NCBI GenBank assembly: GCA_002030045.1
Contig: LQBI01000001.1
Span: forward strand, 1 to 64,000
Direction of reading: 5' to 3'
Source of the DNA: Candidatus Aegiribacteria sp. MLS_C
GTDB taxonomy: Bacteria; Fermentibacterota; Fermentibacteria; Fermentibacterales; JCC-6
DNA: 64,000 nucleotides
In this document: positions 1 to 64,000 of the stretch, in pieces
Position numbering within the stretch: the first letter of the stretch is position 1
How the letters are laid out: every line of letters starts with the position of its first letter
The notes under the pieces: model-generated
What the model was told of the DNA's origin: nothing
Seen by the model: the letters and a program-made list of their open reading frames with translations, nothing else
Databases searched by the model: none
Position numbers and translations under genes: made by a program

Positions 1-2
1 GG

Positions 3-164
3 GTACATCTCGAGCTGGAGGTGGACCCGAGTCTGTTCAGGCCTGTGGACGTGGTCTTCCAGGTGGGCGATCCCTCCGGGATCGAGGCTCTGGGATGGAG
101 TCCTGAAGTTGACAGGTTCGAAGGTATGAGAAGGCTCTTCTCATGGTGGGAGGCAAGAACATGA
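3..164 (+). CDS. GDP-mannose 4,6-dehydratase-family SDR, C-terminal part
   Basis: Only the last 53 codons lie in the window; the gene begins upstream. The reading frame contains VDPSLFRPVDV, then GDPS, then LGWSPEV. This is the usual order at the C-terminus of GDP-mannose 4,6-dehydratase and the related GDP-4-keto-6-deoxymannose reductase, cytoplasmic enzymes that make GDP-deoxyhexoses for surface glycans. The TGA stop overlaps the ATG of the next gene (ATGA), so the two are translationally coupled. The exact enzyme cannot be fixed from the tail alone, because the catalytic YxxxK and the Rossmann region are missing. Confidence 0.7.
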   Translation, partial: VHLELEVDPSLFRPVDVVFQVGDPSGIEALGWSPEVDRFEGMRRLFSWWEART

Positions 165-2335
165 CCGTGCTGATGATTATAGCGGCTGCCCTGACGGGAA
201 GGGTCTCAGAATGGGACCACTACACGCATTTCGGAGGAGTGAGCGACTTACTGCTGGAGGGCGACCTGGTAACAGCCGCCACCAGCGGTGGGGTCGCCTT
301 CGGACACGTTCAGGGGAGCAGCGTGTTCTGGGACTCGAGCTGGACCTGCCCGGGAGAGCTCTCCCTCAGCGATGCTCGCTGCCTGGCCAGGGACGCGGCC
401 GGCAACCTATGGATAGGGACCAAGGGCGGAGGGATAGATGTGAGCCTGGCATCAGGCGGCTTCCAGCACTACGGACAGCTGGAGGGACTGCCTCTCTCTC
501 TCCAGGTGAGCTGCATACTGCCGGACACGATCGTCTGGGTCGGCACGTCGGAGGGTCTCTGCAGCAGGGAACTGAGCTACTTCGACGTGTGGACGACCTT
601 TTCCACCGGCGGAGGGCTTCCCTCGAACGTCATCAGCTGCCTGGCTCCGGTGGACTCCGGTCTCTTCGTGGGTACCGACGGGGGCCTGGTGATGCTGAAA
701 GCCGGCCAGACTCCCGCACAGTCCTCCTCCTGGACATCCTTTCCCGACCTGGAGGACATGATGGTCCAGGACATCCTGGTGGCGGGTGACACCGCATGGG
801 CGGCAACCACCGAAGGCCTTTTCATGATGACCGACGGAACGTCCTGGAGGGAGGACCCGACATATCCCTACGATGCTCCCGTCTCCCTGGACTGGTACCA
901 GGGAAGACTGGCGGCCGGGGACAGGGGAAGGGTATCCGTCTACGAGGACGGATCCTGGACTCCAGGTACCGCCGACCTGGGGGCACAGGTGGTCCAGGAC
1001 GTGCAGTGGAGTTCCGAAGACCTGCTGCTTGCGGGCCAGCACAACGATTTTGCAGTAGACCGGGCCTCCGGCAACGGGGTGGCCATCGGCTACATAGATT
1101 CCTGGGTCTCGTCCAAGCTCTCCGGGGCCCCCTCCAACGACCTGCTCTGCGTAGCCGTGGATTCCCGCGGGGATGTCTGGGCCACGAGCAACAGGAGAGG
1201 GGCCTCGGTGCTGAGCAACGGCACCTGGACGGAGTTCATCAGCTGCATGAACAGTCCGAACCAGGTCTTCGCCTGCGCAGCCGACCGGTCGGGAGGCGTT
1301 TTCGTGGCACCATACCATTTCGGAGTAACGTGGATCGACTGGAAGGGGACTCCCGGCATGGGGGACGACGACATGATAATCTTCGACACGTCCAACTCTG
1401 ATATCCTCAACGACCAGGTGAACGAGATCGCCGTCTCAAGGTCGGGAGAGGTCTGGTTCGCACAGGAACCTTTCTTTGCCACCCCCTCAGAGCCCAGCGG
1501 TGTCAGCAGGCTCTCCTGGACACCCGGTGTCGAGGAAACTGCTTCCTGGCGTTTCTTCCAGCCCTCCGACGGGCTTCCCTCCGGTAAGGTGGGTTCCGTG
1601 GAGGCCGTATCATCGCCTCAGCAGGCATGGATGGGCACACAGGAGGGGCTGGTGCTGGGCAGCGTACAGAACGGGCAGGTGCTGGAGCTTTATACCGCTT
1701 CATCCGGGCTGCCTTCCAACGATGTCCAGTCCATGGCCCTGACCAGGGAAGGAAGACTATTCGCGGGAACCACTGCCGGGCTCGCCGTTGTAGACCTTTC
1801 CACGGGAAGCGTGACTGAGGTTGAGCATGTATCCGGCAACGTGGCAATGCTCTGCGTGGACAACCTTTCCTCCGTCTGGGCCGCAAGCGGCGAAGGGCTC
1901 TTCAGGATCCTTCCCGATGGTTCCGTGGAGGAGTACAATACCATAAACTCGCCGCTCCAGTCGCTGGATATCAGGTACGCCACCTGCGATCCCGACGCGG
2001 GGTTCCTGTATCTGGTCACCGACCACGGCATGTGGAGGCTGCACCTGGAGGAGGGCATGGGAGGGGACCTCTCCTCCTCCACGGTCTACCCCAATCCCTT
2101 CCTTCCCGGAGACGGTCAGTTACTGGGCGTAGCCGGACTCCCGAACACACCGGTGGACATAAGGGTGTTTGACCTGACCGGCGCTCTTGTTTATGAGTCA
2201 CTGTCACGGTACAGGGACGACTTCGCCTGGAACGGCACCGACATGGACGGGAACCCCGTCTCTTCAGGCACTTACATGGTCCGGCTCACCCAGGACGGAG
2301 CCGACAGGTACCTGAAGCTTGCAGTGGTCAGATGA
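161..2335 (+). CDS. Secreted beta-propeller protein with C-terminal PNP/FlgD-type sorting domain
   Basis: 724 residues from the ATG at 161, chosen because GGGAGG lies at 146-151 and because it overlaps the previous stop; an in-frame ATG at 143 is less likely. The N-terminus (MTVLMIIAAALTG) is a short signal-peptide-like segment. Most of the protein is a series of repeats of the type GxxWIGTxxGG, VWVGTSEGL and LFAGTTAGL, which match two-component-regulator propeller blades. The last ~85 residues start at VYPNPF and run through VFDLTG and DGNPVSSGTYMVRL, the pattern of FlgD-Ig/type IX sorting domains. No histidine kinase or DNA-binding domain follows, so it is probably a surface or secreted sensor-like or structural protein. 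It is embedded in a nucleotide-sugar operon; its role there is unknown. Confidence 0.8.
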   Translation: MTVLMIIAAALTGRVSEWDHYTHFGGVSDLLLEGDLVTAATSGGVAFGHVQGSSVFWDSSWTCPGELSLSDARCLARDAAGNLWIGTKGGGIDVSLASGGFQHYGQLEGLPLSLQVSCILPDTIVWVGTSEGLCSRELSYFDVWTTFSTGGGLPSNVISCLAPVDSGLFVGTDGGLVMLKAGQTPAQSSSWTSFPDLEDMMVQDILVAGDTAWAATTEGLFMMTDGTSWREDPTYPYDAPVSLDWYQGRLAAGDRGRVSVYEDGSWTPGTADLGAQVVQDVQWSSEDLLLAGQHNDFAVDRASGNGVAIGYIDSWVSSKLSGAPSNDLLCVAVDSRGDVWATSNRRGASVLSNGTWTEFISCMNSPNQVFACAADRSGGVFVAPYHFGVTWIDWKGTPGMGDDDMIIFDTSNSDILNDQVNEIAVSRSGEVWFAQEPFFATPSEPSGVSRLSWTPGVEETASWRFFQPSDGLPSGKVGSVEAVSSPQQAWMGTQEGLVLGSVQNGQVLELYTASSGLPSNDVQSMALTREGRLFAGTTAGLAVVDLSTGSVTEVEHVSGNVAMLCVDNLSSVWAASGEGLFRILPDGSVEEYNTINSPLQSLDIRYATCDPDAGFLYLVTDHGMWRLHLEEGMGGDLSSSTVYPNPFLPGDGQLLGVAGLPNTPVDIRVFDLTGALVYESLSRYRDDFAWNGTDMDGNPVSSGTYMVRLTQDGADRYLKLAVVR

Positions 2336-2374
2336 CGGCGGCAGGGATGAGCAACTGAGAGAGGAAAACCGACT

Positions 2375-3106
2375 ATGAAGGGAGTGGTCCTGGCCGGGGG
2401 ACTCGGAACGAGGCTCCGCCCCCTTACCAGCATTACCAACAAGCATCTCCTTCCGGTCTACGACCAGCCGATGATATTCTATCCGCTTCAGAAACTGGCG
2501 GAAGCCGGAATAAGGGACGTGATGCTGGTGACCGGCGGGAACAGCGCCGGTGATTTCCTCAGGCTCCTCGGGGACGGTTCCGGTTTCGGTTTCAGGACAC
2601 TGAACTACGCCTACCAGGTGAGGGAAGGCGGAATAGCGGAGGCGATAGGACTGACCAGGACCTTCATTGGAGGCGACCAGTTCGTCGTGATACTCGGGGA
2701 CAACATCCTGGAGGACCCGCTGGAGGACAAGGTCCGGGCTTTCAAGGAACAGGGGGAGGGCGCCAGGATACTCCTCAAGGAGGTAGACAATCCCAGCGAT
2801 TACGGAGTGGCGGAGCTTGACGGGAACCGCGTGGTCTCCATCGAGGAGAAGCCGAAGAGACCGAGGAGCAGTTACGCGGTGATAGGCGTCTACATGTACG
2901 ACGGCTTCGTCTTCGATGTGATAGACGGGCTCGAGCCTTCGGCCAGGGGTGAACTGGAGGTTACCGACATAAACAACACCTACCTTCGACGGGGCCTGCT
3001 TCGGGCCGACATTCTTCAGGGCTGGTGGGCGGATTCCGGGTGCAGCATAGACGGCCTCCTCCAGGCCGGCATAAGGGCCAGGCAGCTCCGATCGGAGGGC
3101 CGCTGA
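2375..3106 (+). CDS. rmlA: Glucose-1-phosphate thymidylyltransferase (short form)
   Basis: 243 residues. Forms dTDP-glucose from glucose-1-phosphate and dTTP, the first step of the dTDP-deoxyhexose pathway in the cytoplasm. The N-terminus carries the nucleotidyltransferase signature GGLGTRLRPLT, followed by the conserved HLLPVYDQPMI segment; LGDNIL supplies the metal-binding Asp and IEEKP the conserved lysine. It lacks the C-terminal ~50 residues of the ~290-residue enterobacterial RmlA, so it is the short type. GAGAGG precedes the ATG by about 11 bases. Its TGA overlaps the rmlB ATG (TGATG). Confidence 0.93.
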   Translation: MKGVVLAGGLGTRLRPLTSITNKHLLPVYDQPMIFYPLQKLAEAGIRDVMLVTGGNSAGDFLRLLGDGSGFGFRTLNYAYQVREGGIAEAIGLTRTFIGGDQFVVILGDNILEDPLEDKVRAFKEQGEGARILLKEVDNPSDYGVAELDGNRVVSIEEKPKRPRSSYAVIGVYMYDGFVFDVIDGLEPSARGELEVTDINNTYLRRGLLRADILQGWWADSGCSIDGLLQAGIRARQLRSEGR

Positions 3107-4131
3107 TGAGAATACTCGTCACCGGCGGGGCGGGTTTCATAGGCAGCAACTTCACCAGGATGGCCCTGGCCGGCAGGCCTTCCTGGAGGATCACGGTACT
3201 GGACAAGCTCACCTACGCCGGCAGGCGCGAGAACCTCGAGGAAGTGGAGAACGATCCCCGGTTCGAGTTCGTCCACGGAGACATATGCGACCCGAATGCC
3301 GTTTCATCGGCAATGCGGGACTGCGACGCCGTGATCAACTTCGCTGCGGAGACCCACGTGGACAGGTCCATAGATGATGCCTTCTCCTTCGTGCGGACTG
3401 ACGTGGACGGCGTCCGCGTACTCCTGGAGGAGTTCAGGAAGGAACGGAGGACGCTCTTCCTCCAGATATCCACAGACGAGGTCTACGGCAGCGTGGAAAA
3501 GGGCTGGTCATCGGAGGAGGACAGGCTTTCCCCCAGGAGTCCCTACGCGGCGTCCAAAGCCGGTGGGGAACTCCTGGCCATGAGCTACTGGACGACCTAC
3601 GGCACTCCGGTGGTGGTCACCCGGGCATCCAACAACTACGGGCCGTTCCAGTACCCGGAGAAGCTGATACCACTTTTCCTCACCAACGCCATGGACGGGC
3701 AGCCGCTTCCCCTCTACGGTGACGGCATGAACAGGAGGGACTGGCTGTTCGTGGACGATCACTGCCGGGCCCTCATGAAGGTCATGGAGAACCCAAGGCC
3801 GGGCAGGGTATACAACATCGGCGCAGGACAGGAGTACACCAACAGGGAGGTGACCGAACTGATACTGGAGGCAGCGGGAGCCTCCCGCGATCTGGTCAGG
3901 CTCGTGGAGGACAGGCCCGGCCATGACAGGCGCTACGCCCTGGACGTCGGCCTCATCGGGAGGGAACTGGGCTGGAGGGCCGGGACCCCCTTCCCGGAGG
4001 GTCTGAGGATCACGGCGCAGTGGTACGCGGACAACAGGCCATGGTGGGAGACCATCAAGTCGGGGGAGTTCGGGGAGTATTACGGGAAGATGTACGGCAG
4101 ACGCCTGGCGGGACCGGAGGGGGGAAGATGA
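3106..4131 (+). CDS. rmlB: dTDP-glucose 4,6-dehydratase
   Basis: 341 residues from the ATG at 3106, which overlaps the rmlA stop; an upstream extension to 3025 would run through rmlA and is rejected. An extended SDR that converts dTDP-glucose to dTDP-4-keto-6-deoxyglucose with bound NAD. Visible motifs are [10 protein letters not shown] (dinucleotide binding), DKLTYAG, the catalytic STDEVYG with the Asp-Glu pair typical of RmlB, and the YAASK form of Yxxx[16 protein letters not shown] is a family signature. rmlC and rmlD are not in the window, so the final sugar (rhamnose or another) cannot be stated. Confidence 0.94.
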
Positions 4132-5057
4132 GGATACTCGTGACGGGCGGGGCCGGTTTCATCGGAAGCCACCTCTGCGAAAGGCTGCTCTCCGACGGTC
4201 ACAGCGTGCTGGCCATGGACAACCTGATAACCGGGTCAACGGACAACATCGCCCACCTCGCGGGCAGGGACGATTTCCATTTCATACACCACGATGTGAC
4301 GAACTACATCTTCGTGTCGGGAGAGGTGGACTTCGTTTTCCACCTGGCCTCCCCCGCAAGCCCCGCCGACTACCTGGCCTATCCGATACAGACACTGAAG
4401 GTGGGTTCCCTCGGTACCCACAAGACTCTGGGTCTCGCCCTGGCCAAGGGCGCCGGTTTCATACTGGCCTCCACCAGCGAGGTCTACGGAGACCCGCTGG
4501 TCCATCCCCAGCCGGAGGACTACTGGGGCAACGTGAACCCGGTGGGACCCAGGGGGGTCTACGACGAGGCCAAGAGGTTCGCCGAGGCGATCACCTTCGC
4601 CTACAGGAGGTTCCACGGGCTGGACGCCAGGATCGCCAGGATATTCAACACCTACGGCCCCAGAATGAGACCCGACGACGGGAGGGTGGTGCCCTCCTTC
4701 ATAAGTCAGGCGCTTTCAGGAAAGGATCTCACGGTCTACGGCGACGGCAGCCAGACCCGAAGCTTCTGCTACGTATCCGACACCGTGGACGGCCTGGTAA
4801 GGCTCATGGGGTCGGATTCCGCCGGGCCGGTGAACATCGGCAACCCCGACGAGATGACGATCGCGCAGTTTGCCGATTTCGTACTGGATTCGGTAGATTC
4901 CAGCAGTTCGATCGTAAACATGGAACTCCCCAGGGACGATCCCAGGGTCAGAAGACCGGACATCTCCCTGGCCAGGGAGATTCTGGGATGGGAGCCTGCA
5001 GTTCCCCTCAGGGAGGGATTGGCCATGACCATAGACTATTTCAGGGGAAGACGGTGA
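4128..5057 (+). CDS. UDP-glucuronate decarboxylase-like SDR
   Basis: 309 residues from the ATG at 4128, which overlaps the rmlB TGA (ATGA). The extended SDR fold shows [16 protein letters not shown] at the N-terminus, [28 protein letters not shown] and YDEAKR (YxxxK). These follow UDP-xylose synthase (UXS), which turns UDP-glucuronate into UDP-xylose, more closely than RmlB or GalE. FNTYGPRM and [17 protein letters not shown] are also family-typical. It sits in the polysaccharide operon and would add a pentose donor. A UDP-4-keto-pentose or another UXS-like activity is possible. Confidence 0.85.
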
Positions 5058-5061
5058 CCCC

Positions 5062-6213
5062 GTGCTGCTAATCCTGACCGTCCTCCTCGCCCAGAGCATT
5101 CAGCCTGCGGGGACCGCCGCCTCGGCATGGGAGATGAGGGGCACCTATGAAACGGTCCTGGAGCTGGCGGACCGGAACTCCTACCTCATGGGCCCCGGGG
5201 ACGTCGTCGCCGTGACCATAGCCGGGGGATCCAGCCAGTACCTCGTCAGCGCCGGTTTCTCCCCCTGGGCGGTCTACGCGGTAGGCGGGGACGGGTACCT
5301 CTCGGTGGCCGGCATCGGTGCGGTCCCCGTGGAGGGCCTCACCATCGAGGAAGCGCAGAGGGAACTCCAGCGCAGGGCATCAACCTACTATTCGTCACTG
5401 ACGGTGACACTGTCGCTGCAGGAGCCCAGGCTGCTCCGGGTCAACGTGGGCGGCATGGTCAACGAACCCGGCACTTACGTGCTGTCTGCCCTGGACAGGG
5501 TTTCCGACGCCATTCACATGGCCGGCGGCATATCCACCTTCGGTTCCAGGAAGGGGTGGATGCTGACCCAGTCGGGGGACAGCCTGGAGATCGATCTCAA
5601 CATGGTGCCGGGAACGGCGTCCCACGTGTCCGATCCCTTCCTGCTCAACAACGCCGACGTGATGATGGCGGTCTGCACCGATCCGGTCTTCATACTCACT
5701 CCGGACAACCACTTGGAGACCAGGGACCTCAGGCCTGAGGAGGACCTGGAGTCCCTGATGGCAAGGATGGGGGGGGTCAGAGGCAACATGGACCTTCGAA
5801 GGAGCCTGCTCCTCAGGGAAGGCGACTGTTTCCCGATATGGAGCGACTCCGCCGGGTTCAGCAGAATGGAACTCTACGCCGGCGACACCCTGATGGTTGT
5901 GTCCATGGAGGATTCAGTGGTGGTGGGCGGAGCGGTCAATAGGCCGGGACGTGTCCCCTACAGCCCGGAGAACACCGTCTACGACTACATAGTTCTTGCG
6001 GGAGGTCCGCTGAGCACGTCCGGGGGAGGGGTCACCGTCCTGCGGGAGGGAAGGGAGGTCAATCTCGAGGGTGAGGAGAGAGAGGCCCGCCTGCTTCCCG
6101 GTGACGTGGTGGAACTTGACTACAGCTGGTTCCAGAAGAACAGCGCCCTGATATCGCTCATTACTTCGGCGATATCCCTGGGCATTACGCTTTACAGCAT
6201 TTCGTCGAATTAG
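5062..6213 (+). CDS. Outer-membrane polysaccharide export protein (Wza/OPX family, SLBB domains)
   Basis: 383 residues from a GTG at 5062, four bases after the upstream stop. An N-terminal signal sequence ends near residue 20 (no lipobox cysteine seen). The poly-export domain follows (SYLMGPGDVVAVTIAGG). Two SLBB domains are visible: VGGMVNEPGTYVLS...AIHMAGG, and VVGGAVNRPGRVPYS...YIVLAGG. The C-terminal helix (about 360-380, SALISLITSAISLGITLY) resembles the amphipathic helix that forms the Wza outer-membrane pore. Together with the following Wzz-like protein it would form the periplasm-spanning exit path for the glycan made with the upstream sugar donors. Confidence 0.88.
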   Translation: MLLILTVLLAQSIQPAGTAASAWEMRGTYETVLELADRNSYLMGPGDVVAVTIAGGSSQYLVSAGFSPWAVYAVGGDGYLSVAGIGAVPVEGLTIEEAQRELQRRASTYYSSLTVTLSLQEPRLLRVNVGGMVNEPGTYVLSALDRVSDAIHMAGGISTFGSRKGWMLTQSGDSLEIDLNMVPGTASHVSDPFLLNNADVMMAVCTDPVFILTPDNHLETRDLRPEEDLESLMARMGGVRGNMDLRRSLLLREGDCFPIWSDSAGFSRMELYAGDTLMVVSMEDSVVVGGAVNRPGRVPYSPENTVYDYIVLAGGPLSTSGGGVTVLREGREVNLEGEEREARLLPGDVVELDYSWFQKNSALISLITSAISLGITLYSISSN

Positions 6214-6219
6214 GAGAGC

Positions 6220-7461
6220 ATGGCCGGAGACCTCAGGAACTCGTTCGCCGGAAGATGGATAGGGACCGTTGCCCGGAACCTCAGGAAGATAGCCCTCTTC
6301 TGTTTCGTGGTAGCCGCAGCCGCAGCGGTCTATTCCCTCACACGGACCCAGAAGTGGACCGCCTACTCGGTGGCCACGGTCCCCGGCGGCCAGCAGTCCT
6401 CCCTGGGGCTCGGGGCCCTGGGCGGCATAGCCGGCGACATTATCGGGGACAATATGCCCTCCCTGTCCGGAATGATGAACCTGGGCGCATCGGAGGTACT
6501 TGACCTCAACCTGGTCTTCCAGGTGCTGACCTCCAGGTCGGTCTTCGAGCGGATCATCTTCAAGTACGACATGCTGGCGGAGCTGCATGCCCCCAGCATG
6601 GACATGGCCATAAAGAAGTTCAACGAGTACGCATCGGTCACCCTCTCCCCGGAGGGTTTCTTCGTGATATCCATGGAGGCGGACAGCAGGGAGATATCAG
6701 CTGCCATAGTCAACGACATAATCGAGTTCGCCAACCAGGACCTTTCCACCATCATCACCAGCAGGGCACGGAGGAGCAGGATAGCCGCCGAGGAGATGGT
6801 GAGGGCGGCGGAGGAGTCGCTGGCCATCTCCCAGAGGGACATGGAGGAGTTCCGCAGCGGGACCGGCCTCCTCTTCCCCGAGGAGCAGGGCATCTCCATG
6901 GTTCAGCTGATGGCTTCCATAGAGACCGAACTGGTCATGGCCGAGGCCCAGCTGGCCGGGGTGAGCGGCACCATGTCGGCCTCCAGCCCCGCCTACATCG
7001 AGGTGGCCGGGATGGTGGAGTACCTCCGGAGCAGCATGAGGGGCAGGACCTCGGAGGACAGCATCGGCTTCTTCCCCGTCCTGGACAGCATGCCGGAGAT
7101 GCTGAGGGAGTACGAGAACCTGGCAATAGACCTGGAGACCCGCAGGGCCATATACCTGATGCTGAGACAGGAGCTGGAATCGCTCAAGCTCGAGGAGGCC
7201 AAGGACAGCCCGACCCTGGAGGTCATCGTTCCCGCAGTCCCCGCGGCTCTCCGCTCATATCCCAAGAGGGGCAGGATGGTCATCGGGTACACCGCCGTTG
7301 CCTTCGTGCTGGCGCTGCTCTGGATGGCGGTCCTGACCTACACCAGGCAGCTCCTGGACAGCGAGGGGACCGGACCCTTCTGGAGGGAGGTCCTGGGCAC
7401 CGCCGGCAGGCAGCTTTTCCTTCGCCGGAGCGGGAGGGAGCCCGGAAGGACCGACCGCTAG
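6220..7461 (+). CDS. Wzz-like polysaccharide chain-length determinant / co-polymerase
   Basis: 413 residues, starting 6 bases after the exporter stop with GGAGAGC upstream. It has an N-terminal membrane helix (about 20-45), a long periplasmic segment with heptad-rich helices (about 170-340), the proline-rich VPAVPAALRSYPKRG just before the second membrane helix (about 345-367), and a short basic tail. This is the Wzz/PCP layout. No tyrosine-kinase (BY-kinase) domain or tyrosine-rich tail follows, so if a kinase exists it is a separate gene outside the window. It is the last gene of the operon. Confidence 0.85.
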   Translation: MAGDLRNSFAGRWIGTVARNLRKIALFCFVVAAAAAVYSLTRTQKWTAYSVATVPGGQQSSLGLGALGGIAGDIIGDNMPSLSGMMNLGASEVLDLNLVFQVLTSRSVFERIIFKYDMLAELHAPSMDMAIKKFNEYASVTLSPEGFFVISMEADSREISAAIVNDIIEFANQDLSTIITSRARRSRIAAEEMVRAAEESLAISQRDMEEFRSGTGLLFPEEQGISMVQLMASIETELVMAEAQLAGVSGTMSASSPAYIEVAGMVEYLRSSMRGRTSEDSIGFFPVLDSMPEMLREYENLAIDLETRRAIYLMLRQELESLKLEEAKDSPTLEVIVPAVPAALRSYPKRGRMVIGYTAVAFVLALLWMAVLTYTRQLLDSEGTGPFWREVLGTAGRQLFLRRSGREPGRTDR

Positions 7462-7505
7462 CTGCCCAGCTCACATCGCACGGTTATATTCCTTCACACA
7501 GATGT

Positions 7506-7560
7506 GGTCCTGCGGATACGTCAGATTCGGTCCTGCGGATCCTTCAGATTCGGTCCTGCT
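7506..7560 (+). repeat. 23-bp tandem direct repeat, 2.4 copies
   Basis: Units at 7506-7528 and 7529-7551 differ at only two positions and are followed by nine bases of a third (7552-7560). The unit begins GGTCCTGCGGAT and ends CAGATTC. It lies in the intergenic region between the polysaccharide operon and the acetyltransferase, just upstream of that gene's GGGAGGGGGG ribosome-binding site (7574-7583). Confidence 0.85.
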
Positions 7561-7589
7561 TACCCGTCTTCAAGGGAGGGGGGTGCTCG

Positions 7590-8822
7590 ATGATGCACAG
7601 GAAGTTCAGGCCGGACACCGACCTTGCGGACTGCAGGCGGATCTGGCGCGAAGTGGGCTGGGTGGATGAGAAGTCCCACGAGGAGGCCATGGAGGTTTTC
7701 CTGCAGGGATGCAGGACACTGGTGGGCGAGGTCGGGGGACGCGTGGAGGCCCTTGCGCTGTCAACACCGGGCTCTGTCAGGTACCTTGACGGCGATCTCT
7801 CCCTCTGCGCCGTGTGCGGTGTAACCACGGGATACGCGGGCAGGCGCAGGGGTCTTGCAGGAAGGCTGACCGCCGAACTCATCGCACTGGATGCGGCGGA
7901 GGGGGCGGAGCTGGCCGGCCTGGGCATATTCGACCAGGGCTACTACGACAAGCTCGGGTTCGGTACCGGCCCCTACGAGGTGATCGTCGGTTTCGATCCC
8001 GCAACCCTGGATGTGCCGGTGAACCCTCCACCTCCAATAAGGCTCTCCGTAGAGGACTGGGACATGGTCCACAGGTCCAGGCACCGCCGAATGCTGGTGC
8101 ACGGCAATACATCTCTGGACAGGCCCGAGATAACCAGGGCGGAGATGCTCTGGAGCGACGGCGGGTTCGGACTTGGCTACCTCGATGACACAGGCGAGTT
8201 CCTCACACATCATCTCTGGTGCGGGAGTGCGAAGGGGGAGCACGGACCCTATACCATCCAGTGGCTGGCCTACAGTGACTACTTCCAGCTGCTGGAGCTG
8301 CTTGGTCTCATTCGCAACCTGGGAGACCAGGTGCACCTTGTGAAGATGCTGGAGCCCCAGGCCATCCAGCTGCAGGATTTCCTCAGGACCCCGTTCAGGA
8401 GCATGAGGAGGACCGGGAAGTCGGAATACGAGACCTTCAGCAGGGCGATGGCCTTCTGGCAGCTGAGGATCTGCGACCTTCCCCGGTGCATGGAGAGGAC
8501 CGTCTTCCCGGGTGAACCCGTCACCTTCAACCTCAGGCTGCGCGACCCGATCCTTGGTTATCTGGAGGACGACTCGCCCTGGAAGGGAGCTGGAGGTGAC
8601 TACATCGTGACGCTGGGGCCCGAATCCTCCGCCGAGTCCGGTCACCACCCCTCGCTCCAGCTCATGGAGGCTTCCATCGGCGCCTTCACCAGGATGTGGC
8701 TGGGCGTGAGACCGGCCTCGGGGCTCAGGGTCACCGACGACCTGTGCGCGCCGGACAGGCTCATCGGCAGCCTGGACAGGCTGATCAGGCTTCCGCTGCC
8801 CAGAATAGACTGGGAATACTGA
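7590..8822 (+). CDS. Eis-like GNAT acetyltransferase with C-terminal SCP2-type domain
   Basis: 410 residues. The N-terminal GNAT domain (about 1-150) has the acetyl-CoA loop VTTGYAGRRRGLAGRL and the following GLGIFDQGYYDKLGFG, matching the Eis/DUF4111 layout. A second, diverged GNAT half and a C-terminal sterol-carrier-like domain (about 300-410) complete the ~400-residue three-domain form known for Eis. Eis proteins acetylate amines such as aminoglycosides or lysines; the substrate here is unknown. Tandem ATGs at 7590 and 7593 make the start ambiguous by one residue. It stands alone, convergent with the next gene. Confidence 0.8.
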   Translation: MMHRKFRPDTDLADCRRIWREVGWVDEKSHEEAMEVFLQGCRTLVGEVGGRVEALALSTPGSVRYLDGDLSLCAVCGVTTGYAGRRRGLAGRLTAELIALDAAEGAELAGLGIFDQGYYDKLGFGTGPYEVIVGFDPATLDVPVNPPPPIRLSVEDWDMVHRSRHRRMLVHGNTSLDRPEITRAEMLWSDGGFGLGYLDDTGEFLTHHLWCGSAKGEHGPYTIQWLAYSDYFQLLELLGLIRNLGDQVHLVKMLEPQAIQLQDFLRTPFRSMRRTGKSEYETFSRAMAFWQLRICDLPRCMERTVFPGEPVTFNLRLRDPILGYLEDDSPWKGAGGDYIVTLGPESSAESGHHPSLQLMEASIGAFTRMWLGVRPASGLRVTDDLCAPDRLIGSLDRLIRLPLPRIDWEY

Positions 8823-8875
8823 AGAAGCGGGCGAAACCCGATCCCCGTTCCGGCAGGCGCGCGGGTCCCGGAAGG

Positions 8876-9871
8876 TCAGGGAGCTGTAGAACCTGACCTA
8901 GAGGGATCCGGCAGGCTGCGGCACCTGAAGAGGTACCTGCAGAAACTTTTCTCCGGCATCCTTCCCACGATCCTGACCAGCGCCCAGATGACTACCCAGG
9001 TAAAGAGCACCCGGGCGAAGAGCACCCCTGATACGTGACCGCCAAGGGACATCATCAGCAGGGTATCCTCGACTATGGCGTGGGACAGCCCCATGAGGGC
9101 CATCGAGAAGAAGACGTCCCTGTCGGGAAGCTTGCCGGACCTGACGTCCCGTATTATCAGGCCTCCACCGTAGGAGATACCCAGCACCATTCCGAAGATG
9201 GTAACGGTTGCGGCGGAGCGTCCTATGCCTATGGAAGTGAGGACAGGACCCAGCATCCTGTTGAGAAGGGCGGTGACGCCAAGCCTGTCCAGGACCTTCA
9301 TCAGCACTATCAGCACAAGGACGATGAGGAATATCGTCGCCATGTTGCGAAGCTGCGACAGGGCCCAGTCGTCCAGGTCGCCTCCCCCCGCCGAGGCCTC
9401 CCAGAGGATCCTTCCCCTTCCCTGAAGGAGACCGCCGAGGCTGAAGACGGTATGGAGCGTGAAACCGAATGCCAGAGCGGACAGCAGCCGGAAGGGTATC
9501 ATGAAGCGTATCCTGACACCGCTCTTCCTGGCTATGGTGGTCTCCACCGGCATGGAGTGCGCGACCAGTATCATGCAGGCGATGACGGTTATCTGGGCGG
9601 TGGTCATCTGGAGTCCCGGAGCGATGGAGGCGAAGACCACTATGCCCCCGTACATGTTGGTTATTACAGCGGTGGCCCAGACCAGGCCCATCTCGCCGGG
9701 AAGGCCCACCAGGCCCATCAGGGGCTGGAAGGCGGCGGCTATGTAGCGGACCAGGGACAGTTCGTCCAGTATCTTCACCGCCACCACCACGGGGACCATT
9801 ATCCTGAAGAGGATGAAGCTCACGCCGGCGGCTTCGCGCACCTGTTCCCACGCTCTGGCAGGCAGGGACAA
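8876..9871 (-). CDS. Gate (nucleoside-recognition) domain membrane protein
   Basis: 331 residues from a TTG at 9871 with AAAGGGGGTGGGA just upstream. A longer frame reaching 9985 would run over the start of the CCA enzyme gene and is rejected. There are about eight hydrophobic segments in two similar halves; each half carries a Gate-type motif with conserved glycines (VWATAVITNMYGG; IFGMVLGISYGGGLI). Related proteins include SpmA/SpmB and uncharacterised nucleoside-recognition permeases. No direct evidence for the substrate. It is divergent from the CCA gene. Confidence 0.7.
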   Translation of the reverse strand: MSLPARAWEQVREAAGVSFILFRIMVPVVVAVKILDELSLVRYIAAAFQPLMGLVGLPGEMGLVWATAVITNMYGGIVVFASIAPGLQMTTAQITVIACMILVAHSMPVETTIARKSGVRIRFMIPFRLLSALAFGFTLHTVFSLGGLLQGRGRILWEASAGGGDLDDWALSQLRNMATIFLIVLVLIVLMKVLDRLGVTALLNRMLGPVLTSIGIGRSAATVTIFGMVLGISYGGGLIIRDVRSGKLPDRDVFFSMALMGLSHAIVEDTLLMMSLGGHVSGVLFARVLFTWVVIWALVRIVGRMPEKSFCRYLFRCRSLPDPSRSGSTAP

Positions 9872-9911
9872 GTCCCACCCCCTTTCGTTCCACGGAAGAT
9901 AAACATTTTCG

Positions 9912-9917
9912 TATAAT
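9912..9917 (+). promoter_or_regulatory. Promoter -10 element for the CCA-adding enzyme gene
   Basis: A perfect TATAAT lies 24 bases before the ATG at 9941, in the short divergent intergenic region. No good -35 hexamer was found at 16-18 bases. A purine-rich GGGGGTG follows as the ribosome-binding site. Confidence 0.5.
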
Positions 9918-9940
9918 CTGAATAGAACGGGGGTGCTCGA

Positions 9941-11335
9941 ATGACCATCGAGGAACTGTGCGGTCTCTGGGAAGAAGCCGGGCACAAGCTCTACCTCGTG
10001 GGAGGATGCGTCAGGGACAGGCTTCTGAAGAAACCCACGGCGGACTACGACCTTGCGACGGATACTTCTCCGGAACTCACCATGCGGATACTGAGGGAGG
10101 CGGGCTGGCGCGCCTACCCGCTGGGGATCGAGTTCGGCACCGTGGCCACCACCATGGACACCCCCGGCGGACCCGAGGAGGTGCAGATAACCACCTTCAG
10201 GTGCAGCGAGAGCTACAGGAAGGGCTCACGTCATCCGGAGGTGGTTTTCGGAGGCAGCATCGTGGAGGACCTCGTGCGGCGGGATTTCACCATCAACGCC
10301 ATGGCCATGGACTGCAGCGGGAACCTCATCGACCCCGTGGGAGGCAGGGAGGACATCCAGAGGGGTCTTATCAGGACGCCAATGGAGCCGGAAGAGACCT
10401 TTTCGGAGGATCCACTGAGGATGCTCAGGGCTTTCCGATTCGCCTGTTCGCTGGGGTTCGAGATCGAGGAGGGCACATTCCGTGCGGTGTCGAGGAGGAA
10501 GTCCATGATACAGGGCATCTCCAGGGAACGCTGGAAGATGGAGATGGACAGGCTCCTGGCGGACCCCGACCCCCGGAGTACCGCCTCCGTCCTCCAGCTG
10601 ATGAGGAAGTCGGGGCTGCTGGCGGAGATGATCCCGGAGTTCGAGGAGGTATTCCGGCAGGACGGCCTTTCCCAGGGACCCGCACACAGGGGGGATATCT
10701 GGGAACACACCATGGACGCTGTTTCGAAAGCGGTGTCCGATTCACCCTGCGTCAGGTGGGCGCTCCTGCTGCATGACATAGGCAAGCCCGGGTGCAGGAC
10801 CGTGAACGGGGACGGCAGGGTCCACTTCTACGGACACGAGACCCGGGGAGGCGAAATAGCCCTTGCCGTGGCCGAGAGGTTCAGGTTCTCCAAGAAGGAA
10901 CGGCAGTGCCTGGCATTCCTGGTAGAGAACCACATGAGACCCGTCCATTACACGGAGGAGTGGTCCGACAGGGCCGTAAGGAAGCTGGCCAGGGATGCCG
11001 GCGGGCACCTGCAGGAACTTCTCGACCTGGCGGAATCGGACATCGCAGCCCATGCGGAGCCCTTTGCCTCCGACGGGAAGGGACGCCTGGAGGAGCTTCG
11101 CACGAGACTGGACATCCTGGCTCCCGACCTTGGCAGGAGGGTACTCCCCAGGGAACTCGGCACCATCCTGATGAACAGGCTGGGTTCGAATATCTCACAG
11201 GCGCCCCGGGTCGGTATCGCCCTCTCCAACCTGGAGGAGCTGGTGCTCCAGGGGGCACTGCCGGAGCTTGCCGCCCCGGATGTGTACCTGGAGTACCTCG
11301 AAGAGCACCCTGAGGTGTTCGGCAGGCATTGCTGA
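9941..11335 (+). CDS. cca: CCA-adding enzyme / tRNA nucleotidyltransferase with HD domain
   Basis: 464 residues. Adds or repairs the 3'-CCA of tRNAs. The class II nucleotidyltransferase head has LVGGCVRDRLL and DYDLATD (metal-binding DxD at about residues 36-38), then RRDFTINAMA and EDPLRMLRAFRF. The HD domain shows LLLHDIGKPG at about residue 270 and a further His in FYGHETRGG, as in proteins with added phosphodiesterase/phosphatase activity. All five tRNA genes in this window already encode CCA, so the enzyme may act mainly in repair here. Confidence 0.93.
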   Translation: MTIEELCGLWEEAGHKLYLVGGCVRDRLLKKPTADYDLATDTSPELTMRILREAGWRAYPLGIEFGTVATTMDTPGGPEEVQITTFRCSESYRKGSRHPEVVFGGSIVEDLVRRDFTINAMAMDCSGNLIDPVGGREDIQRGLIRTPMEPEETFSEDPLRMLRAFRFACSLGFEIEEGTFRAVSRRKSMIQGISRERWKMEMDRLLADPDPRSTASVLQLMRKSGLLAEMIPEFEEVFRQDGLSQGPAHRGDIWEHTMDAVSKAVSDSPCVRWALLLHDIGKPGCRTVNGDGRVHFYGHETRGGEIALAVAERFRFSKKERQCLAFLVENHMRPVHYTEEWSDRAVRKLARDAGGHLQELLDLAESDIAAHAEPFASDGKGRLEELRTRLDILAPDLGRRVLPRELGTILMNRLGSNISQAPRVGIALSNLEELVLQGALPELAAPDVYLEYLEEHPEVFGRHC

Positions 11336-11402
11336 TCAGCGGCAGCATCCTTCCTGCGAACCTGTCCGGGTGGTATCACGGATTCCCGTGTCCATTCCGG
11401 TA

Positions 11403-11430
11403 TTGACAGGGGTACCCATCCTGTTATTTT
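11403..11430 (+). promoter_or_regulatory. Promoter of the TetR-MFP-RND efflux operon
   Basis: A perfect -35 TTGACA at 11403-11408 is followed after 16 bases by TATTTT (11425-11430, four of six matches to TATAAT). The operator palindromes start three bases further on, so a bound repressor would cover the transcription start. Confidence 0.65.
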
Positions 11431-11432
11431 TT

Positions 11433-11454
11433 GTTGACCGAACGGTCAGTCAAC
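11433..11454 (+). promoter_or_regulatory. TetR-type operator: two overlapping palindromes
   Basis: TGACCG-AA-CGGTCA (11435-11448) has perfect six-base arms. The outer arms GTTGAC (11433-11438) and GTCAAC (11449-11454) form a second palindrome offset by two bases. Both sit between the -10 element and the regulator's start codon at 11471, as expected for autorepression by the adjacent TetR protein. Confidence 0.7.
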
Positions 11455-11470
11455 AGGGAACGGAAGGGAT

Positions 11471-12070
11471 ATGGACACCAGAGAATCGATACTGGACGCC
11501 GCCGAGGAGGTCTTCGTAGAGAGGGGCTTCTCGGGGGCATCCATAAAGAGGATAGCTGAGAGTGCGGGAGTGGCAAAGAGTCTGCTCTACCATTACTTCC
11601 CCTCGAAGAAGGACCTCTGGCAGGAGGTCATCCACCGGAGGGTCAGGCAGGCGGGTCTGCCCGGGAAGCTCCTCGAGACGGTGGCCTCCGTCTCAAGGGA
11701 CGGGCTGGAGGCGGTCCGGGAAGGCAGGAAGCACACCACATATTTCGAGTTCATGAGGGATAACCCCCAGTTCGTGAGGATGCTGGCCTGGCTGAACGCC
11801 GAGAGGGAGTTCCCATGCGAACCGCCCGTGGACATGAAGGAGGGAGTCCTGGACAGGCTGGCGGAACTCCAGGAGAAGGGGATATTCAGGAAGGACATAG
11901 ATCCCAGGGTGTTCGTGATAATCTTCATGGCGGTAAGCGAGGTGTGGTTCATGTCCTCGGACAGGATAAAGGCCTGGCTGGGGGAGGACATCGACCGCGA
12001 CGGACTGGGGGAGGAGTACATGGACGCCGTGGGGAAGATACTCCTCGAGGGAATGGCCGGTAGAAGATGA
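11471..12070 (+). CDS. TetR/AcrR-family repressor of the adjacent efflux genes
   Basis: 199 residues. The N-terminal helix-turn-helix spans about residues 5-50 (ILDAAEEVFVERGFSGAS, IKRIAESAGVAKSLLYHYF), the classic TetR signature; the C-terminal half is the variable ligand-binding and dimerisation domain. Its stop overlaps the MFP gene start (ATGA), so it is the first gene of the efflux operon and very likely autoregulated through the palindromes upstream. The inducing ligand is unknown. Confidence 0.92.
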   Translation: MDTRESILDAAEEVFVERGFSGASIKRIAESAGVAKSLLYHYFPSKKDLWQEVIHRRVRQAGLPGKLLETVASVSRDGLEAVREGRKHTTYFEFMRDNPQFVRMLAWLNAEREFPCEPPVDMKEGVLDRLAELQEKGIFRKDIDPRVFVIIFMAVSEVWFMSSDRIKAWLGEDIDRDGLGEEYMDAVGKILLEGMAGRR

Positions 12071-13131
12071 GATGCCGGTGGCCGTACCTCATGGCCCTCT
12101 GCCTCCTGCTGCCGGCCTCCTGCGGCCGGGAGGAGGTCTCCGGTGACGGGCCGGTCCCGGTGACCGTCATTGTGCCGGAGCCCAGTGTCATAACCTCCAC
12201 GGTAGTCCTGCCGTGCAGGCTGGAAGCCTCGTCGGAGGCCGTCGTCACTCCTCTCAACCCCGGACGCATAGTAGAAGTATACGTGAACGAGGGCGACACC
12301 GTGGAAGCCGGCGATCTTCTGGTGGAACTCTCCTCCGACCAGCAGTACAGCGGGGCCGTGGCTGCCTCCGCCGCGCGGCTGGAGGCTGCAAGGGCCATGG
12401 CGGAGAACAGAGCGGCGGACCTCAGGAGAGCCGAGAGGCTCAGGGCGGACGGCGCCGTGAGCGACGCCGAGTACGAGATGGCCGTAGCGGCAAGGGCTTC
12501 CGCAGATGCATCGGTCCGTCAGGCGTGGGCCTGGTACGAGAACGCAAGGAGCATGTCCGAGAGCGGCAGGATCACCGCACCCTTCGGCGGGACGGTTGCC
12601 AGGGTCTGGGCCGGGGAGGGCGATGTCTCCTCGGGACCGCTGGTGTCCATCACCGATTCTGGAACCATGACCTCGGAGGTCCTTGTTGCTGAAAGGCACC
12701 TGGCCCTACTTTCCGAAGGGCTTCCGGTGGTGTTCTCGACCTCGCATTACTCAGGCGTGCTCTTCTCCGGCGAGGTGACCTCCTATTCGTCATCGGTGGA
12801 TCCCGTTTCCGGACTGGTATCGGTCAGGGTGCAGTTACCGGATACATCCGGGATGCTGCGTTCCGGCATGACCGGCACGGCCACCCTTGCCCTGGAGACC
12901 TCCGAGGACACCGTTGTGCTGCCCATGGGATCCCTGCTGAGGGGCGACGACGGATCATGGATGGCAGTGCTCAAGGAAAGGGGCGAGGCCTCGGCGGTCG
13001 TGCTGGAAACCGGCCTGATGAGCGGATCACATATCGAGGTGACCGAAGGGGTCCAGCCGGGCGACTCAGTGATAGACATGGGCCATCATCTGGTTACCGA
13101 CGGGATGCCGGTGAGCGTGGTGTCAAGATGA
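12067..13131 (+). CDS. RND efflux periplasmic adaptor (membrane fusion protein), lipoprotein
   Basis: 354 residues. The N-terminus has a signal peptide ending in the lipobox LPASC (Cys about residue 19), so it should be lipid-anchored in the periplasm. A lipoyl/barrel-sandwich half motif is visible (NPGRIVEVYVNEGDTVEAGDLL), then an alpha-helical hairpin rich in Ala and Arg (about 95-165), then the second lipoyl half (ITAPFGGTVARVWAGEGDVS) and beta-barrel domains. It links an inner-membrane RND pump to an outer-membrane channel. It overlaps both neighbours by ATGA; no TolC-like gene is in the window. Confidence 0.92.
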   Translation: MRCRWPYLMALCLLLPASCGREEVSGDGPVPVTVIVPEPSVITSTVVLPCRLEASSEAVVTPLNPGRIVEVYVNEGDTVEAGDLLVELSSDQQYSGAVAASAARLEAARAMAENRAADLRRAERLRADGAVSDAEYEMAVAARASADASVRQAWAWYENARSMSESGRITAPFGGTVARVWAGEGDVSSGPLVSITDSGTMTSEVLVAERHLALLSEGLPVVFSTSHYSGVLFSGEVTSYSSSVDPVSGLVSVRVQLPDTSGMLRSGMTGTATLALETSEDTVVLPMGSLLRGDDGSWMAVLKERGEASAVVLETGLMSGSHIEVTEGVQPGDSVIDMGHHLVTDGMPVSVVSR

Positions 13132-16100
13132 GCCTCCCGGGACTCGCGGTCAGGCGCAGGGTAACCTTCCTGATGGTCTTCCTCCTGATGGGAGGAGCGG
13201 GGCTCTTCGCGCTGACCCGGCTCGGAATAGACTACTTCCCCAAGGTGGACCTGGGTCGGATAGCCGTGGTCACGGTGCTTCCCGGGGCGGGACCATCCGA
13301 CGTGGAGGCACTGGTCACCGAGCTGCTGGAGGATGCGGTCAGCGGCGTCGAGGGAATAGAGACCGTCCTGTCGTCATCCCGGAACGGCGTGAGCATGATC
13401 ACGCTGGAGTTGAAGAACAGCGCGGACATCGACCAGGCCGAGGTTGACGTCCGCGACGCGGTGGAGAGGGTCAGGAGCAGGCTTCCTGAGGCTGCGGGGG
13501 ATCCCGTGATAATGGCGATGGAATCCAGCATGAAGCCGCTGATAATGCTCACCTTCACCAGCGAAGTGATGAACGGTACCGAACTCCGTAACCTGGTGGA
13601 CCAGGAGCTGTCGCCCAGGCTGGGAAGGGTGGAGGGCATTTCGTCCGTGGACGTCCTGGGCGGCCGGGTGAGGCAGATCAACGTGGAAGTCGACCCGGTG
13701 CTGCTGGCCGAGAGGGGCATATCGATGCGCCAGGTGCATTCGGCCCTCTCCGCGGTGGGCGGGGACCAGCCTGGCGGGGACATCAGCGACGGCGACCTGG
13801 AGATGGCCCTGAGCGTGAGGTCGGGATTCCGGGACCTCGATGCCATCAGGGAGCTTGTGATCGGAAGGCAGGGGGACAGGCCGGTCAGGCTCGAGGAAGT
13901 GGCCGAGATAGTGGACGGTCATGCCGAGCAGACATCCTTCACGCACCTGGACCAGGGGGAGGCTGTGCTGCTCATCTTCAGGAAGACGGCGGACGCCAAT
14001 ACGGTCAATACCTGCAACAGGCTGGAGGAGGAGATAGGGGAGCTGGCGGAGGACTACGCCAGCATACTGGGAACCGAAATAATCTACAACCAGGAGAGGT
14101 TCATAACCGGATCGATGAAGGACCTTGCACTGACCGCGGTGCAGGCGGTGCTCCTGGCGGCGGCGGTGCTGACCTTCTTCCTGGGATCCCTTTCGAACGC
14201 GGGTATCGTCAGCCTTTCGATGCCGCTGTCCTTCATAGCATCCTTCGCTGCCATGTACCTCGTCGGCATAGACCTCAACATAATGTCGCTGGCCGGTCTC
14301 AGCATCTCCGTCGGCATGATAGTGGACAACTCGGTGGTGGTGATAGAGAACATCCACAGGTGGCGCAGGGAGGGCAGCGACGGGCTCCGCGCAGCCGAGG
14401 GTGGCGCGGCCCAGGTGGGCATGGCGGTCACCGCCTCCACACTGACCACGGTGGCCGTCTTCATACCGATGCTCTTCGTTCCGGGGATCACGGGCCAGAT
14501 ATTCAGGGACCTGAGCCTCACCATCACGTCGGCTCTCTTTCTATCCCTGTTCGTATCGCAATCACTGATACCTCTGCTCTCCTCCCGCAGCCGCAGACTG
14601 GTCATGGAGCACTCCCCGGCCTCGCTGACCGGCAGGATACAGCGCTGGCTGGACCGGCTGGAGGAGGGGTATTCCCGGAACGTCTCCTGGCTGATCGCGA
14701 ATTCGAGGTTCGTGTTCGCCCCGGTCCTTCTACTCTTCGCCGGCTCCCTGATGCTTCTGGGCCTGGTGCCCAAGACCTACCTGCCCGAGCCCAAGGAGGG
14801 TGTCATAGACATCGATATGAGCCTGGCCCCGGGCACCGGCCTGGAATTCACCGACAGCGTGATGGTGGATGCCGAGAGGAGGATACTGGAGGTCATAGAG
14901 CCCGGCGACCTGGCCCATTCCTACATGGACGTCGGAAAGAGGGAGGGTCTGGGAGCACTTTTCGGATCGGCATCCTCGGCAACGGGGGAGATCAACCTCT
15001 ATTTCGTGGACGAACACAGCAGGAGCCGAAGCGTGGAGTACTACGAGGAGAGGATAAGGGAAGTCCTGGACCGCCTTCCCGGAGTCCAGTACAGTCTCAC
15101 CAGCGGCATTCCCATAGGAAACGAGTATCCGGTGAGCGTCGTTGTCTACGGCGAGGACCTGGACGAGTTGAGGGAGATGGGTGAGACCGTCAGGGAGGGC
15201 ATGACCAGGATACCCGGAGCCGTGGATGTCTCCTCGACCCTGGAGAACCGCCTGATGCAGGTGGATTTCGTCCCCGACGAGAACGTGCTGTTCCTCAGGG
15301 GAATGTCGCCTGCCATGATCGGAATGGAGATGACCATCGGCGTCCTTGGACTGGACGTGTCGACCTTCAGCCAGGGAAGCAGGGAGTATGACGTGAACCT
15401 CCGGTACGCCGGCCGGTTCCGGTCCAGCAGGGAAGCAGTGGCCGGCCTTCCGGCCTACGGCATGCCCCTGGATGCCTGGGGGGACTTCCGGCTGACTCTG
15501 GTACCCGAGAGGATACAGCGGAGGGACAGGACCCGCATAGCGACCGTCAACTGCAGGATATCCGGAAGACCCCTGGGCGACGTTGCAGGAGATGTTGAAG
15601 CCATGATGGACACTCTGAGCCTCAACGGTCACCGGTGGGAGATCCTCGGGGACGTCAGGGACAGGGGTGAGGCCTTCACCAGCATGGGTCTGGCGATAGC
15701 GGTATCCCTGATACTGGTGTACATGGTCATGGCCTCCCAGTTCGAGTCCCTGCTGGAGCCCTTCATTATAATCATCGAAGTCCCGCTTGCACTCATCGGC
15801 GTCATAATAACGCTTGTGCTGACCGGTACCACCATGGGTCTCACCTCGCTGGTCGGACTGCTCATGCTGGGAGGCATAGTGGTGAACAACGGGATAGTCT
15901 TCGTGGACTACGCCAACCAGCTGAGGCGGAACGAGGGGATGTCGAGCGGGGAAGCCATCGTGGAGGCCGGAAGGAAGAGGCTCCGTCCCATTCTCATGAC
16001 AGCCATCACCACTATCCTGGCCCTTATGCCCCTGGCCGTGGGGGCTACGGAGAGTTCGGTGCTCTGGGCTCCCATGGCCAGGACCGTGGCAGGAGGTCTT

Positions 16101-16178
16101 TCGGTAGCGACACTGCTGACGCTGATAGTGCTGCCCTGCCTCTACGTGAAGCTGGACAGGTGGAGGCGGAGGACCTAG
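13128..16178 (+). CDS. RND efflux pump, HAE1/AcrB family
   Basis: 1016 residues from the ATG at 13128 that overlaps the adaptor stop; an upstream extension to 12957 lies inside the adaptor and is rejected. Twelve membrane helices are arranged as 1+5+1+5, with two large periplasmic loops. The N-terminus RRRVTFLMVFLLMGGAGLFAL, the segment GIDLNIMSLAGLSISVGMIV and VDNSVVVIENIHR are family landmarks. Proton-driven export of hydrophobic compounds together with the adaptor is expected; the substrate is unknown. The stop codon interlocks with the convergent MscS gene (CTAG at 16175-16178). Confidence 0.93.
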   Translation: MSLPGLAVRRRVTFLMVFLLMGGAGLFALTRLGIDYFPKVDLGRIAVVTVLPGAGPSDVEALVTELLEDAVSGVEGIETVLSSSRNGVSMITLELKNSADIDQAEVDVRDAVERVRSRLPEAAGDPVIMAMESSMKPLIMLTFTSEVMNGTELRNLVDQELSPRLGRVEGISSVDVLGGRVRQINVEVDPVLLAERGISMRQVHSALSAVGGDQPGGDISDGDLEMALSVRSGFRDLDAIRELVIGRQGDRPVRLEEVAEIVDGHAEQTSFTHLDQGEAVLLIFRKTADANTVNTCNRLEEEIGELAEDYASILGTEIIYNQERFITGSMKDLALTAVQAVLLAAAVLTFFLGSLSNAGIVSLSMPLSFIASFAAMYLVGIDLNIMSLAGLSISVGMIVDNSVVVIENIHRWRREGSDGLRAAEGGAAQVGMAVTASTLTTVAVFIPMLFVPGITGQIFRDLSLTITSALFLSLFVSQSLIPLLSSRSRRLVMEHSPASLTGRIQRWLDRLEEGYSRNVSWLIANSRFVFAPVLLLFAGSLMLLGLVPKTYLPEPKEGVIDIDMSLAPGTGLEFTDSVMVDAERRILEVIEPGDLAHSYMDVGKREGLGALFGSASSATGEINLYFVDEHSRSRSVEYYEERIREVLDRLPGVQYSLTSGIPIGNEYPVSVVVYGEDLDELREMGETVREGMTRIPGAVDVSSTLENRLMQVDFVPDENVLFLRGMSPAMIGMEMTIGVLGLDVSTFSQGSREYDVNLRYAGRFRSSREAVAGLPAYGMPLDAWGDFRLTLVPERIQRRDRTRIATVNCRISGRPLGDVAGDVEAMMDTLSLNGHRWEILGDVRDRGEAFTSMGLAIAVSLILVYMVMASQFESLLEPFIIIIEVPLALIGVIITLVLTGTTMGLTSLVGLLMLGGIVVNNGIVFVDYANQLRRNEGMSSGEAIVEAGRKRLRPILMTAITTILALMPLAVGATESSVLWAPMARTVAGGLSVATLLTLIVLPCLYVKLDRWRRRT

Positions 16179-16984
16179 TCTGTCTTTCGCATGTGAACGT
16201 CCATCTGGGGGAACGGGATCGAAATGCCCTGGCTGTCGAAGGTCTTCTTGATCCTCTCGTTGGTGTCGAAGTAGACATCCCAGTAGTCCCCGGTCCTGAC
16301 CCAGGCCCTGACGGTGAACTTCACGCTGCTGCTTGCCATCTCCGACAGGCCCACGAAGGGGGCCGGATCCTCCAGCACCCTTTCATCCTCCTTAAGTATG
16401 CCCATGAGGACCGATTTCACCATGTCGATGTCGTCGGAGTAACTGACCCCGGCGGTGAGGTCCACCCTCCTGGTCTCCCTTGCGGTGTAGTTGGTGATGT
16501 TGTCCCCGGTGATATTCGAGTTTGGAATTATCACCTTCTTGTTGTCCAGTGTCCGGATCGTGGTCGTGAAGATACCTACCTCGTCGATGAAGCCGGAGGC
16601 GCCTCCGGCGTCGACGTAGTCACCGGTCCTGAAAGGCTTGAAGACTATCATGAGGACCCCCGAGGCGAAATTCGCAAGGGAGCCCTGCAGGGCCAGGCCT
16701 ATGGCAAGTCCCGCGGCGCCGAGGACCGCAACGAAGGAAGCGGTCTGTATTCCCAGCTTCGAGAGGGCGGCAATCAACACGAATGCCAGTATTCCGGCGT
16801 AGAGAATTCTGCTTACGAATCCCGTCAGAGTGTCGTCAACGTTCCGCTTCCTCATTATCCTGCGGACCAGCTTCCTGGTCAGGGAAGCCGCCATCTTCCC
16901 CAGGACCAGGATCGCCGCCGCTGCCAGCACGTTCAGCCCGTACATCGTCACCAGCTGTTTTATCTGTTCCCAGACGCCTTCCAT
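16175..16984 (-). CDS. Small-conductance mechanosensitive channel, MscS family
   Basis: 269 residues, close to E. coli MscS (286). Three N-terminal membrane helices lead to the pore helix and family signature (AIGLALQGSLANFASGVLMI, then FKPFRTGDYV). The beta domain carries DEVGIFTTTIRTLDNKKVIIPNS, followed by the alpha/beta C-terminal domain. Opens under membrane tension to release solutes in hypo-osmotic shock. GGGAGA precedes the ATG. A monocistronic gene, convergent with the RND pump gene. Confidence 0.93.
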   Translation of the reverse strand: MEGVWEQIKQLVTMYGLNVLAAAAILVLGKMAASLTRKLVRRIMRKRNVDDTLTGFVSRILYAGILAFVLIAALSKLGIQTASFVAVLGAAGLAIGLALQGSLANFASGVLMIVFKPFRTGDYVDAGGASGFIDEVGIFTTTIRTLDNKKVIIPNSNITGDNITNYTARETRRVDLTAGVSYSDDIDMVKSVLMGILKEDERVLEDPAPFVGLSEMASSSVKFTVRAWVRTGDYWDVYFDTNERIKKTFDSQGISIPFPQMDVHMRKTD

Positions 16985-17051
16985 GACTGTCTCCCGTCAT
17001 TCCCTTCCCGCACCGCGTGCTCCAGATTGGCAGCGATGGAGATGATCCGCT

Positions 17052-18140
17052 TCATGGCCTCCAGTTGAGTCCGAATGTTATCATCGCCTGCGAGTCCTTT
17101 ATTTCATCGGGCTGTCCGGGGACAAGGAAGATAGAGTCCCTGCCGAGGGAGGACCAGGAAAGACCGCCGTCCAGCCTGAAATCGCCCAGGTGTATGCCGG
17201 TCCCCAGGGACAGGCCCAGCCTGGAGCCGGTCTCGACGTTCTCGTAGTTGGGAGACCCGAAATTGAGGCTGCCCATGAACTCGAAGGAATCGTAGAGGAA
17301 GGCTGAGCCGAAGAGCCTCACCTCCGTTGCATCCCTTCCGCCCGGGTCGACCAGCTCCAGCTCGGCGCCGAAGACCCCGGTCCTCTGGTCGTTGGCGTAG
17401 AGCATTCCTCCGATGGCCGCCCTGGCCGGGTAGTCATCGTCCTCGGAGGTCCAGGAGAGACCGAGGAGTCCGGATCCCAGGGGAAACTCGATGCCTCCGT
17501 GCCAGCAGAAGGAGCTGAAGTCCCTCTTCCAGGTTATCAGTGTATCGTTATCGGGGTTCTCCACATCCTCATAAGTGGAATCATAACTTGCAGATCCGAA
17601 CCTCATGCCGGCTGAAGCCCCCAGACTCAGCCAGTCGGCCGCGCTGTAGGAGAGCCCTCCCGCGGTCTCGTACATGCCTCCGGATGTCTCGAACTTCCTT
17701 ATCTCGCTTAGGAAACTGGTCTGGCCCGGTTCGAAATCGTAGGTGTAATGGGTGTACTTGAAGGCGAAATCACTCACCTTCCCAAGGGCGGCTCCCATGA
17801 CAAGGTCCCCTCCCACGGGAAATGACAGTCCGGCGTAGAGCGTGGACATGCTCAGCCAGTTGGAGTCATGCTTGCCCAGGCTGTCCGAGAGCATGGCGGC
17901 TCCTATGGACGGGCCGAATGAAACCGTGACCGAGGTCACGGGTAACCTGGAAAGACCGGCTGGATTGGTCAGCACGCAGGCGTCGCCGTCGATCCCGATG
18001 GACCTTGTCCCTCCGAGTGCCACGGACCTGGCCGTAACTCCCGGCAGCAGGGTTCCCGCCCCTCGGACCCCGAGATACCCGAATCCCGGGGAGGAGGCCG
18101 GAACAAGCAGCATCAGAGCAAAAATCGCGATGTTTCTCAT
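17052..18140 (-). CDS. Outer-membrane beta-barrel protein, PorV/PorQ-FadL-like
   Basis: 362 residues with a signal peptide (MRNIAIFALMLLVPASSPGFG). The first part of the mature protein, with ARSVALGGTRSI and NPAGLSRL, is the N-terminal pattern of the PorV/PorQ and UPF0164 families of the FCB group. Alternating hydrophobic strands follow to the end (MITFGLNWRP). PorV-type proteins take part in type IX secretion, which would fit the PNP sorting domains seen elsewhere in the window, but family members also have other roles; this assignment is inference. AAGGGGAT precedes the ATG. Confidence 0.7.
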   Translation of the reverse strand: MRNIAIFALMLLVPASSPGFGYLGVRGAGTLLPGVTARSVALGGTRSIGIDGDACVLTNPAGLSRLPVTSVTVSFGPSIGAAMLSDSLGKHDSNWLSMSTLYAGLSFPVGGDLVMGAALGKVSDFAFKYTHYTYDFEPGQTSFLSEIRKFETSGGMYETAGGLSYSAADWLSLGASAGMRFGSASYDSTYEDVENPDNDTLITWKRDFSSFCWHGGIEFPLGSGLLGLSWTSEDDDYPARAAIGGMLYANDQRTGVFGAELELVDPGGRDATEVRLFGSAFLYDSFEFMGSLNFGSPNYENVETGSRLGLSLGTGIHLGDFRLDGGLSWSSLGRDSIFLVPGQPDEIKDSQAMITFGLNWRP

Positions 18141-18220
18141 CTCATCCCCTTAGTCCAAGTGGTATTCGCATCAACGGCCATAGTATAAGCCTTTCACCCC
18201 TCCAGGACATGTCCCGGGGT

Positions 18221-18237
18221 TGCCCGGAGCCCGGGCA
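18221..18237. other. GC-rich perfect hairpin in divergent intergenic region
   Basis: TGCCCGG at 18221-18227 and CCGGGCA at 18231-18237 form a seven-base perfect stem with an AGC loop. It lies between the minus-strand barrel gene and the plus-strand HAD phosphatase gene. No T-tract follows, so it is not a normal intrinsic terminator. Confidence 0.5.
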
Positions 18238-18299
18238 GTACCTAGTATCTGGCATCCAGGCGGCCACGGGCCGACGGGCAGCAGAGAGGGAAAGAACCC

Positions 18300-18830
18300 A
18301 TGGATCACGGACTCATTATCTTCGATGCCGACGGCACTCTCAGGTACTGCAGCGTGGAGGGACAGCCGTGCCCCAACAGGGACGGGGAATGGGAGCTGTA
18401 TCCCGGTGTTGCGGAGAAGCTCTCGGAGTTCGAGTGGAGAGGCCCCGGTGAGGATGGAGGGACCGGGTACGGCATAGCGAGCAACCAGGGAGGGGTCGGA
18501 GCGGGCTACTTCAGTCTGGATACCGCCAGGGAACTGCTGGAGGACACTTTCCGGAGGGCATTCGGCTTCGATCCCGCTCCGGGAACCGTGCAGCTGTGTC
18601 CCCATCATCCCCGGAGCGGATGCGGCTGCCGCAAGCCTTCCCCGCTCATGATAAACAGGATAATAGACCTGTACGGCCTGGAACCCCGGGAAGTACTCTT
18701 CGTTGGTGACAGTGAGGACGACAGGGCGGCGGCGGATAACGCGGGCTGCGACTTCCAGTGGGCAAACAGGTTCTTCCGCAGGGAATCGGAGGGATCTCAT
18801 CCGGAAAACATCGAACCGGAACGACCTTGA
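18300..18830 (+). CDS. HAD-IIIA phosphatase, GmhB/HisB-like
   Basis: 176 residues. The catalytic motif DADGTL near the N-terminus (about residues 9-14) corresponds to DxDGTL. SNQGGVGAGYF is the second motif of the GmhB/HisB-N group. CPHHPRSGCGCRKP carries the Cys/His cluster that binds zinc in D-glycero-D-manno-heptose-1,7-bisphosphate 7-phosphatases. VGDSEDDRAAADNAG is the C-terminal Asp motif. A role in heptose or another sugar phosphate pathway is likely, but the substrate is not determined. GAGGGAAAG precedes the ATG. Confidence 0.82.
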   Translation: MDHGLIIFDADGTLRYCSVEGQPCPNRDGEWELYPGVAEKLSEFEWRGPGEDGGTGYGIASNQGGVGAGYFSLDTARELLEDTFRRAFGFDPAPGTVQLCPHHPRSGCGCRKPSPLMINRIIDLYGLEPREVLFVGDSEDDRAAADNAGCDFQWANRFFRRESEGSHPENIEPERP

Positions 18831-20564
18831 ATGACCCGATCCGGTCCGGCCGGGGCAGGTTGCGGTCACTCAGGTACGGACCGTCTTGACTCGATCGTAG
18901 TCTCCGTTTTCGACTGTCAGACCACGGGAGCAACCCCGGAGAGGGGAGACCTGCTGGAACTTGCCTGGGCAGTGCTGACGCCCGGCGGGGAAGGGCCGGT
19001 ACCGGTCCACGATTTCCTGGTGGCCCTCCCGGATGGCCGCAGAGTACCGGAGAAGATCTCCAGGCTGACGGGGATCAACGACGGAATGCTCACAGGGGCC
19101 ATAGACCCCGATGAGCTTGCTGAACTGGTAGGGCCGGTCATTGAGAACAGCATTCCCGTGGCGCATTTCTCATCCTTTGAGGAACGGTGGCTGGAACGGT
19201 TGCTGTCCCGGGTCCCCGGAGGCTGCTGCAGCGTGAACCTGCTGTGCACCAGGGAGATCGCCAGGAGGCTGCTGCCCGGGGTTCCCAGAAAGGGGATACG
19301 TGCCCTTTCCGGGTATTTCGGCCATACCCTGGGGGAGTGCAGGAGGGCGGGTGAGCATGTACTGGCCACCGTCAGTATCTGGCGCAGCCTGCTGGGAATA
19401 CTGGAGACCCGCGGCATAATCACCCTTGGAGGACTCCTCTCCCTCCTGGAGGAGCCCGTACCAAAGATGGAAGGCGGCTTCGTCTACAGGCTGTCCAGAG
19501 AGACCAGGCTCTCCCTTCCCGCATCTCCGGGCGTATACCGCTTCCTCTCCGCTTCCGGAGACCTTCTCTACGCAGGCAAGGCCACATCACTGAGACGGAG
19601 GGTGAACAGCTACTTCACCAGGAGGAAGGGCGCAGAGAGGACGCTGGAGCTGGTCACACAGATCCACGACATGGAGTACGATGAGTGCGCCACTCCACTG
19701 GAGGCGGCACTGCTGGAGTTCGAGATCATCGACGGGTCCGCTCCGGTCTACAACGTGGCGCTGAGGGACAGGGGAGCTGCCGTCCGCTTCCTCTCCGGGG
19801 AGCTGGACCGTCCGTCTGCCGAGGCCGACGAAGACCATCCGCGCGGTCCCGTTCTCTCCGGTTCCCCCGCCCTGCTCCTTCCGGCTTTGAGGGCTTCAAT
19901 TGCGGACGGCATTCCTCCGGCCCCGGCGGATATCGGGCTGGACTGCTCGCCCCCTGCACCCGGGGCCCTGGAGGAGGGCTTCGAAGCCTTCGCCGCCTCC
20001 CTTTCCCCGAAGGGGTTTCCTACGGCGCAGGATCTCCTGACCGCCGGATCGGGACTCTGGGAATCCATGAAGGGGGAAGAAGGGGAGCCCGATGCCGGGG
20101 GAGACGACGGCGGGGCCGAAGACGGTGCCGGCACGCTCCGTGAGCCCCGACGCGAAGTCATGAGTGCCGATGATGTGAGGAAGCATATGGAACGGCTGCT
20201 TGCCTTCGGCGTCAGGGACCTGCTCCGGGGTTCATGGTACATACTCCTCGGATGGTCGGGGCTGGTGTGGCGGCCGGGGACCGGCGGAAGGTCCAGGAGC
20301 CTCCGCTTCGACTGCGGTTTTGTGCGGGGAGCCGCCTGGCTTGAAGAGGGCGGACTCGAGGAGTGCATTGCCCCGGCACTCAATGAGGTCCCCTCCAGGC
20401 TGGAGAGGATGAGGCGAATGGGCGGCAGCTCCTACAGGAGGATACGCGTTCTGGATGGCGAGGTGCGCAGGCTGGCGGCCGGAGGCAGCCTGGAGGGGAT
20501 CTTGATTCCGGGCGGGCGAATGATGGATTTGATCGGGATCCGGCATCTGTACACAAGGTTATGA
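18831..20564 (+). CDS. DnaQ-like (DEDDh) domain with degenerate active site fused to GIY-YIG nuclease domain
   Basis: 577 residues, starting directly after the phosphatase stop. Residues about 20-200 have the DnaQ exonuclease fold: FDCQTTG, then LTGINDGML, then VAHFSSFEERWL, then CRRAGEHVLAT. Residues about 229-315 are a UvrC-type GIY-YIG domain (SPGVYRF, LLYAGKATSLRRRVNSYF, PLEAALLEFEII, PVYNVALRDRG) that keeps the Tyr, Gly, Lys, Arg and Glu positions. The C-terminal ~250 residues have no domain I recognise. The fusion itself is known in other bacteria, but the exonuclease metal ligands are altered here: Exo I reads DxQ (Q30), the Exo II Asp is Glu117, and the Exo III His is missing. Confidence 0.82.
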   Translation: MTRSGPAGAGCGHSGTDRLDSIVVSVFDCQTTGATPERGDLLELAWAVLTPGGEGPVPVHDFLVALPDGRRVPEKISRLTGINDGMLTGAIDPDELAELVGPVIENSIPVAHFSSFEERWLERLLSRVPGGCCSVNLLCTREIARRLLPGVPRKGIRALSGYFGHTLGECRRAGEHVLATVSIWRSLLGILETRGIITLGGLLSLLEEPVPKMEGGFVYRLSRETRLSLPASPGVYRFLSASGDLLYAGKATSLRRRVNSYFTRRKGAERTLELVTQIHDMEYDECATPLEAALLEFEIIDGSAPVYNVALRDRGAAVRFLSGELDRPSAEADEDHPRGPVLSGSPALLLPALRASIADGIPPAPADIGLDCSPPAPGALEEGFEAFAASLSPKGFPTAQDLLTAGSGLWESMKGEEGEPDAGGDDGGAEDGAGTLREPRREVMSADDVRKHMERLLAFGVRDLLRGSWYILLGWSGLVWRPGTGGRSRSLRFDCGFVRGAAWLEEGGLEECIAPALNEVPSRLERMRRMGGSSYRRIRVLDGEVRRLAAGGSLEGILIPGGRMMDLIGIRHLYTRL

Positions 20565-21733
20565 CGGCGTTGATCGAAAGGCAGTACACAATGAGAATAG
20601 CAGTTCTTGGAGGCGGGCTTGTGGGGGGTGCCATAGCCAGGGACCTGGCAGCGGGGGACGAGTTCGGAGTCAGGGTCTGCGACATTTCCTCCGGCACCCT
20701 CGAAAGGTTGACGGGAACGAGGGGGATAGAGACCCTTCGGGTCGACCTCTCCACGGATGAGGGGATGGACCGCGCCCTGGAGGACTGCGGCATGGCGGTG
20801 GGCGCTGTGCCGGGATCCATGGGGTTCGATACCGTCAGAAGAGTTCTGGAGCGGGGCCTGGATATCGTGGACATATCCTTCTTCCCGGAGGATTCCCTGG
20901 AGCTGGACGACCTGGCGGTGTCCGCGGGTGCCAGGTGCCTGGTGGATTTTGGGATAGCGCCGGGATGCAGCAACCTGGTATGCGGGAGGTGTGCTGAATC
21001 CTTCGGGGCAGTGAGCAGTTTTTCATGCATGGTGGGGGGACTCCCCGCCGAGAGGAGGCTCCCCTGGGAGTACCAGGCTCCATTTTCCCCCTCCGACGTG
21101 CTTGAGGAATACACCAGACCTGCCAGGATAGTCAGGGGCGGCAGGGTGGTGACCCTTCCCCCGCTGACCGAAACGGAGCTGGTGGACTTTCCGGAGGTGG
21201 GAACCCTGGAGGCATTCCTTACGGACGGACTGAGGAGCCTGCTTCGAGTGGAGGGAATACCGGAGATGGTCGAAAAGACCCTCCGCTACCCGGGCTACGT
21301 CGACCGGATTGAGCTTCTGAAGCGGACCGGCTTCCTGGACGGAGAACCGATCGACCTGTCATCGGGAAGTGTGTCCCCCCTGGAACTGACCTCGGAACTC
21401 CTGTTCAGGGCATGGAAACAGGCTTCGGGGGACAGGGACCTGACGGTGATGAGGATCCGGGTGGAGGGCACCGGGACAGACGGGAATGGTATAAGGAGGA
21501 CATGGGACCTGCTGGACAGGTACGATGCCGAAACCGGTACCAGCTCCATGGCCAGGACCACCGGCTACACCTGCACGGCAGGAGTGAGGCTGCTGGCGGG
21601 AGGAAGGTGGACCGGGCCGGGTGTGCACCCTCCCGAGGACGTGGGCAGGGACCGCGAGTGCTTCGATTTCGTGATGGAACATCTGTATAGACGGGGAGTG
21701 AGGTTCAGGACCGCCGAGGAGAGTACCGGCTGA
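20561..21733 (+). CDS. Saccharopine dehydrogenase / lysine 6-dehydrogenase-like oxidoreductase
   Basis: 390 residues from the ATG at 20561, overlapping the previous stop (ATGA); the ATG at 20591 (AAAGG ten bases before it) is an equally good start and would begin directly at the Rossmann fold. MRIAVLGGGLVGGAIARDLA is the NAD(P)-binding loop, and VDFGIAPGCSNLVCGR and LPWEYQAPFSPSDVLEEYT follow the saccharopine dehydrogenase/Lys6DH family. It would oxidise or form a C-N bond on an amino acid such as lysine; the exact substrate is unknown. No other lysine-degradation genes are nearby. Confidence 0.78.
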   Translation: MTALIERQYTMRIAVLGGGLVGGAIARDLAAGDEFGVRVCDISSGTLERLTGTRGIETLRVDLSTDEGMDRALEDCGMAVGAVPGSMGFDTVRRVLERGLDIVDISFFPEDSLELDDLAVSAGARCLVDFGIAPGCSNLVCGRCAESFGAVSSFSCMVGGLPAERRLPWEYQAPFSPSDVLEEYTRPARIVRGGRVVTLPPLTETELVDFPEVGTLEAFLTDGLRSLLRVEGIPEMVEKTLRYPGYVDRIELLKRTGFLDGEPIDLSSGSVSPLELTSELLFRAWKQASGDRDLTVMRIRVEGTGTDGNGIRRTWDLLDRYDAETGTSSMARTTGYTCTAGVRLLAGGRWTGPGVHPPEDVGRDRECFDFVMEHLYRRGVRFRTAEESTG

Positions 21734-21745
21734 GCCGTGACCGGT

Positions 21746-22672
21746 TCAGCGTATCTTGTTCTCCAGTTCCTGTATCTCGTACTTCGCGTTGGACCGTATC
21801 TCCTCCAGGGCCTCCAGCAGGTCGCGGTTGTAGTCCTCGCTGAGCTGCTCGTAGGGCTGTAGCGTCGTCCGGTTAAGGAAGGGTCCGAAGGCGAGTTCGA
21901 CCCCCAGGCTGAACTTGGGGTTATGCATCACGTCCGTGAGGTCCCTTTCGCTCGCGAACATCTGTTCGAATTCCGAGAGACCGCCCAGGAAACTGACGGT
22001 GCCGTTGAGCTGGTATTCGGCGCCGAAGTTTGCATCCCTCCCGTCCCATTCCAGGATAAGCGAAAGCTCCGGCACAGGGTGGTAGTCCATTCCCGCGAAG
22101 AGTCCCCTGAAGGGGTTGGACATCCTGCCGTCGGATATCTCGTCCTCGCCCTGACGGAACCTGCCCGTGCCGTATCCAAGGTGCAGACATACCGGTATTC
22201 CCGAGAAGTAGTCGAGGCTCTTGGTCATGACCAGGTATAGGGAGAAGTTCTGCGATTCCTGGTAGTCGTAGAGACTGTCCCTGTCGTCGCGGAAGAACTC
22301 GTAGTCCTCTTCGCCTGTGATGTTCTGACATCCCGCCGCCAGGCCCGGCGTGGTTATGCTCTCCCTGAGCACAAGGAACTTGACGTTGCCGGAAATGCCG
22401 GCCTCTCCCAGCCACGTAATGCCCAGCTGGCCCCTGTTGAAAAGTCCCACCTCCAGGTGGCCGGCCACTGCGAAGTCGCTTTCAGAGGAACTGTCGGCCC
22501 TCTCGTATCCGAAGGCCGTGAAGGAGCCGCCCAGAACTGCCTCGGTGTGGTGCAGGACCGATGCCGTGGGAATGTCCATGAGGCCTGGTCTCGAAAAGGG
22601 CAGGGAGCCTCCCTCGAGCAGCGACCCGCATGTCAGCGGAACAGAGATAAGTACGAAGAGGACATGTCTCAT
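21746..22672 (-). CDS. Secreted/outer-membrane protein of unknown function
   Basis: 308 residues from the ATG at 22672 preceded by GGAGGTG; a longer frame to 22723 adds an unlikely N-terminus. There is a signal peptide (MRHVLFVLISVPLTCGSL). The mature protein starts with FSRPGLMDIPTASVL, which recalls the N-terminus of YjbH-like and related outer-membrane proteins. It continues with alternating strands and glycines (LHLGYGTGRF, LFAGMDYHP) and ends in a ~50-residue charged helix (YEQLSEDYNRDLLEALEEIR). I recognise no specific family. It is the last of four minus-strand reading frames behind TetR. Confidence 0.55.
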   Translation of the reverse strand: MRHVLFVLISVPLTCGSLLEGGSLPFSRPGLMDIPTASVLHHTEAVLGGSFTAFGYERADSSSESDFAVAGHLEVGLFNRGQLGITWLGEAGISGNVKFLVLRESITTPGLAAGCQNITGEEDYEFFRDDRDSLYDYQESQNFSLYLVMTKSLDYFSGIPVCLHLGYGTGRFRQGEDEISDGRMSNPFRGLFAGMDYHPVPELSLILEWDGRDANFGAEYQLNGTVSFLGGLSEFEQMFASERDLTDVMHNPKFSLGVELAFGPFLNRTTLQPYEQLSEDYNRDLLEALEEIRSNAKYEIQELENKIR

Positions 22673-22742
22673 ATGGCACCTCCAGGCAAACAGGAAGATA
22701 AGGCTGCCAGAAACGCCGTGCAATACCCGGGGGAGGTCAGCC

Positions 22743-22916
22743 TCAGAAGTAGTAGGCGGCCCTGGCGTAGAAGAGGGAGGGCCAGCCGCCGAACTCGGAA
22801 ACGGTCACGCCTCCCGATCCCGGACCCTGGCCCTGACCCGGGTTTGAGCCGCACTGAAGGGCAGTGTTCTGTCCGGTGTCGTGCTCTTCAGAGAGCGAGA
22901 GGTATGACGAGGGACC
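22743..22916 (-). pseudogene. Tail of a lost beta-barrel gene, in frame behind the LolA-like stop
   Basis: Directly after the TAG (22917-22919) that ends the LolA-like gene, the same frame stays open for 57 codons to a TGA at 22743-22745. The translation contains LSLSEEHDTGQNTAL, then a Gly/Pro-rich stretch, and ends WPSLFYARAAYYF, with the aromatic final residue typical of outer-membrane barrels. No ATG, GTG or TTG with a ribosome-binding site starts it. It looks like the 3' end of a gene whose front was deleted. Readthrough of the TAG is possible but less likely. Confidence 0.5.
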
Positions 22917-23528
22917 CTAAAGGTTCACCATGGCGGATGAAGAGACGGTCCTTATGAGGTCGCCGCTGCCGTCGAAGTACTTCTCCCAGACTGGCAGGAG
23001 GCTTTCTTCCGATACGGCGACGACTATCGACGACCAGGTGACCGCTGTGGACTGCCTGGGCACCAGCTCCAGGTACAGGGCGTCCCCGTCAGCTCCCCCA
23101 GGAACGGCCGGATCCGGCAGGTAGCTCCATGTGTAATCCTCCGCATAGGTTATCTCCCGGACTATATCGTTATTGGTGATGTCAGAACCCATCCATGAAC
23201 CAGACATCATGGATGGAGGCACCCTTACGGTGCTGTTGGTGTTAGGAAGGTAGTTCCACATCTGGTCGCCTATCCTGAGAGTGGCCATTCCCGCCTCGCG
23301 GGCAGGCGGGACGATCACTATGAATGTCTTGTCCGTCCCCCGGGACCAGGCCTTCATCTCCATGGTCCTGGTCCAGTTCGGGGTTTCCACGGTCATTGTC
23401 ATCTCCGAGTAGCTGTCATTGCTCCTGTACAGCTGGTCCAGGCGGCTGACCAGATCTTCGATCTCCGGTCTTTCCCCTGAGACTGCCGGGCCCAGTAGCA
23501 GCAGGAGTGCCGGGCAGGCCCGACCCAA
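22917..23528 (-). CDS. LolA-like outer-membrane lipoprotein-sorting protein, C-terminally truncated
   Basis: 203 residues from a TTG at 23528, three bases after the TetR stop. A short signal peptide (RACPALLLLLGPAVSG) precedes the LolA-like fold: IEDLVSRLDQLYRSNDSYSEM, MEMKAWSRGTDKTFI, PPAREAGMATLRIGDQMWNYLP. These match the 'outer membrane lipoprotein-sorting protein' family that often accompanies TetR and MMPL/RND-type lipid exporters. Members usually have about 250 residues with a GGR.xP segment near the end; this protein stops at SSSAMVNL after the YFDGSGDLIRT strand, so about 45 residues are missing. The gene is probably damaged. Confidence 0.68.
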   Translation of the reverse strand: MGRACPALLLLLGPAVSGERPEIEDLVSRLDQLYRSNDSYSEMTMTVETPNWTRTMEMKAWSRGTDKTFIVIVPPAREAGMATLRIGDQMWNYLPNTNSTVRVPPSMMSGSWMGSDITNNDIVREITYAEDYTWSYLPDPAVPGGADGDALYLELVPRQSTAVTWSSIVVAVSEESLLPVWEKYFDGSGDLIRTVSSSAMVNL

Positions 23529-23531
23529 GTC

Positions 23532-24149
23532 CTATAAGCTGTCTCCCTTCGGTTCCAGTCCGGTGTAGAGAGTCCTCAGCATTCCACGTACGGATCCCGT
23601 CATATGATGAGCCGTGAAGCGTGGATCCGCCGCGTACCGGATCATCGATGTCGTGAGTATTCCGTAGATGACCAGCGCCGCCATGGCCGGGTCCAGGTCT
23701 CTCCTCAGCCTTCCGGTACCCGCGAGGTCCTCCAGAAGGCGGGTCAGCGCCCCCACCATTGTGGCGCCCTGCCCGAGTAATTCGCTTCCGGCTGCTTCGT
23801 GGCTTACGCCTGCGGTTTCCCTCAGCAGTTCGCGAAGCAGCTCATTCGAACAGCGCGAGATGATCCCGATGGAACTCTCCGCGAATCTGGTGATGGCTTC
23901 GAGCCCCGATTCCGAAGGCATTACGCTGAAGCCACCCTCCAGGGCTCCGGACATGTCCATTCCCGCGACGGCCAGCATGAGGGAGCTCTTCGATTCGAAG
24001 TAGTTGTAGATTGTCCCCACGGCCACTCCGGCCTTCTCAGCCACCGCCTGGACTTTGGTTCCGCCGTAGCCCAGCCGGAAGAACAGCTCCCCGGCCGCTT
24101 CGAGGATCGCACGTCCGGACCTTTCCTTCTTCGTGTCCCTGAGTCCCAT
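23532..24149 (-). CDS. TetR/AcrR-family transcriptional regulator
   Basis: 205 residues. The N-terminal helix-turn-helix is clear (AILEAAGELFFRLGYGGTKVQ, then AEKAGVAVGTIYNYFESK, about residues 14-60). The rest is a helical ligand domain with no diagnostic motif. It heads a minus-strand operon with the LolA-like gene. TTGGAGG precedes the ATG, and a promoter with an inverted repeat lies upstream. It probably represses its own operon, whose transporter part seems to be lost. Confidence 0.9.
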   Translation of the reverse strand: MGLRDTKKERSGRAILEAAGELFFRLGYGGTKVQAVAEKAGVAVGTIYNYFESKSSLMLAVAGMDMSGALEGGFSVMPSESGLEAITRFAESSIGIISRCSNELLRELLRETAGVSHEAAGSELLGQGATMVGALTRLLEDLAGTGRLRRDLDPAMAALVIYGILTTSMIRYAADPRFTAHHMTGSVRGMLRTLYTGLEPKGDSL

Positions 24150-24164
24150 GGATGGCCTCCAATT

Positions 24165-24195
24165 ATGAATCCGCTCAATTATATACTCAGTTCAT
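24165..24195 (-). promoter_or_regulatory. Promoter -10 and candidate operator of the second TetR gene
   Basis: On the minus strand TATAAT lies at 24183-24178. It is bracketed by the inverted arms ATGAA (24165-24169) and TTCAT (24191-24195). The stretch is markedly AT-rich against the GC-rich surroundings. A -35 element is not convincing. Confidence 0.45.
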
Positions 24196-24227
24196 ATTGT
24201 GACGGACACACTGCGCCTGCCGGGGCT

Positions 24228-24257
24228 GTGACGGGTCACCGGCCGCAAGAGTATACT
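24228..24257 (+). promoter_or_regulatory. Promoter of the GT4-aspartokinase-UppP-TPR operon
   Basis: GTGACG (24228-24233, four of six matches to TTGACA) and TATACT (24252-24257, five of six) are separated by 18 bases. The predicted start is about 40 bases before the ATG at 24304. Confidence 0.5.
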
Positions 24258-24303
24258 TGTAGGTCGAGCGGGGTAGTGTCCCGATCATTACGAAGGGCTG
24301 TGT

Positions 24304-25392
24304 ATGACCGGCAGGATACTCTTCATAATGCTTGGCAAGAGGGACTTCGTGTCAGGCGGCTACATCTTCAACTTCCGCATGGTCGAGATGCTGAGGGAGA
24401 CCGGCTTCGACGTCGAGGTGGTCCATTACAGGTCCGTCCCCAGGGGAATAACTGGCAGCTGGATCGATTCCTCGAGGTACGTGAGGAGCAGGGCGGCGGA
24501 ATACGGTCCCGACCTCATCATCATCGGCAAGAGCTACCAGTACGTCCCTCTCCTCCGACTGTCCCGGCTCTCGCGAAGGACGCCCGTCCTCTACCTCATG
24601 CACCACCTGGAGTGGACGGATTCCGGGAACAGGGTCCGGTCCCGGCTCTACAGGAAGTACGTTGGCTGGCTGCTGGGAATGGCGGACAGGGTCTGGTCCA
24701 ACAGCGGGAATACCGCCTCGGCCCTGAAGGGAATGGGAATACCGGAGGGGAGGATCAGGGTCATCAGCCCCGGTTTCGAGAAGACCGGGGAACCACCCCC
24801 CGACCGAGGCGGCAGGGAAGGACCGGTCAGGCTCCTCAGCGTGGGCAGCATCTCCAGGCGCAAGGACCAGGAAACCCTCCTTCGGGCCTGTCATCTCCTT
24901 GACGGCGAAGACTTCCTGCTGGAACTCGCTGGAAGCACCTCATCGGAACCATCATACGCCAGGTCGATAGAGAAGCTGGCTGAAGAACTCGGGCTGGGAT
25001 CCAGGACCGAGATATCCGGCAGTCTCGATCCGGAGAGGCTGCGGGAGGCCTACCGGCGGGCCGATATCCTGGTGCATACGGCCTCCTGGGAGGCCTTCGG
25101 CATGTCGATACTGGAGGGCATGTGGCAGGGACTGCCCGTGGTTGCCACGGACGTGGCTGGCATCCCGGAGCTTGTGGCGGACGGCGATAACGGTATACTC
25201 GTACCCCCGGGGGAACCCGGAATGCTGGCGGAAGCCCTGAGGAAGCTGATTTTCGATCCCGGCCTGAGGGCCTCCATGGGAACCCGAAGCAGGGAGATCG
25301 CCGGCGGCATGAACGACTGGGATGGTACCGATGCCGGTTTCCTGGAACTGGTGGAGGAATGCATCGCGCTTGGCGCTCAACGAGGGGGCTGA
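24304..25392 (+). CDS. GT4-family glycosyltransferase
   Basis: 362 residues with a GT-B fold. The N-terminal acceptor domain is about 1-165. The donor domain begins at RLLSVGSISRRKDQETLLRA and includes ADILVHTASWEAFGMSILEG, the E-x7-E-type motif of GT4 retaining enzymes, followed by GLPVVATDVAGIPELV. It would add a hexose from a nucleotide sugar, at the cytoplasmic membrane, to a lipid-linked or glycan acceptor. It is the first gene of a tight operon that also holds the undecaprenyl-pyrophosphate recycling enzyme, which suggests work on an undecaprenyl-linked glycan. The donor cannot be told. Confidence 0.88.
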   Translation: MTGRILFIMLGKRDFVSGGYIFNFRMVEMLRETGFDVEVVHYRSVPRGITGSWIDSSRYVRSRAAEYGPDLIIIGKSYQYVPLLRLSRLSRRTPVLYLMHHLEWTDSGNRVRSRLYRKYVGWLLGMADRVWSNSGNTASALKGMGIPEGRIRVISPGFEKTGEPPPDRGGREGPVRLLSVGSISRRKDQETLLRACHLLDGEDFLLELAGSTSSEPSYARSIEKLAEELGLGSRTEISGSLDPERLREAYRRADILVHTASWEAFGMSILEGMWQGLPVVATDVAGIPELVADGDNGILVPPGEPGMLAEALRKLIFDPGLRASMGTRSREIAGGMNDWDGTDAGFLELVEECIALGAQRGG

Positions 25393-25399
25393 TCTGAAG

Positions 25400-26587
25400 A
25401 TGGAACTCTGCGTCATGAAGTTCGGGGGAACCTGCCTGGGGTCGGCGGAAGACCGCGATAGGTCCGCCGACCTGTGCATTTCCGAGCTGGCTGAATGCGA
25501 CAGGGCCGTGGTGGTCGTCTCCGCCATGGGAAGGGAGGGGGATCCCTACTCTACTGATACCCTGCTGGGTATGGTGAACGACCCCCCTGCCGGGGAGAAA
25601 TCCTGCCTGCTTGCCTGCGGTGAGGTCCTGGCCGCCTCCGTGTTCGCCGATGTCCTCCGGAGGCGGGGAGTTGAAGCGGTGTCCGTCACCGGCTGGAACG
25701 CCGGGCTCAGGACCGATGACCGGGACTGCGGCGCCGACCTGGAGTCCGTGGAGACCGGGTTCCTGAGACAGGCCCTGGAGAAGAACAGATGCGTGGTGGT
25801 GGCGGGTTTCCAGGGGATGAGCAGCAGCGGCAGGGTATCCACACTGGGTCGCGGAGGCAGCGACGTCACAGCGGCGGCCATAGCGGTGGCCCTCGATGCA
25901 CGTGAGCTGCTCCTGTTCAAGAAGACGGACTCGGTATACACGGCGGACCCCGAGAAGGTGCCGGCAGCGCTGAAGGTGGAGAGGATAGCGTCAGAGGACC
26001 TGAGGCAGCTGGCCTGGCAGGGAGCGGGGATAGTCCATCCCAGGGCATCGGAGATAGCGGGAGACTCCGGTCTGAGAATAACGGTCAAGTCCCATGACTC
26101 GGGGAACAGGGTGACGGTGATCGAGCCCTTCGTCCTCCGCAGCGGAAGGTACATCACCGGGGTCGCCTCGGGTCCCGACGCGGCGCAGTTCAGAATAACG
26201 TGTGGGGACGGTTCGCCCTTCCACGAGTTCTATGCCCGGTCCTTCGGTCTCGTGGCCGATGCCGGGGTCTCGATGGACATGTTCAGCGTCCTTGAAGGTA
26301 CCGCTCTGTTCACCGTGCCCCTGCAGGATTCGGGAACGGTGAAGGCTACGCTGGACAGGAACGGTATTCTCTTCTCCACCTTATCCCCCTGTTCCAAGGT
26401 GTCCATAGTCGGCGCCGGCATGCACGGCATGAGGGGCGTGATGGCCCGGTTCTCATCCGCGCTTCACCTTGCCGGGATCGAAATGCTCCAGACCGTAGAC
26501 TCCCATGCGACCATTTCCGCCCTGGTTCGCATGGAAGACAGGGACGATGCCCTGAGGGCACTCCACAGGGAATTCCTGGAAGAATGA
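25400..26587 (+). CDS. lysC: Aspartate kinase with C-terminal ACT domains
   Basis: 395 residues from the ATG at 25400, eight bases after the GT4 stop; frames extending upstream lie in GT4. Phosphorylates aspartate, the entry step to lysine, threonine, methionine and diaminopimelate. The kinase domain shows KFGGTCLGS near the start, VVAGFQGMSSSGRVSTLGRGGSD, and FKKTDSVYTADP. Two ACT-like regulatory repeats fill about 270-395 (DMFSVLEGTALFTV; VSIVGAGMHGMRGVMARF). The usual KFGGTS motif reads KFGGTC here. The C-terminal length fits a monofunctional, feedback-sensitive enzyme. Its place between glycan genes is unusual. Confidence 0.87.
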   Translation: MELCVMKFGGTCLGSAEDRDRSADLCISELAECDRAVVVVSAMGREGDPYSTDTLLGMVNDPPAGEKSCLLACGEVLAASVFADVLRRRGVEAVSVTGWNAGLRTDDRDCGADLESVETGFLRQALEKNRCVVVAGFQGMSSSGRVSTLGRGGSDVTAAAIAVALDARELLLFKKTDSVYTADPEKVPAALKVERIASEDLRQLAWQGAGIVHPRASEIAGDSGLRITVKSHDSGNRVTVIEPFVLRSGRYITGVASGPDAAQFRITCGDGSPFHEFYARSFGLVADAGVSMDMFSVLEGTALFTVPLQDSGTVKATLDRNGILFSTLSPCSKVSIVGAGMHGMRGVMARFSSALHLAGIEMLQTVDSHATISALVRMEDRDDALRALHREFLEE

Positions 26588-27363
26588 CCATAGCCGCCGC
26601 TCTTCTGCTCGCCGTACTGCAGGGACTTACCGAGTTCCTCCCGGTCTCCAGTTCCGGGCACCTTGCCCTTGCGGGCCTTCTCATGGATGTACCCCGTTCA
26701 GGGATATCCTTCGAGATAGTGGTGCACCTGGGCACGCTTGTGGCCGTGCTCGCTGTCTATCGAAGGGACATTCGTGACCTGCTGGCGGGCCTTGCGAAAA
26801 GGGAGAGGGAATCCATGGTCCTGGCGGGAATGCTGCTGCTCGGTTCACTGCCTGCGGCCCTGGCCGGTCTGCTGCTCCAGGACTGCATAGAGGTGCTCTT
26901 CAGCGACCCTGTGGCGGTTTCCGCCATGCTTATGGTCACCGGTACGGTCCTTTTCTCCACCAGGTTCATCAGAAGCGGTGCAAGGAGCGTTCCCGGCCCC
27001 GGCGGAAGCCTCCTGGTGGGGCTCGCACAGGCACTGGCAATACTCCCGGGCATCTCGAGGTCTGGAATGACCATATCCGCTGGACTGATCGCAGGGATCG
27101 ACAGGGAGAGGGCGGCGAGGTTCTCGTTCCTGCTCTCGGTTCCCGCCATAGCCGGCGCCGCAATGCTCAAGCTGGGGGATGCGGGAACCCTGGACATCGG
27201 GTTGACACCCATGCTGGCGGGTTTCACGGTGTCGGCCCTGACCGGGTATATAGCCCTGAGGCTCCTGCTCGGGTTCCTGAGGGAAGGCAGGTTCTCCATG
27301 TTCTCCTGGTACTGCTGGCTGGCCGGCGGGGCCGGCCTGGTCCTTTCCCTGACGGGAACCTGA
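26584..27363 (+). CDS. uppP: Undecaprenyl-diphosphatase
   Basis: 259 residues, starting inside the aspartate kinase stop (ATGA). Dephosphorylates undecaprenyl pyrophosphate at the membrane to recycle the lipid carrier for peptidoglycan and other glycans. The two BacA/UppP signature regions are present: LQGLTEFLPVSSSGHL with its conserved glutamate and serines, and LPGISRSGMTISAGL with its conserved arginine. About eight membrane helices are predicted. Length is normal. It stands next to a glycosyltransferase and two envelope proteins. Confidence 0.95.
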   Translation: MTIAAALLLAVLQGLTEFLPVSSSGHLALAGLLMDVPRSGISFEIVVHLGTLVAVLAVYRRDIRDLLAGLAKRERESMVLAGMLLLGSLPAALAGLLLQDCIEVLFSDPVAVSAMLMVTGTVLFSTRFIRSGARSVPGPGGSLLVGLAQALAILPGISRSGMTISAGLIAGIDRERAARFSFLLSVPAIAGAAMLKLGDAGTLDIGLTPMLAGFTVSALTGYIALRLLLGFLREGRFSMFSWYCWLAGGAGLVLSLTGT

Positions 27364-27364
27364 T

Positions 27365-30172
27365 TTGACAGTCCTGCTGATCTGCATCATTCAGGCGGCC
27401 GACCTCTCGGGCTGGGCCGAAGCCTTCGCCGAAGGTGACTGGGAGGGATCCTACCTCCAGGCTTCGACGGCGGTCGGATCTGACTCCTCCTCTGCCGATG
27501 CCTGGGCCGCCCTTTCGATCTCCGCCGGCGCCAGGGGATTCCTGGACGAGGCGGAGGAATACGCACGCAACGCCGTGGGCCTGGATTCACTGTCCGCCAT
27601 GGCCTGGGGTGCTCTGGCAAGGACCGCCGGGGATACGGGGCTCTCCCTGGAGATGTTCGAAAGGTCCCTGGAGCTGGATCCGGAACTGGTCCCATCCATG
27701 GTGGGCAGGGCCCGATGCCTGATGACCATGGACCGGGTTACGGAAGCGCTGGAACAGCTGGAGGCGGCTGAGGCGGCGGATCCGGAGTGGGTCTCCGTAT
27801 GGCTGTCCAGGTCGGAGGTCTACAGGTACATGACGGATTTCCCATCCGCAAAGGAAACCGTCAATGACGCTCTGTCCATATGGCCGGAGAACAGGCTCCT
27901 GCTGAGCGAGGCGGCATGGCTGGCTGAACTCACGGGAAGGTATGCGGCGGCGGAGGAGATATACCGCAAGATCATACGGGACCATCCCGAGGAGACGACG
28001 TCTCTGGTGGATCTGGGCATGCTGCTCGAGAACCAGGGCAGGTACGGCGAGGCTGTGAAGGTCTACAGGGAGCTGTTCCGAAGGGACCCCTCCGACCACT
28101 GGTGCATGGGCGAGATAGGCATATGTCTGGAGATGGCGGGTGACACGGCGGGAGCCAGGAGGAGCTACCTCGAAGGTCTGCAGCTGGAACCCGGGTACTC
28201 GTTCGCCCTCTACAGACTGGGTCTGCTTGCCGAGGGGGAAGGTAATGCGGACGAGGCCCTGGAGTGGTACTCGCAATGCGTCGAGGCCGACCCGGGATTC
28301 GTGGAGGCCTGGATAGCCATGGGGCTCATGCAGGAGGACAGGATGGATTACGCGGAGGCGGAGCGGATGTACAGGAGGGCCCTGGAGGAAGACCCGTACT
28401 ACGCGTGGGCATGGGGGGAGCTGGGCCTGGTCCTTGAACAGCTGGGAAGGCCCGTGGAGGCCGGAGAGGCATACGAGTCCGGAATCGGCGCCGACAGCGG
28501 CTACGTTTGGGCCTGGGAGCAGCGCGGCATCCTCCTGGAGGACCTGGGTGACCTGGAAGCGGCCGCCGAATGGTACACCGAGGCCGTCTCGGTATTGGAA
28601 GAGCCCGGTGTATGGCTGATGGGCGAACTGGGTTTTGTACTCGAGCAGCTGGGAAGGGACGGGGAAGCTGCGCATTGGTACTCGCAGGCGGTGGAGACGG
28701 ACTCGTCCTACACATTCGGTCTTCAGCGGCTGGCCCCCATACTCTCGAGGTCCGGAGATCACCGGGAGGCACTCTCCCTCTGGAACGCCTACCTCGATGC
28801 GGGAGGCTACACCAGCACCGCCCTGGCGGAGAAGGTGCTGATATACGAGGACATAGGGGAGCCTGTAACTGCGGACAGCCTGCGGACCATCCTCTCGGAA
28901 GAGTATCCCTACGCATGGGTGGACCTTGCATGGACATACTCCCTGGCGGACCCCGCCATCTCCCTGGAGATCGCCGAAAGGGCCGAGGAGGAGGCGGGAA
29001 CCTCGAATGACCAGGAGCTTTGGCTCCTCCTGGCCGGGATATACGACGAGCTCGGCGAGGTCGGAGCCGCTGACAGGAGCTATTCGGCGGCGGCACAGCT
29101 GGCTCCGGACAGCCTGGATGTCTGGCTGGAGTGGGGTTACTTCCTCTTCGACCGCGACCGGGAGGAGGAGGCCGTGGAGAAATACTGCGCGGCGGCAGCC
29201 ATTGACAGCAACTCCTTCAGTGCCTGGAGCGGGCTCGGGGAGGCGCTCCTCTTTTCCGACCGCTACGATGAGGCACTGGAGGCGCTGGAAAGGTCCCTGG
29301 AGCTGGATCCGGGGTCTCCCTGGATCTACGCCTACATCGGGCTCGCATGGGAGCAGAAGGGGAACTCGGAGATGGCCATGGACAACTACTTCAGGGCCCT
29401 GAGCCTCTCGCCGGGCTACGACTACGCCGAGTCCAGGATAAGGGGTATCACGGATACCGGGTACGATCCCGACTGGCACAGGAGAAGGTCCAGGAGGCTC
29501 TACGCTTCCCTGTACGTTGACACCAGGGTGAATAACGGTAACGTGCGGGAACGGGACTATTCCGGCGGGCTGGAGGTTTCCTACCAGTACGACGGTAGGG
29601 GCAGCGAGGTGATGCTCGAAGCTGATCACAGGTTCATAGAGACATCGAAGGACTACGCCAGCGATTACAGCTGGACGATGGTCACCGCCTCGATCGAGAG
29701 GGTGCTGACCGACCACTTCACCACCACCGCCAGCAGCTCCTGGGACAGACAGCCCGGAACGGTTCGTCCCTGGCAGATAAGTTCCTACCTCTCCTTCGGG
29801 TACCGTAAATGGCTGCTTGACTGGCTCTGGTTCACACCTTCCCTCGGCATCGGGCAGGTGAACACCCACTGGGCCTCCGGCCTGGAGAACGAGAGGACCG
29901 ACAGGACCACCTTCTATGGGGCCCTGTCCATCTGGCTGGAGGATGAGGGCTCCCGGCTCCCGTCACTCTGGCTCTGGGGCAACTTCTACCTGCCGCCGGA
30001 CGAGTCGGAACTGCTGCTCACCAACTGTCTTGCGGAACTGACGTTCGACATGTGGGACCCGCTTTCGCTCACGCTGGGCTACAGCATAGGCTATACACGG
30101 ACGCCTGCGTACGATTTCTGGGAGAAGTACGACACCGAGTTCTACTCCAGGCTCAACCTGAGGCTTTACTGA
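27365..30172 (+). CDS. TPR-repeat protein with C-terminal beta-barrel-like domain (copy 1)
   Basis: 935 residues from a TTG at 27365, one base after the uppP stop; the ribosome-binding site is weak. There is a short signal peptide (MTVLLICIIQAADLSG). About 18 TPR units span residues 20-700 (for example NADEALEWYSQCVEADPGF, YAEAERMYRRALEEDP, EALERSLELDPGSP). The last ~220 residues, from RRLYASLYVDTRVNN, are alternating beta strands rich in Tyr and Trp with VRPWQIS, ending RLNLRLY. A periplasmic TPR superhelix joined to an outer-membrane barrel is the plan of BcsC and PgaA glycan exporters, but the barrel here is smaller. The function is not established. Confidence 0.75.
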   Translation: MTVLLICIIQAADLSGWAEAFAEGDWEGSYLQASTAVGSDSSSADAWAALSISAGARGFLDEAEEYARNAVGLDSLSAMAWGALARTAGDTGLSLEMFERSLELDPELVPSMVGRARCLMTMDRVTEALEQLEAAEAADPEWVSVWLSRSEVYRYMTDFPSAKETVNDALSIWPENRLLLSEAAWLAELTGRYAAAEEIYRKIIRDHPEETTSLVDLGMLLENQGRYGEAVKVYRELFRRDPSDHWCMGEIGICLEMAGDTAGARRSYLEGLQLEPGYSFALYRLGLLAEGEGNADEALEWYSQCVEADPGFVEAWIAMGLMQEDRMDYAEAERMYRRALEEDPYYAWAWGELGLVLEQLGRPVEAGEAYESGIGADSGYVWAWEQRGILLEDLGDLEAAAEWYTEAVSVLEEPGVWLMGELGFVLEQLGRDGEAAHWYSQAVETDSSYTFGLQRLAPILSRSGDHREALSLWNAYLDAGGYTSTALAEKVLIYEDIGEPVTADSLRTILSEEYPYAWVDLAWTYSLADPAISLEIAERAEEEAGTSNDQELWLLLAGIYDELGEVGAADRSYSAAAQLAPDSLDVWLEWGYFLFDRDREEEAVEKYCAAAAIDSNSFSAWSGLGEALLFSDRYDEALEALERSLELDPGSPWIYAYIGLAWEQKGNSEMAMDNYFRALSLSPGYDYAESRIRGITDTGYDPDWHRRRSRRLYASLYVDTRVNNGNVRERDYSGGLEVSYQYDGRGSEVMLEADHRFIETSKDYASDYSWTMVTASIERVLTDHFTTTASSSWDRQPGTVRPWQISSYLSFGYRKWLLDWLWFTPSLGIGQVNTHWASGLENERTDRTTFYGALSIWLEDEGSRLPSLWLWGNFYLPPDESELLLTNCLAELTFDMWDPLSLTLGYSIGYTRTPAYDFWEKYDTEFYSRLNLRLY

Positions 30173-31962
30173 TGATACCCGTTCTGCTCCCGGCCCTGCT
30201 GTCCTTCTTTCCGCCCGAGCTGACGGGATGGTACGAAGCCTGTTCGCAGGGAGACTGGGTCCAGGCGGCGGCCGAGGCACTGGAAGCCGCTCGGGAGGAC
30301 AGCACCTCGGAGACAGCCGTCCCGGCGCTGATGATCGCCGAGGGTCTGGGCGGGGGCGGGGAGGTTTTCGGAAACACCTTATGGTCGAAGATGCCGGGCA
30401 CCATCGAAAGAACCGCCATGGCGGTATCCCTGATGCAGGGTTCCGGCAGTTTCGCGGATGATGCCCGCGGTCAGCTGTCGGAGGCTCTGGAACTGGATCC
30501 GGGGAACATCCTGGCATGGTACCTGGCCGGCAGGCTGGAGCTGCCGATGCGGCCCGCAAAGGCGGAAAGCTGTTTCCTGTCGGCGATAGCGCTGGACCCG
30601 GATTTCCTTCCCGTGCAGCTGGAGCTGGTTCGGCTCCAGCGGGACGGCGGCGGTCACCCGGCGGCACTGGAAGGTTTCCTGCGGCTGTGGAAGACCGGCA
30701 CTCCCTCCGGGGAACTGGCCCTGGCCGAATTCGTTCTCCTGGCGGATTCGCTGGATCACAGGGAGCGGGCGGATTCCGCCCGGGTCCTTCTGGAGAGCGA
30801 AGCTCCGTCGGCATGGGAGAGGCTGGCCCTGGAGCAGGCCGTTTCCAGGCCTGCCGTTGCGGAGAGAGCCGTGGAAGCCGGGTCTTCACGGCCGACCGCT
30901 GCTCTGGGATCGGTATCCATGCAGCTGGGGGACTTCTTCGAAGCCGAGGGGATCTTCAGGGAACTGCTGGCGGAGGAGGAGGCGGACAGCGCAGCAGTGC
31001 TCCCCCTTCTCGGAGCATCCCTGTACATGCTCGGCAATGACAGGGAGGCCAGGCAGGTCTTCACCTCGGCACTGGAGATCGATTCCCTGTCCGTAACATC
31101 GATGGTCCATCTCGGACTTATCTCCGAGAGGGCGGGAGAAACCAGCCCGGCGGTGGAGCGTTACCTGTCTGCGCTTGAACTGGACGTATTCGAGCCCGTG
31201 GCCAGGGAGAGGCTGAGGGCCATCGCCGATGATTCCTACGATCCGGAGGAGATAGCCGGTTCGTCGGGGGGCCTCAGCATCGCCGCAGAAGCCGATCTTT
31301 CGCTGGAGAAGGGCAACAGGGCACTGTTGGAGTGGGGAGGCAGCGTGTCGGTGTCCTACAGGTTCGACAGGCGGGGGACTTCTGTGGACGGCAGCTTCGG
31401 AGGCAGGTCGGTGACCTGGGAGGAGTACAGCGGCCTGAGTATGGATACGCTGAACACCAACAGGGGCTGGGCAAGCCTGGGCTTCGATTACTGGTTCAGC
31501 GACCGGTGGTACGTTAAGGCATCCTCCGGCTGGGACCGGCAGATGTACACGGAGAGACCCTGGCAGATAAGCACCAGCTGCGCCCTTGGTTGGCAGAAGA
31601 GCATAATGTCCTGGTTCCGTTTCTCCCCCAGGCTGGGAGTGGGCTCGGTCAACGCCAGATGGACCACCGGAAGGCAGGACTTCTATACGGACGACTTCTC
31701 CATCTTCGGGGGGGCCGTCCTGTCCTACGAGAAACCCCATACTTTCATACGGAGGGCGGAAGTGTCCGGTGAGGTGTACTTTCCTCCGGACTCGCCGGAG
31801 AACTTCATGTCGGGGGGAGAGGTGTCACTCTCGTTCAGGACCTGGTCCCCGCTGTACCTGTCCATCGGCTACGAGGTCGACTACACCAGGTCTCCCGAGG
31901 TTTCCACCTGGAGCAAGTTCAGCACCAGCTTCGTCACCGCCGTCAGCCTGGACCTCTACTGA
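30172..31962 (+). CDS. TPR-repeat protein with C-terminal beta-barrel-like domain (copy 2)
   Basis: 596 residues from the ATG at 30172, which overlaps the stop of copy 1 (TGATG); an upstream extension lies inside copy 1 and is rejected. The signal peptide is MIPVLLPALLSFF. TPR-like helices fill about 20-360 and are more diverged than in copy 1. The C-terminal ~230 residues parallel copy 1 closely in order: VSVSYRFDRRGTSV, ERPWQIS, RFSPRLGVGSVNARW, EVYFPPD, SPLYLSIGYEVDYTRSP, and a final LDLY. The pair clearly arose by duplication. It is the last gene of the operon that starts with GT4. Confidence 0.74.
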   Translation: MIPVLLPALLSFFPPELTGWYEACSQGDWVQAAAEALEAAREDSTSETAVPALMIAEGLGGGGEVFGNTLWSKMPGTIERTAMAVSLMQGSGSFADDARGQLSEALELDPGNILAWYLAGRLELPMRPAKAESCFLSAIALDPDFLPVQLELVRLQRDGGGHPAALEGFLRLWKTGTPSGELALAEFVLLADSLDHRERADSARVLLESEAPSAWERLALEQAVSRPAVAERAVEAGSSRPTAALGSVSMQLGDFFEAEGIFRELLAEEEADSAAVLPLLGASLYMLGNDREARQVFTSALEIDSLSVTSMVHLGLISERAGETSPAVERYLSALELDVFEPVARERLRAIADDSYDPEEIAGSSGGLSIAAEADLSLEKGNRALLEWGGSVSVSYRFDRRGTSVDGSFGGRSVTWEEYSGLSMDTLNTNRGWASLGFDYWFSDRWYVKASSGWDRQMYTERPWQISTSCALGWQKSIMSWFRFSPRLGVGSVNARWTTGRQDFYTDDFSIFGGAVLSYEKPHTFIRRAEVSGEVYFPPDSPENFMSGGEVSLSFRTWSPLYLSIGYEVDYTRSPEVSTWSKFSTSFVTAVSLDLY

Positions 31963-31968
31963 GGACCC

Positions 31969-32120
31969 TCAGTACCGCAGCAGCGCTGCCATGCCGCTGC
32001 CGTCCGGCACCCTGTCCCTGTCGAGGGTTATCACTCTTCCATCCTTCAGGAGGGTCTGCTCAACCTGCCTGCCAACCCCTGTCCTTCAGTTCTTCGAGAT
32101 ACCGAACCTTTACGAATTCC
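31969..32120 (-). pseudogene. Possible gene remnant with a frameshift
   Basis: In the 204-base gap between two genes, the minus strand holds two protein-like pieces in different frames. One starts at an ATG (32120-32118) and reads MEFVKVRYLEELKDRGWQAG to a stop. The other, in another frame, reads VEQTLLKDGRVITLDRDRVP and ends MAALLRY at a stop at 31969-31971. A single frameshift near 32070 would join them into one short protein. I do not recognise the family, and chance is not excluded. Confidence 0.3.
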
Positions 32121-32166
32121 ATGCATCTTAACTCTCGAAGGCACCGTACTCTGAGGGACCTTCCGC

Positions 32167-35100
32167 TCATTCCAGTTCGAAGCTGAGGCTGCCGCCCGGT
32201 TCAAGGGTTCGAACGTCCTCCTGAACCCCCACTCTTATCGGTGACGCTTCGCATGGTCTGCTGCTTACCTCGAGGGCATGCCCGGTTACGTCCACGTTTA
32301 TCCAGTTGCCGCGGTAGCGCAGGGACATCTCGATCCTGTTCAGCTCCGCGGGGAGATTGGGGTTGAACCTCAGCACGTCGCTCCGAGTTTCCAGTCCCGT
32401 GTAGCATCGCTGGACCATGTCCACGGTGCCGGCCATGGCGCCCAGATGGATGCCCTCGTGGGTAGTCCCTCCCTGGATGTCTGCTACATCGCTCCGCAGC
32501 GCCTCTGTGAACAGGTCCCAGGATTCCCTCCTGTGGCTGCGGGCCAGTACCCATGAATGGACCAGCCTGCTCAGGGTGGACCCATGGGCGGTCCGCCTGA
32601 GGTAATAGTCCACGTTGCGGACTATCGTCCCGCTGTCGAAGTGGTAACCCAGGTCATCGAAGATATCCTCCAGTTCCTCGGAGGAGAGCAGGTAGAAGAG
32701 CATCAGTACGTCGGCCTGCTTGGAGACCTTGTACCGGTTGGGGCTGTCCCCCTCCGCCTCCAGTATCCTGTCCAGCCTGTGTATGTCTCCGTACTTCTTC
32801 TCGTAGCCGTCCCAGTCGAACTCCTCCAGGTCCCCGTACCCCTCGAACTGGCTGATGATTCCTTCGCCGTGGAACGGCACGAACATTCCTCCGGCCATTT
32901 CCCTCCACAGATCCAGCTCCTCCCCGGAAAGCCGGAGTTTCTCCCATAGGGACCTTCTCCTGTCCGGTGGAATGCGGTCCAGGGCCTCCATGGTCCTGGT
33001 CAGGACCCAGACGGTCATGATGTTCGTGTACGCGTTGTTGGCCAGGCCCGGCTCATTCGAGTCCGGGTAGGCGTCGTGGAACTCGTCCGGGCCCATGACG
33101 CCCCTTATCCCGTACCTGCCCCTCTCATCGTCAAAAGACGCTGTGCTTGCCCAGAAACGGCAGATCTCCACCAGCATCTCGCAACCGTAGAAGGAGAGGA
33201 AGTCCATGTCCCCGGTCACCTCGAAGTGCTTCCATGTGTTGTAGGCCACTGCTATGTTGATGTGTCGCTGGAGCCGGGAGTTGTCCGGTATCCATCGGCC
33301 GGACTCCGGGTTCAGGTGAAGTATCTGGGCTTCCTCCCTGCCGTTGCTTCCGCTCTGCCAGGGGAACATCACCCCCCTGTGACCGGCCCTTCGGGCAGCA
33401 AGGGCGGCATTCCGCATCCGCCTGTACCGGTAGAGGAGGAGGGTCCTGGTGAGGTCGGGGATCCTCAGGTCCAGGAAGGGGAAGATGAAGAGTTCGTCCC
33501 ACATGATAAGTCCTCTGTAGGCCTCTCCGTGAAGGCCCCTCGGCGGTACTCCCACGTCAGTGCCTATTGAATGGGGTGATACGGTCTGAACCAGATGGAA
33601 GATGTGCAGGTTGAGTATTCTCCCGATCTCTTCTCCTTCACTGTCCGTTTCGATGTGACAGCGCCTCCATAGTCGCTGCCAGCCCAGCTCATGGTCCCTC
33701 AGCATGTCCCTGAAGCAATCGGCTTCACCGACCTCCCGGCGTGCCTCCAGGAGCGGTTCCGATACGGCCTGGTCCCTGGAAGTGAAAACAGATGCCGTCT
33801 TCTCCACCTCCAGCCAGTTTCCATCCTCTACCCTGAGGACGATGTCCTGGAAGGGTCTGTCGCGGTCCCCGGAAAAGGTCCTTTCGGGGTCTATACGGTC
33901 GCCGTTGAGTAAAAACCTTGTCCTTGCGGCCACGGCCACCCTGATCCTGGACTGGTTCGTCTCAACCTCTGCCCAGATGAGTTCTCCGCCGTCAGTTCCC
34001 TGCTCGACAGTTTCCAGGTGATGGTTGTCAAGCTGCCGGTACCTCTTCACCTGGGCGTTGGATACGCCGGCGTCCAGGGCGGTCCGCACCGTGATCTCAC
34101 CGGACCAGTTCACGGGATGGACAACCATCCTCAGCGCGGCCATATGGCGGTCGCCCATATGACAGAACCTGTGCTGGGATACCCTTGTTGTCCTGCCATC
34201 CCCGTCGGTGACCTCCATCCACCTGTCAAGAACTCCCCGTGACATGTCCAGTTCCTGCCGGTATCCCCGGATCTCCATTGACTCCGGGTCCAGCCAGGGG
34301 CCGTCACCGATCCTGAAGGTCAGGGGAAGCCAGTTCGGCATGTTGACGATGCTCTCGTTCTCTATGTCCATGCCGTCCAGGTGGCTGACCCTCCGATTGT
34401 AGCAGCCCCCGATGTAGGTTCCGGGGTAGTGGTGCCGGTCCGCGTCGCATTCCGGTGCGGCTCCTCTGGATACGAAGTAGCCGTTGCCGGTGGCGCACAG
34501 GGTCTCCCTCAGTCCTTCCAGCCCGGGTCTGTAGTCCTCGTACCTCAGTCTCCACTCGCCGGGCGGGGAATCCCATTCCGCAAGTTCAAGAAGCCGTTCC
34601 AGGAACCTCCCGGTCTCGACGGTGTCCCTGAGGGTGTAGGATGCGGCGGTGTTACCGGGAGGACGGTCTGTCACGAGTATCCCTATGCCTGTATTCCGAA
34701 TTCGGCGGAAGGCGTCCTCGTCCGTGGTGTCGTCGCCTACATAGACAGGGACCACTCTCGCGGGATCCATGCCGGAGGCTCTCACGATGGCCTCCAGCAC
34801 CCTGCCCTTGTCCCAGTCCACATCGGGTCGCAGCTCGAAGATCTTCTTGCCGGTGGTCATCCTCAGTTCCCGGCGGGAACCCGCGGCCAGTTCCACAGCT
34901 TTTCTGAGTTCCTTCTCCGTCTCCGGAGGGGACTCCCTGAAGTGAAGGGCTATGGCGAAGCCCTTCCTCTCGAGCCTGGCCCCGGGTATGCCGTCGATGA
35001 CCGGTCCCAGTTCCTCCTCCGCGGAATCAAGAGCTTCCAGAAGCTCGTCCGTGGATATGTCCCCTGGGAGGTCGATCGCGGCTCCTTGGACTTCGAACCC

Positions 35101-36111
35101 GTGGTTTCCGGCATAGATGATACCATCGATGCCCACCATGCACCGGACGTCTTCCAGGTCCCTTCCGCTTATGACCGCCAGAGGCCAGTAACTGGACAGC
35201 TTCCTGAGTGTATCTGCCGTCCCCTGCGGGAGTACTGCGTCCTCGGGCCTCCTGACTATGGGGGTCAGCGTTCCGTCGAAATCCAGGAAGATGTACGGTT
35301 CTCCCTCCGTCAGCCTGGACTGTATGCTCCGGAACTCTGAAAGAGCCGATGCGGCTCCACGGGGGACTTCCAGCATGTCCAGGGACGGTACCACCATGTC
35401 GGCCCCCATCGAGAGGAGGTCCCTCTTTTTCTCACCGGAACCTATTCCAACCACCAGGGCAAATCCTCCTGCGGACCCCGCCTGGACGCCGGCCTGTGAA
35501 TCCTCAACTACGACAGCCCTATCCGGCGGGACACCGAGCCTTTCGGCAGCTTCCAGGAAGATGTCGGGTTCCGGCTTTCCCCTGAGTCCCAGCTCTTGGG
35601 ACTCAACACCTCCCAACACCTCCTGGAAGAGGTCGGACACACCTGCTGATTCCAGGACCGCCCGTGCGTTCCTGCTGGAGGAGATCACAGCAAAGGTTTT
35701 ACCGTGGCCCTTCATCTTTTTGACGAAGTCCACCGTGGCCTCCACGGTGCTTGCACCGTCTTCCTCCAGCAGCTGGTGGAAATAGCCGTTCTTCAGATTA
35801 CCTACGGCGCATACCGTATTCAAACCGGGCGGGTCCTCGGGACTGCCGAAGGTGATCGATATCCCCCTGGACTCCAGGAAGTCACGGGCGCCCTCGTAAC
35901 GAGGCTTGCCGTCCACGTACCGCAGGTAGTCCACCTCGAATTCGAAGGGAGACCGATCCTCCCCGGCTTTCCCGGGCCCGGCGGCGAGGAATTCATCGAA
36001 AGCCCTCTTCCAGGCCCTTGCATGGACCGAGGCGGTGCTGGTCACCACTCCGTCCATGTCCAGTATGAAAGCATCAAATCCTTCGAGATCGATATCCCTG
36101 CCTCTGAGCAT
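32167..36111 (-). CDS. Three-domain trehalose enzyme: beta-phosphoglucomutase + trehalose-6-phosphate phosphatase + GH65 phosphorylase
   Basis: 1314 residues from the ATG at 36111, chosen because AAGGGAAAGGGC precedes it; the frame is open 18 codons further up. Residues 10-265 are a HAD beta-phosphoglucomutase (FILDMDGVV with D18/D20; YVDGKPRYEG cap segment; VVVEDSQAGVQAG). Residues 270-520 are an OtsB-type phosphatase (LDFDGTLTPI with D277/D279; YVGDDTTDEDAF). Residues 530-1314 are GH65, with the catalytic glutamate E1010 in GPDEFHDAYPDSN and SKQADVLMLFYL. M. tuberculosis OtsB1 (Rv2006) has the same three domains and almost the same length. Together they could turn trehalose-6-P into trehalose, beta-glucose-1-P and glucose-6-P. 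Which disaccharide GH65 cleaves is not proved. Confidence 0.85.
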   Translation of the reverse strand: MLRGRDIDLEGFDAFILDMDGVVTSTASVHARAWKRAFDEFLAAGPGKAGEDRSPFEFEVDYLRYVDGKPRYEGARDFLESRGISITFGSPEDPPGLNTVCAVGNLKNGYFHQLLEEDGASTVEATVDFVKKMKGHGKTFAVISSSRNARAVLESAGVSDLFQEVLGGVESQELGLRGKPEPDIFLEAAERLGVPPDRAVVVEDSQAGVQAGSAGGFALVVGIGSGEKKRDLLSMGADMVVPSLDMLEVPRGAASALSEFRSIQSRLTEGEPYIFLDFDGTLTPIVRRPEDAVLPQGTADTLRKLSSYWPLAVISGRDLEDVRCMVGIDGIIYAGNHGFEVQGAAIDLPGDISTDELLEALDSAEEELGPVIDGIPGARLERKGFAIALHFRESPPETEKELRKAVELAAGSRRELRMTTGKKIFELRPDVDWDKGRVLEAIVRASGMDPARVVPVYVGDDTTDEDAFRRIRNTGIGILVTDRPPGNTAASYTLRDTVETGRFLERLLELAEWDSPPGEWRLRYEDYRPGLEGLRETLCATGNGYFVSRGAAPECDADRHHYPGTYIGGCYNRRVSHLDGMDIENESIVNMPNWLPLTFRIGDGPWLDPESMEIRGYRQELDMSRGVLDRWMEVTDGDGRTTRVSQHRFCHMGDRHMAALRMVVHPVNWSGEITVRTALDAGVSNAQVKRYRQLDNHHLETVEQGTDGGELIWAEVETNQSRIRVAVAARTRFLLNGDRIDPERTFSGDRDRPFQDIVLRVEDGNWLEVEKTASVFTSRDQAVSEPLLEARREVGEADCFRDMLRDHELGWQRLWRRCHIETDSEGEEIGRILNLHIFHLVQTVSPHSIGTDVGVPPRGLHGEAYRGLIMWDELFIFPFLDLRIPDLTRTLLLYRYRRMRNAALAARRAGHRGVMFPWQSGSNGREEAQILHLNPESGRWIPDNSRLQRHINIAVAYNTWKHFEVTGDMDFLSFYGCEMLVEICRFWASTASFDDERGRYGIRGVMGPDEFHDAYPDSNEPGLANNAYTNIMTVWVLTRTMEALDRIPPDRRRSLWEKLRLSGEELDLWREMAGGMFVPFHGEGIISQFEGYGDLEEFDWDGYEKKYGDIHRLDRILEAEGDSPNRYKVSKQADVLMLFYLLSSEELEDIFDDLGYHFDSGTIVRNVDYYLRRTAHGSTLSRLVHSWVLARSHRRESWDLFTEALRSDVADIQGGTTHEGIHLGAMAGTVDMVQRCYTGLETRSDVLRFNPNLPAELNRIEMSLRYRGNWINVDVTGHALEVSSRPCEASPIRVGVQEDVRTLEPGGSLSFELE

Positions 36112-36193
36112 GCCCTTTCCCTTCGCTGTTTCTCCTGTACACAAAAGTCTTCTATCGAACAGCACTACCTGTTCTTCAGGTATTATTAGATGA

Positions 36194-36199
36194 ATTATA
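36194..36199 (-). promoter_or_regulatory. Promoter -10 for the trehalose enzyme gene
   Basis: TATAAT reads on the minus strand at 36199-36194, about 80 bases before the chosen start, in a strikingly AT-rich block (36170-36230) of an otherwise GC-rich window. No clear -35 hexamer. The remaining gap up to 36329 shows nothing else I can name. Confidence 0.5.
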
Positions 36200-36329
36200 C
36201 ATAAAAATGCATATCCATTTATAGAATATACGACGACGGACTGAAGTCAATGGCAGTCAGTGGTCAGTTCCGGGAGCATCAGGCGCGGAAACCGGAAACG
36301 GATGGTACACCGTCCGGGGAAGTGCCGTC

Positions 36330-37619
36330 TCAGGGTCTGAGCAGCCTCGTGACCGGTGTTCTGAGTATCCGTCCGAAGAATACGTACGCGATGCCGGTTG
36401 AGATCAGGAGCATGAATCCTGTTCCGGCCGCCAGCCAGCCGATGGGGAATACGGCGAGGCTGTCCACAGAGACACGCAGCACTGAACTCAGTGACAGCAG
36501 CGCGCTGCTCGCGCCCCAGGCAAGCAGACAGCCCAGGGCGGCTCCCAGTATCATCGTCAGTGCCGACATGAAGAGTATCTGGAATGCGAAGATCATCGCG
36601 AGACGGTTATGCGGAGTGCCGAGTGCCATCAGCACCCCGAGGGCGAACCTCCTGTTCCTGAGGTCCATTACCAGGGTATGGATCGCGCTGGAGAGTGCGG
36701 AAAGGAGTATCGCCCCTGCCAGCGCAGACAGGGCGGCGGTAACAGAGCCTACCAGTATCTCCGCCTTCTGCGCGATGCCCCTGCGGGTCTCTGCCCTCAG
36801 ACCCATTTCCTCCACCAGGCGAACGATCTCCGGGACGTCCTCGGCCCTCTTCGCGGTGACCACCAGTGCGCTGTAGCGCCTGGTCCCGTCGGGTATGTAC
36901 ATGCTGTTGACCTGGTCGACGAACTCGAAGGGGACGCCGATGGCGAAGAGGTTCATGTTCCTCGAAGTGGCCTCGATCCTGGCCCTCACCGTTATCGGGG
37001 GTCTGTCCATCTCGGCTATGGAACTCATGCCCAGGGTCACAGTGCACTCGATCCCCAGGACGCCCTCGGGAGTGAGGCCTATCAGGTCGTTCGGCTCGGC
37101 GAAACCGGCGTTGTAGAGCAGCAGAAGGTTCTCGCTCAGTATTATGGGGAGGAACCTGTCCGCCGAATCCGCAAGAGTGTACGACCAGTCTATGTCCTTG
37201 AGGAGCGAGTCTCCAAGGAACTGGCCCGTCACGCCTTCCAGGGTGATGTCGGTGTAGTAGGGCTGTCCTCCCAGGAGGCCCTTGAGGTAGGCCGGCACAC
37301 GGGCGTATATCTGCGGGTCTATCCTCTGCACGAGCAGGGAGGATTCCAGCTCGTTCCTTGCCTCCTCCGTGATCTCGACGCCGCCGCTCTCGGTCTGGAA
37401 GAAACCGGCCTGCACGCCGGAAGGGGTCACCCTCACCTGCTCCGCCGGGAGGTCTGTGGAGAGGAACCTGTCCAGCAGGTTCTGCACGCCGAGTCCGATG
37501 GCTATGAAGAAGACCAGGAGCAGTGAGGCAACGAAGAGCATTCCCTGGCTGAATACGTAATCCCTCCAGTGCCCGCGGTTCCACAGGTGGAGCGCGGTCC
37601 TGGTCTCAGTCCACTTCAT
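36330..37619 (-). CDS. ABC transporter permease, LolC/E-MacB (FtsX-like) family
   Basis: 429 residues. One N-terminal membrane helix (MLFVASLLLVFFIAIGLGV), a ~250-residue periplasmic domain, and three C-terminal helices (about 285-305, 330-360, 385-415) give the four-helix type VII ABC layout. These transporters perform mechanotransmission, lipoprotein release or efflux rather than classical import. The start overlaps the ATPase gene by 14 bases, so the pair is co-translated. Only one permease is present, so a homodimer as in MacB, or a single-gene LolCE equivalent, is likely. The cargo is unknown. Confidence 0.82.
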   Translation of the reverse strand: MKWTETRTALHLWNRGHWRDYVFSQGMLFVASLLLVFFIAIGLGVQNLLDRFLSTDLPAEQVRVTPSGVQAGFFQTESGGVEITEEARNELESSLLVQRIDPQIYARVPAYLKGLLGGQPYYTDITLEGVTGQFLGDSLLKDIDWSYTLADSADRFLPIILSENLLLLYNAGFAEPNDLIGLTPEGVLGIECTVTLGMSSIAEMDRPPITVRARIEATSRNMNLFAIGVPFEFVDQVNSMYIPDGTRRYSALVVTAKRAEDVPEIVRLVEEMGLRAETRRGIAQKAEILVGSVTAALSALAGAILLSALSSAIHTLVMDLRNRRFALGVLMALGTPHNRLAMIFAFQILFMSALTMILGAALGCLLAWGASSALLSLSSVLRVSVDSLAVFPIGWLAAGTGFMLLISTGIAYVFFGRILRTPVTRLLRP

Positions 37620-38271
37620 GGAGAATGCCGTCCCTGAGTTCCAGTACCCTGTCGGCCCTTTCCAGAACTGCCCTGGAATGGATGACGGCTATCAGTGCGA
37701 ATCCCTGCTCCCGCCTGAGGTCGTCCAGGAGGTTGAACAGTGTCTGCTCGCTCTCCGCGTCCAGGCTGGCGCTTGGCTCGTCTGCCATAAGGACCGAGGG
37801 TCCGTTGGCAAGGCCGCGGGCCATGGCGACCCTCTGGCGTTCACCTCTGGAGAGAAGGGTGGTGGGGGTCTCGTCCGCCCTTATCGAGAGCCGTGAAAGA
37901 ACTTCCGCCGCCTGTGTCCTGGCCGTTCCGAGGTCCCTGCCTGAGAATACGGCCGGAAGTATCACGTTCTCCAGTGCGGTCAGCTCCGGAAGGAGGTGGA
38001 AGTCCTGGAAGACGAACCCCAGGTACTCCCTCCTCAGGGCGGCGAGTTCCGGCGGGGAGAGCAGGGCAGTGTCCCTTCCCGAAATCTCCAGCCTGCCGCC
38101 GTGGTCCAGGTCGTGTGTTCCCAGTATAGCGAGCAGGGTGCTCTTTCCCGCACCGCTCCTGCCCACTATGGCGAGGAATTCACCTGGGCGGACGTCCAGG
38201 TCGAGTCCTTCAAGGACCCGTATGTCGCCGAACTCCCTCTGAATGTCCCTGGCCCTGATGATGCTGTCCAA
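37606..38271 (-). CDS. ABC transporter ATPase, LolD/MacB type
   Basis: 221 residues from a TTG at 38271 (GGGAG upstream). Walker A is GRSGAGKST, the Q-loop VFQDFHLLP, the signature LSRGERQRVAMARGL, Walker B VLMADEPSASLD, and the switch histidine lies in IHSRAV. The signature has Arg where most family members have Gly (LSGGE). Length and order match LolD/MacB-N partners of FtsX-like permeases. It is the first gene of a two-gene operon. Confidence 0.9.
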   Translation of the reverse strand: MDSIIRARDIQREFGDIRVLEGLDLDVRPGEFLAIVGRSGAGKSTLLAILGTHDLDHGGRLEISGRDTALLSPPELAALRREYLGFVFQDFHLLPELTALENVILPAVFSGRDLGTARTQAAEVLSRLSIRADETPTTLLSRGERQRVAMARGLANGPSVLMADEPSASLDAESEQTLFNLLDDLRREQGFALIAVIHSRAVLERADRVLELRDGILHEVD

Positions 38272-38314
38272 CGAGGACTCCCTGCGTGACGAGTTATGCC
38301 CGAATCCCAGCAGG

Positions 38315-38344
38315 ATGATACCATCCCCTTCTTCCCCCTGTCAA
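38315..38344 (-). promoter_or_regulatory. Promoter of the ABC transporter operon
   Basis: On the minus strand a perfect TTGACA (38344-38339) and TATCAT (38320-38315, five of six matches) are separated by 18 bases. The transcription start would be about 37 bases before the TTG start codon at 38271. Confidence 0.62.
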
Positions 38345-38403
38345 TGTGAAAAGGGACGGAGGAATTTTATCCAACAGTGGTATAATAAAATGATAAATGA
38401 GAA

Positions 38404-39501
38404 TCAGATCCTCAGCACCCTGGACGTGACCGTACCTGTACCTGTACGAAGAACCAGGAAATAGAGACCCGGAGGTACTTCGCGGCCCGAGACGTCCCGA
38501 CCGTTCCATTCGATACTGTGATAGCCTATGGAGAAGTGTTCCGCATCGACCAGGGTCCTTACCTGTCTGCCCGAGGCATCGAAAACGTATAGCGCAACTT
38601 CGGCATCGCAGGAAAGGGAGAAGCTCAGTTCCGCTGTCTCGAAGAAAGGATTGGGTGAGATCTTCACATTGCCCGGGGTCGGAACGGTTCCGCCGTGGAC
38701 GAGGGACGAGGGATCGTACACAAGCAGTACGAATTCCGGATGGTCGATGAAAGGGTTGCGGTTGCTCTGGATTTCGTACACCGCGTCGTTGCGCTCGGTC
38801 TCCTTTTCACTGACCGGATCGGATAGATGCCATGCTATGAGCATCTCCTCCGCCCAATCGGCGAGAACCGCTCCTTCCGCCATGGCACTGCCGGGCCATC
38901 CCGCATCCTCACCCAGGTACCTTGTCGCCATGTAGAAGTAGTTCCTTGCGAAATCACCCTTGTATCCGTCTATGGGCTCAAAGGCCATTCCAGTATAACC
39001 CGGCCAGGAGCAGGGCCCCAGCCTGCTTCCGTTCATCGATACCCATGTGGGCGACTCCACCTCCCCGTAGGGGTAGTTGGCTCGTCTGTTGTTTACGTAG
39101 ATGTCAGTTGGTACTATCTGGAACATGTCCGTGTACATGGGGAGGACCACGCCGCCGAACCAGCTCTTGGGCCATGAATGCTCCCTGTTGTAGCCCTCGC
39201 TCTCCCCGGACGCCGAGCCCCCCTGGTCGTCTCCAAGGGTATAGATGTAGGGCGGCGTTCCTCCGGGGACATCGGAGTACATGTCCCAGACCAGGCTGTC
39301 ATCCCTTTCGTCGGTGGTGAAGAACGCCAGCCAGACCTCATCGTAGGTTATGCTGCAATGGCCGTCGATGATGTCGTGCAGGGCCTGCTGGAGTTCGGGA
39401 CCGGTGAGCCCGGAGGCGGGATCGTAGTATCCAGGCGGAGGGTCCGCTGGCAGTACCTGAGGGAGAAGAAGAACAAGAGACAGATTAAAGAACTTTCGCA
39501 A
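38404..39501 (-). CDS. Secreted endonuclease I (EndA/NucM-like) with PNP sorting domain
   Basis: 365 residues from a TTG at 39501: GGACGGAGGC lies eight bases upstream and the result starts directly with a signal peptide (RKFFNLSLVLLLPQVLP); a frame from 39543 is less likely. The catalytic region has YNREHSWPKSWF, the signature of the His-Me finger endonuclease I family. The last ~90 residues run from ISPNPFF through VFDASGRQVRTL to PPGLYFLVL, a T9SS/FlgD-Ig type sorting domain. It should degrade extracellular DNA or RNA, perhaps for nutrients. Last gene of a three-gene minus-strand operon of secreted proteins. Confidence 0.86.
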   Translation of the reverse strand: MRKFFNLSLVLLLPQVLPADPPPGYYDPASGLTGPELQQALHDIIDGHCSITYDEVWLAFFTTDERDDSLVWDMYSDVPGGTPPYIYTLGDDQGGSASGESEGYNREHSWPKSWFGGVVLPMYTDMFQIVPTDIYVNNRRANYPYGEVESPTWVSMNGSRLGPCSWPGYTGMAFEPIDGYKGDFARNYFYMATRYLGEDAGWPGSAMAEGAVLADWAEEMLIAWHLSDPVSEKETERNDAVYEIQSNRNPFIDHPEFVLLVYDPSSLVHGGTVPTPGNVKISPNPFFETAELSFSLSCDAEVALYVFDASGRQVRTLVDAEHFSIGYHSIEWNGRDVSGREVPPGLYFLVLRTGTGTVTSRVLRI

Positions 39502-39518
39502 ATAAAATGCCTCCGTCC

Positions 39519-40496
39519 CTATTTGAGCAGAGTGAACTGACATGTGGATTCGACGTCACTACGGGTCACCCGCAGTATGTAGGTACCGGCGGGATGACCT
39601 TCCATGTTCAGGGGCACCTGATGGTCCCCCTCCGGCAGGTGTCCGGTGAATGCTTCCGCCACCGTCCTTCCGGCCATGTCCGTCACGGTTATCGAGACCT
39701 CTCCGGGTGAGGGCAGCTGAACGGATACCACAGCGCTTCCCGAGACCGGGTTCGGCATCGATACTTCGACGGCATGCTCGGGTTCGTCTCCGGAGACCCC
39801 GCCCATGTCGCAGCAGTACCTGTGTATCATTCCCATCTCCGGGTCGCTGAACCAGAACCTGTTGCCCTCCCCGCATGTCCCTACCCCCACCGCGGATTCG
39901 CATTCTCCGGGCTGGAACCATATCGGTTCGTAATCAGAGGGACCCCAGTATATCCTGACAGGAGATACGGAGTCCTCGCAGGCCACGGCCACCTGGTCGT
40001 AGTACACCACGCCTATGTCGTGTATCTGCGGGCAGCCCTCCAGGGCCAGGAACTGGGTGAACGGCCCCGACCCGAGGGGCAGGTCGGTCCTCCAGACGAT
40101 GTTCGTGGAATCGTCTGCTATGAACAGGTCCTCCCACGGGCAGCTGAGACCGGAGATGCTGTAAATGCCGCTGTCGGAGACGTCATAGGTCCCGATGGAG
40201 TCACCATAAACAGACATGACGTATATCATTGCCGTACCGCTGCCGGCGAACATGAGGCTGTCCCCCTTCATCGCCAGTCCCACCGGGCTGAAGCCGGTGA
40301 ACGGAAGGGGGATGGTGTCGTATACCTCTCCGGTCCAGCCGTTCATGTGGAATACCACGTCCAGCATGGAGTCCACGGCGAAGACCCCTTCAGTGATACC
40401 GGTTATGTGATCGCCGGGTGCCGGACAGCTATTCTCGATGAACTGTGCCGATGCGATGGCTGCCGTCAAGAACAGAAGAGTGAATGAAATCCTCAT
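39519..40496 (-). CDS. Secreted propeller-like protein with PNP sorting domain
   Basis: 325 residues. Signal peptide MRISFTLLFLTAAIASA. The middle part has repeated strands such as VFAVDSMLDVVFHMNGWTG and DLFIADDSTNIVWRTD that fit a beta-propeller of the YncE/SMP-30 type, though no catalytic residues stand out. The last ~85 residues begin at MPNPVSGSAVVSV and contain VTDMAGRTVAE and HPAGTYILRV, a type IX-like sorting domain. It lies 17 bases from each neighbour in one operon. Function unknown. Confidence 0.65.
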   Translation of the reverse strand: MRISFTLLFLTAAIASAQFIENSCPAPGDHITGITEGVFAVDSMLDVVFHMNGWTGEVYDTIPLPFTGFSPVGLAMKGDSLMFAGSGTAMIYVMSVYGDSIGTYDVSDSGIYSISGLSCPWEDLFIADDSTNIVWRTDLPLGSGPFTQFLALEGCPQIHDIGVVYYDQVAVACEDSVSPVRIYWGPSDYEPIWFQPGECESAVGVGTCGEGNRFWFSDPEMGMIHRYCCDMGGVSGDEPEHAVEVSMPNPVSGSAVVSVQLPSPGEVSITVTDMAGRTVAEAFTGHLPEGDHQVPLNMEGHPAGTYILRVTRSDVESTCQFTLLK

Positions 40497-40512
40497 TCTC
40501 GACCAACTCCGA

Positions 40513-41355
40513 TCATTCCAGGCCGTAGAACTCGGCCAGGTAGGCTATAGCACTGTCAGGCGGTATGCCGGTGTCGCTGAATCCTGCCGATAGAGAGGTT
40601 ATGTAACCGCCCTCCCTCACCATCCTGAGTTCAACAGTCAGCCGACCGGGCCGGTCGTCGGTCACATCCATGTAGAGACCCGCCGCTCTGAGTCCCAGGT
40701 CGGCGATGAAGTTCCTGGCGAAGTTCAGGTAGCTATTCTGCTGCCTGGTCAGCATGCCCGTCGGGATCACCGAAAGGAATCCGATGGAATTCCTCGATGC
40801 CAGGACGGTGAGGTCGGCTTCGGACTGGGATATGGACACCAGATCGCTGTCGGCGGCAAGTGACTGGCTCGCGTCCATGGATAGCCAGCGGGAGGCCGAA
40901 CGGTCTGCGCCACTGCCTGTGACCAGGCATGCCCATCCGTCCCTTTCGGCGACCGAACCCAGGATGCTCCCCCGGCTGTCTACCAGATCGTAACCGGTCT
41001 CGGTTTCCCGGATCCGGCCGCCGAAACCTGAGCCCGCGATTGCAGCCATTTCCCGGGCATCCACCCGTCTGCTCAGGAACAGCAGCTGGGGCGAGAGGTC
41101 AGTGAGGTTCACCCCCAGCAGGCTGACACCGAACCCGCCCCTTGCGTGAAGGGAATCCACGAGCCAAACTGGAAAGAGATCCCCGGCGCTCCCGGGGATG
41201 AGGGATACGTCCATCTCCTCGCTTATATGCGCGTGGAGGAAGCAGAGACCGGGCACCACCTTCAGCTCGTCGGCCACCGAATGTCCTCCACTGCAGGCAG
41301 CGACGCAGAGGACTGCGAAGGTGATGCACGCCAGGAACCTGGCAGGTACGTTCAT
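40513..41355 (-). CDS. Lipoprotein of unknown function
   Basis: 280 residues from the ATG at 41355, which has GGAGGG seven bases upstream; a GTG six bases further up is too close to that site. The N-terminus (MNVPARFLACITFAVLCVAAC) is a signal peptide ending in a lipobox, so the mature protein should be lipid-anchored. The body recalls DUF3352-like periplasmic proteins in general layout, but I could not confirm any family. First gene of the operon with the propeller and endonuclease I. Confidence 0.55.
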   Translation of the reverse strand: MNVPARFLACITFAVLCVAACSGGHSVADELKVVPGLCFLHAHISEEMDVSLIPGSAGDLFPVWLVDSLHARGGFGVSLLGVNLTDLSPQLLFLSRRVDAREMAAIAGSGFGGRIRETETGYDLVDSRGSILGSVAERDGWACLVTGSGADRSASRWLSMDASQSLAADSDLVSISQSEADLTVLASRNSIGFLSVIPTGMLTRQQNSYLNFARNFIADLGLRAAGLYMDVTDDRPGRLTVELRMVREGGYITSLSAGFSDTGIPPDSAIAYLAEFYGLE

Positions 41356-41432
41356 TGACACTCCCTCCGGGACGTTGTAGCTTACTTCTCCACTAATGCT
41401 ACAGGTTACCTTTCGCCTGCGTCAATGTTCCG

Positions 41433-41535
41433 GGTTCTTCGTGAGTACCCGGAAGAGCCTGGAGTTCCGGCAGGAACAGTCGACTTTTCCGGTTCTTCGT
41501 GAGTACCCGGAAGAGCCTGGAGTTCCGGCAGGAAC
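41433..41535 (+). repeat. Two exact 45-bp direct repeats
   Basis: Copies at 41433-41477 and 41491-41535 are identical over 45 bases and separated by 13. Each begins GGTTCTTCGTGAG and ends CCGGCAGGAAC. Inside each copy there are two inverted repeats: TCTTC/GAAGA, and GTTCC-GGCA-GGAAC. They lie between the divergent lipoprotein gene and the tRNA cluster. Nothing else is seen at 41356-41432. Confidence 0.9.
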
Positions 41536-41541
41536 TCCCTA

Positions 41542-41578
41542 GCTCATTAACGCATGTACACACCTCTGCTTAATGAGC
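41542..41578. repeat. Inverted repeat upstream of the tRNA promoter
   Basis: GCTCATTAA (41542-41550) and TTAATGAGC (41570-41578) are perfect nine-base arms around a 19-base centre, ending seven bases before the -35 element of the tRNA promoter. It could be a protein-binding site or the hairpin of a terminator-like element. Confidence 0.7.
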
Positions 41579-41585
41579 CGGAATC

Positions 41586-41614
41586 TTGACAGCAGCACAG
41601 GCTTTCTTTATGCT
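41586..41614 (+). promoter_or_regulatory. Promoter of the tRNA-tuf operon
   Basis: A perfect TTGACA (41586-41591) and TATGCT (41609-41614) are separated by 17 bases. The tRNA-Thr gene begins 13 bases after the -10 element. This probably drives the four tRNAs and tuf. Confidence 0.7.
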
Positions 41615-41627
41615 TCAGGTTCGCTTC

Positions 41628-41703
41628 GCTGGCGTAGCTCAACTGGTAGAGCAGCTGATTTGTAATCAGCAGGTTATGGGTTCAAGTCCCTTCGCCAGCT
41701 CCA
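41628..41703 (+). tRNA. tRNA-Thr (anticodon TGT)
   Basis: 76 bases with encoded CCA. The acceptor arms GCTGGCG and CGCCAGC pair fully. The anticodon stem is GCTGA/TCAGC with loop TTTGTAA, and GGTTCAAGT is in the T arm. Reads ACA codons. Confidence 0.96.
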
Positions 41704-41742
41704 TCTGGGGATAAAGTGGCGTGCGGATAGATATCAGGAGCT

Positions 41743-41828
41743 GGCGAGGTTCCCGAGCGGTCAAAGGGGGCAGACTGTAAATCTGTTGGCAATTGCCTTC
41801 GGTGGTTCGAATCCACCCCTCGCCACCA
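41743..41828 (+). tRNA. tRNA-Tyr (anticodon GTA)
   Basis: 86 bases with a long variable arm, as bacterial tRNA-Tyr has. Acceptor GGCGAGG pairs with CCTCGCC, followed by A and the encoded CCA. Anticodon loop CTGTAAA on stem GCAGA/TCTGT. Confidence 0.96.
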
Positions 41829-41890
41829 TCCTGATGAGGCGATCGATTGAAGAATTGCGGGCCCTACTTGGCCTGAAGCCGGCATGGCAG

Positions 41891-41966
41891 GCGGGAGTAG
41901 CTCAGTTGGCAGAGCATCAGCCTTCCAAGCTGAGGGTCGCGGGTTCAAGCCCCGTCTCCCGCTCCA
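41891..41966 (+). tRNA. tRNA-Gly (anticodon TCC)
   Basis: 76 bases with encoded CCA. Acceptor GCGGGAG/CTCCCGC; anticodon stem TCAGC/GCTGA with loop CTTCCAA. Reads GGA and GGG codons. Confidence 0.96.
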
Positions 41967-42051
41967 GCCGCGCCTGCTGATCGTGTTATTGAGGCGGAAT
42001 ACCGCCGGGGGAAAGGGCCTGCGGGCCATTTCTGATGAAAGAGACTGCCGG

Positions 42052-42127
<76 letters not shown>

Positions 42128-42211
42128 CGCGGCTTGCAGTGGGCAGTCAGTTATAACGGGGCAGATAGAGCATCCGAGGATGCATTGTTATGGAGAGGAA
42201 AAGGAGAGAGC

Positions 42212-43411
42212 ATGGCCAAGGAGAAGTTTGCGAGGACCAAACCTCACGTCAACGTGGGTACCATAGGTCATATCGATCATGGTAAGACCACACTCACAGC
42301 TGCGATCACCAAGTGTCTCTCCACGCAGTTCGATAACGTGAGCTTCGTGGAGTTCGACCAGATCGACAACGCCCCTGAGGAGAAGAAGCGTGGTATTACC
42401 ATCGCCACTTCCCACCAGGAGTACGAGACCGCGAACAGGCACTACGCCCACGTGGACTGCCCGGGCCATGCCGACTACATAAAGAACATGATCACCGGTG
42501 CGGCCCAGATGGACGGCGCAGTCCTGGTGATAGCCGCTAACGACGGTGTCATGGAGCAGACGAAGGAGCACGTGCTCCTCGCCCGTCAGGTGAACGTGCC
42601 CAGGATGGTGATCTTCCTCAACAAGGTCGACATGGTGGACGACGAGGAACTCCTGGAGCTGGTCGAGATGGAAGTCGGGGAGCTCCTGGACAAGTACGGT
42701 TTCGACCCCGAGTCCCCCATCATCAGGGGCAGCGCACTCAAGGCCCTCAACTCCAGCGGTCTTCCCGATGACGCGGACGCCAAGTGTGTATACGATCTGA
42801 TGGAAGCCGTCGATGAGTGGATCCCCACTCCTCAGCGCGAGACCGACAAGCCCTTCCTCATGCCCGTGGAGGACGTGTTCTCCATCGAGGGTCGCGGTAC
42901 CGTCGGTACCGGAAGGATAGAACGAGGCATCATCCACACAGGTGACAAGGTCGAGAGGGTCGGAATACACGAGACCATAGAGACCGTCTGCACAGGTGTC
43001 GAGATGTTCCGCAAGATCCTCGACGAGGGTCAGGCCGGTGACAACGTCGGACTGCTCCTCAGAGGCATCAAGAAGGACCAGCTCGAAAGAGGCATGGTGC
43101 TGGCCAAGCCGGGTTCGGTGACACCTCATACCGAGTTCGTCGCGAACATCATCGTGCTGAGCGAGAAGGAGGGCGGACGAAACAAGCACTTCAAGACCGG
43201 TTACCGTCCCCAGTTCTACTTCCGCACCACCGACGTGACCGGCGAGATACATCTCCCCGAGGGACGCGAGATGGCCCTGCCAGGCGACAATATCGACGGC
43301 GTAACCATCAACCTCATAACTTCGATCGCAATGGAGGAAGGTCTCCGTTTCGCCATCCGTGAGGGCGGCAGGACCGTCGGCCACGGTGTCGTTGACAGGA
43401 TACTGAAGTAG
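42212..43411 (+). CDS. tuf: Elongation factor Tu
   Basis: 399 residues from the ATG at 42212 (AAGGAGAGAG upstream). Delivers aminoacyl-tRNA to the ribosome as a GTPase. G1 is GHIDHGKT, the switch region [15 protein letters not shown]3 DCPGHAD, G4 NKVD, G5 SALK; domains II and III follow ([24 protein letters not shown]). The normally near-invariant ADGPMPQT stretch after G3 reads NDGVMEQT (residues 110-117). The gene lies between the tRNA cluster and rpmG; no second copy follows fusA. Confidence 0.98.
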
Positions 43412-43445
43412 AAGAGAACGGTTACGCACAAAGACAGGATATGAA

Positions 43446-43595
43446 GTGAGGGTAATAATCACGCTCGCCTGCGAGGAATGTCGAAGGCGCAACTACACAA
43501 CTACCAAGAACCGCCGGACCACCACGAACAGGCTGGAACTTAAGAAGTACTGCAGGTTCTGCAGCAAGCATACCCTTCACAGGGAAACCAAGTAG
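43446..43595 (+). CDS. rpmG: 50S ribosomal protein L33
   Basis: 49 codons from a GTG at 43446. The translation runs [18 protein letters not shown]...[21 protein letters not shown], with the two CxxC pairs of the zinc-binding L33 form. Its place between tuf and tRNA-Trp/secE is the standard bacterial order. Confidence 0.95.
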
Positions 43596-43614
43596 TACGA
43601 GCGGGAGACAGCGC

Positions 43615-43690
43615 AGGGCAGTAGCACAATTGGCAGTGCACCGGACTCCAAATCCGGCGGTTGAGGGTTCAAGTCCTTCCTGCCCTGCCA
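43615..43690 (+). tRNA. tRNA-Trp (anticodon CCA)
   Basis: 76 bases with encoded CCA. Acceptor AGGGCAG/CTGCCCT; anticodon stem CCGGA/TCCGG with loop CTCCAAA. It reads UGG only, so UGA is read as stop here unless another suppressor exists. Confidence 0.96.
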
Positions 43691-43732
43691 TCGTCCCCCG
43701 CGAACAGTGCTTTCAGGGGAAGAGGACGTATC

Positions 43733-43969
43733 ATGGCTTCTAGAAAGAACGGGGAAGGCAATTTCATCGTCAGGGGCATCAGGGCTGCCGTTCAGTTCCT
43801 CGGAGAGGTCAAGGCCGAGCTGACGAAGGTCGCCTGGCCAACCAAGCCGGAAGTGGTGGCCTCCACATGGGTGGTCCTCTTTGCCGTTGTTGTAACTGCG
43901 GTGTGGATATTCGCCGCCGACCAGTTCTCGTCCCTGCTCATAAACGGCCTCATAGGACTGATCCACTGA
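43733..43969 (+). CDS. secE: Protein translocase subunit SecE
   Basis: 78 residues from the ATG at 43733 (GGGGAAGAGGAC upstream). The conserved amphipathic stretch FLGEVKAELTKVAWPTKPEV leads to a single membrane helix (about 45-65). It holds SecY in the Sec translocon. The short single-helix form is typical outside the gammaproteobacteria. Lies between tRNA-Trp and nusG as usual. Confidence 0.95.
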   Translation: MASRKNGEGNFIVRGIRAAVQFLGEVKAELTKVAWPTKPEVVASTWVVLFAVVVTAVWIFAADQFSSLLINGLIGLIH

Positions 43970-44011
43970 TACGACCACAGCTGCGGTTGATCGCTGAATT
44001 AGGACAGGAAA

Positions 44012-44620
44012 ATGGCAGAAGACCATAGATTAGAAGACGCAGAAGTACCGGAGGAGGCCGAAGGGTCTTCGGAGACAGCTGAAGAGGACAAGAGGTTTTC
44101 CTGGTACGTGGTCAACTCCTTCTCGGGGTACGAGAAGAGGGTGCAGAAGTTCCTCGAGGGACCTCTCAGCAGGAAGTACCCCGACCGGGTCGGAGAGGTG
44201 CTGATACCCACTCAGGAAGTGACCTCCAACGTTCGCGGCCGGAAGACCTCCAGGAAGAAGAGGCTCTACCCCGGTTACGTCTTCGTGCAGCTGGACCTGA
44301 ACCAGGAAATGATCATGGACATTCGGGCCATGAGCAACGTCAGCGGATTCCCGCCCATGAACCAGGGCAATCCGGAGCCCCTGAGCCGGGAGGAGATAGG
44401 TCGCCTGAAGGGTCAGGCCGAGGGATCCGACAAGGCCAAGGTAGTACGGGTGCCCTACTCCGTGGGACAGACCGTCAGGGTCATAGAGGGTCCGTTCAAC
44501 AATTTTACGGGGGTGGTGGAGTCCATCAACCCCGAGCGCGGCAGGGTGAGGGTAATCTTCACCATATTCGGCCGCAAGGCTCCTGTGGAGATAGATTTCT
44601 CCCAGGTCCGCCCGGTCTGA
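44012..44620 (+). CDS. nusG: Transcription termination/antitermination factor NusG
   Basis: 202 residues. Residues 1-28 are an acidic extension (AEDHRLEDAEVPEEAEGSS) before the NGN domain (RFSWYVVNSFSGYEKRV...RLYPGYVFVQLDLN). The KOW domain ends the protein (VGQTVRVIEGPFNNFTGVVESI). It binds RNA polymerase and couples it to ribosomes or Rho. AGGACAGGAA precedes the ATG. The acidic N-terminal tail is longer than in E. coli NusG (181 residues). Confidence 0.96.
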   Translation: MAEDHRLEDAEVPEEAEGSSETAEEDKRFSWYVVNSFSGYEKRVQKFLEGPLSRKYPDRVGEVLIPTQEVTSNVRGRKTSRKKRLYPGYVFVQLDLNQEMIMDIRAMSNVSGFPPMNQGNPEPLSREEIGRLKGQAEGSDKAKVVRVPYSVGQTVRVIEGPFNNFTGVVESINPERGRVRVIFTIFGRKAPVEIDFSQVRPV

Positions 44621-44626
44621 GAGGAC

Positions 44627-44674
44627 CGGCGGCGAAGAGGGCGCCGGAAGCCCTCGTTTTCGTTGCAGCCGCCG
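44627..44674 (+). promoter_or_regulatory. Structured RNA leader upstream of rplK
   Basis: An inner hairpin GAGGGC (44637-44642)/GCCCTC (44650-44655) is followed by TTTT. Outer arms CGGCGGC (44627-44633) and GCCGCCG (44668-44674) pair perfectly around it. It may be an attenuator or the L1/L11-operon autoregulatory site. Confidence 0.55.
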
Positions 44675-44720
44675 TGACCACTAAAGGGGAGGTCGTGGTG
44701 GCGGGAAAGGAGTGTTTGCC

Positions 44721-45146
44721 ATGGCCAAGAAGGTAATTGGTGTGGTAAAGCTTCAGTTGCCTGCAGGTCAGGCGACACCGGCCCCTCCCGTCGGTCCCGC
44801 TCTGGGACAGTACGGAATAAACCTGGCCGGATTCTGTAAGGACTTCAATGCCCAGACCCGGGGGAGCGAAGGCCTTGTGATCCCTGCGGTAGTAACCGTA
44901 TACAAGGACAGAAGCTTTACTTTCATCCTGAAATCCCCCCCCGCAGCCATACTGCTGAAGAGAGCAGCCGGGCTCGCGAAGGGATCTCCGGAATCCAACC
45001 GGGACAAGGTGGGAACGGTGACCAGGGCCCAGCTCCGCGAGATAGTCAAGCTCAAGGAGAAGGACCTGAACGCGGCCTCCATGGAGACCGCCATGTCTAT
45101 GATAGCCGGGACCGCCAGGAGCATGGGTCTGGAGGTGGTGGATTGA
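44721..45146 (+). CDS. rplK: 50S ribosomal protein L11
   Basis: 141 residues from the ATG at 44721, with AAAGGAG nine bases upstream. [21 protein letters not shown] is the L11 N-terminal signature of the GTPase-associated centre, and SMGLEVVD ends the RNA-binding domain. First gene of the rplKAJL group, structured leader upstream. Confidence 0.97.
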
Positions 45147-45147
45147 T

Positions 45148-45852
45148 ATGGCAAGGATGAGCAGGAGATTCAGCCAGGTCCGTGAGAAGGTGGACAGGGA
45201 GAAAAGATACAGCCTGGAGGAGAGCTGCCAGCTGGTAAAGGAGCTGGCAACCGCCGGTTTCGACGAGACCGTGGAGGTCGCCGTCTGTCTCAATGTCAAT
45301 CCCAAGTACGCGGACCAGATGATCCGGGGGTCCTGTATCCTTCCCAACGGTACCGGCAAAGAAGTGAGGGTGGCGGTCTTCGCCACCGGCGACAGGGCCG
45401 AACAGGCCAGGGAAGCCGGAGCTGACGTGGTCGGGGACGAGGATCTGGCCGGCAGGATACAGGAGGGCTGGCTGGAGTTCGACGTTGTCATTGCCAGTCC
45501 GGACATGATGAGGATAGTCGGAAAGCTTGGAAGGGTCCTCGGTCCCCGGGGTCTCATGCCCAACCCGAAGACCGGCACCGTTACGGATAACGTGGCGGAG
45601 GCGGTCAGGGAGGCCAAGTCCGGCAAGATCAGCTTCCGTGTGGACAAGACCGGCAACCTCCACGTTCCGGTGGGGAAGGCAAGCTTCGACCAGCAGGCGC
45701 TGGCCGAGAACATCATATCCTTCTACGAGAAGGTCCTTCAGCTGAAACCTTCGAGTGTCAAGGGGCAGTACCTGAAGAACCTCTCCGTGTCCTCTACCAT
45801 GGGCCCGGGCATAAAGATCGACTTCAACGATCTTCGCGCCAGAATTCGATAG
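45148..45852 (+). CDS. rplA: 50S ribosomal protein L1
   Basis: 234 residues, starting one base after the L11 stop. LGPRGLMPNPKTGTV is the L1 signature. L1 forms the mobile stalk at the E site and in many bacteria represses its own operon by binding the leader mRNA; the structured region before rplK is a candidate site. Confidence 0.97.
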   Translation: MARMSRRFSQVREKVDREKRYSLEESCQLVKELATAGFDETVEVAVCLNVNPKYADQMIRGSCILPNGTGKEVRVAVFATGDRAEQAREAGADVVGDEDLAGRIQEGWLEFDVVIASPDMMRIVGKLGRVLGPRGLMPNPKTGTVTDNVAEAVREAKSGKISFRVDKTGNLHVPVGKASFDQQALAENIISFYEKVLQLKPSSVKGQYLKNLSVSSTMGPGIKIDFNDLRARIR

Positions 45853-45863
45853 GTGGTGGAATA

Positions 45864-46397
45864 ATGGCTGTTTCAAGAAAACAGAAGGAGAAGGTGATAG
45901 CCACCCTGATCGATGAGCTGGGCAGGGCGAAGTCAGTGGTCCTGACCGATTTCACCGGAATAGACGTTGCCGGCATGACGGACCTCAGGGTCCTGATGAG
46001 GGAGAACGACGTCGGTTTCACGGTAGTGAAGAACACTCTGCTCAGGAGGATCTTCAGCGAGATCGAGGTGGACGGGGACCAGGACGTCTACGGTATGATG
46101 GAGGGCCCTACGGCCCTTGCCTACTCCGGCGACGAGGTCACCCCCATCAAGGTCATCAGGAAGTTCGCCGAGGATCACGACGGGCTGCCTCAGGTAAAGG
46201 GAGGCATGGTCTCGGGACAGTCCTACGAGACGAGCAAGCTGTTGAAGCTTGCCGATATTCCCTCTAGGGATGAACTGCTGGCGAAGTTCATGGGTTCTGC
46301 CCGTTCGCCTCTGCAGGGATTCGTCTCCGTAAGCAGTGGAATCATCCGTAAATTCTTCTACGTGCTCAACGCGGTCAGGGAGAGCAGGGAGAACTAG
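45864..46397 (+). CDS. rplJ: 50S ribosomal protein L10
   Basis: 177 residues. [17 protein letters not shown] and [11 protein letters not shown] match L10, the base of the L7/L12 stalk. AGGTGGTGG precedes the ATG. The C-terminal helix (about 150-177) that binds L12 dimers is present. Confidence 0.96.
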
Positions 46398-46449
46398 CTG
46401 GAAGCCGGCGGGCCCGTGGGGTGCCGCAACACAATGGAGGAAGAAGAAA

Positions 46450-46830
46450 ATGAGCGAACTCAAGAAGGCTGACATCATTGAGGCTATTTCCAACATGACC
46501 GTCCTGGAACTGGCGGAGCTCGTCGAGGAGATGGAAGAGAAATTCGGCGTATCCGCCGCCGCCCCCGTGGCAGCTGTGGCCGCCGCCCCTGCCGCGGCAG
46601 CCGCAGAAGCAGAGGAGAAAACGGAGTTCGACGTCATCCTCGAGGATTTCGGTGCCAAGAAGATCGCCGTCATCAAGATAGTGAAGGATGCCCTAGAGCT
46701 CAACCTCAAGGAAGCAAAGGAGCTCGTAGACGCCGCTCCTTCAAAGCTTCGCGGCGAGGTGGACAAGGAAGAGGCGGAAGCCCTCAAGAAGCAGCTGGAG
46801 GAAGCGGGAGCAAGGGTCAGCCTCAAGTAG
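46450..46830 (+). CDS. rplL: 50S ribosomal protein L7/L12
   Basis: 126 residues from the ATG at 46450; frames reaching further up lie in rplJ. The N-terminal dimerisation domain is followed by an Ala/Pro-rich hinge (about 34-53) and a C-terminal domain with [20 protein letters not shown] and [12 protein letters not shown]. It recruits translation factors to the ribosome. GGAGGAAGAAG precedes the start. Confidence 0.97.
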
Positions 46831-46845
46831 CTTCATTTCGAAAAG

Positions 46846-46878
46846 ACGGCGGGGGAGGGGGAAAACCTCTTCCGCCGT
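46846..46878 (+). terminator. rplL-rpoB attenuator hairpin
   Basis: ACGGCGG plus GGGAGG (46846-46858) pairs with CCTCTT plus CCGCCGT (46866-46878), 13 pairs including two G-U, around a seven-base loop. A short TTTT occurs only further on (46892-46895). Partial termination between rplL and rpoB is known in E. coli; this hairpin could play the same part. Confidence 0.6.
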
Positions 46879-46941
46879 TCGTGCCGTTCCGTTTTACGAA
46901 TGTACTAGCTTCACTTCCTAGCAAGCGTGAGGAGTGATCAG

Positions 46942-49900
46942 GTGAAGGTTAAAAGACCTGTAAGAGACTATTCCGAAGTTCAGCCGGTCATAGACATCCC
47001 GGACCTCCTGAAGATCCAGAGAGAATCCTTCAGCAGGTTCCTACAGGATGAGGTCCAGCCCGACGAGAGACTTCCTCAGGGACTTCATAAGATCTTTCAG
47101 GACACCTTCCCCATAGAGAGCAGCAACCGTGAGTTCTCTCTGGAGTACGTGTCCTACGAGCTTGGTACTCCCAAGTACTCGGTCCAGGAAGCCATGGACA
47201 AGGGCCTGAGCTTCTCCGCCCCGCTGACCGCCATGCTTCGATTGGTCTTCAGGAACGTCCTTGAGGACGAGGACGGCAAGCCTTCCCCTGACTCCTGGAA
47301 GGTTTCCAGGATCATCGATCAGTCGGTCTTCCTCGGGGAGCTGCCCCTGATGACCCACACGGGATCCTTCGTCATCAACGGCGCCGAGAGGGTCATAGTG
47401 AACCAGCTGCACAGGAGTCCCGGTGTGTTCTTCGAGGAGACCACCATGCAGAGGGGCAACAGGATATACCAGGCCAGAGTGATCCCACAGCGGGGATCCT
47501 GGCTGGACCTGAAGCTGGACCACAACGACATCATATACGTCAACATCGACAGGCGTCCCAAGAGGATACCGGTTACCATGCTCCTGCGCGCCCTGGGCCT
47601 CACCAGCGATTCGGAGATCCTGTCCAGGTTCTATCCGAAGCTCACAAAGGACCTTGAGAGCTCCCTGAAGAGCCGGTCCAAGGCCATAGAACTTGTGCTC
47701 AAGGCCTTCGCCGAGGATATCGTCGATCCACAAACGGGAGAAATCCTAGTCAGGTGCGACGAGCCTGTGGAGAGCATCGAGAAGATAGAGATGCTGGTGG
47801 AGCACGGCATCAAGACCGCCGACTTCCTGGCTCCCAGAATGGAGTCAAACGACTTCGACGGTATTCGAAAGACCCTTGCCAAGGAGGAGACCTCCCTTGG
47901 AGCCGGCGTTACAAAGAACGAGGACACCGCCACCATGTGGATCTACGAGGCCCTCAGGGGCACGGAGGCGCCAAACCTCGATCACGCCAGGAGCTACCTC
48001 AGATCGATGTTCTTCGATTCCAAGAGATACAGTCTCAGCGAAGTCGGAAGGTACAAGATCAACGAGAGGCTGAACATCTCCACTTCCATGGAGAAGCTGA
48101 CCCTTACCGTCCCCGACCTGGTGGCGATAGTCGAGAACCTCATCAAGCTCAGGGAAGGACGGAACACCTCCGACGACATTGATCACCTGGGCAACAGAAG
48201 GGTGAGAACCGTTGGCGAGCTGCTGGGCCAGGAGTTCTCCAAGGGACTGAGCAGGATGGCCAGGACCATCAGGGACAGGATGGGCCAGCAGGACCGGGAG
48301 AAGTTGACACCTCACGATCTTGTGAACTCCAGGACCCTTTCCAGCGTCATCAACACCTTTTTCGGATCGAGCCAGCTGTCGCAGTTCATGGAGCAGACCA
48401 ATCCCCTGGCCGAACTCACCCACAAACGAAGGACCAGTGCTCTGGGTCAGGGAGGTCTTACCCGGGAGAGGGCCGGGTTCGACGTGAGGGACGTTCATCA
48501 TACCCACTACGGCAGGATGTGCCCAGTGGAGACCCCGGAAGGTCCGAACATCGGTCTCATAACCACCCTGGCGGTCTATGCCACCATCAACAGGTTCGGA
48601 TTCCTGGAGACACCCTACAGGAGGGTCATAGACGGTATGGTCACCGATGAGGTGGTCTACCTGTCCGCCGACAGGGAGGACAGGCACGTGATAGCCGAGG
48701 CTGATGCTCCCATGGATGCGGACGGCATGCTGGTGGGTCCGCTGGTAAGGGCCAAGAAGGCAAGTTCGTACCCCATGGTAACTCCCAGGGAGGTCGAGTT
48801 CATCGACGTAAGCCCGATACAGCTCATCGGCGTCTCCGCCTCGCTCATACCCTTCCTCGAGCATGACGACGCCAACAGGGCGCTGATGGGTTCCAACATG
48901 CAGCGACAGGCCGTTCCCCTGCTCCATCCCAAGGCCCCGGTAGTCGGGACAGGAATGGAGAGACGGGCGGCCCTGGACTCCGGGACGCTCGTGACCGCCC
49001 GGAGGTCCGGTACCGTGGAGGAGGTCGATGCCGCCCATATCCTGGTGAGGGCCGACGCCGAAGTCCACGATTTCAACAGGTTCGATACCTACCATCTGCA
49101 CAAGTTCAAGAGGACCAACCAGGACACCTGTTTCAACCAGAGGCCCCTGGTAAGGGCAGGGGACAAGGTGAAGAAGGGAGACGTGCTGGGTGACGGCATG
49201 GCTACCGACGACGGACAGCTGGCCCTTGGTATGAACACCACTGTCGCCTTCCTTCCGTGGAACGGCTACAACTTCGAGGATGCCATCGTGGTCAGCGAGA
49301 GGGTCGTAAGGAACGACATGTTCACCTCCGTCCACGTGGTCGAGCTGGAAACCCAGTTCAGGGAGACCAAGCTGGGTCCCGAGGAGCTGACCAGGGAGCT
49401 TCCCAGCGTCGACAATCCCGACGAGATAGCCAACCTTGACGACGACGGCATAATCAGGATCGGTTCCAGGATCCGCGAGAGGGACATACTTGTGGGCAAG
49501 ATCACGCCCAAGGGGGAGCAGGACCTGTCCCCCTCCGAACGCCTGATCAGGGCCATCTTCGGACAGAAGGCGGGGGATGTGAAGGATGCTTCCCTGAGAG
49601 CTCCCACGGGGATGGACGGCGTTGTGATCGATGTCAAGGTATTCTCACGCAAGGACAAGACAGAGAGAACGCGCCGGGAGATAGACGAGAAGAAGGACCG
49701 CTACCGCGAGGAGTTCGGGGAGAATGAGAAAAGGCTCTTCGAAGAGCGCGACAGACTGATCACGGACATACTCAAGGGTCAGAAGGCAGTGAGCATCGTG
49801 GACAGGATGACGGGAGAAGTACTGGTTCCCGCCGGCCGCAAGCTTTCCGCCACCGCCCTCGGCAAGATCGATTTCTCCGACATCGACTCCAGCCAGCAGC

Positions 49901-50784
49901 TGGTGGAGGAGCTTCAGGCGGACGATGAGGTCCGCCAGATACTTAGAAGCTCTGCCAGGGAGCACAAGAGGCTGGAGGCGGAGCTTGAGAACAACGAGGA
50001 CAACCTGATGCGGGGTGATGACCTTCAGCCGGGTGTCATCAAGACGGTCAAGGTATACATTGCCAAGCGCAGGAAGCTGCAGGTGGGCGACAAGATGGCC
50101 GGCCGGCACGGCAACAAGGGCGTGGTAAGCATAATCGTTCCCCAGGAGGACATGCCGTACCTGCCCGACGGTACGCCGGTGGACATCTGCCTGAACCCGC
50201 TCGGAGTACCAAGCAGGATGAACGTGGGCCAGATAATGGAGACCAACCTTGGATGGGCCGCGTCCAGGCTGGGCTTCGATGTCGTTACGCCGGTCTTCGA
50301 TTCCGCAACCAACACCGAGATCGAGGATGCCCTGGAGGAAGCCGGGTTCTCCCGCGACGGCAAGACAACCCTCTACGACGGCCGGACCGGAGAGCCCTTC
50401 GACCAGAGGGTCACTGTGGGCTGCATGTACATGATGAAGCTCGCCCACCAGGTCGAGGACAAGCTGCACGCCAGGGCCACCGGCCCCTACGCCATGGTGA
50501 CACAGCAGCCCCTGGGAGGCAAGGCGCAGAACGGCGGACAGAGACTGGGAGAGATGGAGGTATGGGCACTGGAGGCCTACGGCGCCGCCCACTGCCTCAG
50601 GGAGATGCTCACCATCAAGTCGGACGATGTGGACGGAAGGGCCAGGGCCTACAGCGCCATGGTCAACGGGGAGAACATACCGGAATCCCTGACGCCGGAG
50701 TCCTTCAACGTGCTCCAGAACGAGATGAGGAGCCTGGCGCTGGATGTGGAACTCCTGCCGGACGAGGGTGAGGAGGATTTATAA
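46942..50784 (+). CDS. rpoB: RNA polymerase beta subunit
   Basis: 1280 residues from a GTG at 46942, preferred because GAGGAG (46929-46934) lies seven bases before it; an in-frame GTG at 46927 is possible. The Rif pocket reads FFGSSQLSQFMEQTNPLAELT (residues about 474-494), with Glu484 at the place of E. coli Asp516. RVCPVETPEGPNIGLI-like sequence, GDKMAGRHGNKGVVS and the C-terminal clamp with GGQRLGEMEVWALEAYGAA are all present. No lineage insertion of note was seen. The stop overlaps the rpoC start (TAATG). Confidence 0.98.
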   Translation: MKVKRPVRDYSEVQPVIDIPDLLKIQRESFSRFLQDEVQPDERLPQGLHKIFQDTFPIESSNREFSLEYVSYELGTPKYSVQEAMDKGLSFSAPLTAMLRLVFRNVLEDEDGKPSPDSWKVSRIIDQSVFLGELPLMTHTGSFVINGAERVIVNQLHRSPGVFFEETTMQRGNRIYQARVIPQRGSWLDLKLDHNDIIYVNIDRRPKRIPVTMLLRALGLTSDSEILSRFYPKLTKDLESSLKSRSKAIELVLKAFAEDIVDPQTGEILVRCDEPVESIEKIEMLVEHGIKTADFLAPRMESNDFDGIRKTLAKEETSLGAGVTKNEDTATMWIYEALRGTEAPNLDHARSYLRSMFFDSKRYSLSEVGRYKINERLNISTSMEKLTLTVPDLVAIVENLIKLREGRNTSDDIDHLGNRRVRTVGELLGQEFSKGLSRMARTIRDRMGQQDREKLTPHDLVNSRTLSSVINTFFGSSQLSQFMEQTNPLAELTHKRRTSALGQGGLTRERAGFDVRDVHHTHYGRMCPVETPEGPNIGLITTLAVYATINRFGFLETPYRRVIDGMVTDEVVYLSADREDRHVIAEADAPMDADGMLVGPLVRAKKASSYPMVTPREVEFIDVSPIQLIGVSASLIPFLEHDDANRALMGSNMQRQAVPLLHPKAPVVGTGMERRAALDSGTLVTARRSGTVEEVDAAHILVRADAEVHDFNRFDTYHLHKFKRTNQDTCFNQRPLVRAGDKVKKGDVLGDGMATDDGQLALGMNTTVAFLPWNGYNFEDAIVVSERVVRNDMFTSVHVVELETQFRETKLGPEELTRELPSVDNPDEIANLDDDGIIRIGSRIRERDILVGKITPKGEQDLSPSERLIRAIFGQKAGDVKDASLRAPTGMDGVVIDVKVFSRKDKTERTRREIDEKKDRYREEFGENEKRLFEERDRLITDILKGQKAVSIVDRMTGEVLVPAGRKLSATALGKIDFSDIDSSQQLVEELQADDEVRQILRSSAREHKRLEAELENNEDNLMRGDDLQPGVIKTVKVYIAKRRKLQVGDKMAGRHGNKGVVSIIVPQEDMPYLPDGTPVDICLNPLGVPSRMNVGQIMETNLGWAASRLGFDVVTPVFDSATNTEIEDALEEAGFSRDGKTTLYDGRTGEPFDQRVTVGCMYMMKLAHQVEDKLHARATGPYAMVTQQPLGGKAQNGGQRLGEMEVWALEAYGAAHCLREMLTIKSDDVDGRARAYSAMVNGENIPESLTPESFNVLQNEMRSLALDVELLPDEGEEDL

Positions 50785-53700
50785 TGCTGGAGAACATTTC
50801 GCGTCGCGACGCCAGGGTCATGCTCTCCGACTTCGGGGGCATGAAGATAAGCCTCGCCTCGCCCGAGACCATCAGGAAATGGTCCCACGGAGAGGTGACC
50901 CAGGCGGAGACTATCAATTACAGGAGCTACAAGCCCGAGGCCGACGGTCTTTTCTGCGAGCGGATCTTCGGTCCCGTGAGGGACTGGGAATGCAGCTGCG
51001 GAAAGTACAAGAGGATCCGGAACAAGGGAATAGTGTGCGACAGGTGCGGTGTGGAGGTTACCCACTCCAGGGTCCGCCGCGAGAGGATGGGTCATATCGA
51101 CCTCGCGGTGCCGGTGGTCCACATCTGGTACTTCAAGTCCCGCAAGATATCCAAGCTCCTCGACATCACCAATCTCAGGCTCGAGAGGGTCATCTACTAC
51201 GAATCACACATAGTGACCAGGTCCGACCATCCCGACCTGCCGGTGGGTTCCATACTGACCGACGACGAGTACCGGGAGGCCAGGAAGGAATACGGTGACG
51301 CGTTCAAGGTGGGTATGGGGGCGGAAGCCATAAGGACAATGCTCGCTGACCTGGACCTGGAAGAGCTGGCCACCACCCTGAGGACCAGCATAGCCAACGA
51401 GACCACGTACTCCAGGCGCAAGAAGAACATCAAGAGGCTCAAGGAGGTGGAGGCCTTCAGGCTCTCCTCCGACGACAACAAGCCCGAGTGGATGATACTT
51501 CAGATACTGCCGGTACTGCCTCCAGACCTGAGACCGCTTGTCCCCCTTGATGGCGGAAGGTTCGCCTCCAGCGACCTCAACGATCTCTACAGGAGGGTGA
51601 TCAACAGGAACAACAGGCTCAAGAGGCTCCTTGATCTCCAGGCCCCCGACGTGATACTGAGGAACGAGAAGCGCATGCTTCAGGAAGCCGTGGACGCGGT
51701 TCTGGACAACAGCTCCAGGCGCAAGCCCGTGAAGGGCGCCGGCATGAGGCCGCTCAGGTCCCTTTCCGACCTGCTGAAGGGGAAGAGGGGAAGGTTCCGC
51801 CAGAACCTCCTGGGCAAGAGGGTCGACTACTCGGGGCGAAGCGTCATCGTTGTGGGACCCCACCTCAACCTCAACCAGTGCGGCCTTCCCAAGAACATGG
51901 CCCTGGAACTCTTCAAGCCTTTCATCGTGGCCAGAATAAGCGAGCTTCTGGATGAAAGCGTCAAGAAGGCCACCAAGAGGTGGGAAGAGGCCGACGAGAT
52001 AGTCTGGCCGGTACTCGAGGAAGTCATACAGAACCATCCCGTGCTCCTCAACAGGGCACCCACGCTGCACAGGCTGGGAATACAGGCCTTCGAGCCCATA
52101 CTGGTGGAAGGCAAGGCCATCCAGCTCCATCCGCTTGCCTGCGCGGCCTTCAACGCCGACTTCGACGGTGACCAGATGGCGGTCCACGTTCCCCTTTCCG
52201 CCGAGGCCCAGGTGGAGGCCAGGATGCTGATGCTGGGAAGCAAGAACATTCTCAGACCGGCCAGCGGCGAGCCAGTGGTTACTCCGAGCCATGACATGGT
52301 CATCGGCGCCTACTACCTCACCAAGCCCCTGCCCGGAGCCAAGGGGGAAGGCATGGTGTTCTCCTCGAGGGACGAGGTCAGGGGGGCGTACGATGCCGGC
52401 AAGGTGGACCTGCACGCGAAGATAAAGGTAAGGGGCATAAACAGGATCGTTGAGGAGAACGGTAAGAGGGAGAGGGTGACACCTCCCTTCTGGAAGGACT
52501 ACACCACTGTCGGACAGGTCCTCTTCAACGAGATAATCCCCGAGGGTATGGAATTCATCATGGCCAACGCCATGATACCCCACGAGAGGATCTTCAGCAA
52601 GAAGGGCCTCAACCAGATCGTAGGCAGGTGCCACAACGAGCTTGGGGCGGTCCGGACCGCTGTCTTCCTGGATAATCTGAAGGAGCTGGGATTCCACTAC
52701 GCAACCACTTCGGGACTTACCGTGGGTATGAGCGACATGCTGATACCTGACAGGAAGAGCGAGATCATAAGCAAGACCGCCAGGGAGATCGAACTCATAG
52801 AGAAGAGTTCGAAGAGAGGCGAGCTTACCGAGGCGGAAAGGTACAACAGGGTCATAGACAACTGGGCAAAGGCCACGGAAGAGGTCAAGAACGCCATGAT
52901 GGAAGGCCTCAGCCATGACAATCACGGGTTCAACCCCATCTACATGATGGCGAACTCCGGTGCCAGGGGAAGCGTGGACCAGATGAAGCAGCTGGCCGGA
53001 ATGAGGGGCCTGATGGCCAAGCCCAGCAAAAAGCTGACAGGCGAGCTGGGCGAGACGATTGAGACCCCCATCATCTCGTCCCTCAAGGAGGGTCTCTCGG
53101 TCATAGAGTACTCCATCTCGACCCACGGTTCCAGGAAGGGCCTCGCCGACACCGCCCTCAAGACCGCTGATGCCGGCTACCTGACCAGAAGGCTTGTTGA
53201 TGTCTGCCAGGACGTCATAATCACGATGGAGGACTGCGGCACAATAAGGGGCAGGGTCATAACTGCACTGAAGGAGGGCGAGGAGATCATCGAGCCCCTC
53301 AGGGACAGGATCCTTGGACGCGTCGCCGCGGAGACCATCTACAGACCCGGTACCGAAGACGTCGTCTGCAAGGCAGGGCAGGAGATAACGGCTGCGCTCG
53401 CCGCGGAGATCGACGAGATCGGCGTGGAATCCGTAAGGATACGGAGCGTTCTGGTCTGCGAGGCCAAGAGGGGCCTCTGCGCCAAGTGCTACGGCTGGGA
53501 TCTTTCCAGGAACAGGATGGTCACGGTGGGAGAGTCGGTGGGAGTCATAGCCGCACAGAGCATAGGCGAGCCCGGCACCCAGCTCACGCTCCGGACCTTC
53601 CACACTGGAGGTGTGGCCGGAAGGGAGACCAGGGAGTCGGAGGTCGTGGCTCGGCATACCGGTTTCGTCAGCTACCGCATACCCTGCATAGTCAGGAGCA

Positions 53701-55556
53701 TCGACGAGACAGGCAAGCCCATCATGGTCAGCACGAGGAACACTCAGTTGGATATCCTCGACCGGACCGGAGAGGTTCTCTCGACCTACGACATAGTCGT
53801 GGGTTCGCACATGATGGTGGATGACGGCCAGAAGGTGGAGAAGGACGATGTCATCTGCAGGAGCGACCCGTTCATAATACCCATAGTGGCGGAGCAGGAC
53901 GGCAGTATCCACTACGTGGACATTGAGGAGGACACCACCCTCAAGGAGGAGATCGACAGCGAGCAGAGGAAGCAGATGGTCATAGTGGAGGACCGCAGCA
54001 AGACCCTCCATCCCCACATCTTCATCCTGCCCGAACAGATCGTGGTTCTGAGCGGTCACCCCAGGAGACGCGAGGAGGAACTCTACACCCTCGGTGAACT
54101 CGAGAAGGAGATGCTCGATGGCCAGGGCAGGATGATCTACTCCTACCAGGAGGTGAGCACCTACAGGACCATGACCCTGGCCGAGGAGTTCGCGCACAGG
54201 ATGCAGGACCATGATCTGCCACTGGTGGTGGTCAACTGCAAGAAGTCCGGGACCGGAAGCTATGCGGCGATGGTTAACGCGGTCAGGGAGGTCATAAAGA
54301 CCTTCGGAACGAAGGCGAGGAAAGAGGTCAAGGCCCTTGAGACGGCAATCGACGAGCTGGAGCAGTCCAAGAGACGCAAGAACACGGACCTCGAGGAGCA
54401 TTTCGCCTCCAGCCTTGCGGAACTCAGCAGGAAGGGTTCCTTCGTCATCGTCGTCGAATCCCTGGACAGGGGTCACCAGGGTACCCAGAACCTTGTCCAG
54501 AAGATACAGGAAATCATACAGGACAGTTCCATGATGATCGTGTCGGACTTCTCCTCCAAGGGCATGCGCAGTCACATAACCCAGAAGGGGAGGAAGAAGG
54601 TCGAGAAGGATCCGGTGGAGGATTACATAGCCGACGCCGTCAAGGGCAAGTACCCGATACCCAGCGGAGCCCATCTCAGGGTGAACGACGGAAGTCTGAT
54701 CAGGCAGGGCGTACACATCGCCAGGATCGAGAGGAAACTCGGTCAGCAGAGGGACATAACCGGCGGCCTTCCAAGGGTGGACGAACTCTTCGAGGCCCGG
54801 GTGCCCAAGGATGCCGCAAGCATAGCCGAAATAGACGGCGTCGTATCGCTGAGCCCCATAAAGGCCGGTATCAGGACCGTGACCATCAGGGGAGACCATG
54901 GCCAGGAATCGGCCACCAAGATACAGGCCTCCAGACACATAAGGGTCAGGGAGGGAGACAGGGTAAAGGCCGGCGACAGACTGACCGAGGGGCCCCTGTC
55001 ACCCCATGACATACTGCGGATAAAGGGTACCGAAGCGGCGGAGAAGTACCTGCTCAACGAGATACAGGAAGTCTACCGCCTCCAGGGTGTGAACATCAAC
55101 GACAAGCACGTGAGCATCGTTGTCCGGCAGATGCTCTCCAAGGCGAAGATAGACGACCCGGGCGACACACAGTTCCTCGAGGGCGCCCAGGTCGACAGGC
55201 TTATCCTTCATAGGGAGAACAAGGCCATGATGATGCAGGGCAAGAAGCCCGCCACTTCGGCGGTCCTTCTGCTGGGCATCACCAAGGCTTCCCTGGCCAC
55301 CGACAGCTTCCTTTCGGCGGCTTCCTTCCAGGAGACGAACAGCGTACTCGCAGACGCCGCAACTGCCGGAAAGGTTGATTACCTGTACGGGCTGAAGGAG
55401 AACGTCATCGTCGGTCACCTGATCCCCGCCGGCACCGGTATGAAGAGGTATCGACACATCAGGCTTTCACTCCCTGACGGGGATGACCTTCCTGAACCGG
55501 CTTTTGCCGAGGACAGGGACGAGCTTGATATTGACGAAACCGACTTTGATGTATAG
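50784..55556 (+). CDS. rpoC: RNA polymerase beta' subunit with large jaw-region insertion
   Basis: 1590 residues, about 180 longer than E. coli beta' (1407). The first zinc site is CSCGKYKRI...CDRCGVEV near the start. The catalytic loop [12 protein letters not shown] begins at residue 457 (Asp459, 461, 463). GLCAKCYG holds the second zinc site, and the trigger loop is [16 protein letters not shown]. After the trigger loop come SBHM-type elements like those of E. coli insertion SI3. Between [11 protein letters not shown] (about residue 1083) and [12 protein letters not shown] (about 1289) lies an extra ~200-residue segment with coiled-coil and alpha/beta character. [16 protein letters not shown] and the C-terminus are normal. 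Confidence 0.97.
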
Positions 55557-55569
55557 ACTTAAGGCCCCT

Positions 55570-55587
55570 TGCACCGATACGGGTGCA
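55570..55587 (+). promoter_or_regulatory. Hairpin in the rpoC-rpsL spacer
   Basis: TGCACC (55570-55575) and GGTGCA (55582-55587) form a perfect six-base stem with loop GATACG, 26 bases before the rpsL start. No T-tract follows, so it is more likely an mRNA structure than a terminator. Confidence 0.4.
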
Positions 55588-55612
55588 TGGCAGCCCATTG
55601 AAAGGAGAAGGC

Positions 55613-55984
55613 TTGCCGACTATCAATCAGCTCGTGCGTAACGGGCGGAAGAAGCAGAGATCCAAGACGAAGGCCCCTGCCCTCACCGGTTGTCCCCAGA
55701 AGCGGGGTATCTGCACAAGGGTTTACACATCGACACCCAAGAAACCTAACTCGGCGCTTCGGAAGGTCGCCAGGGTAAGGCTCAGGAACGGATTCGAGGT
55801 CACCGCCTACATCCCCGGTATAGACCACAACCTCAACGAGCATTCGGTGGTCTTCATCAGGGGCGGCAGAGTGAAGGACCTGCCCGGCGTCAGGTATCAC
55901 ATCATCCGCGGCGTCGAGGACACTTCAGGTGTCGAGGGCAGGAAACAGGGCCGCTCGAAGTACGGCACGAGGAAGGAAAAGTAA
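55613..55984 (+). CDS. rpsL: 30S ribosomal protein S12
   Basis: 123 residues from a TTG at 55613, preferred over an ATG at 55583 because AAAGGAGAAGG directly precedes it and the product then starts [11 protein letters not shown], as in all S12 proteins. [19 protein letters not shown] and [13 protein letters not shown] are the decoding-centre loops; the lysines linked to streptomycin resistance are wild type. Confidence 0.97.
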
Positions 55985-56038
55985 GAGGACCCTGCAGCAG
56001 GCACCATCTGTCTGCCGCAGGGCATTCCGGGAGGACGA

Positions 56039-56512
56039 ATGGCTAGACGTTCAAGGCCCAGGAAGCGGGAAGTCGCTCCGGACAGGAAGTACGGCAACCT
56101 GCTCATGGCGAAGTTCATCAACAAGCTAATGCACGAGGGCAAGAAGTCCATCGCCGAGAGTATATTCTACGACGCCATGGACATCGTGACAGAGAAGACG
56201 GGGCAGGACCCCGTCACGGTCTTCAACAGGGCTCTGGGCAATGTGAGACCCCAGCTCAAGGTGAAGTCAAGGAGGGTCGGTGGGTCGACCTACCAGGTTC
56301 CCATGGAGGTCAAACCCCACGAGAGGGATTCCCTTGCGATCCGCTGGATAATACAGTACGCAAATTCCCGCAACGGCAGGGGAATGCCGGAGAAGCTGGC
56401 TGCCGAGATAATGGATGCCGCCAGGGGAGAGAACGCAGGCAGCATCAAGAAGAAGGAAGATACCCACAAGATGGCGGAAGCCAACAAGGCCTTCGCCCAT
56501 TACCGCTGGTAG
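56039..56512 (+). CDS. rpsG: 30S ribosomal protein S7
   Basis: 157 residues. The family sequence is clear throughout (MARRSRPRKR, RKYGNLLMAKFINKLMHEG, ALGNVRPQLKVKSRRVGGSTYQVP, AEANKAFAHYRW). It organises the 3' major domain of 16S rRNA. GGGAGGACGA precedes the ATG. Second gene of the str group. Confidence 0.97.
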   Translation: MARRSRPRKREVAPDRKYGNLLMAKFINKLMHEGKKSIAESIFYDAMDIVTEKTGQDPVTVFNRALGNVRPQLKVKSRRVGGSTYQVPMEVKPHERDSLAIRWIIQYANSRNGRGMPEKLAAEIMDAARGENAGSIKKKEDTHKMAEANKAFAHYRW

Positions 56513-56521
56513 GACCCGCCC

Positions 56522-56541
56522 CCCGGAAACCCCGGGCTTTT
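56522..56541 (+). terminator. Short terminator-like hairpin between rpsG and fusA
   Basis: CCCGG (56522-56526) and CCGGG (56532-56536) pair around a five-base loop and are followed by C and TTTT (56538-56541). The stem is only five pairs, so it is a weak or partial attenuator at most. Confidence 0.4.
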
Positions 56542-56551
56542 CATGGCGCTC

Positions 56552-56591
56552 CCTCCAGTGAAGTGGACAGGGTCGATCCAGTAACTGGAGG
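56552..56591 (+). promoter_or_regulatory. Inverted repeat that can mask the fusA ribosome-binding site
   Basis: CCTCCAGT (56552-56559) is perfectly complementary to ACTGGAGG (56584-56591). The second arm contains the GGAGG of the fusA ribosome-binding site (ATG at 56603). Pairing would hide that site and reduce EF-G synthesis. Confidence 0.55.
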
Positions 56592-56602
56592 AGTTCGCCG
56601 CA

Positions 56603-58678
56603 ATGGGCAATTATCAGGTCGACAGGGTCAGGAACATAGGCATCATGGCCCACATCGATGCCGGCAAGACCACGGCAACTGAGCGTATCCTCTTCTATTC
56701 GGGCAGGCTTCATCGCATGGGCGACGTTGACCACGGCACCGCCGTGATGGACTGGATGCCCCAGGAGAAGGAGAGGGGGATCACCATCCAGTCCGCTGCG
56801 ACCACCTGCACATGGAAAGACCATCAGATCAACATCATAGATACTCCAGGCCACGTCGACTTCACGGCGGAGGTCGAGCGAAGCCTGAGGGTGCTCGACG
56901 GGGCGGTGGCGGTCTTCTGCGCCGTGGGTGGCGTTGAACCCCAGTCCGAGACCGTATGGCACCAGGCGGACAGGTACGGAGTACCGAGAATAGCCTTCGT
57001 GAACAAGATGGACCGCCAGGGAGCCGATTTCAACAGGACCCTCGAGATGATGAGGGACATGCTGGGCGCCAGGCCACTGCCGGTAGTGCTTCCCATAGGG
57101 AGCGCCGGCGGGTTCTCCGGGATCATAGACGTCATTGCCGGAAGGGCCGTCCATTTCGACGAGACCTCCTTCGGGGCGGTCTTCACGCTGGACGAGATAC
57201 CTCAGGAATACGCGGGGCGGTATGCCGAGGCCAGGGACGCGATATGGGAAGCCGCCGCCATGCTGGAGGAGTCGGCCATGGAGGAGTTCTTCGAGGGCAG
57301 TCTGGACCCGGTGAAGGTCAGGAGACTTCTTCGCAGGGGAACCATAAACGGTGACTTCATCCCGGTTCTCTGTGGAGCAGCGCTGAAGAACATAGGGATC
57401 CAGCAGCTCATGGACGCCATAGTTGACTGGCTGCCCTCCCCCTCGGAACTGCCCCCCATCACCGGTCATCTGAAGGACGGTTCTTCCGTGGAGGTGGCCC
57501 GAAGCGTGAGCGACCCCTTCGCGGCACTTGTCTTCAAGGTCCAGTGCGATCCCCATCTGGGCAGACTGGCGTTCATCAGGGTCTACTCGGGAAAGGTGGA
57601 GGATGGCCAGCATGTGTTCAACAACAGGACCGGTAACAGGGAGCGGCTGACCAGGCTGGTGAGGATGCACGCAAACAAGAGGACGCATCTGGATTTTGTG
57701 ATGGCGGGTGACATAGCCGCAGCGGGTCTCAAGGACGTGGCCACCGGGGACACCCTTACCTTCCAGGAGAATCCGCTGGTCCTGGAGTCCATCGATTTTC
57801 CCGACCCGGTGATGCAGATGGCCATAGAGCCCATGAGCACCTCCGACGAGAAATCACTTGAACAGGCTCTCGCCGAACTCACCAGCGAGGACCCCAGTTT
57901 CAGGGTGGGAGTTGACGACGAATCGGGCCAGACCCTGATCATGGGAATGGGCGAGCTGCATCTGGAGATAATCGCAAGCAGGATACAGAGGGAAAAGGGC
58001 GTGGAGGTCAGGACCGGCAGACCCCAGGTCTCCTACCGCGAGAGCATTTCCGTGGCCGCCGAGGGAGAGGGAGACTTCAGCAGGTCGATTCAGGGCCGGG
58101 GACATTACGGCCATGCCCGAATAAGGGCGGTTCCGGTCGATTCCGGTATCGAGTTCGTCAATCTTCTTGACGACAGGGATTTCCCCGATCATTTCGTGGA
58201 GGCGGTTCAGCGAGGCGTCATGGGATCGGTAGGTGCCGGTCCGCTGGCGGGCTATCCCGTGGACGGAATAAGGGTGGAATTGCTCGAAGCCCGGCTTCAT
58301 GAAACCGATTCCTCCGACACCGGCTATGCGTACGCCGGGGCCATGGCATTCAGGGAATGCCTGGGATCGGGGAGACCGGTGCTCAAGGAACCGGTGATGC
58401 GCCTGGACATAATCTGCCCATCGGACTACGTGGGAGAGGTGATCGGTGACGTGAACGCCCGCAGGGGAAGCGTCCTGAGGATGGATACCAGGGGCGAAGT
58501 ACAGGCGATCAGGGCAAGGGTACCACTTGCGGAACTTTTTGGTTATAGTAGCGCCCTGCGTTCTCTAACGCAGGGGCGTGCGGGCTTCTCGATGCAGTTC
58601 AGCGCCTACGCACGCATGGCCGAGAACATTACCAGGGGTATCCTGGAACAGATGGGCATCGCAGGGTCCTCGGCATAG
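56603..58678 (+). CDS. fusA: Elongation factor G
   Basis: 691 residues. The GTPase that drives translocation. G1 is AHIDAGKT, the switch is [12 protein letters not shown]3 DTPGHVDFT and G4 NKMD. Domain II ([27 protein letters not shown]), the domain IV region ([11 protein letters not shown]) and domain V ([14 protein letters not shown]) follow in normal order. Length is typical. No tuf copy lies behind it; rpsJ follows 31 bases later. Confidence 0.97.
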
Positions 58679-58709
58679 GACCCTGGAGCACAGGAAACAG
58701 GAGACGGGA

Positions 58710-59021
58710 TTGAAAGCAAACAGGTTGAGGATAAAGCTCAGAGCCTACGACCACAGGCTTCTCGACCGCTCCGCGACGGCGATTGTCCGAAGCGTTGTGA
58801 AGACGGGGGCCAGGGTATCAGGGCCGATTCCTCTTCCAACCAGGAGATCGGTGATCACGGTACTGAGAAGTCCTCATGTGAACAAGAAATCCAGGGAACA
58901 GTTCGAGATGAAGATCCATTCGAGGCTCATCGAGATCGAGGATCCCAACGAGGAAACCGCAGCCGCTCTGAGGTCACAGGATGTGCCTTCCGGAGTGGAT
59001 GTGGAGATGAACGAGATATAA
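58710..59021 (+). CDS. rpsJ: 30S ribosomal protein S10
   Basis: 103 residues from a TTG at 58710 (GGAGACGGGA upstream); an ATG at 58578 lies within fusA and is rejected. [19 protein letters not shown] and [24 protein letters not shown] are typical S10/NusE sequences. First gene of the S10 operon, which here directly follows the str genes. Confidence 0.96.
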
Positions 59022-59078
59022 CCCTTACTGTTCTTTCTGACTGACCCGGTGGTTACGGGTTAAGAGAAACGAAGCTCT

Positions 59079-59137
59079 GCCGGACAATGGCGGTTGACCG
59101 GCAGGCGGGACAAAAAGAGAACGCTCGTCCCCCCGCC
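59079..59137 (+). promoter_or_regulatory. Structured leader between rpsJ and rplC
   Basis: The 149-base gap between rpsJ and rplC is long for this operon. It holds two strong hairpins: GCCGG (59079-59083)/CCGGC (59098-59102), and GGCGGG (59104-59109)/CCCGCC (59132-59137), the latter extendable by AC/GT. It is a candidate ribosomal-protein leader, for example for L3 or L4. Confidence 0.5.
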
Positions 59138-59170
59138 TTCAAAGGGGACTTCAGCGATGGAGAGTGATCT

Positions 59171-59803
59171 ATGAGCGGACTCATGGCTCGTAAGATAGGT
59201 ATGACCCGTGTTTTCAGGGGTGACGGGAAAGCGGTTCCGGTCACCGTTCTGGAGGCCCAGCCGAACCCGGTCACACAGGTGAAGACCAGGGAGACCGACG
59301 GCTACGAAGCTGTCCAGCTGGGCTACAAGAGCCAGAAGAAGCAGCGGCTCACGAAGGCGGTCCAGGGTCATCTCGACAGGAGCGGGGCTCCTCCGGTCTC
59401 CCGTTTCCGGGAGGTATCAATGCCTTCGGGGGGTGTCGCCGCCGGCGACTTCCTTGATGTCTCCATGTTCGCCCCCGGAGAAAAGGTCGACGTGGTAGGT
59501 CTCACCAAGGGGAAGGGATTCCAGGGCGTGGTGAAACGTCATGGTTTCTCCGGCGGGGATGAGACCCACGGCTGCAAGTCCCATCGCGTCCCCGGTTCCA
59601 TCGGGCAGTGCGCCACTCCCTCCAGGGTGTGGAAAAACAAGAAGATGCCGGGAAGGGACGGGGGCAAGAGAGTGACCGTCCGAAACCTCGAGGTGGTGCA
59701 GGTGGATTCCGAGAAGAACCTCCTCGTACTGAAGGGCGCGGTTCCCGGGTCCCGTAACGGATATCTCCTCATAAGGAAGCAGAGATCTGGGGGTGAGTTC
59801 TAG
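59171..59803 (+). CDS. rplC: 50S ribosomal protein L3
   Basis: 210 residues. GLMARKIGMTRVFRGDGK at the start and GLTKGKGFQGVVKRHGF in the core are L3 signatures; the central loop that reaches the peptidyl-transferase centre is present (RVPGSIGQCATPSRVWKNKK). GGAGAG precedes the ATG. Confidence 0.97.
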   Translation: MSGLMARKIGMTRVFRGDGKAVPVTVLEAQPNPVTQVKTRETDGYEAVQLGYKSQKKQRLTKAVQGHLDRSGAPPVSRFREVSMPSGGVAAGDFLDVSMFAPGEKVDVVGLTKGKGFQGVVKRHGFSGGDETHGCKSHRVPGSIGQCATPSRVWKNKKMPGRDGGKRVTVRNLEVVQVDSEKNLLVLKGAVPGSRNGYLLIRKQRSGGEF

Positions 59804-59805
59804 TC

Positions 59806-60429
59806 ATGGCAGACGCAAGAGTATACACCATGGCGGGTGAGGAGGTCGGGAAGACCGATCTTCCCGAGGAGATGTTCGGCATGAACGTCTCGACCCATGT
59901 CCTGTGGGAGGCGGTGAGAGCGGAGAGCCTCAACTCCCGTCAGGGGACCGTATCAACCCTCGGGCGCAGCGAGGTCAGGGCCTCCGGAAGGAAACCGTGG
60001 CGTCAGAAGGGAACCGGCAACGCCAGGTCGGGCTCTCTCACTTCCCCCATCTGGAAGGGCGGCGGCGTAGCATTCGGGCCCAAGCCCAGGAAATGGAACA
60101 TTCGGCTCAACCGGAAGGTCCGCCGCAAGGCACTTGCCGGCATCCTCAGCGAGAGGCTGGCCGAGGGCAACCTGAGGATAGTGAGGGACCTCAAGTCAAC
60201 GGGCCGCACCAGGGAGATGGCCGACATGCTGATGGGCCACGAGTGCCACGACAGGAAAACCCTTCTGCTGGTGAAGGATGGCGACGAGATGCTCAAGAGG
60301 GCATCACGCAACATACCCAACCTCAAGGCGACGGACGCCTCCAGCGTCTCCATCCACGACCTGGTCAACTCCGAAGTGGTTCTGCTCTCGGAAGAGGCTG
60401 TCGAACTGCTCAAGGAGAGACTGATATGA
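59806..60429 (+). CDS. rplD: 50S ribosomal protein L4
   Basis: 207 residues, two bases after the L3 stop. [20 protein letters not shown] is the long exit-tunnel loop. In enterobacteria L4 also represses the S10 operon through a leader RNA. Ends inside the rplW start (ATGA). Confidence 0.97.
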
Positions 60430-60716
60430 AAGACTCAAGGCAGATAATCCTAAGGCCGCTGGTTACGGAGAAGAGCACTCTGCTCAGGGAGGGCTCCAAC
60501 AAGTATGCGTTCAGAGTGGTCGCCGACGCCACGAAGAGACAGATAGCAAAGGCCGTCGAGGAACTCTTCGAGGTTCACGTCAAGGAAGTCAGGACCATGA
60601 GGATGCAGGGAAAACTGAAGAGGCTGGGTCGGAACACCGGTCGCAGACCTTCATGGAAGAAAGCCATAGTCACCCTCGCCGAAGGTGATACGGTCGATTT
60701 CTTCGAGGGGGTGTAA
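60426..60716 (+). CDS. rplW: 50S ribosomal protein L23
   Basis: 96 residues from the ATG at 60426, overlapping the rplD stop. [13 protein letters not shown] and the [21 protein letters not shown] end are L23. It docks trigger factor and SRP at the tunnel exit. Confidence 0.96.
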
Positions 60717-60722
60717 GCTGGA

Positions 60723-61562
60723 ATGAGCATGAAGCGATGGAAGCCCGCCACTCCCGGAACTAGATTCAAGGTATCTCCGGGATTCGATGATATCACAAGG
60801 GACCACGGTGAAAAGGCTCTCATGGAGCCCGTGAAGAGCAACGCCGGAAGGAACAACCTTGGCCGTGTAACCAGCAGGCACAGGGGCGGCGGACACAAGA
60901 GGCGCTACAGGAAGATAGACTTCAGGCGGGACAAGTTCGGAGTGCCTGGAATGGTCGCCACCATAGAGTACGACCCGAACAGGTCCGCCAGGATAGCCCT
61001 GGTGAACTACAGGGACGGCGAGAAGAGGTACATGATCGCGCCGGAGGGACTTCAGGTCGGGCAGACAGTGGTTTCCGGCCCCGATTCCCCTCCCGAGACG
61101 GGCAATCACCTTCCGCTGTCACGGATCCCCCTGGGATCCACCATACACAACGTGGAACTCAAGCCGGGCAAGGGCGGTCAGATAGCCAGAAGCGCCGGCG
61201 CATCCATCCAGCTGATGGCCCGCGAGGGGCGCTACGCAACTCTCAAGATGCCATCGCGGGAGACCAGGATGGTTCCCGTGAGCTGCATGGCCACGATAGG
61301 GGCCGTGGGCAATTCAGAGCATTTCCTAGTGGTCTCCGGGAAGGCCGGGAACAGCCGCTGGAAGGGACGCAGACCGAAGGTCAGGGGAGTCGCCATGAAC
61401 CCCATCGACCACCCCATGGGCGGCGGTGAGGGCAAGTCCAGCGGCGGCCGTCATCCCTGCTCGCCGTGGGGACAGCTTGCAAAGGGTCTGAGAACCAGAG
61501 GTAAGAAGCCGTCCGACAAGCTGATCACCAGGCGGAGACCCACAGGAAAAAGGAGGAAGTAG
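60723..61562 (+). CDS. rplB: 50S ribosomal protein L2
   Basis: 279 residues; ATG at 60723 or 60729 are both possible starts (MSMKRWKP). [19 protein letters not shown] and the catalytic-centre segment [18 protein letters not shown] are clear. L2 lies at the subunit interface and is needed for subunit joining. Confidence 0.97.
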
Positions 61563-61565
61563 GTT

Positions 61566-61859
61566 ATGGCCCGTTCATTGAAGAAGGGTCCCTATATCCA
61601 GGAGAAGCTGGCCGACAAGGTCAGGAATATGGAGGCTTCCGGAGAGAAGAAGATAATCCGGACCTGGTCCAGGAGATCCACGATCCCTCCAGAATTCGTG
61701 GGTCACACCTTCGCAGTATACAACGGTCGCAAGTTCGTTCCGGTCTACGTCGTCGAGAACATGGTCGGACACAAGCTGGGGGAGTTCGCTCCCACCAGGA
61801 CCTTCCGGGGACATCGGGATTCCGATTCCGGAGGGAAGCAGAAAAAAGCAAAGGTCTAG
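61566..61859 (+). CDS. rpsS: 30S ribosomal protein S19
   Basis: 97 residues. [34 protein letters not shown] and [13 protein letters not shown] are diagnostic. It contacts the A-site tRNA side of the 30S head. Confidence 0.97.
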
Positions 61860-61871
61860 GGAGGGGATGGA

Positions 61872-62243
61872 ATGAAGGCAGTAGCACGGGCCAGATACGC
61901 CAAGGTCCCCCCCAGGAAGGCCAGGTACGTTGCCGACCTGATTCGGGGCAAGACCGTGAACCAGGCTCTCTCGATACTCATGACGGTACCGAAGAACGCA
62001 TCGAGGATAATCGAGAAGACGCTGGACTCCGCTGTGGCCAACGCCATCGTGAAGGCGGAGGGGAAGCGTCTGGACGTGGACGAACTGGTGGTCCAGAACG
62101 TAATAGTTGACGAGGGTCCCACGACCATGCGCTGGAGACCGAGGGCCCGGGGTCGCGCAACGAAGATAAGGCACAGGACGAGCCACATTTCAGTGACGGT
62201 TGTCAACACGGACGAGACAGCCGGACAGGGACGAGAGGAATAG
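61872..62243 (+). CDS. rplV: 50S ribosomal protein L22
   Basis: 123 residues. KVPPRKARYVADLIRGKTV and the tunnel hairpin with RWRPRARGRATKIRHRTSH are typical. GGGAGGGGATGG precedes the ATG. The short C-terminal tail beyond the hairpin is normal. Confidence 0.96.
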   Translation: MKAVARARYAKVPPRKARYVADLIRGKTVNQALSILMTVPKNASRIIEKTLDSAVANAIVKAEGKRLDVDELVVQNVIVDEGPTTMRWRPRARGRATKIRHRTSHISVTVVNTDETAGQGREE

Positions 62244-62244
62244 T

Positions 62245-62907
62245 ATGGGTCAGAAAACCAATCCTGTCGGCCTCCGTCTGGGTATCAGCCGCGGCTGGGA
62301 CTCCACCTGGTTCGCCAGGGGAAGGAAGTACGCTGAGTATCTGAAGGAGGATACCGAGATCCGCCGCTACCTTGGATCCAGGCTGGAGAAGGCCAGGATC
62401 TCCAAGATAGAGATACTGAGGAAGCCTCAGGAAGTCGAAGTCGTGATATGGACAGCCCGGCCCGGTCAGGTGATAGGCAGCAAGGGGTCCAATATCGACA
62501 GGATAACCAACGAGCTGAAGGTTCTCGTGGGCGGCAAGACCGTGAGGACGAAGGTCCAGGAGATACGCAAGGACAGGTGTGACGCGGTGCTTGTCGCAGA
62601 CAAGGTGGCCCGTCAGATCGAGGGCAGGGTCTCGGTCCGCAGGGCCATGAGAATGGCCATCCGGGATGCCATTACCGACGGCGCGGAGGGAGTGAAGATC
62701 TCCTGTGCCGGCCGTCTGGGCGGCGCCGAGATGTCCAGGGTCAATACATACCATGAGGGCAGAGTACCCCTTCACACTCTCAGGGCGGACATCGACTTCG
62801 CCAGGGACGTAGCCAAAACGACCTACGGCACGATCGGTGTCAAGGTCTGGGTGTACCACGGAGAGGTCTACGAGCCTCCCGTGACGGGCACCACGGATGG
62901 CAGGTGA
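62245..62907 (+). CDS. rpsC: 30S ribosomal protein S3
   Basis: 220 residues from the ATG at 62245, one base after the L22 stop. GQKTNPVGLRLGI opens S3; the KH domain has PGQVIGSKGSNIDRI; the C-terminal part includes GRLGGAEMSR. Located at the mRNA entry. Confidence 0.97.
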   Translation: MGQKTNPVGLRLGISRGWDSTWFARGRKYAEYLKEDTEIRRYLGSRLEKARISKIEILRKPQEVEVVIWTARPGQVIGSKGSNIDRITNELKVLVGGKTVRTKVQEIRKDRCDAVLVADKVARQIEGRVSVRRAMRMAIRDAITDGAEGVKISCAGRLGGAEMSRVNTYHEGRVPLHTLRADIDFARDVAKTTYGTIGVKVWVYHGEVYEPPVTGTTDGR

Positions 62908-62913
62908 TAGACC

Positions 62914-63333
62914 ATGCTGATGCCCAAGAGGACCAAATACAGGAAGCAGCACAGGGGCCGCATGAGAGGCCAGACCAAGGGAGGCGGAGCGGTCTCCTTC
63001 GGTGAGTACGGTCTTCAGGCCATGGAGGCCGGCTGGATAACCAGCGCCCAGATCGAGGCGGCGAGGGTGGCCCTGACCAGGCACGTGAAGAGGGGTGGCA
63101 AGGTCTGGATCAGGGTCTTTCCGGACAAGCCGGTAACCTCGACTCCGGCCGAGACCAGAATGGGAAAGGGCAAGGGGGCCGTCGACCACTGGGTCGCTGT
63201 GGTCAAGCCCGGAAGGGTGATGTTCGAACTGGAAGGCGTTCCCATGGAGCTGGCCAAGTCCGCCATGCGGCTTGCGGGACACAAGCTCCCCATTAAGACC
63301 AGGTTCATGGTTCGGGACAGAGAGGAGCTCTAG
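62914..63333 (+). CDS. rplP: 50S ribosomal protein L16
   Basis: 139 residues. [19 protein letters not shown] and [20 protein letters not shown] are L16. It positions the A-site tRNA on the 50S subunit. An ATG six bases downstream is a second possible start. Confidence 0.97.
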
Positions 63334-63561
63334 ATGAAACCGCACGAGCTTCGATCCATGAGCAGGGAGGAACTCGAGGAGCACGCCAGGGAACTCAGGC
63401 AGGAACTATTCAACCTGAGGTTTCGCGGCACTACTCAGCAGCTTGATAATCCCCTGAGGTTAAGGACCGCGAGAAAGGATCTGGCAAGGACCCTCACGGT
63501 GCTGAGAGAGCTGGATCTGGGACTTGAATCCGGAACCGGGGAAGGAACACGTAATGGCTGA
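63334..63561 (+). CDS. rpmC: 50S ribosomal protein L29
   Basis: 75 residues, directly abutting the L16 stop. ELRSMSREELEEHARELRQE and the QLDNPLRLRTARKDLART helix are L29, near the tunnel exit. The C-terminal ~10 residues overlap the rpsQ start region. Confidence 0.95.
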   Translation: MKPHELRSMSREELEEHARELRQELFNLRFRGTTQQLDNPLRLRTARKDLARTLTVLRELDLGLESGTGEGTRNG

Positions 63562-63817
63562 AGCAAGAGTCGGGAACAGAAGGGTCCTGACAGGCACCGT
63601 GATCTCCGACGCCATGGACAAGACCGTGGTTGTGGAAGTGGTGTCCGTCAAATCGCACCCTGTTTACAAGAAGCGCTTTCGAACGACAAAGAAGTACTAC
63701 GTTCACGACGAGGAGAACCTCTGCGGTGTTGGTGACAGGATCACCATCGCCGAGACCAGGCCCCTTTCAAAGACCAAGAGGTGGCGGGTTCTCGATGTCG
63801 TGGAACGGGCTCGGTAG
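63554..63817 (+). CDS. rpsQ: 30S ribosomal protein S17
   Basis: 87 residues from the ATG at 63554 (GGGGAAGGAACAC upstream), overlapping rpmC by eight bases. [21 protein letters not shown] and [19 protein letters not shown] are S17. A primary 16S-binding protein. Confidence 0.96.
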
Positions 63818-63828
63818 GAGGATTCGCG

Positions 63829-64000
63829 ATGATCCAGAGTGAGACCAGGCTTAAGGTCGCGGACAACTCCGGGGCCCGGACCGTGATGTGCATCAAGGTC
63901 CTCGGCGGTACCAGGCGGAGGTACGCGACCATAGGCGACGTCATAGTGGTGTCCGTGAAGGATGCCCTTCCCGACGGGGCTGTAAAGGCCAAGGAGGTCA
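63829..64000 (+). CDS. rplN: 50S ribosomal protein L14, N-terminal part
   Basis: The first 57 codons lie in the window; the gene continues past its end. [20 protein letters not shown] and [18 protein letters not shown] are the start of L14. GGAGGA precedes the ATG. The next genes would be expected to be rplX and rplE. Confidence 0.96.

Follow-up and report, generated by a model that had tools for sequence, protein, structure and literature searches.

A short stretch on the minus strand of the window (the whole 64,000 nucleotides of DNA analysed here) is very probably the scar of a single internal deletion from a TetR-led envelope-transport operon, which joined a LolA-like gene to the end of a putative outer-membrane barrel gene. 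The locus is colinear with the intact operon of close relatives, the genes that should lie in the middle are absent from the genome, and the tail of the fusion is recognizably the end of the relatives' barrel gene; we infer that an ancestor carried the operon intact. The window opens contig C1 (271,537 bases) of a 2.98-Mb draft genome in 35 contigs, which is 97.65% complete with 0.07% contamination and is probably a MAG.

All features of the locus lie on the minus strand. The first gene of the operon, an intact TetR-family regulator (23532..24149; PF00440, E 9.5e-15), has TAG as its own stop and is 47.5% identical to the TetR at the same position in a relative. It is followed by a LolA-like open reading frame (23528 to 22917) of 203 codons from a TTG, closed by an in-frame TAG (22917..22919). 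After this TAG the same frame stays open for 57 codons (22916-22746), with ARAAYYF as its last residues, up to a TGA (22743..22745), so that the combined frame of LolA and tail is 261 codons long and open save for one TAG. By descent, the frame divides into 194 LolA-derived codons (22947..23528), which hold the signal peptide and core and from which the C-terminal part has gone, and the last 67 codons of a barrel gene (22746..22946), in frame with LolA and containing the TAG. An intact YjbH-like gene (21746..22672, ATG at 22672) lies 70 bp past the scar; it narrowly exceeds the family cut-off (PF06082, E 1.5e-5, 24.5 bits versus 24) and is 75.9% identical to its counterpart at the same position in locus L089. 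A promoter and terminator scan of 22600-24350 gave nothing above chance.

The nearest relative is a Candidatus Fermentibacteraceae sequence (JAFGPK010000090.1, locus L031), the operon proteins of which are 100% identical to those of L089 in genome G006. L089/G006 is the sister of the window in both the LolA and the aspartokinase trees. In L031 and L089, UppP, aspartokinase and glycosyltransferase genes share one strand and are followed by the TetR-led operon, in the order TetR, LolA-like protein (255 aa), permease 1 (421 aa), permease 2 (407 aa), ATPase (237 aa), barrel (396 aa) and YjbH-like protein. The window shares with this arrangement the flanks on both sides, including two genes beyond the YjbH-like gene; TetR, the LolA start, the barrel end and the YjbH-like gene also follow one another in the same order and face the same way. 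Unlike L031 and L089, it has nothing between the LolA start and the barrel end: ~4.37 kb is missing after LolA codon 194, up to the point where the final 67 barrel codons begin. An earlier note, made from the window's letters, had proposed a deletion scar, and the comparison bears this out: the intact operon is colinear in close relatives and the window lacks exactly its middle. The YjbH-like gene directly follows the barrel in L089, L093 and L107 and is several kilobases away in L092 and L106, and because its placement varies in this way its tie to the operon is loose.

The operon of TetR, transporter, LolA and barrel that the earlier note had envisaged does exist in the relatives, but its transporter is of the LolCDE/MacB ABC type, with two permeases and an ATPase, and not of the MMPL type. 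We therefore reject the MMPL version of the operon. Both permeases of the relative have FtsX and MacB_PCD domains and its ATPase is closest to LolD. The permeases are similar to LolC/E, the ATPase to LolD and the carrier to LolA of the LolA/LolCDE lipoprotein-trafficking system. Unlike LolCDE itself, however, the permeases (112.8 and 106.7 versus 362 bits, TIGR02212) and the ATPase (216.6 versus 308 bits, TIGR02211) fall below the curated cut-offs, and the cassette adds a putative barrel and TetR; judged by these scores the exporter is LolCDE-like rather than LolCDE. The 396-aa protein of the relative matched no Pfam or NCBIfam family, and its designation as a barrel is putative, derived from position, size and a C-terminal YF ending rather than from a structure.

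The descent of the tail from this gene is clear. When a relative's 396-aa barrel was searched against the window's whole genome, the tail was recovered at E 4.8e-17 with one TAG and was the sole match at E up to 10. A profile built from the barrels of 16 relatives (L096, L103 and L104 were left out), compared with the six frames of the window, found the tail at E 4.2e-13, with the next match at 0.11. These two E values lead us to reject a chance resemblance. The tail is identical to the L089 barrel at 37 of 67 residues and to ten other barrels of the same genus at 24-28 of 67, whereas the L089 barrel's own tail is identical to those ten at 25-33 of 66-67 residues. Because the two ranges are close, the tail shows little or no divergence beyond what is expected.

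The LolA-like open reading frame is a shortened member of its family. It matches PF17131 (LolA_like) at E 4.7e-29 and 101.8 bits, above the cut-off of 30, but falls short of whole-domain coverage, with a match to profile positions 1-135 of 184 where an intact relative's LolA matches positions 1-183. These profile limits, the coordinates of the open reading frame and the genome search with the barrel all agree with the earlier description of a shortened LolA-like frame followed in frame by a barrel tail. That LolA ends early also holds, but the deficit is ~60 residues rather than the ~45 first estimated, since LolA-derived sequence ends at codon 194 and the final 9 codons ahead of the TAG are barrel sequence. 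In the operon regions of relatives LolA is 250-256 codons long in 18 of 20; the remaining two read 268, from an extension that overran a stop, and 208, in a region with many frame breaks. In the relatives, LolA extends ~50 residues beyond the position at which the window has its stop, and the end of their barrel has its homologue in the tail. A relative that combines this 203-residue protein with the lack of any tail homologue, the case that had been named as refuting a deletion, was not seen. At the other end of the gene, the window has neither ATG nor GTG where the relatives' LolA begins and offers only TTG, 13 nt after GGGAGA; the ATG of L089 is 9 nt after AGGAGA and the GTG of L091 is 5 nt after GGGAGA. 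Annotators should treat the 203-aa LolA-like protein here as a remnant. Within it, at 23189-23216, two perfectly matching 10-nt arms flank an 8-nt loop, an inverted repeat that is probably due to chance.

DNA alignments with L089 place the junction within 22944..22951. LolA-like DNA ends at 22947 with GACCTCATAAGGACC, and barrel-like DNA begins with the next codon, GTC, at 22946. The stop had been thought to sit at the junction; instead, 9 codons separate the junction from the TAG downstream, which is in barrel-derived DNA. Counted from the same alignments, the missing segment corresponds to ~6267-10639 of L089, ~4.37 kb; it opens with LolA codon 195 and stops short of the final 67 barrel codons. 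The scar is most likely an ordinary dead-gene remnant of the deletion-fusion kind, and both sides of its join derive from the two genes that bordered the lost segment, LolA up to codon 194 and the barrel from the next codon.

At the two ends of the deletion L089 has GGACCATAACC on the LolA side and GGAACGTATCC on the side of the barrel gene, with 8 of 11 bases the same, and the sequence at the join is approximately GGA(C/A)C(A/G)TA in both parent genes. Since similar bases occur at the join in both genes of the sister, the deletion probably arose by illegitimate recombination at a short stretch of similarity. Such an origin is plausible on these grounds; the 8/11 match could be a chance one, and it is a match in the sister, which alone can represent the ends deleted from the window. 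A repeat-mediated deletion was considered and rejected: the only repeats found in 22600-23600, a 14-nt direct pair and a 10-nt inverted repeat, both lie away from the join.

We propose that one deletion of ~4.37 kb, in the sister's coordinates, would have taken out the end of LolA, both FtsX/MacB-type permeases, the LolD-like ATPase and the greater part of the barrel, and would have brought the final 67 barrel codons in frame behind LolA codon 194. The TAG, whether gained after the deletion or already there, would then close the fusion after 9 barrel codons. Because the LolA remnant has neither its C-terminal part nor a transporter or barrel partner, this genome has most likely lost the function of the pathway, with TetR and the YjbH-like gene remaining.

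The lost genes have not moved elsewhere in the assembly. Orthologues of permease 1 and permease 2 are absent from the 97.65% complete genome, the best paralogues being 26% and 21% identical, and so is an orthologue of the ATPase, with a best match of 38%; other operons of the genus that we examined show 77-81% identity for the ATPase and 68-78% for permease 1. The genome also has no barrel apart from the tail at the scar. This absence bears on the possibility that the assembler made the join in error, or that it represents a minority variant, and that the living population holds the whole operon. The draft is in 35 contigs and the join was seen in one assembly of the species, as misassembly or strain mixture would allow. 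Against this, the contig is 271,537 bases long, completeness and contamination are favourable, the missing genes do not turn up on other contigs, and the ~8/11 bases of similarity at the join in the sister fall far short of the overlap on which assemblers usually join sequences. The in-frame TAG of the tail and the missing ATG of LolA may, moreover, be marks of decay, which a join made in assembly would not create. We give an artefact of this kind only a small chance, and prefer a real deletion.

The TAG is the tenth barrel-derived codon of the tail. Among the 16 relatives with a usable alignment at this column, nine have T, three N, two A, one M and one E; L096 and L103, where the barrel end is missing, and L104 and L108, which have no barrel row, are outside this count. 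If the TAG were decoded, a LolA-barrel hybrid of ~261 residues would be made, and the 57 open codons and the recognizable tail beyond it fit such a product. The open tail, however, is explained by descent from the barrel gene, and TAG also ends the neighbouring TetR gene, as it does LolA in L089 (the stops of seven other genes read are all TGA). The pyrrolysyl-tRNA synthetase family has no match in the genome at its cut-off, the best reaching 25 bits versus 178, and a hybrid of C-terminally shortened LolA and a barrel end would have no obvious fold. Live read-through, which the earlier note had already put down as the exotic alternative, finds no support here and is extremely improbable; a stop within a deletion fusion is the reading we retain.

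To examine selection, six genes were subjected to branch tests with a codon model on the window branch, which is long and mixes the time before and after the deletion. Trimmed LolA gave an omega of 0.140 on this branch against 0.114 in the background (2dlnL 0.29, not significant), so that no relaxed constraint on the remnant is detectable over the long branch. TetR gave 0.345 against 0.150 (2dlnL 4.42), which is not significant after correction for six genes; TetR may be relaxing. The other four genes had window-branch values (background in parentheses) of 0.099 (0.179) for the YjbH-like gene, 0.106 (0.176) for glycosyltransferase, 0.109 (0.123) for aspartokinase and 0.119 (0.100) for UppP. 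The lack of detectable relaxation in LolA and the open frame point to a recent deletion, and they also fit a retained use of the fragment.

Such a use might take the form of a shortened LolA that is still made and useful alone, or of a scar kept so that TetR can control the YjbH-like gene. Consistent with this are the near-background constraint on LolA, a signal-peptide-like start that is still readable from the TTG, and the strong constraint (omega 0.099) on the YjbH-like gene 70 bp downstream. But the start is neither ATG nor GTG and stands 13 nt from the GGGAGA motif, the PF17131 match is cut at 135 of 184, and near-background constraint is what a recent deletion would give on a long and mixed branch. 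We therefore consider retention of either sort very highly unlikely. It is also highly unlikely that the shortened LolA, from TTG to TAG, serves another transporter while TetR now directly controls the YjbH-like gene.

The cassette lost here is widespread. The LolA protein was matched in 35 of the 60 genomes searched, the window's own included, and a permease lies within 3 kb downstream of LolA in 53 of 58 loci. Among these loci, 42 have at least 4.8 kb of downstream sequence, and 38 of the 42 hold LolA, permease, ATPase and barrel in that order. They define a conserved cassette, found in several phyla by record title, of a LolA-like carrier, two FtsX/MacB permeases, a LolD-like ATPase and a ~400-aa protein, for which the absence of a Pfam family was tested in L031 and L038. 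A literature search covering Fermentibacteria genomes, LolA-like/ABC operons and lipoprotein-sorting/FtsX clusters returned nothing on this locus and no description of the cassette's cargo, and it yielded one related system. In Borrelia, the available description of BBJ23-29 proposes a LolA-like carrier, a MacB/LolE-like ABC exporter and an outer-membrane barrel acting on a non-polar ligand (PMC13078400). Compared by that description, the proposed combination of carrier, ABC exporter and barrel is as in the relatives' cassette, but the Borrelia barrel is of the Omp85 family and there is one permease gene (PMC13078400).

Within the genus, 14 of 18 other genomes have a strong LolA match (in G011 as two pieces on two contigs), and permease 1 and the barrel are each found in 14. 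The LolA match of G007 is cut by a contig end, and none was found in G003, G004 or G008. In G003 and G007 the parts end at contig ends and hence give no evidence of loss, and G008 is 66% complete. G004, which is 98% complete, retains glycosyltransferase, aspartokinase and UppP in order, but has no TetR, LolA, permease or barrel match within 18 kb around that block (G004:C13:62000-80000, L136) and no LolA, permease 1 or barrel match genome-wide. It has probably undergone a second, complete loss of the operon. Together with the scar in the window, this suggests that the LolA-ABC-barrel cassette is dispensable in the genus. The scar itself offers a worked example of the one-step loss of an envelope-transport operon, readable nearly base by base because a sister species keeps the intact version. 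Elsewhere, in L103 (G035:C1:367000-383000), permeases 1 and 2 are matched in several pieces in different frames and LolA is without its start, which suggests either frame errors in the assembly or a decaying operon.
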